From contig DWZQ01000034.1 in the NCBI GenBank assembly GCA_019117485.1, positions 1 through 51,676 of the forward strand: a stretch of DNA of 51,676 bases, in the 5' to 3' direction. Under the pieces are notes generated by a model. It did no database searches. It saw nothing but the letters and a program-made list of their open reading frames with translations, and was not told the DNA's origin. This document shows, in pieces, positions 1-51,676 of this stretch (position 1 is its first letter; each line of letters begins with the position of its first letter). The position numbers and the translations under genes were made by a program. Origin of the DNA: Candidatus Agathobaculum intestinipullorum. GTDB lineage: Bacteria; Bacillota; Clostridia; Oscillospirales; Butyricicoccaceae.

Positions 1-48
1 AAAGGACGCATACCATGTGCCCTTTGCCTTGTCTTTGTATGCCGGCAT
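1..48 (-). CDS. Tyrosine integrase of an integrative element, N-terminus only
   Basis: Only the first 16 codons lie in the window; the gene runs off the left edge. On the minus strand a GGAGGG ribosome site (56-61) precedes ATG at 48, and the peptide begins MPAYKDKAKGTWYASF. This is the characteristic opening of Tn916/Tn1549-type tyrosine integrases, whose arm-binding domain starts with a 'YKD...GTWY' strand. It lies 13 bp after the stop of the HTH gene, the usual xis-int order. It would catalyse site-specific integration and excision of the element. Only the N-terminus is visible, so no catalytic residue can be checked. Confidence 0.75.
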   Translation of the reverse strand, partial: MPAYKDKAKGTWYASF

Positions 49-61
49 TGTGGTTCCCTCC

Positions 62-250
62 TTACTGCCTGTCCCGCAACCCATAGAATTTTTCCTCGAA
101 GTAGCGCCTGCTCACCCGTCCGGGAATGGTGAGAAAGCCTTTTTTCTTCAGCTCCTCGTTCATTTCCCGCACCAGCTTGTAGGCGTAGGGCTTGGAAACG
201 CCCAGCTCCCTGGCGACCTCCTCCGCCCTCACAAACAGCTCCTTTTCCAT
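62..250 (-). CDS. Excisionase-like small HTH protein of an integrative element
   Basis: This 62-residue protein starts at ATG 250, chosen because a GGAGGT site lies seven bases upstream; an upstream in-frame extension to 304 has no such site. Residues 5-35 form a helix-turn-helix ('VRAEEVARELGVSKPYAYKL'), followed by a basic stretch and a 'GRVSRRYFEEKFYG' wing-like tail. This pattern is typical of small DNA-binding proteins directly upstream of ICE integrases. It probably acts as an excisionase or directionality factor, or as a regulator of int. It is transcribed away from the XRE gene, with operator-like repeats between them. The family is clear; the excisionase role is inferred from position. 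Confidence 0.7.
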   Translation of the reverse strand: MEKELFVRAEEVARELGVSKPYAYKLVREMNEELKKKGFLTIPGRVSRRYFEEKFYGLRDRQ

Positions 251-269
251 GGTCAGCACCTCCTTATTT

Positions 270-359
270 TTATTTCGCAAATATGTTAATATCCGCATTG
301 TCATTATACATTAACACTGATGTTAATGTCAAGAATTTATTTCGCATTTTTGTTAATAT
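270..359. promoter_or_regulatory. Operator-like repeats between divergent xis-like and XRE genes
   Basis: Two direct copies of TTATTTCGCA-N4-TGTTAATAT lie at 270-292 and 337-359, identical outside the four spacer bases. Between them is a perfect inverted repeat, CATTAACA-CTGA-TGTTAATG, at 309-328, which reuses the same TGTTAAT half-site. The sites fill the gap between the divergent starts at 250 and 416. They are probably where the neighbouring XRE repressor binds to control both promoters, as in a lysogeny-type switch. The repeats are seen directly; the binding partner is inferred. Confidence 0.6.
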
Positions 360-415
360 ATATCTTGCGTATTTCGCTTTTTTGCGCTATACTATCCTCA
401 AAGGCGGTGAATGAT

Positions 416-973
416 ATGACCGTAGGGGATAAAATCAAGAAAATCCGTACCTTTCGGGGCATGACGCAAAAGGAATTGGGCCTTGCCATCGGTTTGGAGG
501 AAAAGGGTGCAGACAACCGGATCGCCCAGTATGAGACGAATTACCGTGTCCCGAAACGGGAGCTGCTGGACAAGATGGCCGAGGCGCTGCGGGTAGACCG
601 CCAGAACTTCTACACTATTGCCCCCGGCTCTGCCGAGGACTTCATGCGGACATTTTTTTGGCTGGACGAGGACAGCCCAGGCGCTATCCGCCTGTTCCAG
701 CTTGTCCGCAATCCCAGCAAGACAGGGGCCTCCGATGATACCAGCGTGCGCTACAATGACAACGACGACTGGCCCATCCATCCTCCCGTGGGGATTTATT
801 TTCAGTACGGACTTGTAGATGAGTTTATGCACGAATGGCTATTGCGCCAGCAGGAACTTGACGCCGGGGAGATCACCAGGGACGAATACTTTGAATGGAA
901 ACTCAACTGGCCTTACACCTGTGACGATAGCAAGGACAGTCAGTATTATGTCACCTGGCGGAAAAATAAATAA
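416..973 (+). CDS. XRE-family transcriptional regulator of the integrative element
   Basis: This is a 185-residue protein. The start at ATG 416 follows an AAGGCGG site; a longer upstream frame would run through the AT-rich regulatory region and is not used. Residues 1-60 form a Cro/C1-type helix-turn-helix (GDKIKKIRTFRGMTQKELG, then a recognition helix around RIAQYE). The C-terminal 120 residues have no domain I can name; they end in 'GEITRDEYFEWKLNWP', a style seen in ICE-associated XRE proteins. It faces the attachment end and is divergent from the excisionase-like gene. It probably represses excision genes through the repeats at 270-359. Confidence 0.75.
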   Translation: MTVGDKIKKIRTFRGMTQKELGLAIGLEEKGADNRIAQYETNYRVPKRELLDKMAEALRVDRQNFYTIAPGSAEDFMRTFFWLDEDSPGAIRLFQLVRNPSKTGASDDTSVRYNDNDDWPIHPPVGIYFQYGLVDEFMHEWLLRQQELDAGEITRDEYFEWKLNWPYTCDDSKDSQYYVTWRKNK

Positions 974-1030
974 GACAAGCAAAAAACCGCCCTGCTGAAT
1001 TTGTCGTTCAGCAGGGCGGTTTTGCTTGTC
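974..1030. terminator. Long bidirectional-type terminator after the XRE gene
   Basis: The sequence from 974 is a long near-perfect inverted repeat. GACAAGC and AACCGCCCTGCTGAA pair with TTCAGCAGGGCGGTT and GCTTGTC around a seven-base loop, with A-rich and T-rich internal parts. It begins directly after the XRE stop codon. It would insulate guaA, which is read from the other side, from element transcription. Confidence 0.8.
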
Positions 1031-1072
1031 CCTTTGTGATTATTCTCTTGGGAATACCGGGCGAACACGAAT

Positions 1073-1091
1073 AGTATCAATCCAGTATCAA
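1073..1091. repeat. Direct repeat AGTATCAA, possible integrase arm-type sites
   Basis: AGTATCAA occurs twice (1073-1080 and 1084-1091) separated by TCC, an 11-bp period. It lies about 60 bp inside the element from the 3' end of guaA. Short tandem direct repeats at this distance are typical of arm-type binding sites for the N-terminal domain of tyrosine integrases. The repeat is observed; the function is inferred from location. Confidence 0.45.
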
Positions 1092-1133
1092 GAGCCACAG
1101 CGACGGGCAAAAAAGCCTGTATTCATGCGGGTT

Positions 1134-1171
1134 TGCAACCTTTTGACGGTCATTCCCACTCGATGGTTGCA
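1134..1171. other. Probable attachment-site core at the 3' end of guaA
   Basis: TGCAACC at 1134-1140 and GGTTGCA at 1165-1171 are perfect inverted copies. They flank the last codons and stop of guaA (TCATTCCCACTCGAT on the plus strand, 1150-1164). Inverted core-type sites around a 3'-gene segment are what a tyrosine integrase recognises. The guaA 3' end is a known island integration site, and an integrase-xis-repressor module lies immediately outside it. The exact crossover cannot be set because the other element end is outside the window. Confidence 0.55.
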
Positions 1172-2694
1172 GGGGGCTTGGAGGTGATATCATACACGAT
1201 TCGGTTAATATGTCCAACCTCGTTGACGATACGGGTCGAAACACGATCAAGTACATCATACGGGATGCGTGCCCAATCCGCAGTCATGAAGTCTGTTGTA
1301 GTCACCGAACGCAGCGCAAGCGTATAGTCATAGGTGCGACCGTCACCCATAACACCGACCGAACGCATATTGGTCAGCACAGCAAAATACTGGTTCATCG
1401 TATACTCCAAACCGGCCTTGGCCACTTCGTCACGGAAGATGAAATCAGCTTCGCGCAGGATGTCCAGCTTATCCTTCGTGATCTCGCCAATCACGCGGAT
1501 TGCCAATCCGGGGCCGGGGAAAGGCTGGCGCATGACCAGATATTCAGGCAGGCCGAGTTCACGGCCGAGCTGTCTTACCTCATCCTTGAACAGCAGCCGA
1601 AGGGGTTCGATGATTTCCTTAAAGTCCACGAAGTCCGGCAGGCCGCCAACATTGTGGTGGCTCTTAATGACCGCTGCGTCGCCTGCGCCGGATTCGATAA
1701 CATCAGGATAAATCGTGCCTTGAACCAGATAGTCCACGGAACCGATCTTTTTGCTTTCCTCCTCAAAGACGCGGATAAACTCCTCGCCGATGATCTTACG
1801 CTTGGTTTCAGGATCGGATACACCGGCTAACTTGCCAAGGAAGCGGGCTTCTGCATCCACACGGATGAAATTGATATCCCACTTGGAGAACGCCTGCTCG
1901 ACCTCATCGCCTTCGTCTTTACGCATCAGGCCATGGTCGACAAACACACAGGTCAGCTGATTACCGACTGCTTCCGCAAGCAGAGCCGCTGCGACCGAGG
2001 AATCTACGCCGCCGGAGAGCGCCAGCAGCACTTTGCCGGTGCCGACTTTTTCGCGGATGGAGGCAATCGAGTTGTTCTTATAATCCTCCATGGTCCAATC
2101 GCCTTTAGCGCCGCAGATTTCATAGAGGAAGTTTTTTAGCATCAGCGTGCCGTTTTCTGTATGGTTGACCTCGGGGTGGAATTGCACACCGTAAAATTTG
2201 CGCGTCTCATCCGCAATGGCAACGTTCGGGCACATAGCCGTATGGCCAACTAACTGGAAGCCAGCCGGCACTTTGGCCATATAATCGCTATGGCTCATCC
2301 ACGAGATGCCTTCGGCGGGAAGGCCTTGGAACAACTTGCAGGTCGTGTCGTAGAAGGTTTGCGTTTTTCCGTATTCGCGTGCCGTATCCTCTTGTGCGGC
2401 GGTCACTTCGCCACCCAGCGTATGTGCCATCAGCTGGCAGCCATAGCAGATGCCGAGTACCGGGATGCCCAATTCAAACAGCGCGGGATCGCATTTGGGG
2501 GCAGTTTCCTCATATACGCTGTTCGGACCGCCGGTAAAGATGATGCCGATCGGCGCCATACGACGGATCTCATCCACCGGTGTCTTATACGGCTTGACCT
2601 CGCAGTATACATGGTGCTCGCGTACCCGTCGCGCGATCAATTGGTTGTACTGGCCGCCAAAATCGAGTACCAGAACAAACTGATGATTTTTCAT
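1150..2694 (-). CDS. guaA: GMP synthase (glutamine-hydrolysing)
   Basis: GuaA converts XMP, glutamine and ATP to GMP in the last step of guanine nucleotide synthesis. The 514-residue protein starts at ATG 2694 after GAAAGGGG, and its length is normal. It has an N-terminal class I glutamine amidotransferase domain (GGPNSV; catalytic Cys83 in GICYGCQ; the FHPEV His-Glu pair). The ATP pyrophosphatase domain follows (PP-loop [16 protein letters not shown]). The C-terminal dimerisation domain ends in the canonical 'PPATIEWE'. The gene is intact although an integrative element abuts its stop codon, so the element restores the 3' end as expected for site-specific insertion. Confidence 0.97.
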
Positions 2695-2733
2695 CGTGGA
2701 ACCCCTTTCTGACTGGTTCTTTTCCTGTTTAAA

Positions 2734-2762
2734 ATTATGCCACATCTGCATGGTTTCGGCAA
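2734..2762 (-). promoter_or_regulatory. Sigma-A-type promoter for guaA
   Basis: Reading the minus strand, TTGCCG (2762-2757) and CATAAT (2739-2734) are separated by exactly 17 bp. The -10 box lies about 40 bp upstream of the guaA start. No purine riboswitch fold is evident in the leader. Confidence 0.55.
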
Positions 2763-2809
2763 GTGGTTTCGTGCGTATTTTATGAGTTTAGCGGTGGAGT
2801 ACGGATGAT

Positions 2810-2839
2810 TTGCCGCAAACTGCCGGTTTTGTGCATAAA
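2810..2839 (+). promoter_or_regulatory. Possible promoter for the SLH-domain gene
   Basis: TTGCCG (2810-2815) and CATAAA (2834-2839) are separated by 18 bp, about 60 bp upstream of the coding start. The -10 match is imperfect, so this is tentative. Confidence 0.3.
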
Positions 2840-2897
2840 ACCCGGATACGCTGTGCATACTGTGGGCAGAGCAACCGTTCAGAAAGGGTGAAAGGGT

Positions 2898-3833
2898 TTG
2901 AAAATGGATAAAAGGCTGCTGACAGCGGCCATTTTGCTGCCGGTTACGATTTTCCTGTTGGGTGCGGCGTTGTTTTCCGGCCGTACGGCTGGTGCGGCGG
3001 GTGCCGTACCGGCTGTACCCAATCTGGAGGCGGAAACCTGCGTGGGCATTGCGATTGAGGTAGAGTTGCAAGGTACAGATGCGGATAGCGATATCGTGCT
3101 TTACCAGTTAACCGAGCAGCCCCGCCTTGGCGAAGCGCATATTGAGGGCACAACGCTGTCCTATAAACCCGGCGCCAAAACGGGTAAGGACAGGTTCAGT
3201 TACACAGCAGTTGATGCTGCGGGGAATACGGCTAAAACAGGCACGATCACGGTTACCATCGGCAAAAATCGTGCCAAGTTAACCTATGCGGATATGGAGG
3301 GCAACCCGGCGCATTATGCGGCGCTTTGCCTGTCTGAGCAGGGGATTATGACGGGCGAGTGCATTGGTGGATGCTATTTCTTCCGGCCGACGCAAACTGT
3401 CACGCGCAGCGAGTTTATCGCCATGGCGGCAGCGCTGGCCGCATTGCCGGTTGAGCCGACCGGGCAGACTGATTTCGCAGACGACGCGGGCCTATCTGAA
3501 TGGGCAAAACCCTACGTCAGCACAGCTGCGGCAAATGGCCTGGTAAACGGTTACAAAACAGGCGGCGGCCTGAGCGAAATCCGTGGCCAGAACCCGATCA
3601 CGCTGGCTGAGGCAAGTGTGGTCATCAATAACCTGTTAGGAGAATCACTCAACGGCCTGCAATATACGATTGCGGGTGTATCCGACGATATGGACTGGGC
3701 ACAGCAGGCGGTCAGCAGCCTCGACCGGTTGGATGTGATCAGTCCCTTGACGGCAATGCGCGATGACAGCGATCCGATTACGCGGCAAGATGCGTGCGAT
3801 ATGCTATACCGAGCGATGCAGCTGTTGGAATAA
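2898..3833 (+). CDS. Secreted S-layer-homology (SLH) protein with an Ig-like domain
   Basis: The protein is 311 residues from TTG 2898, or 309 from ATG 2904; both follow AAAGGG-type sites. Residues 5-33 form a signal peptide or signal anchor. Residues 38-118 resemble a bacterial Ig-like/cadherin-like domain of the Big_9 type ('DADSDIVLYQLTEQP', 'SYKPGAKTGKDRFSYTAVD'). Three SLH repeats follow, with recognisable 'YADMEGNPAHYAALCL', 'DFADDAGLSEWAKPYV' and 'GVSDDMDWAQQAV' openings. SLH repeats bind pyruvylated secondary wall polymers, so the protein is probably held at the cell surface. The ligand of the Ig-like domain is unknown. It is transcribed alone, divergent from guaA. Confidence 0.8.
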   Translation: MKMDKRLLTAAILLPVTIFLLGAALFSGRTAGAAGAVPAVPNLEAETCVGIAIEVELQGTDADSDIVLYQLTEQPRLGEAHIEGTTLSYKPGAKTGKDRFSYTAVDAAGNTAKTGTITVTIGKNRAKLTYADMEGNPAHYAALCLSEQGIMTGECIGGCYFFRPTQTVTRSEFIAMAAALAALPVEPTGQTDFADDAGLSEWAKPYVSTAAANGLVNGYKTGGGLSEIRGQNPITLAEASVVINNLLGESLNGLQYTIAGVSDDMDWAQQAVSSLDRLDVISPLTAMRDDSDPITRQDACDMLYRAMQLLE

Positions 3834-3904
3834 TACGACAATCCAGCAAGCTATTTAAAATTCGTGCCCTGTCGTTATAGAATGCAATGGCGGGGCTGCA
3901 TAAA

Positions 3905-3937
3905 AGGCGGCAACCAGAGATAATCTGGATGCCGCCT
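3905..3937 (-). terminator. Terminator for the glucosyltransferase gene
   Basis: AGGCGGC and CCAGA pair with TCTGG and GCCGCCT around a five-base loop. On the minus strand the stem is followed by TTTTA, which suits the gene ending at 3990. It may also stop plus-strand transcripts from the SLH gene. Confidence 0.65.
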
Positions 3938-3989
3938 AAACTATTATAAATATGTAAATGTATGAAAGATAGGGTAGGGGAGTGTGATT

Positions 3990-5132
3990 TTATTGTGGCT
4001 TCTCTTGCTGATGCAATACAAATTCGGCCAGCCGTTCAGTCGCGTCCGGATGGGCAACAGCCTGCATGGTTTGGCGGACAGTCTGTAGTCGTACCGGATT
4101 GCGGAACAGTTCATACACTGCTTCGTCAATCGGGAAATGCTTGGTGATAAGTGCTGCCATGCCGTTGTTGACCAAAAATTCAACGTTGCGTTCCTCATGA
4201 CCGGGGATGGGGTCGACCAGCAGCATCGGCAGGTTTTTGGCCAAAGCTTCGGATACGGTCAAACCGCCGGGCTTGGATACGATACAGTCGGAAGCGCTCA
4301 TCATCACCTCAACGTTGTGCACAAAGCCGTAGGGCTTGACGACACAGCTGCCCTCATAACGGGAAGCAAATTGCTCAACACGCAGCAGCATCTTTTTGTT
4401 GTTGCCGCACACGACCAGCAATTGAAGCGGCAGACCGATGCCGGTCAACTTTTCCAATGTTTTCACATGGTCGGCATAGCCCATGCTGCCGCCCATAAGC
4501 AGAATGGTGCGCATATGCGGATCAATACCAAGCTGGGCAGCAGCGTCCTCGCGCGACAGATGCTGGTTAAATTTGGGGTGCACCGGGATACCGAGCGGCA
4601 GGATGCGGCGCTCTGGAATACCGCGCTTGACACAGCGATAGGTCAGCAGTTCGCTTGCCGTTACAATGTACTGTACGCGCGGCACATCTTCCCAATACGG
4701 ATGCAGGGTATAGTCGGTTACGATACCAATGGTAACGATATCGTCCAACTTTTTACGTTTTTTCAGCTCATCGACCATTTGCGCCGCGAAAATATGCGTG
4801 CATAGGATAACATCGGGCGCATAACCTGCGAGCACCTTGGCAAATTTGGATGCGCCAAGCGCGTTAATGATATTGATAATACTCGGCGCATTGGAAAAAT
4901 AACCAGCGCCATTGTTTTCAGCCAGTTGGTAGACTAGCCGGTACAGCGTTTGCATGTGCTTAGAGGAAAACAGGTAGCCTTTGTCGATTGTGTTTTTGAT
5001 CAGGTTGCTGATATAGGCATACACGTCCAGGGTCTGCACTTCTGCGCCCTTACTGGTCAACATATCGCCGATGGCTTTGGCGGTTGCGTGGTGGCCAAAA
5101 CCGGCCGTGACGGATAAAATCAATACTCTCAT
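3990..5132 (-). CDS. Processive diacylglycerol glucosyltransferase / MGDG-synthase-family GT
   Basis: This 380-residue protein starts at ATG 5132 behind AAGGAGAGG. The N-terminal domain 'MRVLILSVTAGFGHHATAKAI' is the MGDG-synthase/MurG-type acceptor domain with the GxGHxxxA loop. The C-terminal Rossmann domain holds the nucleotide-sugar site ('ILLMGGSMGYAD', 'SKPGGLTVSEALAKNLPML', 'PGHEERNVEFL'). Family members (UgtP/YpfP) transfer glucose from UDP-glucose to diacylglycerol at the inner membrane face, making glycolipids and the lipoteichoic acid anchor. It is a single-gene unit with its own promoter and terminator. Sugar specificity cannot be read from sequence. Confidence 0.85.
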   Translation of the reverse strand: MRVLILSVTAGFGHHATAKAIGDMLTSKGAEVQTLDVYAYISNLIKNTIDKGYLFSSKHMQTLYRLVYQLAENNGAGYFSNAPSIINIINALGASKFAKVLAGYAPDVILCTHIFAAQMVDELKKRKKLDDIVTIGIVTDYTLHPYWEDVPRVQYIVTASELLTYRCVKRGIPERRILPLGIPVHPKFNQHLSREDAAAQLGIDPHMRTILLMGGSMGYADHVKTLEKLTGIGLPLQLLVVCGNNKKMLLRVEQFASRYEGSCVVKPYGFVHNVEVMMSASDCIVSKPGGLTVSEALAKNLPMLLVDPIPGHEERNVEFLVNNGMAALITKHFPIDEAVYELFRNPVRLQTVRQTMQAVAHPDATERLAEFVLHQQEKPQ

Positions 5133-5161
5133 AACCGGAACCTCTCCTTAGTATCAGAGTT

Positions 5162-5190
5162 ATTTTACCCCATCGCAGGAAAAATTGCAA
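5162..5190 (-). promoter_or_regulatory. Promoter for the glucosyltransferase gene
   Basis: On the minus strand TTGCAA (5190-5185) and TAAAAT (5167-5162) are 17 bp apart. They lie about 30 bp upstream of the coding start and just past the end of spoVG. Confidence 0.6.
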
Positions 5191-5214
5191 ACCAAACCGT
5201 ATGCGGACAGCGTA

Positions 5215-5475
5215 TCATTGTAGGAACGTAGTGCGGTAAGCGTCCAGTACCTGCTGTTCCAATTCTTCCCGCAGCGCAACGCCAACCGGATGGGCAACAT
5301 CGCGAAAACGTCCGTCCGGCATGCGGCGGGATGGCATCGCGAGGAACAGGCGATCATGGCCAGCGATGATTTTGATGTCGTGTACGGCTAATACGCCGTC
5401 AAAGGTGACTGAAACCAATGCCCGCAGCTTGCCGTAAGTGGGGACATGGCGGAATTTGATGTCGGTAATCTGCAT
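5215..5475 (-). CDS. spoVG: SpoVG, septation and sporulation RNA/DNA-binding regulator
   Basis: This 86-residue protein has the usual SpoVG length. It begins 'MQITDIKFRHVPTYGKLRALVSVTF' and contains the signature 'MPSRRMPDGRFRDVAHPV'. SpoVG is a small nucleic-acid-binding protein that affects septum formation, sporulation and many stationary-phase genes. The start at 5475 follows a GGAG site. It is divergent from murC, with 168 bp between the two starts. Confidence 0.95.
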   Translation of the reverse strand: MQITDIKFRHVPTYGKLRALVSVTFDGVLAVHDIKIIAGHDRLFLAMPSRRMPDGRFRDVAHPVGVALREELEQQVLDAYRTTFLQ

Positions 5476-5523
5476 GTGATACTCCTTTTGTGATGAAATC
5501 CGGGATTTTGTTTTGTTTGACTA

Positions 5524-5552
5524 TTTTCATTTTAACAAAACTATACTATAAT
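5524..5552 (+). promoter_or_regulatory. Promoter for murC
   Basis: A perfect TATAAT (5547-5552) lies 17 bp after TTTTCA (5524-5529). A second overlapping arrangement uses TTGACT (5517-5522) with TATACT (5542-5547) at 19 bp. The roughly 90-base leader before murC shows no riboswitch I recognise. Confidence 0.5.
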
Positions 5553-5643
5553 ATACCTTGTCTGGAAAGAATAAATACAAAGCCGGCGGGTGTTGCGGTT
5601 CATGCACCCGTGGAAAATGTAGAAAACGGGAGGATTTGGGGAA

Positions 5644-7014
5644 ATGGCCCTGTCTATCAAGCCCTATATTGAAAACAAGGAACGCATCCATTTGATCGGC
5701 ATCGGCGGTGTGTCGATGAATTCACTGGGCGAGTTGCTGCTCAGCCGCGGCGTGCCGGTAAGCGGTTCGGATCGCCTGAAAACCGATGTCACCGCGCGGC
5801 TGGAAGCCAAGGGCGCTAAAATCGCTTATGAGCATAAGGCGGAAAATGTGGAGGGTGCGTCGCTGATCGTGCGAACGGCCGCTGTGCATGATGATAACTC
5901 GGAAATTGCTCGCGCGCATGAGTTGGGCATTCCGGTGATGGAACGCGCTGAGGCATGGGGACACCTGATGCGCGATTATGAAAACGTGGTCTGCTTGGCA
6001 GGTACGCACGGCAAAACCACTTCGACTTCGATGATGACGCTGATGACAATGGAGGCGCAGATGGACCCGACCGTCATGGTCGGCAGCAATCTGCCTGCCA
6101 TTGGCGGGACGCTGCGCATCGGCGGCAAGGGGTGTTTTGTGGCGGAGAGCTGCGAGTATTGCAATTCCTTCCTGTCCTTTGCGCCCACGGTTGCAGTGGT
6201 GCTCAACGTCGAGGAAGACCATCTCGACTTTTTCAAGGATTTGAACGATATCATCCACTCGTTCCGCGGGTTTGTAGAACTGACACCGATGAATGGGCTG
6301 GTAGTCGTCAATGGGGATGATCCGAATGCCATGCGCTGCGTGGACGGTTTGGATCGCCGCATCCGCACGTTTGGCCTGAACGCTAATGCGGACGTGCGCG
6401 CGACTGACATCCGCGATGTAAACGGTTATTACCGTTTTACCGTGCTGGTCGATGGTTCGCCTTATGCCAAGGTAGAACTGTCCGTACCCGGCCGGCACAA
6501 TATGCTAAACGCGCTGGCCTGCTGCGCGGCTGCTGAGTTCCTCGGTGTGACAGGGGAAGCTGCCGCGCGTGGCCTGAATAAATTCACAGGCTCGTCCCGC
6601 CGCTTCCAACTGGTCGGCAAGATGCCGAACGGCGCGACCGTGGTTGACGACTATGCACACCATCCCAGTGAGATGCGTGCAACGCTGTCAGCGGCGCGCG
6701 AAATGGGCTTTGACCGTATCCTGTGTGCATTTCAGCCGCACACCTACACGCGCACAAAGGCGCTATTCGACGAATTTGTCGAGGCGCTTTGTCTGTGCGA
6801 TCAGGCGGTGCTGGCGCCAATTTACGCGGCGCGCGAGCAAAATACCATCGGTATCTATTCGTCCGACTTAGCCCAAAAGGTGCCGGGCGCGGTTGCGTTG
6901 GACAGCTTTGCAGAGATTGCAGACTATCTCAAACGTGAGGCCGGTGCAAATGATCTGGTGCTTACGATGGGCGCGGGAAATATCAACGAGGTCGGCCCGA
7001 TGCTGATCAAGTAA
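5644..7014 (+). CDS. murC: UDP-N-acetylmuramate--L-alanine ligase
   Basis: MurC adds L-alanine to UDP-MurNAc with ATP hydrolysis, the first peptide-forming step of peptidoglycan synthesis in the cytoplasm. The 456-residue protein has the Mur ligase layout: N-terminal UDP-binding Rossmann domain ('IHLIGIGGVSMNSLGELL'), central ATPase domain (P-loop GTHGKTTS; 'NVEEDHLDFF') and a C-terminal domain ('VVDDYAHHPSEM', 'FQPHTYTRT'). The start follows GGGAGG. It stands alone between its own promoter and terminator, outside any dcw cluster. Confidence 0.96.
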   Translation: MALSIKPYIENKERIHLIGIGGVSMNSLGELLLSRGVPVSGSDRLKTDVTARLEAKGAKIAYEHKAENVEGASLIVRTAAVHDDNSEIARAHELGIPVMERAEAWGHLMRDYENVVCLAGTHGKTTSTSMMTLMTMEAQMDPTVMVGSNLPAIGGTLRIGGKGCFVAESCEYCNSFLSFAPTVAVVLNVEEDHLDFFKDLNDIIHSFRGFVELTPMNGLVVVNGDDPNAMRCVDGLDRRIRTFGLNANADVRATDIRDVNGYYRFTVLVDGSPYAKVELSVPGRHNMLNALACCAAAEFLGVTGEAAARGLNKFTGSSRRFQLVGKMPNGATVVDDYAHHPSEMRATLSAAREMGFDRILCAFQPHTYTRTKALFDEFVEALCLCDQAVLAPIYAAREQNTIGIYSSDLAQKVPGAVALDSFAEIADYLKREAGANDLVLTMGAGNINEVGPMLIK

Positions 7015-7021
7015 ACATGGT

Positions 7022-7052
7022 CGCCGCAGCATGTGCTGCGGCGATTTTTTTT
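7022..7052 (+). terminator. Rho-independent terminator after murC
   Basis: CGCCGCAGCA pairs with TGCTGCGGCG and is followed by a run of eight T. It begins eight bases after the murC stop. Confidence 0.9.
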
Positions 7053-7106
7053 ACGCCGTTTTTTCAAAAAATGGTTAAGAGAGCGCAAAAATATGGATAA
7101 AGCACC

Positions 7107-7135
7107 TTGACAAAAATCATAAAGTAGTGCATACT
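7107..7135 (+). promoter_or_regulatory. Strong promoter for the cytidylate-kinase-like gene
   Basis: TTGACA (7107-7112) and CATACT (7130-7135) are 17 bp apart. The leader holds a small inverted repeat, GAATTAT (7147-7153) with ATAATTC (7163-7169), that could be an operator or 5' hairpin. Confidence 0.7.
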
Positions 7136-7201
7136 GACAGTACAATGAATTATGCAATTTGTATAATTCGGATGCATGTATGCTGGTAAGGAGGGTGCGT
7201 T

Positions 7202-7813
7202 ATGAACAACAACTTAATCATCACCATTGGCCGTCAATACGGTACCGGAGGCCGCGAGATCGGCCAGAAACTCGCGCTCCGCCTTGGCATTCCGTTTTAT
7301 GACCGGGAGTTGATCACCCGCGCGGCGAAAAAGACCGGTTTTGATGAAAAACTGTTTGAACAGCTCGATAAACGTGCGACGAACAGCTTTTTGTATTCGC
7401 TGACAATGTTTGGTTCAGTCGGACTGAACAGTATGAGTTTGACTGACCAACTCTATCTGGCTCAGTCCAATATCATCCGCGAGATGGCGGAGGATTCGTC
7501 CTGTGTGGTTGTTGGCCGCTGCGCGGATCATGTGCTGCGGGACTTCCCGAACAAGTTTGATTTCTTCATCCACGGATCGATTGAGGATCGTGTTAAGCGC
7601 ATCCAGACCTGTGGCGATTACGAAATTGAAGGCAAGACCCCGGAGGCTGCACTGGAAAAGATGGATAAGCAGCGCTCTACATATTATAACTACTACACCG
7701 GCAAGGTGTGGGGCAAGTGTGACCACTATGACCTGTGTATCAACGCGGGCCGTTTGGGCGTCGAATATTCGACGGACATCATTACGGAGTATGTTAACCG
7801 CCTGAAAAAGTGA
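7202..7813 (+). CDS. Cytidylate-kinase-like P-loop protein
   Basis: This 203-residue protein starts at ATG 7202 after AAGGAGGG. It matches the 'cytidylate kinase-like' family: 'ITIGRQYGTGGREIGQKLA' replaces a classical Walker A, 'IPFYDRELI' follows, and 'VVVGRCADHVL' and an Arg-rich lid ('EDRVKRIQTC') come later. The genuine cmk lies at 20739-21419, so this protein probably has another, unknown substrate. It lacks the GKS/T of a standard P-loop, which is normal for this family. It is a single-gene unit with a strong promoter. Confidence 0.8.
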   Translation: MNNNLIITIGRQYGTGGREIGQKLALRLGIPFYDRELITRAAKKTGFDEKLFEQLDKRATNSFLYSLTMFGSVGLNSMSLTDQLYLAQSNIIREMAEDSSCVVVGRCADHVLRDFPNKFDFFIHGSIEDRVKRIQTCGDYEIEGKTPEAALEKMDKQRSTYYNYYTGKVWGKCDHYDLCINAGRLGVEYSTDIITEYVNRLKK

Positions 7814-7839
7814 CGTTTCACAGCAAAGGGAGAGAGGTT

Positions 7840-7870
7840 GGAAAGCCGCGCCAAATTGGCGCGGCTTTCC
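7840..7870. terminator. Hairpin after the cytidylate-kinase-like gene
   Basis: GGAAAGCCGCGCCAA and TTGGCGCGGCTTTCC form a perfect 15-bp stem with a one-base centre, 27 bp after the stop codon. There is no long T tract, so termination is likely but not certain. Alternatively it protects the mRNA 3' end. Confidence 0.55.
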
Positions 7871-7872
7871 AC

Positions 7873-7901
7873 TTGCGGTGGGTACTTCCAGATATCATAA
7901 T
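7873..7901 (+). promoter_or_regulatory. Promoter for the small lipoprotein pseudogene
   Basis: TTGCGG (7873-7878) and CATAAT (7896-7901) are 17 bp apart, upstream of an AGGAGG site and ATG 7932. Confidence 0.5.
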
Positions 7902-7931
7902 CCTCTAACTGAATAAAAGGAGGCGGGGAAG

Positions 7932-8172
7932 ATGAAGCGGTTTGTAATTGGTATTGCTGCGGCTTTGATGGTGGGAGCCTTGTGCGGCTGCGATGCAAGT
8001 GTTTAGGAGGATGTTGCTAGGCTGGACATAGCGCCCGAGCCGGATAGCCTGCTGCGCGTATTTATGGCGTGGCAACCGTTAGACAAGCCGCTGGAGATTA
8101 CACCGCCAACCTTTGTGCCATTTGTGCGAGAAGGTTTCCGGTTGTCGAGTGGAGGGTACAAAAGTACCGTAA
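7932..8172 (+). pseudogene. Decayed small lipoprotein gene (nonsense plus frameshifts)
   Basis: ATG 7932 follows AGGAGG and encodes 24 residues, 'MKRFVIGIAAALMVGALCGC' plus DASV, a lipoprotein signal with lipobox LCGC, then TAG at 8004. The same frame continues as plausible protein ('EDVARLDIAPEPDSLLRVFM...FVREGF') to about 8138. Beyond that the sensible reading moves to another frame, giving VVEW (8141-8152), and then to a third, giving GTKVP and TAA at 8170. An intact ancestor would end 'EGFTVVEWGGTKVP', about 80 residues in total. One CAG-to-TAG change and two single-base indels explain this. I recall 'VVEWGG' tails on small Clostridia lipoproteins but cannot name a family. Promoter, ribosome site and terminator remain intact, so decay looks recent. 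Confidence 0.6.
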
Positions 8173-8180
8173 ACAAACAA

Positions 8181-8206
8181 AAAAAGCCCGCATCAGCGGG
8201 CTTTTT
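8181..8206 (+). terminator. Terminator after the lipoprotein pseudogene
   Basis: AAAAAGCCCGC pairs with GCGGGCTTTTT around ATCA. The symmetric A and T tracts allow use in both directions, so it can also end the minus-strand gene that stops at 8230. Confidence 0.85.
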
Positions 8207-8229
8207 GTAGTTGCGAAGAAACGAGGCCA

Positions 8230-9093
8230 TCAGTCCATGAAATAGGGGGCGACGGAAGGGACGGTTGCGATACGTTCGGCCGCGTCTGCAGAATCGCGCT
8301 TGAGCCGTGCAGCGCAGCGGCGGCAAAAGTCCTCGTAGAGCGCGGGTTCATCCCGCATTTGTTGCTTGAAGCCCCAGATATGGGTAAAATAGCCCTGCTG
8401 CGCGCCGGTGGACAGCGCTTCCAGATCGGATAGCGCGGCAGCACGGACGCCTTTTTGTGCAGCGCACATTGCAAGCAGCCGCTGCTCTGCAAAAACCATG
8501 TAGGTCAGCACATCATCCGCGTTGGGTGAGCAGCGAATAAAGCGGATGGACATATCGGTGTAGTATCGGCGAAATGCATTATCGGCCAAATAGCATAGCG
8601 CGGTGTTGAACGGCTGCACCGTCCAGTCAAGTGAGGTAAAATCAAAATCGTGCGTTTGGGTAAATGCCTGCGCGTCCGGATAGATGTCCGGCATGATATC
8701 TTCACGGTGGATGGCGGCAGCATCCAGACCGGCGAGCAATGGCTCCAAAGGCTTCCAGCAGATAAAATCCGTGTCGATCATCACGCAAGGGGACGGCATC
8801 GCGGACAGCGCGTACAGCTTGCCCGCCGCCCAGAATGCCATTGGATTAACGTCCTCTGGAATGGCATCGAGCAGTGGATGCACGCCCTCATCCCACAAAA
8901 AAGAAAGGCCGAGCGAGTCATAATACTGCTGGGCCTTTGTATCACAGATCATACGAATAGGGCCATTTTCCCGCCGCCATGCGAGTGCAGACAGCGCAGT
9001 GGTCAGAAGCTCAAACGGTTCTATCGCATAGGGGCGGTCAGAGGAGCGCGCGAAAAATGGGCGTGTCCAGTTGGAGTGAAACGCACGCAACAT
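8230..9093 (-). CDS. DUF6734-like putative glycosyltransferase
   Basis: This 287-residue protein has no signal peptide. The N-terminus ('MLRAFHSNWTRPFF') and the core 'FWAAGKLYALSAM...CVMIDTDFICWKPL' match my recollection of DUF6734 proteins, whose DxD (here DTD) suggests a GT-A-type, metal-dependent glycosyltransferase. The start at 9093 is supported by GGAG seven bases upstream. It overlaps the stop of the preceding gene by one base (TGATG), implying translational coupling. The natural guess is that it modifies the product of the coupled gene, whose Ser/Thr/Tyr-rich tail offers acceptors. That is inference; donor and acceptor are unknown. Confidence 0.6.
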   Translation of the reverse strand: MLRAFHSNWTRPFFARSSDRPYAIEPFELLTTALSALAWRRENGPIRMICDTKAQQYYDSLGLSFLWDEGVHPLLDAIPEDVNPMAFWAAGKLYALSAMPSPCVMIDTDFICWKPLEPLLAGLDAAAIHREDIMPDIYPDAQAFTQTHDFDFTSLDWTVQPFNTALCYLADNAFRRYYTDMSIRFIRCSPNADDVLTYMVFAEQRLLAMCAAQKGVRAAALSDLEALSTGAQQGYFTHIWGFKQQMRDEPALYEDFCRRCAARLKRDSADAAERIATVPSVAPYFMD

Positions 9094-9695
9094 CAAACCA
9101 GCTCCAATCCATAACCACCGACCAGGTAGGTACATGAACCAAATACATAGGAACCTGACCCGGAGGAAAGATAGATGGTGCGGTATGAGGTGGTATAGGA
9201 GGTCACATAGGAACCTGATCCAGACCCTGAACCAGTGTGTAAAAATACCGTACGCGTTACAGTGACCACATGCACGCCGTTTTCCAAGATTTCGACCGGC
9301 GGCAGCGCACCACCCATGATTGGAATAGGGGGTTGTCCGTCCTCTGCGGGATACCAGCCGTCCGGATAGGGATCGACTGCAAAAACGCCGGTCGGAGTCG
9401 GTTCATCGACTACAACCTCTTCCGGTTCCGGTTCGTCTGTGGTGGGAGGCTGCTTGTGCCGCGCGAAGCTATCCTCATCCATCGCTACGCCGTCAATTGC
9501 GTGGTAATGCGCCGGATCCATCGCCAAGATGCCCTCGGGGATGGGGATAGGTTTTGCGGGTACTTCCGGCTCAGGTTCAGGTGCCGGTTCAGCGGGCGCG
9601 CAGTGTTTTTCGTAACTGTCCAGATCGAATACAACACCGTCGATCTCACGGTAATTTTCTGGATCCATTGCCAGAATACCGTTTGGTTTAGACAT
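9093..9695 (-). CDS. Repeat protein with Pro/Glu linkers and a Gly-Ser-Tyr-rich tail (unknown)
   Basis: This 200-residue protein starts at ATG 9695 after AGGGGG. I do not recognise a family. It has two clear repeats of about 45 residues ('GILAMDPENYREIDGV' and 'GILAMDPAHYHAIDGV'), each followed by an acidic segment and a Pro/Glu-rich linker, and a degenerate third ('GVFAVDPYPDGWYP'). Residues about 150-200 are rich in Gly, Ser, Thr and Tyr ('GSGSGSGSYVTSYTTSY', 'SSGSGSYVFGS'). No signal peptide or membrane segment is visible. It is coupled to the DUF6734-like gene and divergent from an FkbM methyltransferase, so it may be a scaffold or substrate for modification, possibly surface-destined by an unknown route. 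Confidence 0.6.
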   Translation of the reverse strand: MSKPNGILAMDPENYREIDGVVFDLDSYEKHCAPAEPAPEPEPEVPAKPIPIPEGILAMDPAHYHAIDGVAMDEDSFARHKQPPTTDEPEPEEVVVDEPTPTGVFAVDPYPDGWYPAEDGQPPIPIMGGALPPVEILENGVHVVTVTRTVFLHTGSGSGSGSYVTSYTTSYRTIYLSSGSGSYVFGSCTYLVGGYGLELV

Positions 9696-9728
9696 GGCTG
9701 CGCCCCCTTGCATTGGAACTCTATTTTA

Positions 9729-9757
9729 ATTATACTGTACCGGGCGATAAACCGCAA
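9729..9757 (-). promoter_or_regulatory. Promoter for the repeat protein / DUF6734 operon
   Basis: On the minus strand TATAAT (9734-9729) is preceded at 17 bp by a weak -35, TTGCGG (9757-9752). The -10 context ACAGTATAAT is identical to that of the divergent promoter, suggesting shared control. Confidence 0.5.
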
Positions 9758-9791
9758 TGAGAAAATTACGCGGTGAAAAAGATTTTTCAAC

Positions 9792-9820
9792 TTTACAGAG
9801 ACCTGTACGCACAGTATAAT
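9792..9820 (+). promoter_or_regulatory. Promoter for the FkbM methyltransferase gene
   Basis: TTTACA (9792-9797) and TATAAT (9815-9820) are 17 bp apart, about 28 bp upstream of ATG 9849. The ten bases ACAGTATAAT are shared with the promoter reading the other way. Confidence 0.7.
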
Positions 9821-9848
9821 GATAGGCACGGAAAAAGGGGGTACATAC

Positions 9849-10916
9849 ATGGACTTTTGGACATTGGAGCGGTCGGTTTGGGCGGTACTGCGTGAAGAAA
9901 CCCGCCCGATTCTGCTTTACGGCATGGGGGACGGCGCGGATAAAATCCTTGCACAGTTCGACATATATGGTATCCGCGCGTCCGGCGTGTTTGCAAGCGA
10001 TGAATTTGTGCGTGGGCACAGCTTCCATGGGTTCCAGGTGCTCAAATTGTCCGAAGCGCTCGCGCAGTTTGGCGAGGATATTGTGATTGTGATCGCGTTT
10101 GCCAGCCAGCGTCCAGAGGTGCTGGACAAAATGTACACGCTTGATACAAATTATACGGTATACGCACCCGATGTACCGGTTGTACCCGGCCCTGTTTTTG
10201 ATGAAGCGTTTGTCCAGAGCCAAGCGGATGAAATGCAGGCTGCGTTTGACCTGCTGGCTGATGAGCAGTCACGCCGGGTGTTTCTTGATACGGTGCGGTT
10301 TAAGCTGTCCGGAAAATTGCAGTATCTACGTACAAGTGAAACCGATAAAGACGAGGCATTTCACTCCATCCTGCGTCCGACTCATACAGAACATTTTGCT
10401 GATCTAGGCGCGTATACCGGTGACACCATTCGTGAGTTGCTGCACTATACGGATGGTGCATTTGCGTCAGTCACTGCGCTGGAGCCGGATCGGCGCAGCT
10501 TCCGCAAGTTGACTGGCTACGCGCAAACACTTGTGGGTGCGATCCGATGCGAACAGGCGGGGGCATGGTCGTGCGATACCGTATTACGTTTTTCCGATCA
10601 GGCTGGGCGGCAGTCGCGTGTGTCGGGACAGGGCAAGGAGACGCAGATGCGTGCGCTTGATAGCGTGTTGGACGGTGCTCCCTGCACTTATCTGAAAATG
10701 GATGTGGAGGGTGCGGAGTATGAGGCACTGCAAGGTGCGGAGCAGACCATACGGCAGCACCGTCCGAAGCTCAACCTTGCTGCCTACCATCGCAGCGCAG
10801 ATTTTTTTGCGCTGCCGTTAGCGGTGCATGCGCTCTGTTCGGATTACCGGCTATATCTGCGACACCATCCTTATGTGCCGGCGTGGGACACCAATTTGTA
10901 TGCGGTTTGTCCGTAA
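9849..10916 (+). CDS. FkbM-family SAM-dependent methyltransferase with an N-terminal Rossmann-like domain
   Basis: This 355-residue protein starts at ATG 9849 after AGGGGG. Residues 18-100 ('PILLYGMGDGADKILAQFDIYGI') look like a nucleotide-binding Rossmann domain of the kind often fused to sugar-modifying enzymes. The C-terminal half is the FkbM methyltransferase: 'HFADLGAYTGDTIREL' (SAM motif I), 'VTALEPDRRSFRKL' (motif II) and 'YLKMDVEGAEYEALQGAE'. FkbM enzymes O-methylate hydroxyls on glycans or secondary metabolites. It is divergent from the repeat protein and DUF6734 genes with near-identical -10 boxes. The actual substrate is unknown. Confidence 0.8.
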   Translation: MDFWTLERSVWAVLREETRPILLYGMGDGADKILAQFDIYGIRASGVFASDEFVRGHSFHGFQVLKLSEALAQFGEDIVIVIAFASQRPEVLDKMYTLDTNYTVYAPDVPVVPGPVFDEAFVQSQADEMQAAFDLLADEQSRRVFLDTVRFKLSGKLQYLRTSETDKDEAFHSILRPTHTEHFADLGAYTGDTIRELLHYTDGAFASVTALEPDRRSFRKLTGYAQTLVGAIRCEQAGAWSCDTVLRFSDQAGRQSRVSGQGKETQMRALDSVLDGAPCTYLKMDVEGAEYEALQGAEQTIRQHRPKLNLAAYHRSADFFALPLAVHALCSDYRLYLRHHPYVPAWDTNLYAVCP

Positions 10917-10986
10917 AAAATACTGGAAATCAAAGGAGACAGGCGGTATAATAAAGACAGATTATTCTGCAAAGGAGAGGTTTACA

Positions 10987-11409
10987 ATGGGCTGTTTCTA
11001 CTGTGACGAACATCATGAAGGCCGCGAAGCGATCATGTTTAAGGTTGGCGATATGAAGGCGGGTACACTGTACCTGTTCAAGGATCAGGCGCATAAGGGA
11101 CGTTGCGTGCTGGCGCTTGGTACCCACAAGAAGGAACTGTGTGAGTGCGACGATCAGGAACGCACCGATTTTATGGCCGACCTGGCGGCAGCGTCCGGCG
11201 CAGTCAAGAAGCTTTGGGGCTGCACTAAGATTAATCTCGGTTCGTTTGGTGATACCAACCCGCACTTGCATTTCCATATCGTCCCGAAGTACGAGGGCGG
11301 TTTTGAGTTCGGCGGCAACTTTGCCATCACCAATCCCGAACCCGTACATCTGACCGACGCAGAGTATCAGGAGATGATTGCGGCGCTCAAGCAGGAGCTT
11401 GGAATCTGA
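10987..11409 (+). CDS. HIT-family nucleotide hydrolase
   Basis: This 140-residue protein starts at ATG 10987 after AAAGGAGAGG. It carries the histidine triad HLHFHIVPK near residues 96-104 and the preceding 'INLGSFGDTNPH' segment. N-terminal Cys pairs ('CFYCDEHH') resemble the zinc site of some HIT proteins. Members hydrolyse dinucleoside polyphosphates or nucleotide phosphoramidates. A TATAAT box at 10947-10952 could drive it. Function beyond family level is not evident. Confidence 0.85.
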   Translation: MGCFYCDEHHEGREAIMFKVGDMKAGTLYLFKDQAHKGRCVLALGTHKKELCECDDQERTDFMADLAAASGAVKKLWGCTKINLGSFGDTNPHLHFHIVPKYEGGFEFGGNFAITNPEPVHLTDAEYQEMIAALKQELGI

Positions 11410-11427
11410 TTTTGCTACAAAGAAGGG

Positions 11428-11460
11428 AAAAGGCGAAACCCGCTTGGGTTTCGCCTTTTT
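11428..11460. terminator. Bidirectional terminator between the HIT gene and response regulator
   Basis: AAGGCGAAACCC pairs with GGGTTTCGCCTT around GCTT, with A tracts before and T tracts after. It serves the plus-strand HIT gene and the convergent regulator gene ending at 11474. Confidence 0.9.
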
Positions 11461-11473
11461 CGCTGCACGAGGC

Positions 11474-12187
11474 TTATTCGCTTTCCTTTTCGGCCAGTCG
11501 GTAGCCTACGCCGACTTCGGTGAACAGGTATTCCGGTTGTGCTGGGTTTTTCTCGATTTTCCGGCGGATATTCGCCATATTGACGCGCAGAATCTGGTTG
11601 TCTCCGCCCGCACGCGGCCCCCACAGTTCCTTGATTAAATAGTCATAGGTCAACGTCCTGCCTGCGTATTTGCCCAGTAGGGCAACGATGCGGAATTCAC
11701 TGAGCGTCAGGTGCACGTTTTCGCCGCACATCAGGACCTGATGCTTGTTGTAATCAATTGTCAGGTCTCCGACCGTATAGGTGCCGTGTTGGGCAATTTC
11801 GCTGCTGGGCGAGGTGGTACGGGTATGTCGGATGGCGGTGCGCACACGGGCAAGTAGTTCGGCTGTGCCGAAAGGCTTGGTCAGGTAGTCATCCGCTCCA
11901 GCATCGAGTGCGGCGACCTTGTCGTTTTCGTGTGCGCGCGCTGATACCACGACTACCGGCAGGCTTGACCATGCGCGTAGGCCGCGTAGCACCTGCATTC
12001 CGTCCATATCCGGCAGACCGAGGTCAAGAATGACCAGATCGGGGCAGTGGGATGAGAGCATGGCGGTTGCTTCCGCACCGGTACGGGCCTGCAAGGTTTC
12101 GTAGCCGTTAGAGGTGAGGATGGTCGAAATGAAATGCGCGATGCTTTTTTCGTCCTCTACGATCAGCACCTTTTCTCGAATATTCAT
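11474..12187 (-). CDS. OmpR/KdpE-type response regulator
   Basis: This 237-residue protein has a receiver domain (acidic pocket Glu11-Asp12, phosphorylated Asp55 in LVILDLGLP, Lys in 'LTKPFG'). A winged-helix DNA-binding domain follows ('HLTLSEFRIVALLGKYAGRT', 'VNMANIRRKIEKNP'). It most resembles KdpE. Its ATG (12187) overlaps the kinase stop by four bases (ATGA), so the pair is co-translated. No kdpFABC potassium pump lies in the window, so the target genes are not shown. Confidence 0.85.
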   Translation of the reverse strand: MNIREKVLIVEDEKSIAHFISTILTSNGYETLQARTGAEATAMLSSHCPDLVILDLGLPDMDGMQVLRGLRAWSSLPVVVVSARAHENDKVAALDAGADDYLTKPFGTAELLARVRTAIRHTRTTSPSSEIAQHGTYTVGDLTIDYNKHQVLMCGENVHLTLSEFRIVALLGKYAGRTLTYDYLIKELWGPRAGGDNQILRVNMANIRRKIEKNPAQPEYLFTEVGVGYRLAEKESE

Positions 12188-13266
12188 GGTTGGCAAACTC
12201 CTTCATCAGTAAGCGGCAGGCAGAAAGTAAATTCTGCGCCGCAGGGCAGGTTTTGTGCGTGCATGGCGCCGCCGTGTGCATGAACGATTGCCATACAGAC
12301 GGATAACCCCAGTCCCATATTGCGCTTGCCGTCGCCGGACGGCGTTTCGCTGCGCTTGAGCGTTCCGTCAAACAAGCGCGGAAGCTCATGGGGTGGGATG
12401 CCGCAGCCGTCGTCCTGCACAGTAAAGCAGGCGCAGGTTGGTGTGCGGTGGACGCTGAGCCGGATCTCGTGCACAGTTTGTCCATGCACAGCGGCGTTTT
12501 CCAGCAGGTTAGCCAGAACCTGCTCGATCAGGATTGCGTCCATCGGCACAAGCAGCAGTTCGTCCGGCGCGGATACCGTCACTTGTATGTTGGGAAAGCG
12601 ACGTCGGAACTTGCGCGCAGCTTCCCCCAGTATCTCTTCTGCCGCTTCTGGCTTTTTATCCAGTTGGGCGCGCGTGTCACCGATGCGCGTGATGGACAGC
12701 AGGTTTTCCACCACCCGGATCAGCCATTGTGCTTCGTCGCGCGCTTCGGCAATGAGCGCGCGCTGCTCTGCAGCAGATAGGGACTCGGTTTCCAGCACCG
12801 CCGAGGTAGCCCCGACAATCGAGGTCAACGGCGTGCGGATGTCATGGGAGACCGAGCGCAACAGGTTGGCGCGCATCTTTTCCTTTTCACCTTCTACCCG
12901 CATCTGTTCCTGCTGCTTTATCTTGGAGGTCATCGTACAGGTTACGATAGACACGCAGAACATCGTCAGGAAAGTGAGGGGATAGCCGGATATCGTGAAA
13001 TTAAAGGCCCAGTAGGGATAGGTGAAAATGTAGTTGGTGCAGATCACACCGCAGACGGCGGCAAGCGTGCCGAACAGATAACCGTTGGTAAAGCGCGATA
13101 TCAGAAGCACAGCCAGCACAAAGATAGGGGAAGCAAAACCAGCGCTGCTGTCGGCCATGCGCAACAGGAAGCAAACGCCAGATGCACAGATAAGGATACC
13201 GAAAAAAATCAGGAAGTCACGCAGGCAAACCGGAAACAACGGTGCTTTGAATTGGTTGGATTGCAT
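12184..13266 (-). CDS. KdpD-like sensor histidine kinase lacking the N-terminal KdpD/Usp domains
   Basis: This 360-residue protein starts at ATG 13266 behind AGGAGG. Four membrane segments at about residues 17-35, 44-58, 62-80 and 92-110 form a DUF4118-type sensor like the membrane core of KdpD. HisKA follows with SVSHDIRTPL, then an HATPase domain (ANLLENAAVH, DDGCGIPP, GLGLSV). Full KdpD is about 900 residues with a cytoplasmic KdpD and UspA region; that part is absent here. The stimulus could be ionic or envelope-related. Confidence 0.85.
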   Translation of the reverse strand: MQSNQFKAPLFPVCLRDFLIFFGILICASGVCFLLRMADSSAGFASPIFVLAVLLISRFTNGYLFGTLAAVCGVICTNYIFTYPYWAFNFTISGYPLTFLTMFCVSIVTCTMTSKIKQQEQMRVEGEKEKMRANLLRSVSHDIRTPLTSIVGATSAVLETESLSAAEQRALIAEARDEAQWLIRVVENLLSITRIGDTRAQLDKKPEAAEEILGEAARKFRRRFPNIQVTVSAPDELLLVPMDAILIEQVLANLLENAAVHGQTVHEIRLSVHRTPTCACFTVQDDGCGIPPHELPRLFDGTLKRSETPSGDGKRNMGLGLSVCMAIVHAHGGAMHAQNLPCGAEFTFCLPLTDEGVCQP

Positions 13267-13291
13267 GGGAATACCTCCTGCGTTAGAATTG

Positions 13292-13315
13292 GGGGTAGAG
13301 AAGTCCATTTCTACC
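13292..13315. repeat. Inverted repeat in the leader of the histidine kinase operon
   Basis: GGGTAGA and TCTACCC are inverted around about ten bases. The repeat lies just downstream of the predicted -10 box and upstream of the kinase start. It could be an operator for autoregulation or a 5' mRNA hairpin. Confidence 0.45.
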
Positions 13316-13323
13316 CAACTATA

Positions 13324-13353
13324 ATTATAGCAGAAATAGTGTTAATTTGTCGT
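13324..13353 (-). promoter_or_regulatory. Promoter for the two-component operon
   Basis: On the minus strand a perfect TATAAT (13329-13324) follows ACGACA (13353-13348) at 18 bp. Confidence 0.5.
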
Positions 13354-13431
13354 TAAAAAGAAAATAAAGCACATATGGGGTCGGGACTGTCCTGTTTTTG
13401 CGCATGGTGAACGCAAAGGGCAAAGAAAGAG

Positions 13432-13460
13432 GTGACAATTTACGCCTGACGTGGTATAAT
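13432..13460 (+). promoter_or_regulatory. Promoter for the site-2 protease / scpAB operon
   Basis: GTGACA (13432-13437) and TATAAT (13455-13460) are 17 bp apart, about 90 bp before the first gene. Nothing else is recognisable between 13361 and 13551. Confidence 0.65.
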
Positions 13461-13551
13461 CTCAATCATACACAGGCGCGGCCTGACAAAAACCCGGTCA
13501 AATCGGGCAAACGCAGGTATCAGGGTGCGCCGCTGTCTGGAGGGTTTCAAT

Positions 13552-14208
13552 TTGCTTTGGAGAGCTTTGCTGAGCGGCAACTTACAGTCTGCGTTTATCA
13601 CGCTGGCGCTGTCGCTGCCTGCAATTGTACTGTGCCTGTCTGTGCATGAAGCGGCGCATGGCGGCGCGGCGTGCCTGCTTGGCGACCGCACCGCACATGA
13701 CTCAGGCCGTCTTACGTTGTCGCCGCTGGCACATATTGATCCGATCGGTTTCCTGTGCTTGCTGCTTTTTGGTTTTGGCTGGGCGCGTCCTGTGCCGGTT
13801 AACATTTCCAACTTCAAAAACCGACGCTGGGGCATGGCCCTGACTGCGCTGGCAGGCCCGCTGGCGAATTTTCTCACCGCGTTTGTTGCATACTGCTTGT
13901 ATGTACCGATTTGGCTATACGGTAACAGTGCGTTTATGCAGACGCTATGCCTGTTTTTATCAATCGTGGCAAGTATGTCGGTCGGCCTTGGCGTGTTTAA
14001 TCTGATTCCGGTGCATCCGCTGGACGGTTCGCGCGTGTTGGACGCATTCCTGCCGTTTTCTTGGTCGCTCAAGCTACAACGGTATCAAAATCTGATCCTA
14101 TTGGTGTTCATCCTCGCCCTTTGGCACGGCTGGCTGGACGGTATTATGAGCTGGGTCAGCTCCGGTATCCTGAATTGGGCGCTGCGGTTCATGGGCCTGT
14201 TCCTGTAA
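13552..14208 (+). CDS. Site-2 (M50) metalloprotease family protein
   Basis: The start is placed at TTG 13552, six bases after GGAGGG; an upstream GTG at 13525 is the alternative. The 218-residue product is a multi-pass membrane protein. Its zinc-binding HEAAH is at residues 32-36, and the second metal motif is in 'FNLIPVHPLDGSRVL'. This is the short M50B type common in Firmicutes beside scpAB. Such proteases cleave membrane-embedded substrates; the target here is unknown. Confidence 0.85.
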   Translation: MLWRALLSGNLQSAFITLALSLPAIVLCLSVHEAAHGGAACLLGDRTAHDSGRLTLSPLAHIDPIGFLCLLLFGFGWARPVPVNISNFKNRRWGMALTALAGPLANFLTAFVAYCLYVPIWLYGNSAFMQTLCLFLSIVASMSVGLGVFNLIPVHPLDGSRVLDAFLPFSWSLKLQRYQNLILLVFILALWHGWLDGIMSWVSSGILNWALRFMGLFL

Positions 14209-14220
14209 AGGTGTGGCTGC

Positions 14221-14931
14221 ATGGAATTTCATTTGGAGCATTTTGACGGGCCGCTTGATCTGTTGCTGCACCTGATTGCAAAAAACAAGGTCAGCATTTA
14301 TGATATCCCAATAGCCGAGATTCTTGACCAGTATATGGCTGTGCTGCACGAAGCGGAGGCCATGGATCTTGATGTTGCCGGTGACTTTGTGGCAATGGCG
14401 GCGCAGCTGGTCTATATTAAATCCAAAATGCTGTTGCCCCGCCGTGAAGAGGAAGAAGAGGAAGACCCGCGTGCTAGTCTGGTTGAGATGTTGCTGGAAT
14501 ACCAACGCATCAAGGAAACCGCAGCCTTTTTCCGTGAAAAAGGCGAGCTTGGGCGCGATCTGTTCGTGAAGCCGCCGGAAAATCTGGGCAACGCCCCAGT
14601 CGAGTATCACCAGACGGTGGGCGACCTGATTCGTGCGGCCAATAACATGCTGCGCCGCGCACAGCGGCGTGTGCCGCCGTCGGCCAGCGCGTTTACCGGC
14701 ATCGTTGGACGCGAACCGGTACCGGTTGAGGGACGCATCACCTCCATCCTCAAGCGATTTCTGTACCACTTGCGCGTGCCATTCCGACGGCTGTTTGACG
14801 ATGCCACCAGCCGTTCAGAAATTGTAGCGACCTTTCTGGCCGTGCTCGAACTGTCCAAGAACCGTCGTATCCGGCTGGAGGGTGACGGCGAGGATATGGA
14901 GCTGACGCTGATGCATGATAAAGGGGAGTAA
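14221..14931 (+). CDS. scpA: Segregation and condensation protein A
   Basis: ScpA is the kleisin that bridges SMC heads with ScpB and helps separate replicated origins. The 236-residue product begins 'MEFHLEHFDGPLDLLLHLI', the classic start, and continues with 'YLVMAAQLVYIKSKMLLP'-like helices and a C-terminal winged helix. The start is 12 bp after the protease gene; scpB begins 7 bp after its stop. The length is normal. Confidence 0.95.
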   Translation: MEFHLEHFDGPLDLLLHLIAKNKVSIYDIPIAEILDQYMAVLHEAEAMDLDVAGDFVAMAAQLVYIKSKMLLPRREEEEEEDPRASLVEMLLEYQRIKETAAFFREKGELGRDLFVKPPENLGNAPVEYHQTVGDLIRAANNMLRRAQRRVPPSASAFTGIVGREPVPVEGRITSILKRFLYHLRVPFRRLFDDATSRSEIVATFLAVLELSKNRRIRLEGDGEDMELTLMHDKGE

Positions 14932-14938
14932 CAAACCG

Positions 14939-15538
14939 ATGACCGAACTGGAGGCTGGACTGGAAGCCGTGCTGTTCGCCGCAGGAGACGCGGTGCCGGT
15001 AGACCGGCTGACGGCTGCGTTGGAAACCACGCGCGAGGCGCTGCTGGAAGCGGCTAGCGCTTTGGAAAACCTGTATGATTTTGAAAATCGCGGCATTATG
15101 CTGCTGCGACTGGAGGACAAGCTGCAATTGTGCTCCCGCCCTTTGTACGCAGATGCGGCGCGCCGCGTAACCGAATCACGTCGCCCGCCATCGCTGACAC
15201 CGGCCGCGCTGGAGGTACTGACAATCATCGCGTACCGGCAGCCGGTGACACGCGCATTTATCGATCAGCTGCGCGGCGTGGATTCAGGCGGTACGGTTGC
15301 AGGCTTGGCCGAAAAAGGGCTGATTGAGGAGGCGGGACGTATGGACGTACCCGGCCGTCCCATCTTGTACCGGACGACCGAGGCGTTCCTGCGTACTTTT
15401 GCGATTCGCAGTTTGGACGAATTGCCCGAACTGCCTGCGCTTGCAGAGAGCGAGCAGATGGAGTTGGAGCTGGACGAACAGAATGGGCAAATGCCGTCCG
15501 ATGTATCTGAAACCGCGCGGCAAACGGAAACGGAGTGA
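14939..15538 (+). CDS. scpB: Segregation and condensation protein B
   Basis: The start at ATG 14939 follows GGGGAG located inside the end of scpA. The 199-residue protein has two winged-helix domains, with the family signature 'TPAALEVLTIIAYRQPVTR' and 'GRPILYRTTEAFLRTFAI'. It dimerises and binds ScpA within the SMC complex. The C-terminal 25 residues are acidic and polar. Confidence 0.95.
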   Translation: MTELEAGLEAVLFAAGDAVPVDRLTAALETTREALLEAASALENLYDFENRGIMLLRLEDKLQLCSRPLYADAARRVTESRRPPSLTPAALEVLTIIAYRQPVTRAFIDQLRGVDSGGTVAGLAEKGLIEEAGRMDVPGRPILYRTTEAFLRTFAIRSLDELPELPALAESEQMELELDEQNGQMPSDVSETARQTETE

Positions 15539-15544
15539 TGCCGT

Positions 15545-16201
15545 ATGCCGGTAGTATTGATACTGCTGATGGTGCTGTTGGGCTTACTCTTGCTTGCATT
15601 GCTGGTCGCTATACTGCTGCTGAGTGTGCGTACCGGCGTGGAAGCGGTGGGTGTCAACGGTGAGGTAAGTGTGGAACTTCGATATGGCATGGTCCGTATC
15701 CCGATCTGGCCGCCGCCGCAGCACCGGAAAGAAAAAGCCGAAGAGACACCGCCGCCCGGCGAGAAAAAATCAAAAAAGAAAAAAAGACGGAAGCAGAAAA
15801 AATACCGCTATTCGCTCAATCGGGATGCGCTGGACGTATGGGAAATTGCCGATCTGGCGCTGCGGCTGTTGGGCGAACTGGCTGGCACGCTATGCATTAG
15901 TCGTTTGCGCGTACGCGTATTGATCGGGACGGATGACGCTGCCCAAACCGGCGTAGCGCTGGGTACTTCCGCTGCGTTGGCCGGCATGATTGTCCCGTTT
16001 TTGGAGAATACTTTTGACATGCGGGAGTATCACGTGGATGTGGATGCGGATTTTGAGGCCGACCACACCGACTGGGCGTTTACCGTGTTCTGTTCGCTGC
16101 GCCCTCTGCGGGTACTTTTGTGTATGCTGCGGCACAGCGGGGAGCTATTCCGGATGTATAAACGACTGATCAAGAAAGAAGAGGCGATAAATCATGAATG
16201 A
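15545..16201 (+). CDS. DUF2953 membrane protein
   Basis: This 218-residue protein has one strong N-terminal membrane helix (residues 3-28), then a very basic Lys/Arg-rich stretch (about 65-90, 'KKSKKKKRRKQKKY'). The C-terminal region has the DUF2953 pattern ('GTDDAAQTGVALGTSAALAGM'). DUF2953 genes often sit next to ytfJ in spore formers, as here, where the two overlap by eight bases. This supports a sporulation role, but no activity is known. Confidence 0.75.
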   Translation: MPVVLILLMVLLGLLLLALLVAILLLSVRTGVEAVGVNGEVSVELRYGMVRIPIWPPPQHRKEKAEETPPPGEKKSKKKKRRKQKKYRYSLNRDALDVWEIADLALRLLGELAGTLCISRLRVRVLIGTDDAAQTGVALGTSAALAGMIVPFLENTFDMREYHVDVDADFEADHTDWAFTVFCSLRPLRVLLCMLRHSGELFRMYKRLIKKEEAINHE

Positions 16202-16640
16202 GCATCCCATTAGCAACTTGATGACCCAAACTATGGCGAAGATCAAGGAAATGGTCGATGTCGATACGATTATCGGCACGCCAATCACTACGGCGGACGG
16301 CACAACCGTTATCCCGGTATCCAAAGTGACATTCGGCTTTGCATCGGGCGGCAGCGATTTTATGCCGAAGCACGGTTCCTCGTCGCAGGCGCCGCTGGCG
16401 TTTGGCGGCGGTGGCGGTGCAGGCGTAACGGTATCACCGGTCTGCTTTCTGATCATCGCGCGCGATGGCAGCGCCAACATCCTCGGCGTCAATGCGCAGG
16501 CTTCCACGACGGTTGACCGTCTGGTCGAAATGATCCCGGGCGCGATCAATAAGGTGTCAAGCTTTATTGAGGGCTACAAGGGCAAGGCCGACATCGCTGG
16601 ACAGCCGAATAACAGCACGACTTCTCCAGACGACGAATAA
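16194..16640 (+). CDS. ytfJ: GerW/YtfJ family sporulation protein
   Basis: This 148-residue protein begins 'MNEHPISNLMTQTMAKIKEM' and has 'IIGTPITTADGTTVIPVSKVTFGF' and a Gly-rich loop ('FGGGGGAGVTVSP'), all diagnostic of YtfJ/GerW. In Bacillus it is made in the forespore and needed for normal spore germination. It overlaps the DUF2953 gene and is followed by a terminator, so it closes the scpAB operon. Confidence 0.9.
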   Translation: MNEHPISNLMTQTMAKIKEMVDVDTIIGTPITTADGTTVIPVSKVTFGFASGGSDFMPKHGSSSQAPLAFGGGGGAGVTVSPVCFLIIARDGSANILGVNAQASTTVDRLVEMIPGAINKVSSFIEGYKGKADIAGQPNNSTTSPDDE

Positions 16641-16655
16641 GGCCGCCATTCCCCG

Positions 16656-16690
16656 CAAAACCTACTCGCAGATATGCCGAGTAGGTTTTT
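16656..16690 (+). terminator. Terminator closing the scpAB-ytfJ operon
   Basis: AAACCTACTCG pairs with CGAGTAGGTTT around a nine-base loop and is followed by further T residues. Confidence 0.85.
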
Positions 16691-16715
16691 GTCATGCAAG
16701 GGGAGTGGTGTGAAC

Positions 16716-17804
16716 GTGAAAAAATTACTGTGCTGCCTGCTGTGGTGTGTGCTATGCCTGCCTGTCGCGGGGGCCTTGAGCGCGAAGGCAGCGGTGGTGA
16801 TCGACGCGGACACAGGCGAAGTGCTGTACACGCATAACGCGGATACGCGTCTGCCGATGGCGTCAACGACCAAGATTATGACCGCACTGGTGGCGCTTGG
16901 TGAGGGGGATCTCGACCGGACGTACACCGTCAAAAAGGAATACACGCAGGTAGAAGGCACGTCGATATATCTGCGCGAGGGCGAGACGCTCACGCTGCGC
17001 GACACGCTTTACGGCCTACTGCTGGAATCGGGCAATGACGCTGCGGTTGCCATTGCAGGCGAGTGCGGCGGTCAGACAGCGTTTCTGCGTAAAATGAACG
17101 ACCGGGCGGCTGCACTGGGGCTGACCAACACGCATTTCGATAATCCCAACGGTTTACCGAGCGCAGACCATTATACAACCGCGCATGAGCTGGCTATTAT
17201 CACGGCCGAGGCGATGCGCGACCCGGTATTCCGGCAAATCGTCTCAACCAAAACGTATTCAGTTGGCCAGCGCACGTTTACTAACCATAACCGGCTTTTG
17301 AGCATGTATGAGGGTGCGATCGGTGTGAAAACCGGCTATACCAAGGCGGCAGGGCGCTGCTTGGTATCTGCCGCCGAGCGTAATGGCCGCACGTTGATTG
17401 TTGTGACGCTCAACGACCCGGACGATTGGAACGACCACATCGCGCTATTCGACCAGTGCTTTGCACAATATACGCCGGTTACGCTGCACGAAGCGGGTGA
17501 TACCGTTACGCAGTTACAGGTATTTGGCGGTGACGTGGATACGGTACCGCTGATTGCACGCAATACAGTAACGGCATATTTGCTGCCCGGCGAGCGTGAA
17601 CGCATTCAAACGGTGCGTTACGGGGAGCGGATCTGTTATGCGCCGGTTGTGCAGAGCGCATCAGCAGGGCGTGTCGAATACCGGCTGGATGGCGTGCCAT
17701 TGGCGGATGATGCGCTGGTATATGGCGGGGCAGTGCTGTTGCCGCCGGAAGAAAAAAGCTTTTCCGAGCGGCTGTGGGACAGACTGTTCGGTGACAACGG
17801 ATAA
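16716..17804 (+). CDS. D-alanyl-D-alanine carboxypeptidase (peptidase S11)
   Basis: This 362-residue exported protein starts at GTG 16716, ten bases after GGGGAG; GTG 16710 is also possible. A signal peptide covers residues 1-23. The penicillin-binding motifs are present: STTK, SGN in 'LLESGNDAAVAIAG', and KTG in 'GVKTGYTKAAGR'. A C-terminal PBP5-like domain follows. It trims the terminal D-Ala from peptidoglycan stem peptides. It resembles DacF/DacB, so a sporulation role is possible but not proven. The rluB-type gene follows after 28 bp. Confidence 0.9.
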   Translation: MKKLLCCLLWCVLCLPVAGALSAKAAVVIDADTGEVLYTHNADTRLPMASTTKIMTALVALGEGDLDRTYTVKKEYTQVEGTSIYLREGETLTLRDTLYGLLLESGNDAAVAIAGECGGQTAFLRKMNDRAAALGLTNTHFDNPNGLPSADHYTTAHELAIITAEAMRDPVFRQIVSTKTYSVGQRTFTNHNRLLSMYEGAIGVKTGYTKAAGRCLVSAAERNGRTLIVVTLNDPDDWNDHIALFDQCFAQYTPVTLHEAGDTVTQLQVFGGDVDTVPLIARNTVTAYLLPGERERIQTVRYGERICYAPVVQSASAGRVEYRLDGVPLADDALVYGGAVLLPPEEKSFSERLWDRLFGDNG

Positions 17805-17832
17805 TGTATTGACAACAAATGGAGGACACCCG

Positions 17833-18558
17833 ATGGAAGAGAGACTGCAAAAGATTCTTGCGCAGGCCGGGCTTTGCTCGCGACGCGAGGCGGAAAAGTG
17901 GATGCTGGATGGGCGCGTGACGGTAAACGGGCGCGCCGCATCGCTGGGCGACCGTGCCGACCTGCGGCGGGATAAGGTGCTGGTCGACGGCAAACCGATC
18001 GGCATCGCTGAGGAAAAACGTTATCTGATGCTGTACAAGCCACGCGGTTATGTTTCAACCCGGAAAGACGAGCGCGGCCGCAAGACTGTTGCTGACCTTG
18101 TGCGGAATTGCGGGGCGCGCGTCGTACCGGTCGGAAGGCTGGATTACAACTCCGAGGGCTTGCTGCTGCTGACCAATGACGGCGACTTGGTGCATGCGCT
18201 GACCCATCCACGGCATGAGGTGGAAAAACACTATGAGGTGCGCGTGCGCGGACGGTTGGACAACATCCCACATTTGTCCGAGCCAATGGAGATTGACGGC
18301 TACCGGATTCGTCCGGCGACAGTTGTCGTATTGGAGCAGGACGCGCAGAGCGCTAAGCTGCGTCTGAGCATCCACGAGGGACGCAACCGGCAGATTCGAA
18401 AAATGTGCGAACAGTGCGGGTTGGAGGTGCGTCGACTCAAGCGGGTGGCGGTAGGAGATTTGCCGCTTGACCCAAGGCTGAAAAGCGGGACGTGGCGCGA
18501 CCTGACGGCAGAGGAACTGGCGTACCTGCAGGAAATTGCTGCAAATTTGCAGGATTGA
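17833..18558 (+). CDS. rluB: 23S rRNA pseudouridine synthase, RluB/RsuA family
   Basis: The start at ATG 17833 follows GGAGG. The 241-residue protein has an N-terminal S4 RNA-binding domain ('RLQKILAQAGLCSRREAEKW') and the catalytic domain with the nucleophilic Asp in GRLDYNSEGLLLLTNDG. It ends with 'HEGRNRQIRKMCEQCG'. It isomerises a uridine in rRNA. RluB is most common in Firmicutes in this context, but RsuA or RluE specificity cannot be excluded from sequence alone. Confidence 0.88.
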   Translation: MEERLQKILAQAGLCSRREAEKWMLDGRVTVNGRAASLGDRADLRRDKVLVDGKPIGIAEEKRYLMLYKPRGYVSTRKDERGRKTVADLVRNCGARVVPVGRLDYNSEGLLLLTNDGDLVHALTHPRHEVEKHYEVRVRGRLDNIPHLSEPMEIDGYRIRPATVVVLEQDAQSAKLRLSIHEGRNRQIRKMCEQCGLEVRRLKRVAVGDLPLDPRLKSGTWRDLTAEELAYLQEIAANLQD

Positions 18559-18569
18559 TGCGAAACAAC

Positions 18570-18598
18570 TTGCATTTTGTCGAAGAGACGCTTAAAAT
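18570..18598 (+). promoter_or_regulatory. Promoter for the RpiR-flavoprotein-cmk-plsC-ispH operon
   Basis: TTGCAT (18570-18575) and TAAAAT (18593-18598) are 17 bp apart. An ATGCA...TGCAT inverted motif at about 18609-18623 lies between promoter and start and could be an operator. Confidence 0.55.
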
Positions 18599-18640
18599 AG
18601 AAACGGCAAATGCATCTTTTGCATGCAGGGGAGAGGAACA

Positions 18641-19510
18641 ATGAACGACCTGATCAATAAGATCCAGAGCGAACTGCCCGGTTTTTCCAAGGGACAGAAG
18701 CAGATCGCCCGTTTTATTCTGGAACATTATGATAAGGCTGCCTTTATGACGGCAAGCCGTTTGGGTACGACCGTCGGCGTGAGCGAGTCAACTGTGGTGC
18801 GCTTTGCCACCGAGCTGGGCTACGACGGCTATCCGCATTTGCAGCGCGCCCTGCAAGAGATGATCCGCAACAAGCTGACTTCGGTGCAGCGTATGGAGGT
18901 TTCCAGTGACCGCATGGGCGGGCGCGACGTGCTCCAGACCGTATTGCATGCGGATATGGATATGATCCGGCAGACGCTGGATGAAATCGACCGCGACGCG
19001 TTTCAGGGCGCGGTCGACGCATTGATTGGCGCCAAACGCATCTATCTGCTCGGCGTGCGCTCGTCGAGTGCGTTGTCGAGCTTTGTGGGGTTCTATTTTA
19101 ACCTGCTGTTTGAAAATGTCCGTCTGGTACATACCAACAGTGTCAGTGAGATTTTTGAGCAGGTGTTGCGTGTTGGGCCGGGGGATGTGGTATTCGGCGT
19201 TAGCTTCCCGCGTTACTCTAAGCGCACACTTAGCGCGATGCAGTACGCCCGTGATCGCGGTGCGCGTGTGATTGCGCTGACGGATTCGCACTTATCGCCG
19301 CTGGCACGTGTGGCTGACCACCTGCTGCTGGCACGCAGCGATATGGCTAGCTTTGTCGATTCGCTTGTTGCACCGCTTTCGGTTATCAATGCGCTCATCG
19401 TTGCGGTTGGCATGAGCCGCCGCGATGAAATTGAGCAGACCTTCAATCATCTTGAGCGCATCTGGGAAGAATACGACGTATATGAAAAGCCGGAGGACGA
19501 GACAAATTGA
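18641..19510 (+). CDS. MurR/RpiR-family transcriptional regulator
   Basis: This 289-residue protein starts at ATG 18641 after GGGGAGAGG. It has an N-terminal HTH_6 domain ('LPGFSKGQKQIARFILEHY', 'VGVSESTVVRFATELGYDGY') and a C-terminal SIS sugar-phosphate-binding domain ('IYLLGVRSSSALSSFVGFY', 'VFGVSFPRYSKRTL'). It normally senses a phosphosugar. Its stop overlaps the next gene, yet those genes are not sugar catabolic, so its targets are unclear. Confidence 0.88.
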   Translation: MNDLINKIQSELPGFSKGQKQIARFILEHYDKAAFMTASRLGTTVGVSESTVVRFATELGYDGYPHLQRALQEMIRNKLTSVQRMEVSSDRMGGRDVLQTVLHADMDMIRQTLDEIDRDAFQGAVDALIGAKRIYLLGVRSSSALSSFVGFYFNLLFENVRLVHTNSVSEIFEQVLRVGPGDVVFGVSFPRYSKRTLSAMQYARDRGARVIALTDSHLSPLARVADHLLLARSDMASFVDSLVAPLSVINALIVAVGMSRRDEIEQTFNHLERIWEEYDVYEKPEDETN

Positions 19511-20736
19511 ACATTATTGTCATCGGCGGCGGCGCAGCTGGATTGATGGCAGCTGGTACAGCAGCCGAACAGGGCGCGCGTGTCACTCTGCTGGAAACAA
19601 ACGAAAAAGTTGGCCGCAAGCTGTTTATTACGGGCAAGGGACGCTGTAATGTATGTAACAACTGCGATACGCAGACGGTTTTGCAGCATGTACCGGTCAA
19701 CCCGCGGTTCCTCTATTCCGCGCTGGGATGCTTTTCCCCCGCGGATGTCATGGCTTTTTTTGAAGTGCACGGCGTGCCGCTCAAAACCGAACGGGGTAAT
19801 CGGGTTTTCCCGGTTTCAGATAAATCTTCGGACATTATTGATGCACTTTTTACCTGGGTTAAACGTCTGGGTGTTACAATTATACAGAAAACTGCAGAGT
19901 CTCTTGCCATCACGGACGGTCGGGTAACCGGCGTATGCGCAGGTGGTAAGACCTATCACGCCGACCGTGTCATCATTGCGACCGGTGGTGCGTCTTATCC
20001 ACAGACCGGTTCGACCGGCGACGGCTACCGATTTACGCGCGAAGCCGGGCATACGCTGGTACCGCCAAATCCATCGCTCGTGCCGTTGGTTGAGTCTGGG
20101 GATACCTGCCGCGAGATGATGGGGCTCAGCCTGCGCAATGTACAGGTGACCGTGTACGAGGGCGGAAAGCAGATTTTTTGCGACTTCGGTGAGATGTTGT
20201 TTACACACTTCGGCCTGACCGGCCCGCTGATCCTATCCGCGTCCGCGCACATGCGACACTTTGGCAGCAAAGAATACAGGATCGAGATTGACCTCAAGCC
20301 TGCGCTGGATGAAAAGACGTTGGATAAGCGTCTGCTGGGTGACTTTGACAAACATAAAAACAGCGATTTTATCAATGCTTTGGGCGATCTGCTGCCGCGC
20401 AAGATGATTCCGACAGTCGTGCGCTTGTCCGGGATTGACCCGCATGTAAAGGTGAACAGCATCACAAAGGCACAGCGTGCGTCGCTTCTGCATACACTCA
20501 AGCATTTTACGGTGCAGGTATCGGGCAAGCGCCCGATTGCCGAAGCAATCGTGACGACCGGCGGCGTTAGTGTGCGTGAGATCAATCCAAAGACAATGGA
20601 ATCGAAAAAATGTACCGGCTTGTATTTTGCAGGCGAGGTGCTGGATGTGGACGCCTATACTGGCGGCTTTAATTTGCAGATCGCGTGGTCGACAGGCCGT
20701 TTGGCCGGACTTTCGGCTGCGCATGTGGAGGAATAA
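19507..20736 (+). CDS. NAD(P)/FAD-dependent oxidoreductase (BaiN/HI0933-like)
   Basis: This 409-residue protein starts at TTG 19507, overlapping the regulator stop (TTGA), with GGAGG ten bases upstream. The FAD-binding motif 'VIGGGAAGLMAAGTAAEQGA' opens the protein. 'GRKLFITGKGRCNVCNNC' and 'TGGASYPQTGSTGDGYRF' are diagnostic of the HI0933-like group, and the C-terminal 'GLYFAGEVLDVDAYTGGFNLQ' closes the FAD site. The physiological substrate of most members is unknown. The order with cmk and plsC is widespread in Clostridia. Confidence 0.88.
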   Translation: MNIIVIGGGAAGLMAAGTAAEQGARVTLLETNEKVGRKLFITGKGRCNVCNNCDTQTVLQHVPVNPRFLYSALGCFSPADVMAFFEVHGVPLKTERGNRVFPVSDKSSDIIDALFTWVKRLGVTIIQKTAESLAITDGRVTGVCAGGKTYHADRVIIATGGASYPQTGSTGDGYRFTREAGHTLVPPNPSLVPLVESGDTCREMMGLSLRNVQVTVYEGGKQIFCDFGEMLFTHFGLTGPLILSASAHMRHFGSKEYRIEIDLKPALDEKTLDKRLLGDFDKHKNSDFINALGDLLPRKMIPTVVRLSGIDPHVKVNSITKAQRASLLHTLKHFTVQVSGKRPIAEAIVTTGGVSVREINPKTMESKKCTGLYFAGEVLDVDAYTGGFNLQIAWSTGRLAGLSAAHVEE

Positions 20737-20738
20737 GG

Positions 20739-21419
20739 ATGGGATACATTTCGGTTGCTATCGACGGCCCTTCGGGGGCGGGCAAATCGACGGTCGCGCG
20801 CGCGGCAGCGGCACGGCTGGGCTATGTTTATGTTGACACGGGCGCGATGTACCGTGCGATCGGCCTTGCGGTTTGCCGCAAAGGCATTTCCGGTGATGAT
20901 ACGGCTGGTATTGTGGCCGTGCTGCCTGAAGTTCAGCTGGATATCCGCTATGAGGATGGCGCGCAGCACATTCTGCTATGCGGGGAGGATGTATCGGATG
21001 CAATCCGCACGCCTGAAATTGCGAAGTATGCGTCCAAGGTGTCAGCTGTGCCCGAGGTGCGGCAGTTTCTGTTGGAAACACAGCGGGATATGGCGAAAAA
21101 CAGCAATATCCTGATGGATGGACGCGATATAGGCACGGTGATCCTGCCGGATGCGCCGGTCAAAATATTCCTGACGGCTTCGGCTGAGGCGCGCGCGCAG
21201 CGGCGCTATTTGGAACTGCATGAAAAAGGGCAGTCTATTACATTTGATGAGGTGCTGCATGATATTCAGCAGCGCGATGAACAGGATATGACGCGCGCAG
21301 TTGCGCCGCTTAAACAGGCAGCCGATGCTGTATTGCTCGATACGAGCGACATATCGCTTGAACAAAGCATCGAAGCGGTATTGCGCATCATTCGTGAAAG
21401 GGTAGAAGATAAGCCATGA
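20739..21419 (+). CDS. cmk: Cytidylate kinase
   Basis: This 226-residue protein starts at ATG 20739 behind GGAGG. It has a classical P-loop (DGPSGAGKST), 'YVDTGAMYRAIGL' for nucleotide binding, and 'MDGRDIGTVILPDAPVKIFLTAS'. It phosphorylates CMP and dCMP. It is coupled to plsC by a four-base ATGA overlap. Confidence 0.95.
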   Translation: MGYISVAIDGPSGAGKSTVARAAAARLGYVYVDTGAMYRAIGLAVCRKGISGDDTAGIVAVLPEVQLDIRYEDGAQHILLCGEDVSDAIRTPEIAKYASKVSAVPEVRQFLLETQRDMAKNSNILMDGRDIGTVILPDAPVKIFLTASAEARAQRRYLELHEKGQSITFDEVLHDIQQRDEQDMTRAVAPLKQAADAVLLDTSDISLEQSIEAVLRIIRERVEDKP

Positions 21420-22003
21420 AGTTGAAATATCATCGTTGGTTCCAGTGGATAGCGATTCCGTTCGTTGCACTGGCCTTCCATATCCATTTTGGTTACCGCA
21501 TCAAGGGACGGGAAAATATCCCGGAAGGCGGTTGTGTAGTATGTCCAAACCATGTGCAGTTGTCAGACCCGCCGTTTGCGGCGGTGGCATTGGGTCACAA
21601 GACACCGCTGCGCCTGATGGCAAAAAAAGAGTTATTTGAGGGAAATCGGCTGTTTGCATGGCTGATCGCGGCGCTAGGTGCGTTTCCGATCGACCGTTCG
21701 GGTGCGGATATCACTGCGATCAAGACAGCACTCGGCGCAGTACGCGCTGGACGCAAGCTGATCATTTTCCCACAAGGCACGCGTGGTGCGGGCGAAGGTG
21801 AGACAAAAAAAGGGGCGGCTATGCTGGCGGTTAAGACAAAAGCGCCCGTTTTACCTATGTATATTACGGAAAATAAGGGGTTTCGTTGTAAGGCGACTGT
21901 CGTCATTGGTAAGCCCTTTATACCGGACCCGAAAGAAAAAGATTATGGCGTGATTGCGGACGATATTCTGCACCGCATTTATGCGCTTAAGGAGCAGGTA
22001 TGA
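21416..22003 (+). CDS. plsC: 1-acyl-sn-glycerol-3-phosphate acyltransferase
   Basis: This 195-residue membrane-associated enzyme has the acyltransferase motif H-x4-D in 'PNHVQLSDPP'. The second block is FPQGTRGAG, a Gln variant of the usual FPEGTR. It acylates lysophosphatidic acid to phosphatidic acid in phospholipid synthesis. It overlaps cmk upstream and the ispH-rpsA fusion downstream by four bases each. Confidence 0.9.
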   Translation: MKLKYHRWFQWIAIPFVALAFHIHFGYRIKGRENIPEGGCVVCPNHVQLSDPPFAAVALGHKTPLRLMAKKELFEGNRLFAWLIAALGAFPIDRSGADITAIKTALGAVRAGRKLIIFPQGTRGAGEGETKKGAAMLAVKTKAPVLPMYITENKGFRCKATVVIGKPFIPDPKEKDYGVIADDILHRIYALKEQV

Positions 22004-23931
22004 GCGTTACGGTTGCAAAAACCGCCGGATTCTGCTTCGGCGTGCGCCGCGCAGTCGATATGGCTGAACAGCAGGCGGGCAAACAGGGCATTATCTACGC
22101 CTATGGTGAAATTATCCACAATATGCACGAGATCCGGCGGCTTGAGGCGCGCGGCGTGCGTACTGCACAGACACTGGATGAAATACCTGACGGAGCAGCC
22201 GTGCTGATTCGTGCGCACGGTGTGCCGCGCGCAGTATACCAGAGATTGGAACAAAAGGGCTGCACTGTGTTTGACGCCACCTGTCCCTTTGTCCAAAAAA
22301 TCCACCGTATTGTCGACCGGGAAAGCCGGGATGGACGGCTGATTGTCATTCTGGGCAGTGCAGGCCACCCGGAGGTTGTCGGCATTCAGGGCTGGTGCGG
22401 CGAGTCGGTTGTGCTGGATGGGGAGGCACAGGCCAGGGCGTTTACCGAATGTCAGAATGTGGTTGACAGGCCGCTCTCGGTCGTCGCGCAGACCACGGTC
22501 AACCGGTCGATTTGGAATATTTCCGTCGGTCTGATAAAAAAAAGGTGTACAAACCTCAAAATTTTTGATACAATATGTAAAGCGACGGATGAGCGCCAGT
22601 CGGAGGCTCGTCTGCTTGCCGGTGTGTCGGATCAGATGGTAGTGATTGGGGATAAGAAAAGCTCCAACACCAAACGGTTGTATGAAATCAGCCGTTCACT
22701 ATGCCGCAATGTGCTTTATATCGAGGATGCCGCTGAGCTTACTACGCAGGAGCTTTGCCGGGATGGGCGCGTCGGTATCACAGCGGGGGCATCGACACCG
22801 GCATGGATAATTAAGGAGGTCAGTAACATGATGAGCGAAGAAACGAAAATTGAAAACGGCGAGGACTTTGCCGCAATGCTGGAGGAGTCCTTCAAGACTT
22901 TAAATACAGGGGAAAAAGTCACCGGTACCGTTGTCGCTGTGTCCACGACCGACGTACAGGTCGATCTGGGCGTCAAGCACACTGCGTATATCCCGCTGAG
23001 CGAACTGTCGGACGATCCGAACTACGATGTGGCGGCCAACATCCATCCGGGCGACGAAATCGAAGCGGTTGTTGTGCGTGTCAATGACGGCGAGGGTACG
23101 GTAACGCTGTCCAAGAAACGCGTTGACCAGCTCAAGGGTTGGGAGACCATCGAAAAGGCGCATGAGGAGCATACCGTTGTTGAGGGCACGATCGTCGAGG
23201 AGAACCGCGGCGGCGTTGTCGCGACTGCGTTCGGCGTGCGCGTCTTTATCCCGGCCAGCCAGACCGGCGTACCGAAGGATCAGCCGATGAGCCAGCTGGT
23301 CAAGACCAAGCAGTCTTTCTATGTTACCGAGATTAACCGCCAGCGCAAGCGTGTAGTTGGCTCCATCCGCCAGATCCAGCAGGAGGCTCGCAAGGCCGCT
23401 GCGGAGCAGATCTGGAGCACGATCGAGGTTGGCAACGAGTACGAAGGTACGGTCAAGAGCCTGACCTCCTATGGCGCGTTTGTTGACATCGGCGGCGTGG
23501 ACGGCATGGTTCATATCTCCGAGCTGTCTTGGGGCCGTATCAAGCACCCGTCCGAAGTTGTCAGCGTTGGCGACAAGGTCAAGGTGTTCGTCATTGGTCT
23601 GGACAAGGAGAACAAGAAGATTTCCCTCGGCTACAAGCGCGAAGAGGACAATCCGTGGAACGTGTTCAAGTCCAAGTATGGTGTAGGCGACGTGGCACAG
23701 GTCAAGATTCTCAAGTTCATGCCCTTCGGCGCATTTGCTGAGATCGTACCGGGCGTGGACGGCCTGATCCATATTTCCCAGATCGCGGATCACCGCATCG
23801 CGAAACCTGAGGACGAGCTTGAGGTTGGTCAGCAGGTCGATGCCAAGATCATCGACATCAACGATGAGAAGAAGAAGGTTTCTCTGTCTATCCGTGCGCT
23901 GCTGGTTGGCGACGATTACGACGAGGAGTAA
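22000..23931 (+). CDS. ispH-rpsA: Fused IspH (HMBPP reductase) and ribosomal protein S1
   Basis: This single 643-residue frame joins two proteins, a fusion known in Clostridia. Residues 1-276 are IspH, the [4Fe-4S] enzyme that makes IPP and DMAPP in the last MEP-pathway step; its three cluster cysteines are Cys12, Cys95 and Cys193. Residues 277-643 form an S1 protein with four S1 domains, starting near 'GEKVTGTVVAV', 'HTVVEGTIVEENRGG', 'GNEYEGTVKSLTSYGAF' and 'GDVAQVKILKFMPFGAF'. An excellent ribosome site lies at the junction, so S1 may also be made alone. A terminator follows. Confidence 0.95.
   Translation: MSVTVAKTAGFCFGVRRAVDMAEQQAGKQGIIYAYGEIIHNMHEIRRLEARGVRTAQTLDEIPDGAAVLIRAHGVPRAVYQRLEQKGCTVFDATCPFVQKIHRIVDRESRDGRLIVILGSAGHPEVVGIQGWCGESVVLDGEAQARAFTECQNVVDRPLSVVAQTTVNRSIWNISVGLIKKRCTNLKIFDTICKATDERQSEARLLAGVSDQMVVIGDKKSSNTKRLYEISRSLCRNVLYIEDAAELTTQELCRDGRVGITAGASTPAWIIKEVSNMMSEETKIENGEDFAAMLEESFKTLNTGEKVTGTVVAVSTTDVQVDLGVKHTAYIPLSELSDDPNYDVAANIHPGDEIEAVVVRVNDGEGTVTLSKKRVDQLKGWETIEKAHEEHTVVEGTIVEENRGGVVATAFGVRVFIPASQTGVPKDQPMSQLVKTKQSFYVTEINRQRKRVVGSIRQIQQEARKAAAEQIWSTIEVGNEYEGTVKSLTSYGAFVDIGGVDGMVHISELSWGRIKHPSEVVSVGDKVKVFVIGLDKENKKISLGYKREEDNPWNVFKSKYGVGDVAQVKILKFMPFGAFAEIVPGVDGLIHISQIADHRIAKPEDELEVGQQVDAKIIDINDEKKKVSLSIRALLVGDDYDEE
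22813..22830 (+). promoter_or_regulatory. Internal ribosome binding site and start for S1
   Basis: AAGGAGGT (22813-22820), a perfect anti-16S match, lies seven bases before ATG 22828. This ATG is in frame with the fusion (codon 277) and directly precedes the S1 part. A second ATG follows at once. The strength and spacing are hard to explain as chance at a domain boundary. Confidence 0.65.
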
Positions 23932-23945
23932 TTCCTGAAGCTGCA

Positions 23946-23975
23946 AAGAAGCACCCGCTTGGGTGCTTCTTTTTT
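23946..23975 (+). terminator. Terminator after ispH-rpsA
   Basis: AAGAAGCACCC pairs with GGGTGCTTCTT around GCTT, followed by T residues, 15 bp after the stop. Confidence 0.9.
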
Positions 23976-24016
23976 GCATATCTGCGGCGTATACTGGCGC
24001 GGAGGGGGTGCGGCGT

Positions 24017-26763
<2,747 letters not shown>

Positions 26764-26764
26764 C

Positions 26765-27052
26765 ATGGCAATTTCAAGAAAAGAAATTGAGCACATCGCG
26801 TCCCTTGCACGTCTGGACTCGACGGGCGGCATCTTCGACCGTCTTGCAGAGGACATGCAGGGTATCGTCGGCATGGTGGACAAGCTCGCAGAGCTGGACC
26901 TTGGCGACATCACGGACGTCATCAACACCGAGCGTAAAAACGCTTTCCACGAGGATGTGGTCGTGCAGGAATATACACCGGATCAGCTCATCGAGCCGAA
27001 CGCACCGGACTTTCAGGCGGGCGGCGTAGCTGTACCGCGTGTAGTAGAATAA
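26765..27052 (+). CDS. gatC: Asp-tRNA(Asn)/Glu-tRNA(Gln) amidotransferase subunit C
   Basis: This 95-residue protein starts one base after ligA, with GGAGG upstream. It has the GatC pattern 'EIEHIASLARLD' and 'EDMQGIVGMVDKLAELD'. It stabilises the GatA-GatB complex that converts Glu-tRNA(Gln) to Gln-tRNA(Gln), implying indirect tRNA charging. Confidence 0.93.
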   Translation: MAISRKEIEHIASLARLDSTGGIFDRLAEDMQGIVGMVDKLAELDLGDITDVINTERKNAFHEDVVVQEYTPDQLIEPNAPDFQAGGVAVPRVVE

Positions 27053-27067
27053 GGGGGACGGAAAACC

Positions 27068-28537
27068 ATGGCACTTTTTGAGAAAACAGCGGCTGAGCTT
27101 TCCAAAATGCTCGCTGATAAAGAGGTTTCCGCAGTGGAGCTTGCGCAGGATGTCTTTGCCCGTACAAAAGCGGTCGAGGATAAGGTGCAGGGCTATGTGA
27201 CGGTCGCGGAAGAGTCTGCACTCGCGCAGGCTGCGGAAGTGGACAAGAAGCGCGCTGCGGGCGAAACGCTGTCCGCACTGGCAGGCATCCCGGTTGCCGT
27301 CAAGGACAACATCTGCACCAAGGGGACGCTGACCACCTGCGCATCCAAGATCCTGTATAATTTCAACCCGCCGTACAACGCGACGGTTGTCGAAAAGCTG
27401 GCTGCGCACGATGTGGTTGTGACCGGCAAGGCTAACATGGACGAGTTTGCAATGGGTTCGTCCTGTGAAAATTCGGCCGCACATCCGACCCACAATCCGC
27501 ATGATCTGAACCGTGTTCCGGGCGGCTCGTCCGGTGGCTCGGCGGCGGTTGTTGCTGCGGGCGAAGTACCGCTGTCGCTCGGTTCGGATACCGGCGGCTC
27601 GATCCGTCAGCCGGCATCCTTCTGCGGTGTAGTTGGTCTGAAGCCGACCTACGGTGCGGTGTCCCGTTACGGCTTGATCGCATTTGCATCCTCGCTCGAC
27701 CAGATCGGTCCGTTCGGCCGCTCGATCGAGGACGTGGCGATGCTGCTCGACGCGATCACCGGCCACGACCCGATGCACGATTCGACCTCTGTCAAGACCC
27801 CGTTCGAAGGCTCGACCCGTGCAAACCTCAATGCTGATATCAAGGGCATGAAGATCGGTCTGCCCAAGGAATATTTTGGCGCGGGCATTTCGGACGAGGT
27901 GCGTGAGAGCGTGCTTGCCGCTGCCGAGACCTACAAGAACCTCGGCGCAGAGGTGTTCGAGATTTCGCTGCCGTTGGTTGAATACGCGCTGCCGGTGTAT
28001 TACATCCTGTCGTCGGCCGAGGCGTCGTCCAATCTGGCGCGTTTTGACGGCGTAAAGTATGGCTATCGTACCCCGAACGCAGGCGATGACCTGATTGCGC
28101 TTTACACCAAGAGCCGTTCGGAGGGCTTCGGTGCGGAGGTGCAGCGCCGTATCATGCTGGGCACCTATGTATTGTCCTCCGGCTATTACGACGCCTATTA
28201 CAAGAAGGCGCGCGCAGCGCAGCGCAAGATCCGCGAGGAGTTTGCAAACGCGTTTGAGAAGTGCGACGTCATCCTGACGCCGGTTGCACCCACCACGGCC
28301 TACGAGATCGGCTCCAAGACCACCAACCCACTCGAGATGTACGCGGGCGATATCTGCACGGTATCGGTCAATATCGCAGGCCTGCCGGGTTTGGTTCAGC
28401 CGTGCGGCTATGATGCAAACAAGATGCCGATCGGCATGCAGCTGATCGGGCCGCGCTTTGGTGAGCAGAAGCTGCTTAACGCCGGCCTTGCATTTGAGCA
28501 GGCTTCCGGACTCAAGAACATCATCGCGGCGCTGTAA
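27068..28537 (+). CDS. gatA: Asp-tRNA(Asn)/Glu-tRNA(Gln) amidotransferase subunit A
   Basis: This 489-residue amidase-signature enzyme releases ammonia from glutamine for transfer to the misacylated tRNA. The catalytic Lys is in 'IPVAVKDNI', the cis-Ser in 'GGSSGGSAAVVAAG', and the nucleophilic Ser in 'SDTGGSIRQPA'. The start follows a GGGGG-type site. It lies between gatC and gatB with short gaps. Confidence 0.96.
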   Translation: MALFEKTAAELSKMLADKEVSAVELAQDVFARTKAVEDKVQGYVTVAEESALAQAAEVDKKRAAGETLSALAGIPVAVKDNICTKGTLTTCASKILYNFNPPYNATVVEKLAAHDVVVTGKANMDEFAMGSSCENSAAHPTHNPHDLNRVPGGSSGGSAAVVAAGEVPLSLGSDTGGSIRQPASFCGVVGLKPTYGAVSRYGLIAFASSLDQIGPFGRSIEDVAMLLDAITGHDPMHDSTSVKTPFEGSTRANLNADIKGMKIGLPKEYFGAGISDEVRESVLAAAETYKNLGAEVFEISLPLVEYALPVYYILSSAEASSNLARFDGVKYGYRTPNAGDDLIALYTKSRSEGFGAEVQRRIMLGTYVLSSGYYDAYYKKARAAQRKIREEFANAFEKCDVILTPVAPTTAYEIGSKTTNPLEMYAGDICTVSVNIAGLPGLVQPCGYDANKMPIGMQLIGPRFGEQKLLNAGLAFEQASGLKNIIAAL

Positions 28538-28552
28538 GGGAGGAATCGACAA

Positions 28553-29977
28553 ATGAAATATCAAGCTGTCATCGGCCTTGAGGTGCACGCGGAGTTGTCC
28601 ACCAAGAGCAAGATTTACTGCTCGTGCTCGACCTCGTTCGGCGCACCGATCAATACCCACACCTGCCCGGTCTGCACCGGTATGCCGGGCGCGCTGCCTG
28701 TGCTGAATAAGCAGGTTGTCCACTACGCGGCCAAGATGGGCAAGGCGACCGGTTGCACGGTCAACCAGCTTTGCAAGGCCGACCGTAAAAACTATTTTTA
28801 TCCCGATTTGCCCAAGGCATACCAGATTTCGCAGTTCGATGTGCCGATCTGCGAAAACGGCGAGGTGTTCTTCTACGTCGATGGCGAGAAGAAGTCCTGC
28901 CGTCTGGAGCGCATCCATTTCGAGGAGGATGCGGGCAAGCTGCTGCACGATGAAATCGACGGCACGGTTGTTGACTTCAACCGCTGCGGCGTGCCGCTGA
29001 TCGAGATGGTCACCAAGCCCGACCTCCATTCCTCGGCGGAAGCAAAGGAATTCCTTGAGATGATCAAAACTACGCTGTCTTACCTCGACATCTGTGACTG
29101 TAAGATGGAGGAAGGCTCGATCCGCTGTGACGTTAACGTTTCCATCCGGCCGGAAGGCTCGGAAGAGTTCGGCACGCGTGTCGAGATGAAGAACATCAAC
29201 ACGTTCTCGGGCGCGGTGCGCGCGATCGACTATGAGATTGCCCGCCAGATTGAGGTCGTGGAAAACGGCGGTGAAATCCAGCAGGAGACCCGCCGCTGGG
29301 ATGATGTCAAGCTCAAGAACACGGTCATGCGTACCAAGGAAGACGCGCAGGATTATCGCTATTTCCCGGACCCGGATCTGATCGCAGTCGAGATCGACGA
29401 TGAGTGGATGCGTCAGATTGAAAGCGAGATCCCGGAACTGCCGATTTCACGGTATGAGCGTTACCTGAACGAGTATGGCATGACTGCAATGGAGGCGCGC
29501 CTCATTTCGGATAACTTCGCCAAGGCGGAACTGCTCGATGCGGCGGCAAAGCAGGTCAAGCCCAAAGCGGCGGCCAACTGGATTCTGTCCGATATCTCCA
29601 AGTATCTCAATGATAAGGGCGTGGAACTGCCGGATACCAAACTGACTGCGGATAAGCTGGTTGATCTGGTCAAGCTCATTGAGGCTGGCACGATCTCGGG
29701 CAACGCGGGCAAGAAAGTGCTGCCGAGCATGTTTGAGACGGATGAGACGGTCGAAGCGATCGTCGAGCGCATGGGTCTTAAGCAGGTATCTGATGAAGGC
29801 GCAATCCTTGCCATCGTGCAGGATGTCATTGCGAAAAATGAAAAAGCGGTCGCAGACTTTAAAGCAGGCAAGAATGTTACCGGCTTCTTAGTGGGTCAGT
29901 GTATGAAGGCTTCCAAGGGTCAGGGCAACCCGCAGGTAATCAATAAGCTGATTGCGCAAGAGTTGGCTAAACTGTAA
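28553..29977 (+). CDS. gatB: Asp-tRNA(Asn)/Glu-tRNA(Gln) amidotransferase subunit B
   Basis: This 474-residue protein starts with 'MKYQAVIGLEVHAEL' after GGGAGG. It has the GatB core ('CPVCTGMPGALPVLN', 'RKNYFYPDLPKAYQISQ', 'HFEEDAGK', 'DYRYFPDPDL') and a C-terminal YqeY-like tail. It activates the tRNA-bound Glu or Asp with ATP and transfers ammonia. It is the last gene before a long terminator. Confidence 0.96.
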   Translation: MKYQAVIGLEVHAELSTKSKIYCSCSTSFGAPINTHTCPVCTGMPGALPVLNKQVVHYAAKMGKATGCTVNQLCKADRKNYFYPDLPKAYQISQFDVPICENGEVFFYVDGEKKSCRLERIHFEEDAGKLLHDEIDGTVVDFNRCGVPLIEMVTKPDLHSSAEAKEFLEMIKTTLSYLDICDCKMEEGSIRCDVNVSIRPEGSEEFGTRVEMKNINTFSGAVRAIDYEIARQIEVVENGGEIQQETRRWDDVKLKNTVMRTKEDAQDYRYFPDPDLIAVEIDDEWMRQIESEIPELPISRYERYLNEYGMTAMEARLISDNFAKAELLDAAAKQVKPKAAANWILSDISKYLNDKGVELPDTKLTADKLVDLVKLIEAGTISGNAGKKVLPSMFETDETVEAIVERMGLKQVSDEGAILAIVQDVIAKNEKAVADFKAGKNVTGFLVGQCMKASKGQGNPQVINKLIAQELAKL

Positions 29978-30010
29978 TTTTTCATTCCCTGCTAACACAG
30001 ATAATAAAAC

Positions 30011-30059
30011 GCACCCCATTTATGATTCCGTACTTAGTACGGGATCATAAATGGGGTGC
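30011..30059 (+). terminator. Long hairpin terminator after gatB
   Basis: GCACCCCATTTATGAT and CCGTAC pair with GTACGG and ATCATAAATGGGGTGC around a three-base loop with one mismatch. The stem is about 22 bp, unusually long, and is followed by TTTGCT. Confidence 0.75.
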
Positions 30060-30148
30060 TTTGCTATGCCAGAGGGGGATAGATGATGCTCTGATCTGAC
30101 ATTTTGCTGTGTGAGCCGGTATGTAATAGCGTTAAGTTAAGATACACT

Positions 30149-30262
30149 TTAAGATGATACAGAGACATCAACCTCGGCTGCCGCCTCCATCTTAAAGCGG
30201 TCCATTGCTGCACGTGCTTCCGGTACCATACCCTGATTCGAGCCGTTTTTCGTGTTGGTCAT
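30149..30262 (-). CDS. Truncated alpha/beta-type small acid-soluble spore protein
   Basis: A 37-residue frame starts at ATG 30262, behind GGAGAG, and encodes 'MTNTKNGSNQGMVPEARAAM' then DRFKMEAAAEVDVSVSS. Residues 13-31 match the first conserved block of DNA-binding SASPs (VPEAxAALDxFKxExAxE). A normal protein of about 60-70 residues would continue with a Gly-rich loop and a 'GGxMVKKMIE' helix; here TAA comes first and I find no convincing remainder. It is either a decayed gene or an odd short peptide. A SigG-like -10 (AATACTA, 30312-30306 on the minus strand) lies upstream. The rest of 30263-30423 shows nothing recognisable. Confidence 0.65.
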   Translation of the reverse strand: MTNTKNGSNQGMVPEARAAMDRFKMEAAAEVDVSVSS

Positions 30263-30423
30263 GATTGTTCTCTCCTTTGTTTTGTTTGTTTTGGGGTTTT
30301 GCTGATAGTATTTTGTGCGAGAAAAAGCTCAATATGAGATGAAATTGCTGTGTTACATGGAAAATGATGCGCAAAATACACATTAACTCGAAAAATGTAT
30401 GTTTTTGAACGATTGAAGCGGAA

Positions 30424-30452
30424 AACAATGCACGATGCTCCTGCATAGGATG
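30424..30452 (+). promoter_or_regulatory. SigK-like promoter for dipicolinate synthase
   Basis: AACA (30424-30427) and CATAGGATG (30444-30452) are 16 bp apart, fitting the SigK pattern AC...CATAnnnTA with one mismatch. Dipicolinate synthase genes are SigK-dependent in Bacillus, which supports the call. Confidence 0.4.
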
Positions 30453-30503
30453 ACACAAAGCCTATCCCGCATTCCCATTGCCATGGTTTAAGGAGGAGTT
30501 TAC

Positions 30504-31379
30504 ATGAATCATTCGGCGGCTTTTGCGGTCGTCGGCGGTGATATCCGGCAGGCGCACCTTGCAGCGTTGTTGTGTGCTGACGGGCATACGGTGCATACCT
30601 TTGCGCTTGAGCGTCATCCAGTCGGCGGATGCGCTGCATCCAGCGATCCGGGCAGTTGCTTTGCCGACGTGCAGGCGGTAATTCTGCCGTTGCCCGTGCT
30701 GCACGGCAGCGACCAGCTCAACGCTCCGCTTTCCAGCGCAGCACATACGCTGGTGGACGTGCTCGATGCCATCCCGCCCGGAACGTTGACACTGGCCGGT
30801 GCGGCGCCGTTCTGGGTACATGCCCGCGCGGTGCAAAACAACCTTCGATTGATTGATTACTTAGCGCGCGATGAACTGGCTATCCGTAACGCCGTTCCAA
30901 CCTGTGAAGGCGCATTACAGCTTGCCATGGAGCAAACCGATTATACCGTTCATCATGCGCGCTGTCTGGTGATTGGCTGCGGCCGCATCGGCGCGATGCT
31001 CGCGCGTAAGTTACAGGCGCTCGGCGCGGTTGTCACAGTGTCCGCGCGTACACCGCGCGACTTTGCGCGTATCGAATCCGCCGGCATGGCGCATCTGGAC
31101 ACCCGTCGTCTGGCCGGTCAACTGGCGGGCTTTGATTTGATCTTTAACACGGTTCCCGCGCCTGTGCTTGGCACAGCTGAACTGGCCGGATTGCAGCCAT
31201 CCAGCCTGATCATTGACCTTGCTTCGCTTCCGGGCGGTATCGCACCGGACGCCACACTGCCTACCGGATGCCGGGTGTTGCACGCACTGTCTTTGCCGGG
31301 CAAGGTCGCGCCACGTTCGGCGGCTCGTGCGATTTATCAGACGATTTGCGCCATTTTAGAAGAGGAGGGTGTGTTATGA
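30504..31379 (+). CDS. dpaA: Dipicolinate synthase subunit A
   Basis: This 291-residue protein starts at ATG 30504 after AAGGAGGAG. The N-terminal domain has 'FAVVGGDIRQAHLAALL', and the C-terminal NAD-binding Rossmann fold has 'CLVIGCGRIGAMLARKLQALGA', matching SpoVFA/DpsA. With subunit B it oxidises the lysine-pathway intermediate to dipicolinic acid in the mother cell, for loading into the spore core. It overlaps dpaB by four bases (ATGA). Confidence 0.93.
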   Translation: MNHSAAFAVVGGDIRQAHLAALLCADGHTVHTFALERHPVGGCAASSDPGSCFADVQAVILPLPVLHGSDQLNAPLSSAAHTLVDVLDAIPPGTLTLAGAAPFWVHARAVQNNLRLIDYLARDELAIRNAVPTCEGALQLAMEQTDYTVHHARCLVIGCGRIGAMLARKLQALGAVVTVSARTPRDFARIESAGMAHLDTRRLAGQLAGFDLIFNTVPAPVLGTAELAGLQPSSLIIDLASLPGGIAPDATLPTGCRVLHALSLPGKVAPRSAARAIYQTICAILEEEGVL

Positions 31380-31966
31380 CAACGCCGCTTCGCATTGGAT
31401 TTGCGCTGACCGGTTCGTTCTGTACTTTTGCAACCGTTTTGCCGGTCTTAGAGGGACTGGTTGCACGCGGCTGCATGGTTACACCAATTTTGTCAACACA
31501 CGCCGGAACGCTCGATACGCGCTTCGGCGCGGCTGGAGCATGGCGCCGTCGTCTGTGTGAGTCCACGGGCCATGCCATTATCGACAGTATTCAAGCAGCG
31601 GAGCCAATCGGCCCGAAAAAGTTGTTTGATGTGCTGGTTGTTGCACCGTGTACAGGAAATACGCTGGCTAAATTGGCACACGGTATTACGGACACCCCGG
31701 TCACGATGGCGGTCAAAAGCCATTTGCGCAGTGAACGGCCGGTCGTGTTGGCTGTTGCCACCAATGATGCGTTGGCTGGCAGCGCCGCAAACCTCGGCGT
31801 ACTGTTCAACCGACGTCATTACTATTTTGTACCTCTGCGGCAGGATGCCCCCAGCGCTAAGCCACGTTCGCTGGTGGCCGATATGTCGCGTCTGTCCGAT
31901 ACCGTGGACGCTGCCCTCGCTGGACACCAACTCCAACCAATGTTACTCGCACCAGTCGAAGCGTAA
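31376..31966 (+). CDS. dpaB: Dipicolinate synthase subunit B
   Basis: This 196-residue flavoprotein-like subunit starts at ATG 31376 with GGAGGG upstream and overlaps dpaA. It has the SpoVFB pattern 'RIGFALTGSFCTFATVLPVL' and 'DVLVVAPCTGNTLAKLAHGITDTPVTMAVKSHLR', typical of the Dfp/UbiX-like fold. It pairs with DpaA to make dipicolinate. A terminator follows. Confidence 0.93.
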   Translation: MTTPLRIGFALTGSFCTFATVLPVLEGLVARGCMVTPILSTHAGTLDTRFGAAGAWRRRLCESTGHAIIDSIQAAEPIGPKKLFDVLVVAPCTGNTLAKLAHGITDTPVTMAVKSHLRSERPVVLAVATNDALAGSAANLGVLFNRRHYYFVPLRQDAPSAKPRSLVADMSRLSDTVDAALAGHQLQPMLLAPVEA

Positions 31967-31995
31967 TAGACCGCAAATTCGTATCAATTTAACCT

Positions 31996-32040
31996 ACGCA
32001 GAGATAGGCTGCCGGATGCAGTCCGTCTCTGCGTTTTTTA
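31996..32040 (+). terminator. Terminator after dpaAB
   Basis: ACGCAGAGA pairs with TCTCTGCGT around a 22-base loop and is followed by a run of T. Confidence 0.8.
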
Positions 32041-32064
32041 TATTGAGGAAAAATACTGCGTGCT

Positions 32065-32093
32065 TCATATTTCGGACAGGGTAGTCATATGTT
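32065..32093 (+). promoter_or_regulatory. SigE-like promoter for sipL-spoIVA
   Basis: TCATATT (32065-32071) and CATATGTT (32086-32093) are exactly 14 bp apart. The first matches the SigE -35 consensus fully; the second matches 6 of 8 of the -10. SigE drives spoIVA in the mother cell of known spore formers. Confidence 0.6.
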
Positions 32094-32130
32094 GGTACAG
32101 GAGTGCAGCGAAAAGGAGGAGACAGCTTCG

Positions 32131-33606
32131 ATGGAACTGAATCAAACAAGCATCCGCTATTACGATAAACGGTTTGCCCGTATCTCGACCGGCAGCGAGA
32201 CTGCGGATGCAATCGTGCCGGACACCTATCCTGATATCGGTCGGGTGGTATGCGCCTACGGCATGGCAGCCGTGCGCGACCAGTCGCCGCAAAGCGGACG
32301 ATTGTTGGTATCCGGCATGGTACAGGTCGTGGTGCTTTACGAACCGGAAAAGGGCGGCGGCTTGCGCCGACTGACCATACCAGTCAGCTTTGCGCATATC
32401 GAAGAGTGCGACGGCATGGATACCGACACTATTTGTTCGGTAGTGTGCCGGGCGGCATCAGTCGATGCGGCGGCAGTAAACAGCCGCAAGTTGAGCATCA
32501 AGGTGCAGCTCTGCTTTGCTATGGAAGGGTATTGCCTGACCGAGTGTGAGATTACCGAGGGCGTGGAGGACGAACACGTTGAACTGTTGTGTGAAAAGGA
32601 GGCCGTGACGCTCACCGAGCAGGTCTGCACCTATCCCATTACCATCCTGGATGATCTGACGGTGCCGGAGGCCGAGGGGCTCACGCTGCTGCATGCGAAC
32701 TGTGTGTTACATCCAAGCGAATGCCGTGCGATGCATGGCAAGGTTGTGGTGAAAGGGGAGGCGGCTGTGCAATGCCTTGCCTTGCAGCCGGATGATGCTG
32801 TGCGTGTCCTGACCAGTACCACGCCATTTACCCAAATCGTCGAACTGCCGGAGGCGGAGGATGGCGATGCAGTTGGCGTACAGCTGACGCTTCGTGAGAT
32901 GGACTGTCATGTTGAACAGGATGGCCTGCTATCCTATACAGTATCGGCGTCCGCGTTGGTTACCATCCGTCGCGCGCGCACACTGAGCCGGATCAAAGAC
33001 CTGTATTTGCCGGGACGCACACTGCGGATGAACGAACAAAAGATCACCCTCCACTCCACACCGCCGCTTGTTCCCTTTTCAGCGGAGGCAACCGAAACGC
33101 TGGCTACCGCACAACACGCTTCACATATTATTGCAGCAGATGCCGTTTGCTGTGGCGCCAAGCGCACCACGAGTGGCGAATTGCAAGTAACAGCAGCCGT
33201 TCGTGTGTTGTACCTGACAGACGACCAGCAAATGCATGCCGTTGAGCGCCTACTACCCATGAACCTATCTTGTCCGGCCGCAGGTGAACTGTCTGGTGTG
33301 GAGCTGACCGTCCGTGCTTCGGCGGCGGGCGAGACGGGTATCCTGCTGCACATCACGGCGGCGGGCATGGCGTCAGCTGAAGGGCGAACGGCGTTCCGGC
33401 ATATCACCCAGATGGAAGCAGGGGAGGAGCAGCAAAAACCAGACGGCACGACGTTGCTGCTGCGTTATATTGAGCAGGAACAACAGCTTTGGGATATCGC
33501 GAAACACTGTGGCACGACAACGGACGCGATCCGGCGGGCAAACGAACTGGCTGCGGATGCGGAGACAGTTTCTCACACTGTTCTGCTCATCCCAATGCAG
33601 ATTTGA
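32131..33606 (+). CDS. sipL: SipL-like SPOCS (DUF3794) and LysM spore protein
   Basis: This 491-residue protein starts at ATG 32131 after GGAGGA. The N-terminal and middle parts have SPOCS/DUF3794 character ('VPDTYPDIGRVVCAYGMAAV', 'SGRLLVSGMVQVVVLYEPE', 'VLTSTTPFTQIVELPEAE', 'LSRIKDLYLPGRTL'). Residues about 445-491 form a LysM domain ('QLWDIAKHCGTTTDAIRRAN'). This is the architecture of SipL, the partner that recruits SpoIVA to the forespore in Clostridioides. The next gene is spoIVA, which strengthens the call. Confidence 0.85.
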   Translation: MELNQTSIRYYDKRFARISTGSETADAIVPDTYPDIGRVVCAYGMAAVRDQSPQSGRLLVSGMVQVVVLYEPEKGGGLRRLTIPVSFAHIEECDGMDTDTICSVVCRAASVDAAAVNSRKLSIKVQLCFAMEGYCLTECEITEGVEDEHVELLCEKEAVTLTEQVCTYPITILDDLTVPEAEGLTLLHANCVLHPSECRAMHGKVVVKGEAAVQCLALQPDDAVRVLTSTTPFTQIVELPEAEDGDAVGVQLTLREMDCHVEQDGLLSYTVSASALVTIRRARTLSRIKDLYLPGRTLRMNEQKITLHSTPPLVPFSAEATETLATAQHASHIIAADAVCCGAKRTTSGELQVTAAVRVLYLTDDQQMHAVERLLPMNLSCPAAGELSGVELTVRASAAGETGILLHITAAGMASAEGRTAFRHITQMEAGEEQQKPDGTTLLLRYIEQEQQLWDIAKHCGTTTDAIRRANELAADAETVSHTVLLIPMQI

Positions 33607-33620
33607 AAGGCGGGGATACT

Positions 33621-35096
33621 TTGGATCATCAAATTTATAACCAGATCAGCGCCCGCACGGGCGGCGATATCTATATCGGCGTGGTCGGGCCGGTGCGCAC
33701 GGGCAAATCCACGCTGATTAAACGGTTCATGGAAACCATGGTGTTACCCGGCATGGATAACATGTATAAACGCGAGCGGGCGCGTGACGAATTGCCGCAG
33801 TCGGGGGCGGGCCGGACGATCATGACCGCGGAACCCAAATTTGTACCCGAAGAAGCAGCGGAAATCACGCTGCCCGAGGGCGGTGTGTGCCGTATCCGGC
33901 TTGTCGACTGCGTCGGTTATCTGGTTGAAGGATCGCTGGGTGGCACCGAAGACGATAAGCCTCGTATGGTGTCGACCCCATGGCGCGAGGAACCGATGAC
34001 ATTGGCGGAAGCAGCGGAAACCGGCACCAATAAGGTGATCGGTGAACACTCGACCATTGGGCTGGTCGTTACAACAGACGGCAGTTTCACCGAAATTCCA
34101 CGGGAAAACTATCTGCCAGCAGAACAACGTGTTATTGAGGAGTTACGCGCGCTGGGTAAACCGTTCCTCGTGCTGGTTAACTCGGCTGAGCCAGAAGGGG
34201 AGGCCGCAAAGGCCGTCTGTGACATGCTGCGTGGGCAGTATCAGGTTGAACCGGTCGCGGTCAATTGTATGGAGCTGACCGAAACTGGCATCGCGGATAT
34301 CCTGCGGCGTGTACTGTATGAATTTCCGATTTGTGAGATGTCTTTTGTCCTGCCGCGATATATCGGAGCACTTGCACCGCAACACAAGGTGCAGCAGAGC
34401 ATCTATCAGTCCGTGCGCACTGCTGCACAATGCGGTACAAAGATGCGTGATATTAAGGATATTTGCCAAAAGATCAGCGAGAACGAGTATATCGGCAGGG
34501 TAGACATCGACCAACTTGCGCTAGGCACTGGAGCCGCGCATATCCGCGTTGAGATACCGGAGCAGGTATTTTACAGTATTGTCGCCGAGCAGACTGATAT
34601 TCAGGTGCGTGACGCTGCTGATTTGATCGGCGTACTGGGGGAATTCGCCAATATCCGGCGGCGGTATGAAAAGCTGCGCGGTGCGCTCGATCAGGTTTAC
34701 CAGACCGGTTATGGTGTGGTTATGCCCACGGTTGACGAGTTGACGCTCGAAGCGCCTGAGATTGTGCGGCAAGGTGGGCGGTACGGCGTGCGGCTTCGTG
34801 CATCAGCGCCATCCATCCATATGATGCGCGCCAATATCAAGGCGGAGGTCAACCCAATCGTCGGCACGGAAAAGCAGTCTGAAGAGCTGGTGCATTACCT
34901 GCTTAGCGAGTTTGAGGAACAGCCGGAGAAGATTTGGGAGACCAACATATTTGGAAAGTCGCTCAATGAGCTGGTGCGCGAGGAACTGTCACATAAGCTC
35001 AGCCGTATGCCGGACGATGCACGCGGCAAGATTCGTGAAACGCTTGAGAAGATCATCAACGAAAGCGCAGGCGGATTGATCTGCATCATTTTATAA
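33621..35096 (+). CDS. spoIVA: Stage IV sporulation protein A, coat basement ATPase
   Basis: SpoIVA polymerises on the forespore surface using ATP and forms the platform for the coat. The 491-residue protein, close to the usual 492, starts at TTG 33621 after AAAGGCGGGG. It has the P-loop 'GVVGPVRTGKSTLIKRFM', 'VDCVGYLVEGSLGG', and a conserved C-terminus ending 'GGLICIIL' that is needed for localisation in the family. It lies 14 bp after the sipL-like gene, so they are one operon. Confidence 0.96.
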   Translation: MDHQIYNQISARTGGDIYIGVVGPVRTGKSTLIKRFMETMVLPGMDNMYKRERARDELPQSGAGRTIMTAEPKFVPEEAAEITLPEGGVCRIRLVDCVGYLVEGSLGGTEDDKPRMVSTPWREEPMTLAEAAETGTNKVIGEHSTIGLVVTTDGSFTEIPRENYLPAEQRVIEELRALGKPFLVLVNSAEPEGEAAKAVCDMLRGQYQVEPVAVNCMELTETGIADILRRVLYEFPICEMSFVLPRYIGALAPQHKVQQSIYQSVRTAAQCGTKMRDIKDICQKISENEYIGRVDIDQLALGTGAAHIRVEIPEQVFYSIVAEQTDIQVRDAADLIGVLGEFANIRRRYEKLRGALDQVYQTGYGVVMPTVDELTLEAPEIVRQGGRYGVRLRASAPSIHMMRANIKAEVNPIVGTEKQSEELVHYLLSEFEEQPEKIWETNIFGKSLNELVREELSHKLSRMPDDARGKIRETLEKIINESAGGLICIIL

Positions 35097-35103
35097 GAAA
35101 CAG

Positions 35104-35135
35104 GGCGGACGCCGCAGGGCATCCGCCTTGTTTTT
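35104..35135 (+). terminator. Terminator after spoIVA
   Basis: GGCGGA pairs with TCCGCC around a 12-base loop and is followed by TTGTTTTT. Confidence 0.75.
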
Positions 35136-35172
35136 GTATGTGTGCCGCATGTCAGCGCAGTTTGCAGGATTC

Positions 35173-35201
35173 TTGACAGAAATAAAATTCGATGCTACTA
35201 T
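35173..35201 (+). promoter_or_regulatory. Promoter of the metal-resistance operon
   Basis: TTGACA (35173-35178) and TACTAT (35196-35201) are 17 bp apart. The AT-rich stretch 35196-35218 around the start point is a plausible ArsR-family operator, though I see no perfect palindrome. Confidence 0.6.
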
Positions 35202-35239
35202 TATTAAATAGATACCTATATGCTGCGGGAGGGATTTTG

Positions 35240-35614
35240 TTGGCTCAGATGCGTCGTAACGCGGAGATTGAGTGCTGTGAGGAGCACGTTATCCACACGG
35301 ATGCCGTTGCCTGCGCGTACAACGCCATGCCAGGGGACGAAATCACCTCTGCCGCTGCGGATTTTTTCAAAGCCTTCTCTGATAAAACCCGGCTACGCAT
35401 TCTGTGCGCACTGTTGACCAAGGAATTGTGCGTATGTGATATTGCCGCCCTGCTGGGCATGAGCCAGTCAGCCATTTCTCATCAATTGCGCTTTCTCAAG
35501 CAGGCTCGGCTGGTCAAGAGTAGGAAAAACGGAAAAACAGTGTATTATGCGCTTTGCGATGATCATATCCAGACAATTCTGGCGCAGGGCATTGCGCATG
35601 TGCAGGAGGGATAG
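35240..35614 (+). CDS. CadC-like ArsR-family metal sensor
   Basis: This 124-residue protein is placed at TTG 35240, six bases after GGGAGGG; an ATG at 35249 lies too far from that site. It has the winged helix 'DIAALLGMSQSAISHQLRFLKQARLV'. Two metal sites resemble CadC. One has ELCVCD in helix 3 with N-terminal Cys residues (ECCEEH). The other has the helix 5 site 'DDHIQTILAQGIAHVQEG' (Asp, His, His, Glu). It probably represses the operon until Cd, Pb or Zn binds. The ATPase follows after 4 bp. Confidence 0.82.
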   Translation: MAQMRRNAEIECCEEHVIHTDAVACAYNAMPGDEITSAAADFFKAFSDKTRLRILCALLTKELCVCDIAALLGMSQSAISHQLRFLKQARLVKSRKNGKTVYYALCDDHIQTILAQGIAHVQEG

Positions 35615-35618
35615 ATGC

Positions 35619-38075
35619 ATGAGTGAAACGAACAACCGCCGTGCAGAGCAGCCGGTGGGACAGGCCGGTGGAGATAGTGCCGCGTCACCGACTGAGTTGC
35701 TGGAAAACCTTTTAAGCAATCTGGAGGATACTGCGGCACAGGTTGAAACGCTTGCACCATCATCCGTTGAACCAGTTCACCCCATTGAACCGGCAGCACC
35801 ATTATCGGAGAATACGGAGGATATAACCGAGCAAGCGTCGGAAACCATAGAATCAGAGATAACGGAAGAAGATGCTGCCCCAGCGGAGGATTTTGCAGAA
35901 CAAGGCGAAGATGCAGCCGTTGAGGATGAAGATGGCGCGGAAGCGATAGATGAGCAAGTGCCGGATGAATTAGATGCGCAAGCCGGTCCCGAGGTAGAAG
36001 GGGCCGGCGAGGTGAACGAGGAAGATGAGACTGAGACAGACGGACAAACATCCCCCTCGCTTACCGAAACTGCACTGACCGTATTGGGTATGGGATCAGA
36101 TGAGACGGATGGTATGTCGCTTCTGGAAAAGGCGCAGTACCATGCGCGTATGCGCCGCCGCGAACAAACACGGCTGCGCCGTGAAAACGCCAAGCGTAGC
36201 GCATCAGGAGCGGAGATTCCATATCAGGCAATGACGCCAATGGACATGCGTTTTACGTTGATTCGATTGGCCATTGCTGCAATTTTCCTGATTGTAGGTG
36301 TATTCCTGCGGCAAACTAGCGTGGGCGTGGTATTTTACCTGATCGCCTACCTGATCACCGTTCTGCCGATTGCCACACAGGTGGCCTATCATGTAACACA
36401 TGGCAGATATTTTGATGAATACATGCTGATTCTTATCGCGTCGCTTGGCGCTTTCCTGTTAGGTAACCGCCCGGAAGCGACGCTGGTGTTGATGCTGCAT
36501 GCTGTCGGCAAGATAGTCAGCGATTTGGTGCTAAGTACGACCCATAATTCCCTTACCCAACAGACCGGTTTTGTGCCTGACCGCGCTTCGGTTGTCAACA
36601 TGCAGGGGGAAGAACGGCAGGTCACGCCAGCCGAAATCCGAATTGGAGACTTTGTACTGGTGCGCTCGGGGGAGCGGATACCAATTGATGGTATTGTGCT
36701 GCGCGGCGAGGGTACCGTGGACGATACGGTCCTGACTGGCGACAGTGAACCGGTACAGGTGGTTAAAAATGTAAAAGTGCTTGCTGGCAGCCTGTACACC
36801 GGCTCGCTGTTGTTATTGCGTGCCGTAGCGCGCTTTGAAGACTGTGCGGTCAATCAGATTCTGCGTGTGCAGGAGGATGGCAAGGAACGCAAGGCTGCGT
36901 TGGAAGACAGCGTGACGCATGGGGCTAATCATATCATTCCGGTGATTATCGTTCTGGCAGTGTTGTTGTCGGTCATCCCACCGTTATTCAATTCCGGCAC
37001 ATCCATGTCTAACTGGGTGTACCGCGCGTTGACTATTCTGATGGTTTGCTGCCCAACCGCGCTGATTATTTCGGTGCCGCTTTGCTTCCTTTGCGGTAGC
37101 GGACGGTTGATGCAGAAAGGTATCCATGTTAAGGGCAGCGAAGCAATCGAAAAAATGGCTGAGTTGCGCATGGCGGTATTTGATAAGACCGGCACACTAA
37201 CCCAAGGCAACCTGCATGTCAAGGAAATTCACGGCACACAGGATTTCAATCAGGAAAGCTGTCTGGCGTTGGCAGCTGCGGCTGAGCAGATGTCGCAGCA
37301 TCCGGTCGCACGGGCGGTTGTAGCTGCTTATCAGGGCGTGCCGCAAAAAATCAGCGAATTTGAGGAATTTCCCGGTCGCGGTGTGCGTGCGCGCATTGGC
37401 AACCGTAATCTGCTGGCAGGCAACCGTCGCCTGATGATTGCACGCGGCGTCAAGGGTGTGCCGGATATCAGCGGTACGGTGGTGTACGTTGCGTATGAAG
37501 GCGATTTTGCCGGCGCAATTGTGTTAGAGGATACTGTGCGTCCCGAAGCCGCCGAAGCCGTCAAGGAACTGAAAAGTCAGGGCGTTCTGCGTACTGTCAT
37601 CCTGACCGGCGACACCGAGCTGCCTACCCATCAGGCGGCCGAAGCAATCGGCATCGATACCGTGCACTTCGGCTTGCAACCGGAAGAAAAAGCTTCCAAA
37701 ATGGAGTTCCTGATGCGCACCATTCCGACGGACGGCACGGCCGCCTATATCGGCGATGGTGTTAACGACATTGAAGAACTGAAAATGGCGGATGTCGGCA
37801 TTGCAATGGGCGTTGCTGGTTCGCAGCAGTCCGCGTCGGCTACCAATATTCTCGTGATGACCAACGACCTGATGCGGCTGAGCGATACGCTGCGCATCTG
37901 CCGCCGCACGCATAGCATTGCATTGCAGAATATGGTTGTTGTTATCTTAGTCAAAATTGTACTGGCGCTGCTCACGCTGGTAGGCGTTGCCTATATGTGG
38001 CAGGCAATCGCTGCCGATGTGCTGCTGACTGTGTTGACTGTGTTTAACGCAGCGCGTATTCTGGGTACGAAATAA
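35619..38075 (+). CDS. P1B-type metal-transporting ATPase with a CPT motif and acidic N-terminus
   Basis: This 818-residue protein starts at ATG 35619 after GGAGGG. The first 204 residues have no HMA domain; residues about 25-165 are Glu/Asp-rich and look disordered. The core has the P-type motifs TGDSEP, DKTGTLTQG, the HP locus (QMSQHPVARAV) and GDGVNDIEELKMADVGIAMG. The transmembrane metal motif is C-C-P-T (477-480) where CadA/ZntA have C-P-C. A conserved Asp follows in the last helices ('AADVLLTVLTVFNAARIL'). Coupling to a CadC-like sensor suggests export of Cd, Zn or Pb, but the altered motif may change specificity. Confidence 0.85.
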   Translation: MSETNNRRAEQPVGQAGGDSAASPTELLENLLSNLEDTAAQVETLAPSSVEPVHPIEPAAPLSENTEDITEQASETIESEITEEDAAPAEDFAEQGEDAAVEDEDGAEAIDEQVPDELDAQAGPEVEGAGEVNEEDETETDGQTSPSLTETALTVLGMGSDETDGMSLLEKAQYHARMRRREQTRLRRENAKRSASGAEIPYQAMTPMDMRFTLIRLAIAAIFLIVGVFLRQTSVGVVFYLIAYLITVLPIATQVAYHVTHGRYFDEYMLILIASLGAFLLGNRPEATLVLMLHAVGKIVSDLVLSTTHNSLTQQTGFVPDRASVVNMQGEERQVTPAEIRIGDFVLVRSGERIPIDGIVLRGEGTVDDTVLTGDSEPVQVVKNVKVLAGSLYTGSLLLLRAVARFEDCAVNQILRVQEDGKERKAALEDSVTHGANHIIPVIIVLAVLLSVIPPLFNSGTSMSNWVYRALTILMVCCPTALIISVPLCFLCGSGRLMQKGIHVKGSEAIEKMAELRMAVFDKTGTLTQGNLHVKEIHGTQDFNQESCLALAAAAEQMSQHPVARAVVAAYQGVPQKISEFEEFPGRGVRARIGNRNLLAGNRRLMIARGVKGVPDISGTVVYVAYEGDFAGAIVLEDTVRPEAAEAVKELKSQGVLRTVILTGDTELPTHQAAEAIGIDTVHFGLQPEEKASKMEFLMRTIPTDGTAAYIGDGVNDIEELKMADVGIAMGVAGSQQSASATNILVMTNDLMRLSDTLRICRRTHSIALQNMVVVILVKIVLALLTLVGVAYMWQAIAADVLLTVLTVFNAARILGTK

Positions 38076-38085
38076 AACGTAGAGC

Positions 38086-38121
38086 AAGGCCATACCGGAT
38101 AAATCGGTATGGCCTTTTTTT
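38086..38121 (+). terminator. Terminator of the metal-resistance operon
   Basis: AAGGCCATACCG pairs with CGGTATGGCCTT around a seven-base loop, followed by further T. Confidence 0.9.
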
Positions 38122-38169
38122 ATATTTTGTGGTATACTGGTTTCGTATTTTGTTTTGGAGGAAACCGCC

Positions 38170-40005
38170 TTGCACAAGAAAATGGAAGCCATCCTGTCCC
38201 GCGTGCAGAAGCCGGCGCGTTATGTCGGCGGCGAGTGGGGTTCGGTGATGAAAAATAAGGCAGAAGTTGACCTGAGGTTCGCTTTCTGTTTCCCAGATAC
38301 CTATGAGGTCGCCATGTCACACCTCGGTTCTCGTATTCTATACGGCTTGCTCAACGACCAGAACGGAATCTGGTGCGAGCGTGTATGTGCGCCGTGGATT
38401 GACATGGAGGCCGAAATGCGTGCAGCTGGTATCCCGCTCTATGGTTTGGAGAGCGGCGACCCGCTGACCGATTTTGATATTATCGCGTTTACACTACAAT
38501 ATGAGCTGTCGTTTACCAATATTCTGAACATGCTCGATATGGGCGGCATACCGGTGCTAGCTAAGAACCGTACGGAACTCAAGCACCTTGTCGCTTGCGG
38601 TGGCCCCTGCGCTTACAATCCGGAACCGCTGGCCGACTTCGTCGACCTGTTTATGATCGGGGACGGCGAGGAGATCATGCTGGAGTTTACCGATCTGTAC
38701 CGCAGGGCCAAACGCGAACATTGGAGTAAACAGCAGTTTTTAATCGCGGCTGCGCAGATCGAGGGGATGTATGTCCCATCTCTCTATGAGGTCAGTTACC
38801 ATGAGGACGGCACAATCGACTGCGTCACACCGACACACGGTGCGCCAGCCATGGTGCAAAAACGTATCGTGCAGGATCTGGATACGATGTATTATCCGGA
38901 GAGTTTTGTCGTGCCGTCCACCGATATCGTATTCGACCGCGCCATGATCGAGCTGTTTCGTGGCTGCCCGCGCGGTTGTCGTTTTTGTCAGGCAGGGCAT
39001 ACCTACCGCCCGCTGCGTACCAAGTCCAAGGAAACCTTGCTCAAACAGGCCGAGGCGGTGCTCAAAAACTCGGGTTATGAGGAAATTTCGCTCTCCTCGC
39101 TTTCGACGAGCGATTATGGCGACCTATCCGGCCTGACGGAGTGTATGCTCGACTACTGTGAGCCCCGGCATATCAGTTTGTCGCTGCCCAGCCTACGCGC
39201 GGACAGCTTCAGCGCAGAACTCATGCAGCGCGTACAGAAAACACGCAAAAGCGGTCTAACCTTTGCGTGCGAGGCAGGTACCCAGCGACTGCGCGATGTA
39301 ATCAACAAAAACATCCGTGAGGAGGATGTGCTGCACGCCTGTGAGATCGCATTTCAGGGCGGTTGGAACAACGTAAAACTGTATTTTATGATCGGCCTGC
39401 CAACCGAAACGACTGAGGATCTTGACGGTATCGCGGAAATCTGCAAAAAAGTTGCCTATTGCTGGCGCATGAACACCAATAACCGTGCGCGCGGTGTCCG
39501 TATCACCGCATCGGCATCCTGTTTTGTGCCCAAGCCGCAGACACCGTTCCAGTGGGATGCGCAGGACACGCTAGAACAGTTTATCGAAAAGCAGGCGCAC
39601 ATGAAGGAAATCATGCGCACACGCAATGTGACCTATAACTGGCATGACGCCAAGACATCCGTGCTTGAGGGCGTGATCGCACGCGGCGACCGCCGACAGG
39701 GCGCAGCAATCTATCTGGCGTGGCAGCGCGGCTGTAAAATGGATGGCTGGGATCAGTGCTTCGACTATGACAAGTGGATGCAGGCCTTTGCCGACTGCGG
39801 GCTTGATCCCGCGTTTTACGCAGCCCGTCAGCGGCCGCTTGACGAGGTGTTTCCGTGGGATCACATCGGCTGCGGTACGCGTAAGGAGCACCTCAAGCGC
39901 GAGTGGGAGCGTTCGCGCGAAGCGGCCATCACGCCGGACTGTATGCACCAGTGCGCGGGCTGTGGCGCGAATGCCCTGCTGAAGGGAGGCAAATGCCATG
40001 TTTAA
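38170..40005 (+). CDS. B12-binding-domain radical SAM protein (TIGR03960 family)
   Basis: This 611-residue protein starts at TTG 38170, eight bases after GGAGG. The opening 'ILSRVQKPARYVGGEWGSV' and 'FAFCFPDTYEVAMSHLG' belong to the TIGR03960 family. An N-terminal cobalamin-binding-like domain is followed by the radical SAM core with the cluster CxxxCxxC in 'RGCPRGCRFCQAGHTYRP'. It overlaps by eight bases the gene for its usual partner (TIGR03936/DUF2344). The reaction catalysed is unknown, although conservation suggests RNA or ribosome-related modification. Confidence 0.88.
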   Translation: MHKKMEAILSRVQKPARYVGGEWGSVMKNKAEVDLRFAFCFPDTYEVAMSHLGSRILYGLLNDQNGIWCERVCAPWIDMEAEMRAAGIPLYGLESGDPLTDFDIIAFTLQYELSFTNILNMLDMGGIPVLAKNRTELKHLVACGGPCAYNPEPLADFVDLFMIGDGEEIMLEFTDLYRRAKREHWSKQQFLIAAAQIEGMYVPSLYEVSYHEDGTIDCVTPTHGAPAMVQKRIVQDLDTMYYPESFVVPSTDIVFDRAMIELFRGCPRGCRFCQAGHTYRPLRTKSKETLLKQAEAVLKNSGYEEISLSSLSTSDYGDLSGLTECMLDYCEPRHISLSLPSLRADSFSAELMQRVQKTRKSGLTFACEAGTQRLRDVINKNIREEDVLHACEIAFQGGWNNVKLYFMIGLPTETTEDLDGIAEICKKVAYCWRMNTNNRARGVRITASASCFVPKPQTPFQWDAQDTLEQFIEKQAHMKEIMRTRNVTYNWHDAKTSVLEGVIARGDRRQGAAIYLAWQRGCKMDGWDQCFDYDKWMQAFADCGLDPAFYAARQRPLDEVFPWDHIGCGTRKEHLKREWERSREAAITPDCMHQCAGCGANALLKGGKCHV

Positions 40006-40666
40006 AGCACGCATGAAGTTTGCCAAAGAGGGGAGAGCCAAATATATCTCCCACCTTGATTTGATGCACACCATGCAGCGTGCCATGGCGCGCTGCCAGA
40101 TGCCCCTGTGGTTTACAGAAGGGTTTAACCAGCATGCTTATGTGTCGGTGGCGCTGCCGCTTTCAACCGGCTACTCGGGCGAGTGTGAGTTTTTGGATTT
40201 CAACATTACAGCGGATGCCGTGCCGGAAAACGCCGTCGAGGCACTCAACGATGTTTTTCCAGAAGGCTTGCGCGCGATCGAGATCTATCCGCTTGAGGAT
40301 GGCGGTATGAAGGTCGGCACGATCGCGTGGTCGCAGTACCGCATCACCTGGGAGTTCGAGGACGGTGTACCATCCGGCTTCCTGCCTGCGGTGCGCGAGC
40401 TGTTCGGACGTGGTAAGGTTGAGATTGTCAAACGAAGCAAGCGCGGCGAAAAGACGATCAACATGAAAGACTTGATGCGCGACCTGACCCTGACTGAGAG
40501 CGCACATGGGGTCACGGCGGTCGTCACAACCGCGGCGGGCAACGATAACCTCAGCCCAGAATATCTGACCCGCGCTATCCGGCAATACCTGCCGCAGTTC
40601 GACATTCCCTTTTGCGCTTATCACCGTTTGAACGTCTTTACCGCAGACGGCACTCCATTCCGATAA
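39998..40666 (+). CDS. TIGR03936 / DUF2344 radical-SAM-associated protein
   Basis: This 222-residue protein begins 'MFKARMKFAKEGRAKYISHLDLM', typical of DUF2344, with 'MPLWFTEGFNQHAYVSVALPL' and 'GYSGECEFLDF'. In some genomes this domain is fused to the radical SAM protein; here the two overlap by eight bases and presumably work together. Function is not known. Confidence 0.88.
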   Translation: MFKARMKFAKEGRAKYISHLDLMHTMQRAMARCQMPLWFTEGFNQHAYVSVALPLSTGYSGECEFLDFNITADAVPENAVEALNDVFPEGLRAIEIYPLEDGGMKVGTIAWSQYRITWEFEDGVPSGFLPAVRELFGRGKVEIVKRSKRGEKTINMKDLMRDLTLTESAHGVTAVVTTAAGNDNLSPEYLTRAIRQYLPQFDIPFCAYHRLNVFTADGTPFR

Positions 40667-40680
40667 AAGGAGGCACTTAG

Positions 40681-42075
40681 ATGCCTGTTACCGTTTCCGA
40701 TGAACAACTGCAAAGCCAGTTTACCTATATTGATGCGATTGCGTCAATGAACAACGGCAAACAGCTGCGCGCCTATACCCATACATTCGGCTGCCAGCAG
40801 AATGAGGCGGATACCGAGCACATCCGCGGCATGCTGCGTGAGATGGGTTATACGATGACTGAAGACGCAAACGAAGCGGATTTTATCCTCTTCAACACCT
40901 GTGCGGTACGCGAGCACGCAGAAGACCGCGCGTTCGGCAATATCGGTTCGCTGAGCCACCTGAAAAAACGACGGCCCGAGGTCATCATTGCACTGTGCGG
41001 CTGCATGGCGCAACAGGAGAAAAATGTCGAAAAAATCAAGAGAAGCTATCCTCAAGTCAGCCTGCTGTTTGGAACGCATGCGCTTTGGCGGTTTCCGTCA
41101 CTGTTGTACCGTGTACTCACGGGGGAAAAGCGCGTGTTCGACATCAACGGAGAGGACGACATCGCTGAAGGTCTGCCTGTGTTGCGCGCACAGGGGCCAA
41201 AGGCGTGGCTGTCGATCATGTACGGCTGTAATAATTTCTGCACCTACTGTATTGTCCCCTATGTGCGTGGACGCGAGCGCAGCCGCCGACCGGAGGAAAT
41301 CGAAAAAGAGTTGCGTGAGCTGATCACAGCAGGATATAAGGAAATCACGCTTCTCGGTCAAAATGTCAACTCTTACGGCAAGGATTTAGGATTGGATATC
41401 GACTTTGCAGACCTGCTGCGTAGGCTCAACGCCGTTCCGGGCGACTTCTGGCTGCGGTTTATGACCAGCCACCCGAAAGATGCATCACCGCGCCTGTTTG
41501 ACGCGATGGCACAGTGTGACAAGGTAGCCAAGCAGCTGCATTTGCCGTTTCAATCTGGCAGCGATGAGATTCTTCGCCGCATGAACCGACGGTATACGGC
41601 AGCGGAATATCGCGCTTTGATTGCAGACGCGCGGACAAAAATGCCGGATATCACGCTGTCAAGTGATATTATCGTCGGTTTCCCGGGTGAGACTGAGCAG
41701 GATTTCGAACAGACACTCCAATTGGTCGAAGATGTGCAATTCGATCTGCTGTTTACTTTCCTGTATTCGCCGCGCACGGGCACGCCCGCTGCTTCCTATG
41801 AAGATAACGCAACGCCACAGGACAAGCAGCGCCGCTTTGAACGTCTGCTTAAGGTGCAGGATGAGATCGTAGCCTCCCGGCAGGCCGCTTATCAGGGCAA
41901 GACGTTGCGTCTTTTGGTCGACGGCACTGCAAAGGGACCGGACTATCCGTTCACTGCGCGCACTGAGGGCAACCTGTTGGTCTGCGTGCGTGGTGAAGGT
42001 TTCGAAATCGGCTCATTTATCGAGGCGAAGATTGAGAAAACCAGCTTGCGCTGCCTGTTTGCTCACAAATTATAG
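40681..42075 (+). CDS. miaB: tRNA-2-methylthio-N6-dimethylallyladenosine synthase
   Basis: MiaB adds the methylthio group to i6A37 of tRNAs. The 464-residue protein has the N-terminal cluster domain (cysteines in 'TFGCQQNEADTE', 'FNTCAVREHAE', 'LCGCMAQQE'), the radical SAM cluster CxxxCxxC in 'MYGCNNFCTYCIVPYVRGRE', and a C-terminal TRAM domain. The upstream gene of the same pathway, miaA, lies 4.6 kb downstream in the same direction. The start follows AAAGGAGG. Confidence 0.95.
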   Translation: MPVTVSDEQLQSQFTYIDAIASMNNGKQLRAYTHTFGCQQNEADTEHIRGMLREMGYTMTEDANEADFILFNTCAVREHAEDRAFGNIGSLSHLKKRRPEVIIALCGCMAQQEKNVEKIKRSYPQVSLLFGTHALWRFPSLLYRVLTGEKRVFDINGEDDIAEGLPVLRAQGPKAWLSIMYGCNNFCTYCIVPYVRGRERSRRPEEIEKELRELITAGYKEITLLGQNVNSYGKDLGLDIDFADLLRRLNAVPGDFWLRFMTSHPKDASPRLFDAMAQCDKVAKQLHLPFQSGSDEILRRMNRRYTAAEYRALIADARTKMPDITLSSDIIVGFPGETEQDFEQTLQLVEDVQFDLLFTFLYSPRTGTPAASYEDNATPQDKQRRFERLLKVQDEIVASRQAAYQGKTLRLLVDGTAKGPDYPFTARTEGNLLVCVRGEGFEIGSFIEAKIEKTSLRCLFAHKL

Positions 42076-42090
42076 AAAGAGGGAAACACC

Positions 42091-44682
42091 ATGGCCGAAC
42101 TCACGCCCATGATGAAGCAATACTTTGAAATCAAAAATAAAAACAAGGATTATATCCTGTTTTATCGTCTGGGCGATTTCTATGAAATGTTTTTTGAGGA
42201 CGCCAAGCTGGCTTCCTGTGAACTTGAATTAACACTAACCGGTCGCGACTGCGGGCAAGAGGAACGCGCACCGATGTGCGGCGTACCGTATCACAGTGCA
42301 GAGAGTTATATCGCAAAACTGGTGCGCAAAGGCTATAAAATTGCCATCTGTGAACAGGTCGAAGATCCAAAGCTCACCAAAGGGCTGGTCAAGCGCGAAA
42401 TTGTGCGGCGTGTTACGCCGGGCACAGTTGTCGAAGCGTCTATGCTTGAAGAAGAACGCAACAACTTTCTTGGTTGCGTCTATGCTGAGCAGGGCGGTAT
42501 CGGCGTTTGTTTTGCGGATATTACAACAGGAGAGGTTTACGCAACCGGTTCGGGAAATTGGCAGGAGATTGCGAGCGAACTCGGTCGGTTTTCCCCGCGT
42601 GAAGTACTGGTTGGCGGTACGGCCGCCACTGCGGACGCGTTTCTAACCTTTCTGAAAGAACGTCTGGAAGCGCTCATCGAGCCTATGCCGGACGAGTGCT
42701 TTGAAATGCAGCGCGCAGCAGAGCATATCCGCGGACATTTCCGTATAGAGGATTTTGACGCTGCCGGGTTGACCGATCTACCGCAGACTGTCCAGTGTCT
42801 CGGCGGCTTGCTGGACTATTTGGAGCAGACGCAACAGGCCAGTTTGGCAGCACTCAGCCGACTTCAGGTCTATCATCAGGGACAGTTCATGGAACTCGAC
42901 CTGATTGCGCGACGCAATCTGGAACTATGTGAAACCATGCGTACCAAAGAGAAAAAGGGGACGCTTTTGTGGGTGCTCGACCGCACCAAGACGGCGATGG
43001 GTTCGCGTCTCATCCGGCAGTGGCTGGAAAAACCGCTCTACAATCCGCTGCATATCGTGCGCCGCCAACAGGCGGTGGGGGCGCTGTGCGATGATGTGAT
43101 CGCGCGCAGCGCGCTGTCCGACGCACTCAAAAAGGTGTTCGATATGGAACGGCTGATCGGCCGCATCACCTATGGTACCGCGAACTGCCGCGACCTGCGT
43201 GCGCTATCCGCTGCGATCGAATGCCTGCCCGAGATTCGGGCACAAGCGGCGCAGTTTTCCCAGCCGATGCTGCGTGAGATTACACAGAGCATGGATTTGC
43301 TGGAGGATATCCATGCGCTGGTTGAACTGTCGATTGTGGATGAACCGCCGATCCTGCTGCGCGAGGGCGGCATGATCCGCACGGGCTACAACGAGGAAAT
43401 TGACTATTTGCGCGATCTTGCATCCGGCGGCAAGGGCAAGATTGCGGAAATCGAGCAGACCGAACGCGAAAAAACCGGAATCAGCAAGCTGAAAATCGGT
43501 TACAACCGCGTGTTTGGTTACTATATTGAGGTCAGCAAGTCGAATATTGACGCAGTGCCTGATTATTACATCCGTAAACAGACGCTGGCCAATGGAGAAC
43601 GCTATATTACCGAGGAGCTGAAACAGCTCGAAAGCACCGTACTCGGTGCGCAGGAACGGCTAACCGCACTGGAGTACGAAGTGTTTGTCTCTGTGCGCGA
43701 CCAGATTGCCGATCAGGTACACCGCGTGCAGAAAACCGCACAAGCAGTCGCGTCGCTCGATGTGCTGTGCGCACTCGCTGAAGTCGCATGCGACAATAAC
43801 TATACCTGTCCGGTTGTTGATTTCTCGGACAAAATTGAAATTCATGACGGCCGTCATCCAGTGGTTGAAAAAATGTTGGCCGACAGCTTTTTTATCCCAA
43901 ACGATACATTACTGGACGGCGGTGAAAACCGTGTGTCTATCATCACGGGTCCGAACATGGCCGGTAAATCCACCTACATGCGGCAGGTCGCACTGATTAC
44001 GATCATGGCACAGATCGGCTCGTTTGTCCCTGCCTCCTCTGCACATATTGGCGTAGCTGATCGCGTGTTTACGCGCGTTGGCGCGTCGGACGATCTGGCG
44101 AGCGGCCAGTCTACTTTTATGGTCGAAATGAGCGAGGTGGCGGACATCCTCAAACACGCGACGAAATCCAGTCTGCTAATTTTGGACGAGATCGGCCGAG
44201 GTACCTCGACCTACGACGGGATGTCGATTGCCCGCGCGGTGATCGAATATGTCGCAGACAAACGTAAAGTGGGCGCTCGGGCGCTGTTCGCCACGCACTA
44301 CCATGAACTGACCGTACTCGAAGAAATGGTCAAAGGCGTTAAGAATTACAACATTGCGGTCAAAAAACGCGGCGACGATATCACTTTCCTGCGCAAGATC
44401 GTGCGCGGCGGCGCGGATGACAGTTATGGTATTGAGGTCGCCAAGCTTGCAGGTATTCCGAACGCGGTTATCAAGCGCGCCAAGGCCGTATTGGCCGATC
44501 TGGAATCAACCATGCCGCGGCCTGAGTTACATGAGCTGACCGAGGAGGACGAAGGTCCTCAAATCACGATGGAAACGCTTGCAGACAATGCAGTCGCACA
44601 GCGGTTACGCGCGTTGCAAGTGGATACCATGACGCCGATTGAGGCTCTTAATGCGCTGTATGAGCTGAAGAAAATGCTATAA
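42091..44682 (+). CDS. mutS: DNA mismatch repair protein MutS
   Basis: This 863-residue protein recognises mismatches. The N-terminal domain has 'YRLGDFYEMFFEDA' (Phe-x-Glu mismatch contact). The clamp and lever region follows, then the ATPase with P-loop GPNMAGKSTYMRQ, 'DDLASGQSTFMVEM' and 'LLILDEIGRGTSTYDG'. It ends with a helix-turn-helix dimer region. It starts 15 bp after miaB and is followed by mutL. Confidence 0.97.
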   Translation: MAELTPMMKQYFEIKNKNKDYILFYRLGDFYEMFFEDAKLASCELELTLTGRDCGQEERAPMCGVPYHSAESYIAKLVRKGYKIAICEQVEDPKLTKGLVKREIVRRVTPGTVVEASMLEEERNNFLGCVYAEQGGIGVCFADITTGEVYATGSGNWQEIASELGRFSPREVLVGGTAATADAFLTFLKERLEALIEPMPDECFEMQRAAEHIRGHFRIEDFDAAGLTDLPQTVQCLGGLLDYLEQTQQASLAALSRLQVYHQGQFMELDLIARRNLELCETMRTKEKKGTLLWVLDRTKTAMGSRLIRQWLEKPLYNPLHIVRRQQAVGALCDDVIARSALSDALKKVFDMERLIGRITYGTANCRDLRALSAAIECLPEIRAQAAQFSQPMLREITQSMDLLEDIHALVELSIVDEPPILLREGGMIRTGYNEEIDYLRDLASGGKGKIAEIEQTEREKTGISKLKIGYNRVFGYYIEVSKSNIDAVPDYYIRKQTLANGERYITEELKQLESTVLGAQERLTALEYEVFVSVRDQIADQVHRVQKTAQAVASLDVLCALAEVACDNNYTCPVVDFSDKIEIHDGRHPVVEKMLADSFFIPNDTLLDGGENRVSIITGPNMAGKSTYMRQVALITIMAQIGSFVPASSAHIGVADRVFTRVGASDDLASGQSTFMVEMSEVADILKHATKSSLLILDEIGRGTSTYDGMSIARAVIEYVADKRKVGARALFATHYHELTVLEEMVKGVKNYNIAVKKRGDDITFLRKIVRGGADDSYGIEVAKLAGIPNAVIKRAKAVLADLESTMPRPELHELTEEDEGPQITMETLADNAVAQRLRALQVDTMTPIEALNALYELKKML

Positions 44683-44714
44683 CAGTATGTTATCCCGTTG
44701 GAAAGGACGCTGAA

Positions 44715-46703
44715 ATGGCAATCATTCACGAATTATCCCCGCATCTGGCTGATTTGATCGCGGCAGGCGAGGTGGTTGAGCGGCCGGCTTCGGTAGCCAA
44801 AGAGCTGATTGAAAATGCGATCGACGCTGGCTCGACCCGCATTACCGTCGAGATCGAAAACGGCGGTATCAGCTACTTACGCATTGCAGACAATGGCTGC
44901 GGCATGTCGGAGGAGGATGCGCCTGTGGCATTCCGCCGCCATGCGACCAGCAAGCTGCGTACGGAGCAAGACCTTGCAGCAATCGGTACGCTGGGTTTCC
45001 GTGGTGAGGCGCTCGCTGCGATCTCTTCTGTTACGCGGATTGATCTGTTCACCCGTCAAAAGGGCTCGATTGCGGGGTTGCATCTGCACCTCGAAGCGGG
45101 TGACATTCAGGTGCAGGAGGAAGCAGGCTGTCCGGAGGGCACGACCATGGTTGTGCGCGACCTATTTTTCAATACGCCCGCGCGCATGAAATTTCTCAAA
45201 AAGGATTTCACAGAGGCAGGTTATATTCTTGGCGTTGTGCAGCATGCGGCACTTTCCCATCCGGAAATTGCATTCTGCCTGATCCGGGATAGCAAGCAGG
45301 TGTTTTCGACGGACGGCAAGGGTAAATTGATGGCGCCGGTGTTTGCCGTATTCGGTAAGGATATGACGGCTAACATGCTCGAAGTACCCACAACCGAGCA
45401 TAATGGCATGACGGTGCATGGTTATATTGTGAAGCCGCATGCCGGACGACCAAATCGTTCGATGCAACACTTTTTTGTCAACGGCCGTTATGTCAAGAGC
45501 CGCCTGATGCAGGCTGCACTGGAAGAATCGTATCGCAACACCATTATTACAGGTAAATATCCATCCGGCGCGGTGTTTTTGGAGTTACCTCTTAGCGCGG
45601 TGGATGTCAATGTCCATCCAGCCAAGACAGAAGTTAAGTTTTCGCAGGAAAAACCTGTGTTTGAAGCGGTTTATGTTGCCTGCAAGAATGCACTCGCAGC
45701 AGGGGATAATATCCCACAGCTGACGCATAAAGAAAAGAAGATGGCCGAGCCACCGGAAACCATCTCGGAGCATCCTGTGATAGAGTGTGTTCAGCAGCAG
45801 TTTGCGGCACCGGTTTCCAAGACGGTGCAACCCGGGCAAAAGGTACCCGAAGTACCGGTTCTCGAAGATTTCCTTGTCGCAGTACCACCGCGCACGCCCA
45901 AGCCCGTAGAACGAGGTCTGTATGCAGCGGCGCCACGCATCCTGCACGAGGAGCAGAATACAGTGGACATCCCATCGGCACCCAAGCAGCCGATGCAGGG
46001 GATCGAACCGGTCAAAACAGAAGCCGTGCCGGGAAAAACGCCGGTTTTGTCGGTCGAATCCGCAGAACCGATTCCCACCACGCCTGTGCCGGACCGTACC
46101 ACCGCGCCGTCTGCGCCTAGCTTTGCGCTGCTTTCCAGCGGCGCGCGCGTAATCGGCGAATGTTTCCAAACCTATCTCATCGCAGAAGATCAGGATGGAT
46201 TGGTTTTGATTGATAAACATGCCGCACATGAGCGCATCTTGTTCAATGAATTACGGCAACAGGCTGATATGCCGCAACAGGAATTACTCACGCCGGTGGT
46301 GGTCGAACTCAGCGGAGAGGAATCCGCCGCGGTGCAAGCTGGGTTGGACGAGATCCGACAGGCTGGGTTTGTCATTGATGAGTTCGGTGAAAACAGCTTT
46401 GCGGTGCGCAGTGTTCCGGCCTATTTGGATAGCGCAGATGTGCCGTCAGTCATCAGTGAATTGGCTGACAAGTTGCTCCATAGCCGCGCGGCTGTACCAG
46501 ACCGGTTAGACGATTTGATCCATACAGTCGCGTGCAAAGCGGCTATCAAGGCTGGAAAACCAACCAGCCTGACCGAGTTACAGCACTTGTGTGACCGGGT
46601 GCTGGCGGACGAAAACGTCCGTTCCTGTCCGCATGGACGGCCAACCACAGTGCGGCTGACCAAGTATGAGTTGGATAAAATGTTTAAACGCGTCAATCAA
46701 TGA
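44715..46703 (+). CDS. mutL: DNA mismatch repair protein MutL
   Basis: This 662-residue protein has the GHKL ATPase motifs 'LIENAIDAGST', 'DNGCGMSEED' and 'GTLGFRGEALAAISSV'. A Pro/Thr-rich linker spans about residues 335-465. The C-terminal dimerisation domain carries an endonuclease-like site ('IDKHAAHERILFNE'), the Gram-positive type that nicks DNA in place of MutH. 'CKAAIKAGKPTSLTE' and 'CPHGRPTTVRLT' near the end fit the metal-binding motifs of this type. Confidence 0.96.
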   Translation: MAIIHELSPHLADLIAAGEVVERPASVAKELIENAIDAGSTRITVEIENGGISYLRIADNGCGMSEEDAPVAFRRHATSKLRTEQDLAAIGTLGFRGEALAAISSVTRIDLFTRQKGSIAGLHLHLEAGDIQVQEEAGCPEGTTMVVRDLFFNTPARMKFLKKDFTEAGYILGVVQHAALSHPEIAFCLIRDSKQVFSTDGKGKLMAPVFAVFGKDMTANMLEVPTTEHNGMTVHGYIVKPHAGRPNRSMQHFFVNGRYVKSRLMQAALEESYRNTIITGKYPSGAVFLELPLSAVDVNVHPAKTEVKFSQEKPVFEAVYVACKNALAAGDNIPQLTHKEKKMAEPPETISEHPVIECVQQQFAAPVSKTVQPGQKVPEVPVLEDFLVAVPPRTPKPVERGLYAAAPRILHEEQNTVDIPSAPKQPMQGIEPVKTEAVPGKTPVLSVESAEPIPTTPVPDRTTAPSAPSFALLSSGARVIGECFQTYLIAEDQDGLVLIDKHAAHERILFNELRQQADMPQQELLTPVVVELSGEESAAVQAGLDEIRQAGFVIDEFGENSFAVRSVPAYLDSADVPSVISELADKLLHSRAAVPDRLDDLIHTVACKAAIKAGKPTSLTELQHLCDRVLADENVRSCPHGRPTTVRLTKYELDKMFKRVNQ

Positions 46704-46712
46704 GGGAAAAGC

Positions 46713-47654
46713 ATGGAAAACCGTTTGATCTGCATTTGTGGACCGACTGCGAGCGGCAAGACTGCGCTGTCGGTAGCACTGGCGCAAAAACTGAATACTG
46801 AGATCATCTCGGCAGACTCCATGCAGATCTATCGGGGCATGGATATTGGTACGGCAAAACCGACAGTTGCCGAACGGCAGGACATTGTGCATCACCTGTT
46901 GGATATCTGCGAACCGGATGAGCCGTTTTCGGTCGCGCGATATGTGGAACTGGCAGATGCGGCTGCGCAGGATATCCTATCTCGTGGCATGCTCCCGGTC
47001 GTGGTAGGCGGTACCGGTTTATATATGGATGCGCTGATCGAGTGCAGCGTGTTTTCGGGTGACGAAACCGATTTTTCGGTTCGCGAAAAATATCAACGCA
47101 TGGCGATGGAACAGGGCAATACTGCCGTCCACCAAGCGCTGCAGCAGGTAGATCCCGAAAGCGCCAATCGCTTGCACCCGAACAACCTGAAACGTGTCAT
47201 CCGCGCGCTCGAAGTATACGAGCAGACGGGTTTAACCATTGGGGAGTTCAATCGCCGCCATAAACGTCCCCAACCCAAATATCAAGCTGTCAAGATTGGC
47301 GTTTGCCCCGCACAACGCGAAACGCTTTATGAACGTATCGACCGCCGCGTCGACCAGATGTTGACAGACGGACTACTGGTAGAAGCAAAACGTTTGTTCG
47401 ATGCCGGTGTGCTAACCGGCACAGCTGCGCAGGCAATCGGCTATAAAGAGCTGCTTAACGTATTAAATGGAACAGATTCCCTTGAAAATTGTGTTAATTT
47501 GCTCAAACAGCGCAGCCGAAATTATGCAAAAAGACAGCTGACATGGCTAAAAAGGGATGACAGCATCCACTGGATTTATTATAATAGGGATGAGGACTTC
47601 TCATCTGTTTTACAGGAAGCGACAGAATATCTGCAAAATCAAAGTGTACAATAA
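46713..47654 (+). CDS. miaA: tRNA dimethylallyltransferase
   Basis: MiaA puts the dimethylallyl group on A37, producing the substrate of MiaB. The 313-residue protein has the P-loop 'GPTASGKTALSVALA', 'ISADSMQIYRGMDIGTAKP' and 'VVVGGTGLYMDALIE'. It follows mutL by ten bases. The DMAPP it uses is a product of IspH, whose gene is elsewhere in the window. Confidence 0.96.
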   Translation: MENRLICICGPTASGKTALSVALAQKLNTEIISADSMQIYRGMDIGTAKPTVAERQDIVHHLLDICEPDEPFSVARYVELADAAAQDILSRGMLPVVVGGTGLYMDALIECSVFSGDETDFSVREKYQRMAMEQGNTAVHQALQQVDPESANRLHPNNLKRVIRALEVYEQTGLTIGEFNRRHKRPQPKYQAVKIGVCPAQRETLYERIDRRVDQMLTDGLLVEAKRLFDAGVLTGTAAQAIGYKELLNVLNGTDSLENCVNLLKQRSRNYAKRQLTWLKRDDSIHWIYYNRDEDFSSVLQEATEYLQNQSVQ

Positions 47655-47687
47655 TTCCAGAATATGTAAAACATAGGAGGAATCATT

Positions 47688-47933
47688 GTGAAAAACGAGA
47701 TCAATCTGCAGGATCGGATGCTGTGCGCACTGCGGCAGCAGGCCATGCATACAACAGTTTTCCTTACCAATGGCTTTCAGATGCGCGGTATTGTGCGTGG
47801 GTTTGACAACTTTGTAGTCATTCTGGAAAGCGAAGGCAAGCAGCAAATGGTTTATAAGCATGCGATATCAACCCTGATTCCGCAGAACCGCGTCGACCTG
47901 TACGCACCGCGAGAGGAGCGTGCGGGACAGTAA
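47688..47933 (+). CDS. hfq: RNA chaperone Hfq
   Basis: This 81-residue protein starts at GTG 47688 after AGGAGG. It has the Sm1 segment '[29 protein letters not shown]' in shortened form and Sm2 '[11 protein letters not shown]' with the conserved Lys-His. It forms hexamers that bind small RNAs. The miaA-hfq neighbourhood is widely conserved. Confidence 0.95.
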
Positions 47934-47952
47934 CATACATCGAGGTTCCCTT

Positions 47953-49245
47953 ATGCAGCACGAAGCCACACAACACATAAAACCAAAACAAAAGCATCGC
48001 AGACGTATGCTGCCCAACGGCCGCCCGGTCTTTGTGATCGTAACGGCCGTGATCATCATTCTCTTGGGGTGGCAGGTGATCAGCGCATTTTCAGTTACCA
48101 CCGAAACGACGCCCGCCGTACAAGTAACAGTCAACGATAGCATCTTAGCCGATGGCTGGTTTTTTCGGGACGAAACGGCAATTACCGGCAGCACCGGGGA
48201 TACTATCAAGCACATCGTATACAGCGGTGAGCGTGTGCAACAAAATTCCGCACTCGCTGTTGTCTATTCGGATGAGCAGGCACTGATGCTAAGCCGCGAA
48301 CTTACACCATTGGAAAATCGGATTGCATTGCTCGACACCGCACTGCAATCCGCAACGGATGGTGCGGATGCAGCCAAACTTGACCAGATGATTATTTTGC
48401 AATTGCAGCAAATGGCAGCACAGGCGAAAAGCGGCACAGGCAGTGCGCTTTCCTCCGCATCCAACACACTGCGCACGCTTGCATTGCGCCGCGAGGCCGG
48501 TAATGCAGACACTGCGGCAATCACGGCGGAGCGCGATGCTCTGTTACTGGAGCAGAGCAGTCTAAATGCGCAGCTGGCTGGGCACACCACACAGTTAACC
48601 GCGCCGACTTCAGGTTATTTTTCTGAGGTCGTAGATGGGTATGAGGATGTGCTGACGCTGGACACTCTGGAGGACTTATCGATCGCACAGTTCCATGAGT
48701 TGACCGAGAGTCAACCGGACAAGTCTAATACCAGCTTGGGTAAGATAATCGAGGGGTTTAGTTGGTATCTGGTTTCTGAGATCACAGCCGAGGATGCAAA
48801 TCGCTTTAGCGAGGGTCAGAGTTTGCGTGTGAACTTTACGCAGGCATCGTTGGAAACGCCGGTTACTGTACATGCAGTTTTGAAGGAACGGGGCGCGGAC
48901 ACCGCACTGCTTGTGCTGGAGGGAACCGAATTTAACAGCGAGATGGTGTCGATGCGGCAGCAGCCGATTGAGATTATTCTCGCCACCTATACCGGACTTA
49001 AAGTTCCTAAAAAAGCCGTGCGTATTCAGGAATCAACGAACAGCAGCGGTGAAACTGTGCAGCAGACCGGCGTATTCATCCTGAGCGGCTCGTTCCAGAA
49101 ATTTAAGATTATCAATACACTGTTTGAAGCCGATGATTTTTATGTAGTGGAACAGAGTGCGACCAATGTCGACATGCTGGTTGAACAGGATCAAATCATC
49201 ATCCGCGGCAAAAATCTGCAAAATAATATGGTGGTGAAGCAATGA
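47953..49245 (+). CDS. HlyD-like membrane-fusion-type protein
   Basis: This 430-residue protein is placed at ATG 47953, six bases after GAGG. A basic N-terminus precedes a single membrane helix (about residues 26-46), then a short barrel-sandwich half ('DGWFFRDETAI', 'VYSGERVQQNSALAVVYSD'). A long helical hairpin (about 110-205) and a second lipoyl-like half ('APTSGYFSEVVDGYEDVL') follow. This is a membrane-fusion/periplasmic-adaptor shape, although no transporter gene is adjacent. Proteins of this type are often found between hfq and yggS-sepF in Clostridia. It overlaps yggS by four bases, so a cell-envelope or division role is possible. Confidence 0.7.
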   Translation: MQHEATQHIKPKQKHRRRMLPNGRPVFVIVTAVIIILLGWQVISAFSVTTETTPAVQVTVNDSILADGWFFRDETAITGSTGDTIKHIVYSGERVQQNSALAVVYSDEQALMLSRELTPLENRIALLDTALQSATDGADAAKLDQMIILQLQQMAAQAKSGTGSALSSASNTLRTLALRREAGNADTAAITAERDALLLEQSSLNAQLAGHTTQLTAPTSGYFSEVVDGYEDVLTLDTLEDLSIAQFHELTESQPDKSNTSLGKIIEGFSWYLVSEITAEDANRFSEGQSLRVNFTQASLETPVTVHAVLKERGADTALLVLEGTEFNSEMVSMRQQPIEIILATYTGLKVPKKAVRIQESTNSSGETVQQTGVFILSGSFQKFKIINTLFEADDFYVVEQSATNVDMLVEQDQIIIRGKNLQNNMVVKQ

Positions 49246-49967
49246 CGGAGCAAGAAAAAAGCGAATTACGCGACCGCATCAAGGCTGTTCAGGAGCGGAT
49301 CGCGCGCGCAGCAGAGCACGCGGGGCGTGACCCTAAAGAAATTACACTCGTAGCAGCCTCCAAAATGAACGATGCGGAGCATGTGCGCGCTGCTATTGAC
49401 GCCGGCATTTCGGTGTGCGGTGAAAACCGTGTTCAGGAACTATTGGAAAAATATGAGCAGCACGCCTATGATGGCGCCGATTTGCAGTTTATCGGCACTT
49501 TGCAGACCAACAAGGTAAAATATCTGGTGGGCAAGGTGTCACTGATCCAATCGGTTGGTTCCATCCGTTTGGGCGAAGCAATCGCAAAAGAAGCTGCAAA
49601 ACATGGGTTGCAACAGGATATTTTGTTAGAAATCAACATAGGACGTGAACCTGCCAAGAGCGGCCTGTTGATCGAGGAACTGGAGGAAGCGATTGGCCTG
49701 TTGCGGCAGAAAGAATCGCTTTGTATACGTGGTTTGATGGCAATTCCACCCATTGCGGATGAAACCTCAAAGAACTTTGGCTACTTTAGTGAAATGCATC
49801 AAGTATTTGTTGACATTTTGACGAAAAAATACGATAATGTAAATATGGATTATTTGTCTATGGGAATGACGAATGATTTCGAAACGGCGATTGCGTGCGG
49901 CGCTAACATGGTGCGCATCGGCACGGCGATCTTTGGTGCACGGCCATATCAGATCGTTTCGCCCTAA
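49242..49967 (+). CDS. yggS: YggS-family pyridoxal-phosphate homeostasis protein
   Basis: This 241-residue protein has the PLP-binding Lys in '[15 protein letters not shown]', plus '[14 protein letters not shown]', '[14 protein letters not shown]' and '[16 protein letters not shown]'. It binds PLP and balances vitamin B6 and amino acid pools; it has no known catalysis. In Gram-positives it (ylmE) regularly precedes sepF in the division cluster, as here. Confidence 0.94.
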
Positions 49968-49987
49968 AACATAAGGAGGTACTTTGC

Positions 49988-50476
49988 ATGGGTTCGATCA
50001 AAGGCTTTATCGATTGGGTCAAAGGCGAGGATATCGTTGACGATTACGAAGAGGAAATGCCCCGCCAGCGCAGCGAAGAGCCGGTGAAGAGCAGTGCAGC
50101 ACCCGCATATGAGCGTTCGTATGAAAGAGCATATGAAAGCGCGGCTTCAGAAGCGGCTTCGTCACGTCGTAGCAATAAAGTAGTTAATATTCATGCCACC
50201 ACACAACTTGCGGTGGTATTGGTCAAGCCCGACCGGTTTGAAAATGCGGCGGAGATTGCTGACCATCTGAAAGATAAACGTACAGTTGTGCTCAACCTCG
50301 AGCAGACCAATAAAGACATTGCTCGCCGTTTGGTGGATTTCCTCAGCGGTGTGGCTTACGCCAACGAGGGTAAGATTAAAAAGGTTGCCAACAGCACTTA
50401 CATCATCACCCCCTATAACGTGGATATCATGGGGGATTTGATTGATGAGCTGGAAAGCAGCGGCATGTATTTTTAA
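49988..50476 (+). CDS. sepF: Cell division protein SepF
   Basis: This 162-residue protein has an amphipathic membrane-targeting N-terminus ('MGSIKGFIDWVKGEDI'), a variable acidic and Ser-rich linker, and the C-terminal SepF fold ('VVLVKPDRFENAAEIADHLKDKRTVVLNLE', 'RRLVDFLSGVAYANEGKI'). It bundles and anchors FtsZ. It follows an AAGGAGGT site. Confidence 0.95.
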   Translation: MGSIKGFIDWVKGEDIVDDYEEEMPRQRSEEPVKSSAAPAYERSYERAYESAASEAASSRRSNKVVNIHATTQLAVVLVKPDRFENAAEIADHLKDKRTVVLNLEQTNKDIARRLVDFLSGVAYANEGKIKKVANSTYIITPYNVDIMGDLIDELESSGMYF

Positions 50477-50488
50477 GGGCGTGCAATT

Positions 50489-50755
50489 GTGAATACGATT
50501 GTTGTTTATGTGGTCGGTAGCCTGCTGCGGATTCTGGAATTCCTGCTGTTTGCACGGGCGATCATGAGTTGGTTCGTGCAGGGCAGTGCCTCACAGATTT
50601 ACGAGTTTTTATGTCTTGTGACCGAGCCGCTGGTTCAGCCATTCCGAAGCTTGCTCAGCCGGATCGACGCACTGCGTGGTTGCCCGTTTGACTTTGCGTT
50701 TATGTTGGCATTTTTGGTTCTGATCGCACTTGAGCAGATACTCTACATGCTATAA
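50489..50755 (+). CDS. YggT-family membrane protein
   Basis: This 88-residue protein starts at GTG 50489. It has two membrane helices with the YggT pattern ('LLRILEFLLFARAIMSWF', 'EPLVQPFRSLLSRID'). It lies 12 bp after sepF, the position of ylmG, which helps arrange the cell envelope and division. The exact function is unknown. Confidence 0.88.
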   Translation: MNTIVVYVVGSLLRILEFLLFARAIMSWFVQGSASQIYEFLCLVTEPLVQPFRSLLSRIDALRGCPFDFAFMLAFLVLIALEQILYML

Positions 50756-50784
50756 GCCTGTCGGATAAACGGTAAAACTCAGGT

Positions 50785-50809
50785 GGTCGGGCAGCGCCCG
50801 GCCATTTTC
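50785..50809 (+). terminator. Weak hairpin between yggT and divIVA
   Basis: GGTCGGGC pairs with GCCCGGCC, with one G-T pair, around three bases and is followed by ATTTTC. It may only attenuate transcription before divIVA. Confidence 0.4.
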
Positions 50810-50850
50810 CCGTGAGTATGGCATACGATAAAAAAACGGAGGAGAAACAT

Positions 50851-51495
50851 ATGACGGTGCAGGAAATTCAGGAAATCGGCTTTGAAAAAGCGGTTTTCGG
50901 TGGATACGACATGAAGTCGGTGGATACATTCCTTGAGCGCGTTGCGGAAGAGTTTGCTGCCATGCAGAAGGAAAATGCCGCGCTCAAAGCCAAGATGAAG
51001 GTGCTTGTCGATAAAATTGAAGAGTACCGCGGCGTGGAAGACGGTATGCGTCGCGCGCTGATGAGCGCACAGACCATTGCGCAGGATACGATTGATAAGG
51101 CTAAGAAAGAAGCGCAGGAAATGGTTACCGCCGCAAAGAGCGAGACCGAAAATAAGGTGAAAAATACGCGTGACGAGATTGTTGCTGAAGAGCAAAAATT
51201 AGAAGCCGCGAAAAAGAATACGCTGGAGTTTATTGCACGCGTTTCTTCGGTATATCAGGCACAGGCCAAAGCGCTGGTCGAATTGGCCAAGGCTGAGGAT
51301 TTGGTGCATATGCAGCAAGAGGGCGCAACGGCGCCTCAGGCTGCACCGCAACCGCAGCCGGTACCTGCTCAGCAGCCTATCCAACCAGAGAGTACGTCCG
51401 TGCAGGCGGATGAGCCGCTGGAGGATGCAACCCGTAAGTTTGATTTCGGTGAGCTGAAATTTGGCGCCGACTATGACCCCAAGGAAGTAAAGTAA
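50851..51495 (+). CDS. divIVA: DivIVA-domain cell division/polarity protein
   Basis: This 214-residue protein starts at ATG 50851 after GGAGGAG; a longer frame from 50812 lacks a good site. Residues 1-45 form the DivIVA membrane-binding domain ('FEKAVFGGYDMKSVDTFLERVAEEF'). A long coiled coil runs to about 150, then a Pro/Gln-rich linker and an acidic tail ('KFDFGELKFGADYD'). It recognises curved membrane at septa and poles. It is 26 bp ahead of ileS, a conserved neighbour. Confidence 0.9.
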   Translation: MTVQEIQEIGFEKAVFGGYDMKSVDTFLERVAEEFAAMQKENAALKAKMKVLVDKIEEYRGVEDGMRRALMSAQTIAQDTIDKAKKEAQEMVTAAKSETENKVKNTRDEIVAEEQKLEAAKKNTLEFIARVSSVYQAQAKALVELAKAEDLVHMQQEGATAPQAAPQPQPVPAQQPIQPESTSVQADEPLEDATRKFDFGELKFGADYDPKEVK

Positions 51496-51521
51496 CAAGC
51501 GAAAGGACTGAACACTGCACA

Positions 51522-51676
51522 ATGCAGCAGGATTACAACCAGACGATCAATCTGCCGAAAACCGAATTCCCGATGCGCGCAGGCCTGCCCAAGCGTGAGC
51601 CGGGTTTTCTCGAGAGCTGGGAGAAGGACGATCTTTACCACGAGCTGATGAAAAAGAACGAGGGCAAGCCGTTGTT
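51522..51676 (+). CDS. ileS: Isoleucyl-tRNA synthetase, N-terminus only
   Basis: The gene starts at ATG 51522 and runs off the right edge after 51 codons. The peptide 'MQQDYNQTINLPKTEFPMRA' and 'LPKREPGFLESWEKDDLY' is the family's N-terminal extension. The spacer of 26 bp after divIVA is too short for a T-box, so any T-box control would have to act upstream of divIVA, where I see none. Confidence 0.9.
   Translation, partial: MQQDYNQTINLPKTEFPMRAGLPKREPGFLESWEKDDLYHELMKKNEGKPL

Follow-up and report, generated by a model that had tools for sequence, protein, structure and literature searches.

The repeat-rich protein and the DUF6734-superfamily enzyme encoded side by side in the window (the whole 51,676-nt stretch of DNA that was analysed) are, as judged from their gene sequences, a real and deeply conserved pair, for which we infer the chemistry of a protein modification. 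It appears somewhat probable that the two genes constitute a modification unit of one enzyme and one substrate, in which a cytoplasmic glycosyltransferase would be guided by a short C-terminal tag of its partner and would act on the adjacent tail. This suggests an undescribed system which decorates one dedicated protein in a group of gut bacteria, the nearest named carriers of the pair being Agathobaculum gut bacteria. The FkbM-family methyltransferase gene located across the intergenic region is probably a separate, common neighbouring gene.

An ORF check of the window retrieved all three genes that the initial annotation had described, with some adjustment of their boundaries (Table 1). The listed ORF of the repeat protein spans 9093-9713 on the reverse strand, and its relatives favour the ATG at 9695 as the start; the listed ORF of the enzyme began at 9135, and conservation with relatives starts only at the internal ATG at 9093, so that stop and start codons read TGATG and the one-base overlap described earlier is upheld. 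The gap of 135 bp reported towards the FkbM gene holds for the longest ORF of the repeat protein, and becomes 153 bp when the conserved start is used.

Table 1. Features of the pair and of its surroundings, in coordinates of the window.
Feature	Position	Strand	Basis or remark
Repeat/G-S-Y protein, 200 aa, putative acceptor	9093..9695	-	Start by conservation of MSKPNGIL... among relatives; longest ORF from 9713
N-terminal repeat 1 GILAMDPENYREIDGVVFDLDSYEKHC	9600..9680	-	Single-copy related forms across the family
N-terminal repeat 2 GILAMDPAHYHAIDGVAMDEDSFARH	9456..9533	-	Second copy in part of the window's genus
Degenerate third unit GVFAVDPYPDGWYPAEDG	9336..9389	-	Several other genera have a VFxxxPxHxGWY-like form
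G/S/T/Y tail TGSGSGSGSYVTSYTTSYRTIYLSSGSGSYVFGSCTYLV, proposed glycosylation region	9120..9236	-	Homologous tails compared
C-terminal tag GYGLELV, consensus GYG[LI]x[LI][IV], proposed recognition element	9096..9116	-	Conservation
TGATG stop/start overlap of the pair (putative translational coupling)	9091..9095	-	Sequence
DUF6734-superfamily enzyme, 287 aa, putative GT-A glycosyltransferase	8230..9093	-	Pfam, alignment, DxD
DTD (DxD) motif, enzyme residues 107-109	8767..8775	-	Both Asp invariant, true DUF6734 proteins included
Promoter of the pair, TTGCGG-N17-TATAAT	9729..9757	-	Sigma-A-type match
Terminator-like hairpin of intrinsic type, 3' of the pair	8181..8206	-	Sequence
FkbM-side promoter-like site, TTTACA-N17-TATAAT, of the neighbour, outside the pair	9792..9820	+	Sequence
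FkbM-family methyltransferase, 355 aa, frequent neighbour, system membership unsupported	9849..10916	+	PF05050, TIGR01444

The distribution of the two genes was analysed in the bacterial family of the window (87 genomes) and in draws of 394 genomes at the order level and 398 at the phylum level. The enzyme is encoded in 50 of the 87 family genomes and a partner lies directly upstream in every one of them, with a spacing between partner stop and enzyme start that ranges from a gap of 3 nt to an overlap of 4 nt (50/50 loci), which strongly supports repeat protein and transferase as a dedicated pair. In the co-occurrence check, set beforehand as the refuting test, 42 of 43 repeat-positive family genomes carried the enzyme, the sole exception (G025) having a contig that stops inside the repeat gene. 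In a second family the partner is paired with the enzyme at all 15 loci, 13 of them without an intervening gene and two with a gene for a DUF6709 membrane protein between partner and enzyme. The clade is nonetheless rare, as a phylum-wide profile search found it in three of 398 genomes, those of the window, G047 and G812; searches of plasmids by tblastn with the window enzyme and with a second-family partner returned no match. Two distant genomes carry the tag next to the enzyme in a non-terminal position. In G812 a 350-aa ORF just upstream of the enzyme, ending in SGSGFGGYGLELIDAR, is devoid of the long repeat tail, and in G153 the gene order is reversed, the tag lying within the ORF that immediately follows the enzyme and contains GSR/GSQ repeats. 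Tyr repeats are absent from both partners. The G153 partner escaped two initial scans and surfaced only on reading all ORFs, and since it is overlapped by other ORFs it is a candidate rather than a proven gene.

The window partner indeed has the internal repeats and the Gly/Ser/Thr/Tyr tail attributed to it, with two full copies of GILAMDPxxYxxIDGVxxDxxSxxxH and a degenerate third one preceding the tail. Among homologues this architecture is quite plastic: the N-termini are unlike between families and the G-S-(Y/F/W) repeats are variable, Ser preceding 455 of 825 aromatic residues in 64 homologous tails. Tyrosine is swapped for Phe in several tails, up to the case of L159, which has no SY and 16 SF, and Tyr as an essential acceptor residue is rejected, its place being taken by Phe or Trp. 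Complete partners of the window's family have 133-299 aa and no Cys-rich core. Family searches of partners matched the Pentapeptide_2 model of Pfam over its cut-off (L160), an ice-binding beta-roll model of Pfam below its cut-off (L098) and one NCBIfam repeat model, TIGR03057, over its cut-off (L098), which say merely that the tails are repetitive. The structure model of the repeat protein is poor (pLDDT 45, pTM 0.20).

In contrast with these varying N-termini and repeats, the motif GYG[LI]x[LI][IV] is kept in the partner, usually as its last residues, and it is found beside the enzyme also at the 15 second-family loci, two of which end in HNI. When x-N-I endings are allowed, the tag ends 64 of the 2997 ORFs of 80 or more residues present in 67 loci, with one such ORF in each of 64 loci; of the remaining three, L097 lies at a contig edge, and G153 and G812 hold the only two ORFs with an internal tag. 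The exact tag expression recovered 49 of the 50 family partners, the fiftieth (G034, ending in GYGIDLI) being added from other scans, and contig edges truncate the partner L097/G038 and cut off the start of L099/G041. At the DNA level, a genome-wide pattern for the tag matched the pair junction in all 32 family genomes searched and strayed only once (G049), against 0/32 for a reversed-pattern control; in a second set 13 of 17 genomes were matched, every one at the junction, and the control matched one of 17. A Shine-Dalgarno-like site overlaps the tag in 39 of 49 family genes, so that the ribosome site of the enzyme explains part of the nucleotide conservation. However, none of the 15 second-family genes has such a site and the tag is kept in them, which speaks against the tag as a mere by-product of the ribosome site. 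In fact, G-Y-G is preserved although all four Gly codons occur in the tag, and the sequence comparison thus indicates that the tag is under constraint at the protein level. Loci of true DUF6734 genes and of viral relatives (L208, L257-L261), the latter including two remote enzyme relatives on viral contigs, showed no tag, and the element is therefore restricted to the clostridial clade. It could serve assembly, export or stability of the partner instead of recognition by the enzyme.

The DUF6734-like label given to the enzyme proved appropriate, in the sense of a divergent member. The window enzyme scores 23.1 bits against DUF6734 (E=5.8e-5), under the curated Pfam cut-off of 27, but its relatives G047 and G812 exceed this cut-off in the genome search, and DUF6734 is the sole Pfam family that the 35 aligned relatives all match (best E=1.6e-14). 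The enzyme has 18-20% identity to L208 and the two Bacteroidota plasmid proteins. In an alignment of ten sequences comprising pair enzymes and true DUF6734 proteins (including L208, L259 and L260), residues D107, D109, E131, E203, Q204 and H238 are invariant. Both aspartates of the DxD motif are also invariant in a 30-sequence alignment, within a conserved context. The DxD and kindred conserved residues are typical of active nucleotide-sugar enzymes. An NCBIfam scan gave no match and the PDB profile search returned no glycosyltransferase. Foldseek comparison of a poor structure model (mean pLDDT 57, pTM 0.58) gave weak top matches to glycogenins (glycogenin-2, with the best E of 0.017, and glycogenin-1) and to UGGT, none below 0.001.

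Upstream of the partner, a sigma-A-type TTGnnn-N16..18-TATAAT site is present within 200 nt of the start in 44 of the 48 family loci having upstream sequence (23/24 in the window's genus, 5/8 in genus g3 and 16/16 in g2, g4, g5 and g7; a chosen subset of 34 loci gave 34/34). The initial annotation had further noted that both promoters of the intergenic region share the same -10 context, and had taken this as a sign of joint expression. The first part stands, as the window has exactly two copies of ACAGTATAAT, one on each side (expected 0.05). The second does not: on the partner side 19 of 24 genus loci have these ten bases but none of the 26 loci from other genera do, and on the FkbM side they are present in only 3/24 genus and 3/50 family loci, counted within 200 nt although FkbM is farther off in some loci, whereas a plain TATAAT is found there in 17 of 18 aligned genus loci. 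Each side therefore has a promoter, but the ten bases they share do not form a conserved link, and a joint promoter is rejected as evidence of linkage.

The scheme that we propose starts from this layout, with one sigma-A-type promoter preceding the acceptor gene and the overlapping enzyme gene, so that both proteins should be made together. The enzyme, with its DxD motif, would be a cytoplasmic GT-A glycosyltransferase using a nucleotide sugar, and it would recognise the acceptor through GYG[LI]x[LI][IV], a role suggested by the fact that this is the sole element kept while N-terminus, repeat type and repeat number change. Glycosylation would then take place on Ser, and probably Thr, of the adjacent G-S-rich tail; serine is the favoured candidate since it is common to all tail types, while Tyr is freely replaced. 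FkbM would be a neighbour rather than an obligatory component.

The latter point departs from the three-part cassette originally put forward, in which the transferase glycosylates the repeat protein and FkbM caps the sugar by methylation. The identity of the methyltransferase is well founded (PF05050, E=1.1e-13, 52.1 bits for a cut-off of 22.7; TIGR01444, 53 bits for a cut-off of 37.7), and the gene is present in 49 of the 50 enzyme-positive family genomes, 38 of which have it no more than about 4 kb from the pair on one contig, the hits including contig-end fragments (G055); it also occurs in all 15 enzyme-positive second-family genomes and, as noted, retains a TATAAT of its own. However, order-wide (E<=1e-40) 44 of 46 genomes with the enzyme and 133 of 348 genomes without it encode FkbM, an association which is positive but far from exclusive. 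In the second family it is not tightly linked to the pair, in G028 the two are not adjacent, in G153 FkbM is absent, and in genus g3 it is on the contig of the pair in 0 of 10 cases, two of these contigs beginning within the partner. No tagged ORF was present near FkbM in 36 scanned loci, 20 of them from genera or families without the enzyme, and in the window's family the adjacency sits inside a longer conserved gene order, with neighbours that we take from their sequence to be putative HIT-like, M50-type peptidase and ScpA/ScpB genes. FkbM as an obligatory part is thus rejected, and we regard a methyl-capping cassette as quite unlikely. A similarly low probability is given to the enzyme being a non-glycosyl GT-A-like transferase or a mere chaperone or assembly partner of the repeat protein, which would agree with the lack of sequence matches to any named glycosyltransferase in Pfam, NCBIfam and PDB profiles, but not with the DxD and other conserved residues kept across the superfamily.

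Another unlikely possibility, if slightly less so, is that the pair is akin to glycocin-type loci, the N-terminus being a leader and the G-S-Y tail a core which is modified and perhaps released and exported. Along this line, 11 of the 15 second-family loci have HlyD-like and FtsX/MacB-like exporter-like genes upstream of the partner and in its orientation, and true DUF6734 genes have precursor-like peptides nearby (see below). Yet a PP-loop gene, and in some loci also a poly(A)-polymerase-like gene, separates the exporter-like genes from the partner, the conserved neighbourhood of the window's family shows no such set, and no cleavage site was recognised by eye in partners which are, moreover, longer than the short precursor with leader and Cys-rich core of glycocins and other RiPPs. 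That the pair consists of a glycosyltransferase and its acceptor in the spore coat or exosporium is very improbable. SpoIVA is encoded in the window and in 69 of 87 family genomes, the partner has no obvious signal peptide by eye, and CATA-type words upstream in 17 of 34 loci give a very loose hint of sporulation promoters; but the sites upstream of the pair are mostly of sigma-A type, and SpoIVA does not follow the pair (44 of 50 genomes with the enzyme, 25 of 37 without it), so that co-occurrence lends no support to a spore role. The least probable reading is that of a glycogenin-like primer, with tail Tyr residues being glucosylated by the enzyme as the starting point of a storage polysaccharide: many tails are Tyr-rich and glycogenins are the top fold matches, but these matches are weak and the model poor, Phe replaces Tyr in several tails, and the G153 and G812 partners lack Tyr repeats.

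The tag-guided pair resembles several known systems in part. With DUF6734 (PF20508) proteins the enzyme shares the family match and the six invariant residues, and differs in its low identity, its sub-threshold score and the tag. Serine-rich repeat adhesins, which come with GtfA/GtfB and accessory Sec, likewise have dedicated intracellular glycosylation of Ser/Thr repeats in a partner, as is proposed here; unlike these, the pair would rely on one enzyme of another family, an acceptor of about 130-300 aa and a candidate C-terminal recognition element, and neither accessory Sec nor GtfA/GtfB genes were noted on inspection of its clustered neighbours. With glycocins it has in common a dedicated glycosyltransferase beside a ribosomally made acceptor, but the clostridial acceptor is longer, of repeat type and without a Cys-rich core, and neither VKOR nor thioredoxin genes were noted around it in the conserved neighbourhood. 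SunS/ThuS provide the glycocin analogy. As to glycogenin/GT8, a GT-A type fold is suggested by the weak fold match alone, and here the acceptor is a separate protein in which Tyr, often abundant in the tails, is not conserved. The FkbM family, of which the neighbour is a clear member, is spread through the order independently of the pair. In the titles and abstract openings retrieved no paper dealt with this tagged repeat-protein/DUF6734 pair, no title described a protein glycosylation system in Agathobaculum or Butyricicoccus, the passages of PMC12645811 consulted name no such system, and a literature search for the word DUF6734 gave no match.

These results offer a testable function for an uncharacterised domain family, and the candidate tag may be able to steer a glycosyltransferase towards whatever protein it is fused to, which would be a practical tool if the tag works alone. 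Outside Clostridia, tblastn of the L208 DUF6734 protein against phages gave no match, and true DUF6734 genes are found on Emticicia and Hymenobacter plasmids (Bacteroidota) near VKOR genes and short precursor-like peptides, which are either Ser/Thr/Cys-rich or Cys-rich with a GG leader, a short Cys-rich peptide being found in both loci; in Emticicia a lantibiotic dehydratase and a LanC-like protein are also nearby. We tentatively consider, as a possibility short of even chances, that DUF6734 is a peptide- and protein-glycosylating superfamily, of which the clostridial branch would be a tag-guided modifier of one protein per genome, with a transferable tag and a fast-changing G-S-rich tail, while the Bacteroidota branch would act on glycocin-like bacteriocins, with a glycosyltransferase family new to that setting. 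The two Bacteroidota loci, with their Cys-rich peptides and VKOR genes, look similar to glycocin loci and point to a possible new family of bacteriocin-modifying enzymes.

The DUF6734-superfamily enzyme and the tagged, repeat-tailed protein encoded beside it form a conserved, tightly linked, one-to-one pair. All the open reading frames described in the initial annotation are present in the window sequence, as is its one-base overlap within the pair, where the stop of the repeat protein and the start of the enzyme share a base in TGATG. The enzyme is present in 50 of the 87 genomes of the window's family and the repeat protein was detected in 43/87 by pairwise search; looking for repeat homologues without the enzyme, 42 of these 43 genomes were found to have it, and in the sole exception (G025) the contig ends inside the repeat gene. 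When each enzyme gene was inspected, the partner lay immediately upstream in 50/50 cases, including genus g3, where pairwise search had detected only two partners. The stop-start spacing ranges from a 3-nt gap to a 4-nt overlap, the one-base overlap being commonest (33/50, genome G034 included), and the coupling is kept although the exact junction drifts.

Coordinates and composition of the features discussed
Feature	Sequence	Positions	Strand	Remarks
Repeat protein	window	9093-9695	-	200 aa, start chosen by conservation
Enzyme gene	window	8230-9093	-	287 aa; directly after repeat protein, no gap
FkbM methyltransferase	window	9849-10916		divergent
Terminator-like hairpin	window	8181-8206		downstream of pair
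spoIVA	window	33627-34328		
Tiny ORF	window	7932-8006	+	
DUF6709 membrane protein	L164	9445-10086		genus g137; between partner and enzyme (Pfam)
DUF6709 membrane protein	L166	8206-8871		genus g137; between partner and enzyme (Pfam)
HlyD-like, FtsX/MacB-like, PP-loop genes	L158-L163, L165, L167, L169, L170			upstream of partner
DUF6734 gene, then VKOR-thioredoxin gene, Ser/Thr/Cys-rich peptide, TlpA gene	Emticicia plasmid NC_018749.1			
Ser/Thr/Cys-rich peptide, 63 aa	L259 (Emticicia)	7327-7518		
Unannotated ORF, 64 aa	L260 (Hymenobacter plasmid NZ_CP053909.1)	3718-3912		between VKOR and DUF6734
Transposase	L209 (G812)	129-1118		

Within the window's family the N-terminus of the partner holds a unit resembling IL.MDPxxYrEiDGVvfDxdSYakH; some members of the window's genus have two copies of it, and in g3 it is strongly diverged. 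The tails range from TSYTTSYRTSY through SYLTSYLTSYLTSY to long arrays of SGSYRLTSGSFR. The last seven residues, GYG[LI]x[LI][IV], are constant apart from isolated changes, for example Phe in place of Tyr in G045. Searching 394 genomes of the order with the enzyme profile yielded 16 further carriers, 15 from a second family and one (G153) from a third. The second-family partners differ in their N-terminal region (CLWINGVKV...RGYYLGGSLIPWL and similar), carry G-S-[FY] repeats and mostly end in ...LNRYGYGIHLI or near variants (one, L171, without LNR; two in GYGIHNI); most also contain an acidic-aromatic YEYEYE-like patch. Such patches (YEYEYE, HEYEFE, YEWEWE) lie mid-tail in most of loci L156-L170, and also in L094 and L100 of g3. 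No gene separates partner and enzyme in 13 of the 15; in the other two, from genus g137, a DUF6709 membrane protein intervenes, which may be a membrane link of the system. In G153 a 120-aa ORF directly downstream of the enzyme, missed by the first scans and located on reading all ORFs, has GSR/GSQ repeats and an internal LGYGLGLI; being overlapped by other ORFs, it carries less weight as evidence. G812, from another class and first detected with the DUF6734 model, has directly upstream of the enzyme a 350-aa ORF without Pfam match that terminates in SGSGFGGYGLELIDAR. In both genomes the tag lies off the exact C-terminus. The G812 enzyme gene is shortened (248 aa) and its end is overlapped by a convergent transposase, presumably IS30-like, which suggests that the pair has been truncated or is mobile in this genome.

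The occurrence of the tag was checked against chance. Allowing x-N-I, it is terminal in 64 of the 2997 ORFs that reach 80 aa in 67 loci, with exactly one tag-ended ORF in 64 of the 67; the remaining three are L097, at a contig edge, and those of G153 and G812, which hold the only ORFs with an internal tag. As a DNA pattern, tag plus stop matched the pair junction in 32/32 family genomes with one stray match (G049), against 0/32 for the reversed pattern; in a second set 13/17 genomes matched, always at the junction, against 1/17 for the control, and the four misses were G153 and G812 (tag away from the stop) and G316 and G359 (GYGIHNI ends). There is therefore essentially one tagged protein per genome examined, and it is located beside the enzyme. 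The GGATTGGAG of the family tag resembles the enzyme ribosome site in 39 of 49 family genes; this resemblance is found in 0/15 second-family genes, where the tag is still kept. Moreover, the tag codons vary synonymously, with Gly encoded by all four codons, and the constraint therefore acts on the protein.

The window enzyme scores 23.1 bits against DUF6734, below the cut-off of 27, but 35 of 35 aligned relatives match this family and any other Pfam family matches at most two members, weakly. The clade is rare (3/398 genomes phylum-wide). Across 30 diverse pair enzymes, the invariant residues include D107 and D109 (DxD), H129, E131, N163-T164-A165, E203-Q204-R205, H238, W240, G241 and K243; D107, D109, E131, E203, Q204 and H238 remain so when three true DUF6734 proteins and a relative from a viral contig are added to the comparison. 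We take the motif order (DxD, N-x-A, acidic-Gln, H-x-x-G-x-K) to resemble that of GT8 enzymes. The structure model, for which 16 close relatives were used, is of low quality (pLDDT 57), and its best Foldseek matches, glycogenins and UGGT at E 0.017-0.045 with none below 0.001, give a hint at most.

A separate clue to function comes from two plasmid loci in which true DUF6734 genes neighbour small peptides. In Emticicia a lantibiotic dehydratase and a LanC-like protein lie a few kb upstream of the DUF6734 gene, and this is a putative RiPP locus whose enzyme is unassigned; the Hymenobacter ORF, with a GG-type leader LSREQMRQVKGG and a Cys-rich remainder, is likely a bacteriocin precursor. From these two loci, the superfamily elsewhere accompanies small ribosomal peptides of a kind subject to modification, an arrangement that may be likened to glycocin loci, in which glycosyltransferases accompany small ribosomal peptides that get modified. 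The third true DUF6734 protein (L208) adjoins a tail-spike-like ORF; a tag was found neither in these three loci nor in those of two viral relatives. For the pair itself, we infer tag-guided glycosylation of the partner tail. The aromatic residues in 64 tails are Y 418, F 340 and W 67, with Ser preceding 455 of the 825; some tails are without any SY (L159 has 16 SF) and the G153 repeats contain no aromatic. Ser being the hydroxyl residue present in all tail types seen, it would, with Thr, be a likelier acceptor than Tyr, judging from tail composition.

A distinct scenario resulted for FkbM, proposed initially as a methyl-capping third member. Among the 50 genomes of the family that have the enzyme, it lies near the pair on the same contig in 38 (exceptions include G019, across a likely contig break, and G028, not adjacent) and is off the pair's contig in all ten from g3. 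It adjoins the pair in none of the 15 second-family genomes, all of which have it, and is absent from the G153 genome. At E≤1e-40 it occurs in 177 of 394 order genomes, namely 44/46 enzyme-positive and 133/348 enzyme-negative ones, and none of 36 FkbM loci scanned, 20 from genera or families without the enzyme, has a tagged ORF. FkbM as a third member is not supported, and we regard it as a neighbour, its adjacency falling within a longer gene order that neighbour clustering shows to be conserved in the window's family. The association with the enzyme is positive, and FkbM could have a later, non-exclusive role.

The ACAGTATAAT described as shared by both promoters does occur twice in the window, against 0.05 expected. 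Of the 48 family loci having upstream sequence, 44 (genus of the window 23/24, g3 5/8, others 16/16) show a TTGnnn-N16..18-TATAAT site, which we take to be a vegetative-type promoter, no more than 200 nt before the partner; this points to vegetative expression of the pair. FkbM has its own promoter-like site, with TATAAT conserved in 17/18 aligned loci of the genus. SpoIVA is found in 44/50 family genomes with the enzyme and also in 25/37 without it, and therefore does not track the pair; the presence of its gene in the window indicates an at least partial set of sporulation genes in the organism. In the second family, HlyD-like and FtsX/MacB-like genes (11/15 loci) and a PP-loop ATPase gene (12/15) precede the partner on the same strand and an M23/G5/LysM wall-peptidase gene lies downstream in 7/15, in some after the enzyme, as named from a Pfam scan of one member of each; no such set is among the conserved neighbours in the window's family by neighbour clustering. 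With these exporter-like and wall-peptidase neighbours, the partner may be exported or act at the surface, possibly in connection with the wall. Beyond the terminator-like hairpin of the window, the tiny ORF MKRFVIGIAAALMVGALCGCDASV has a lipobox-like LCGC followed by an immediate stop, and may be a short lipopeptide or a remnant.
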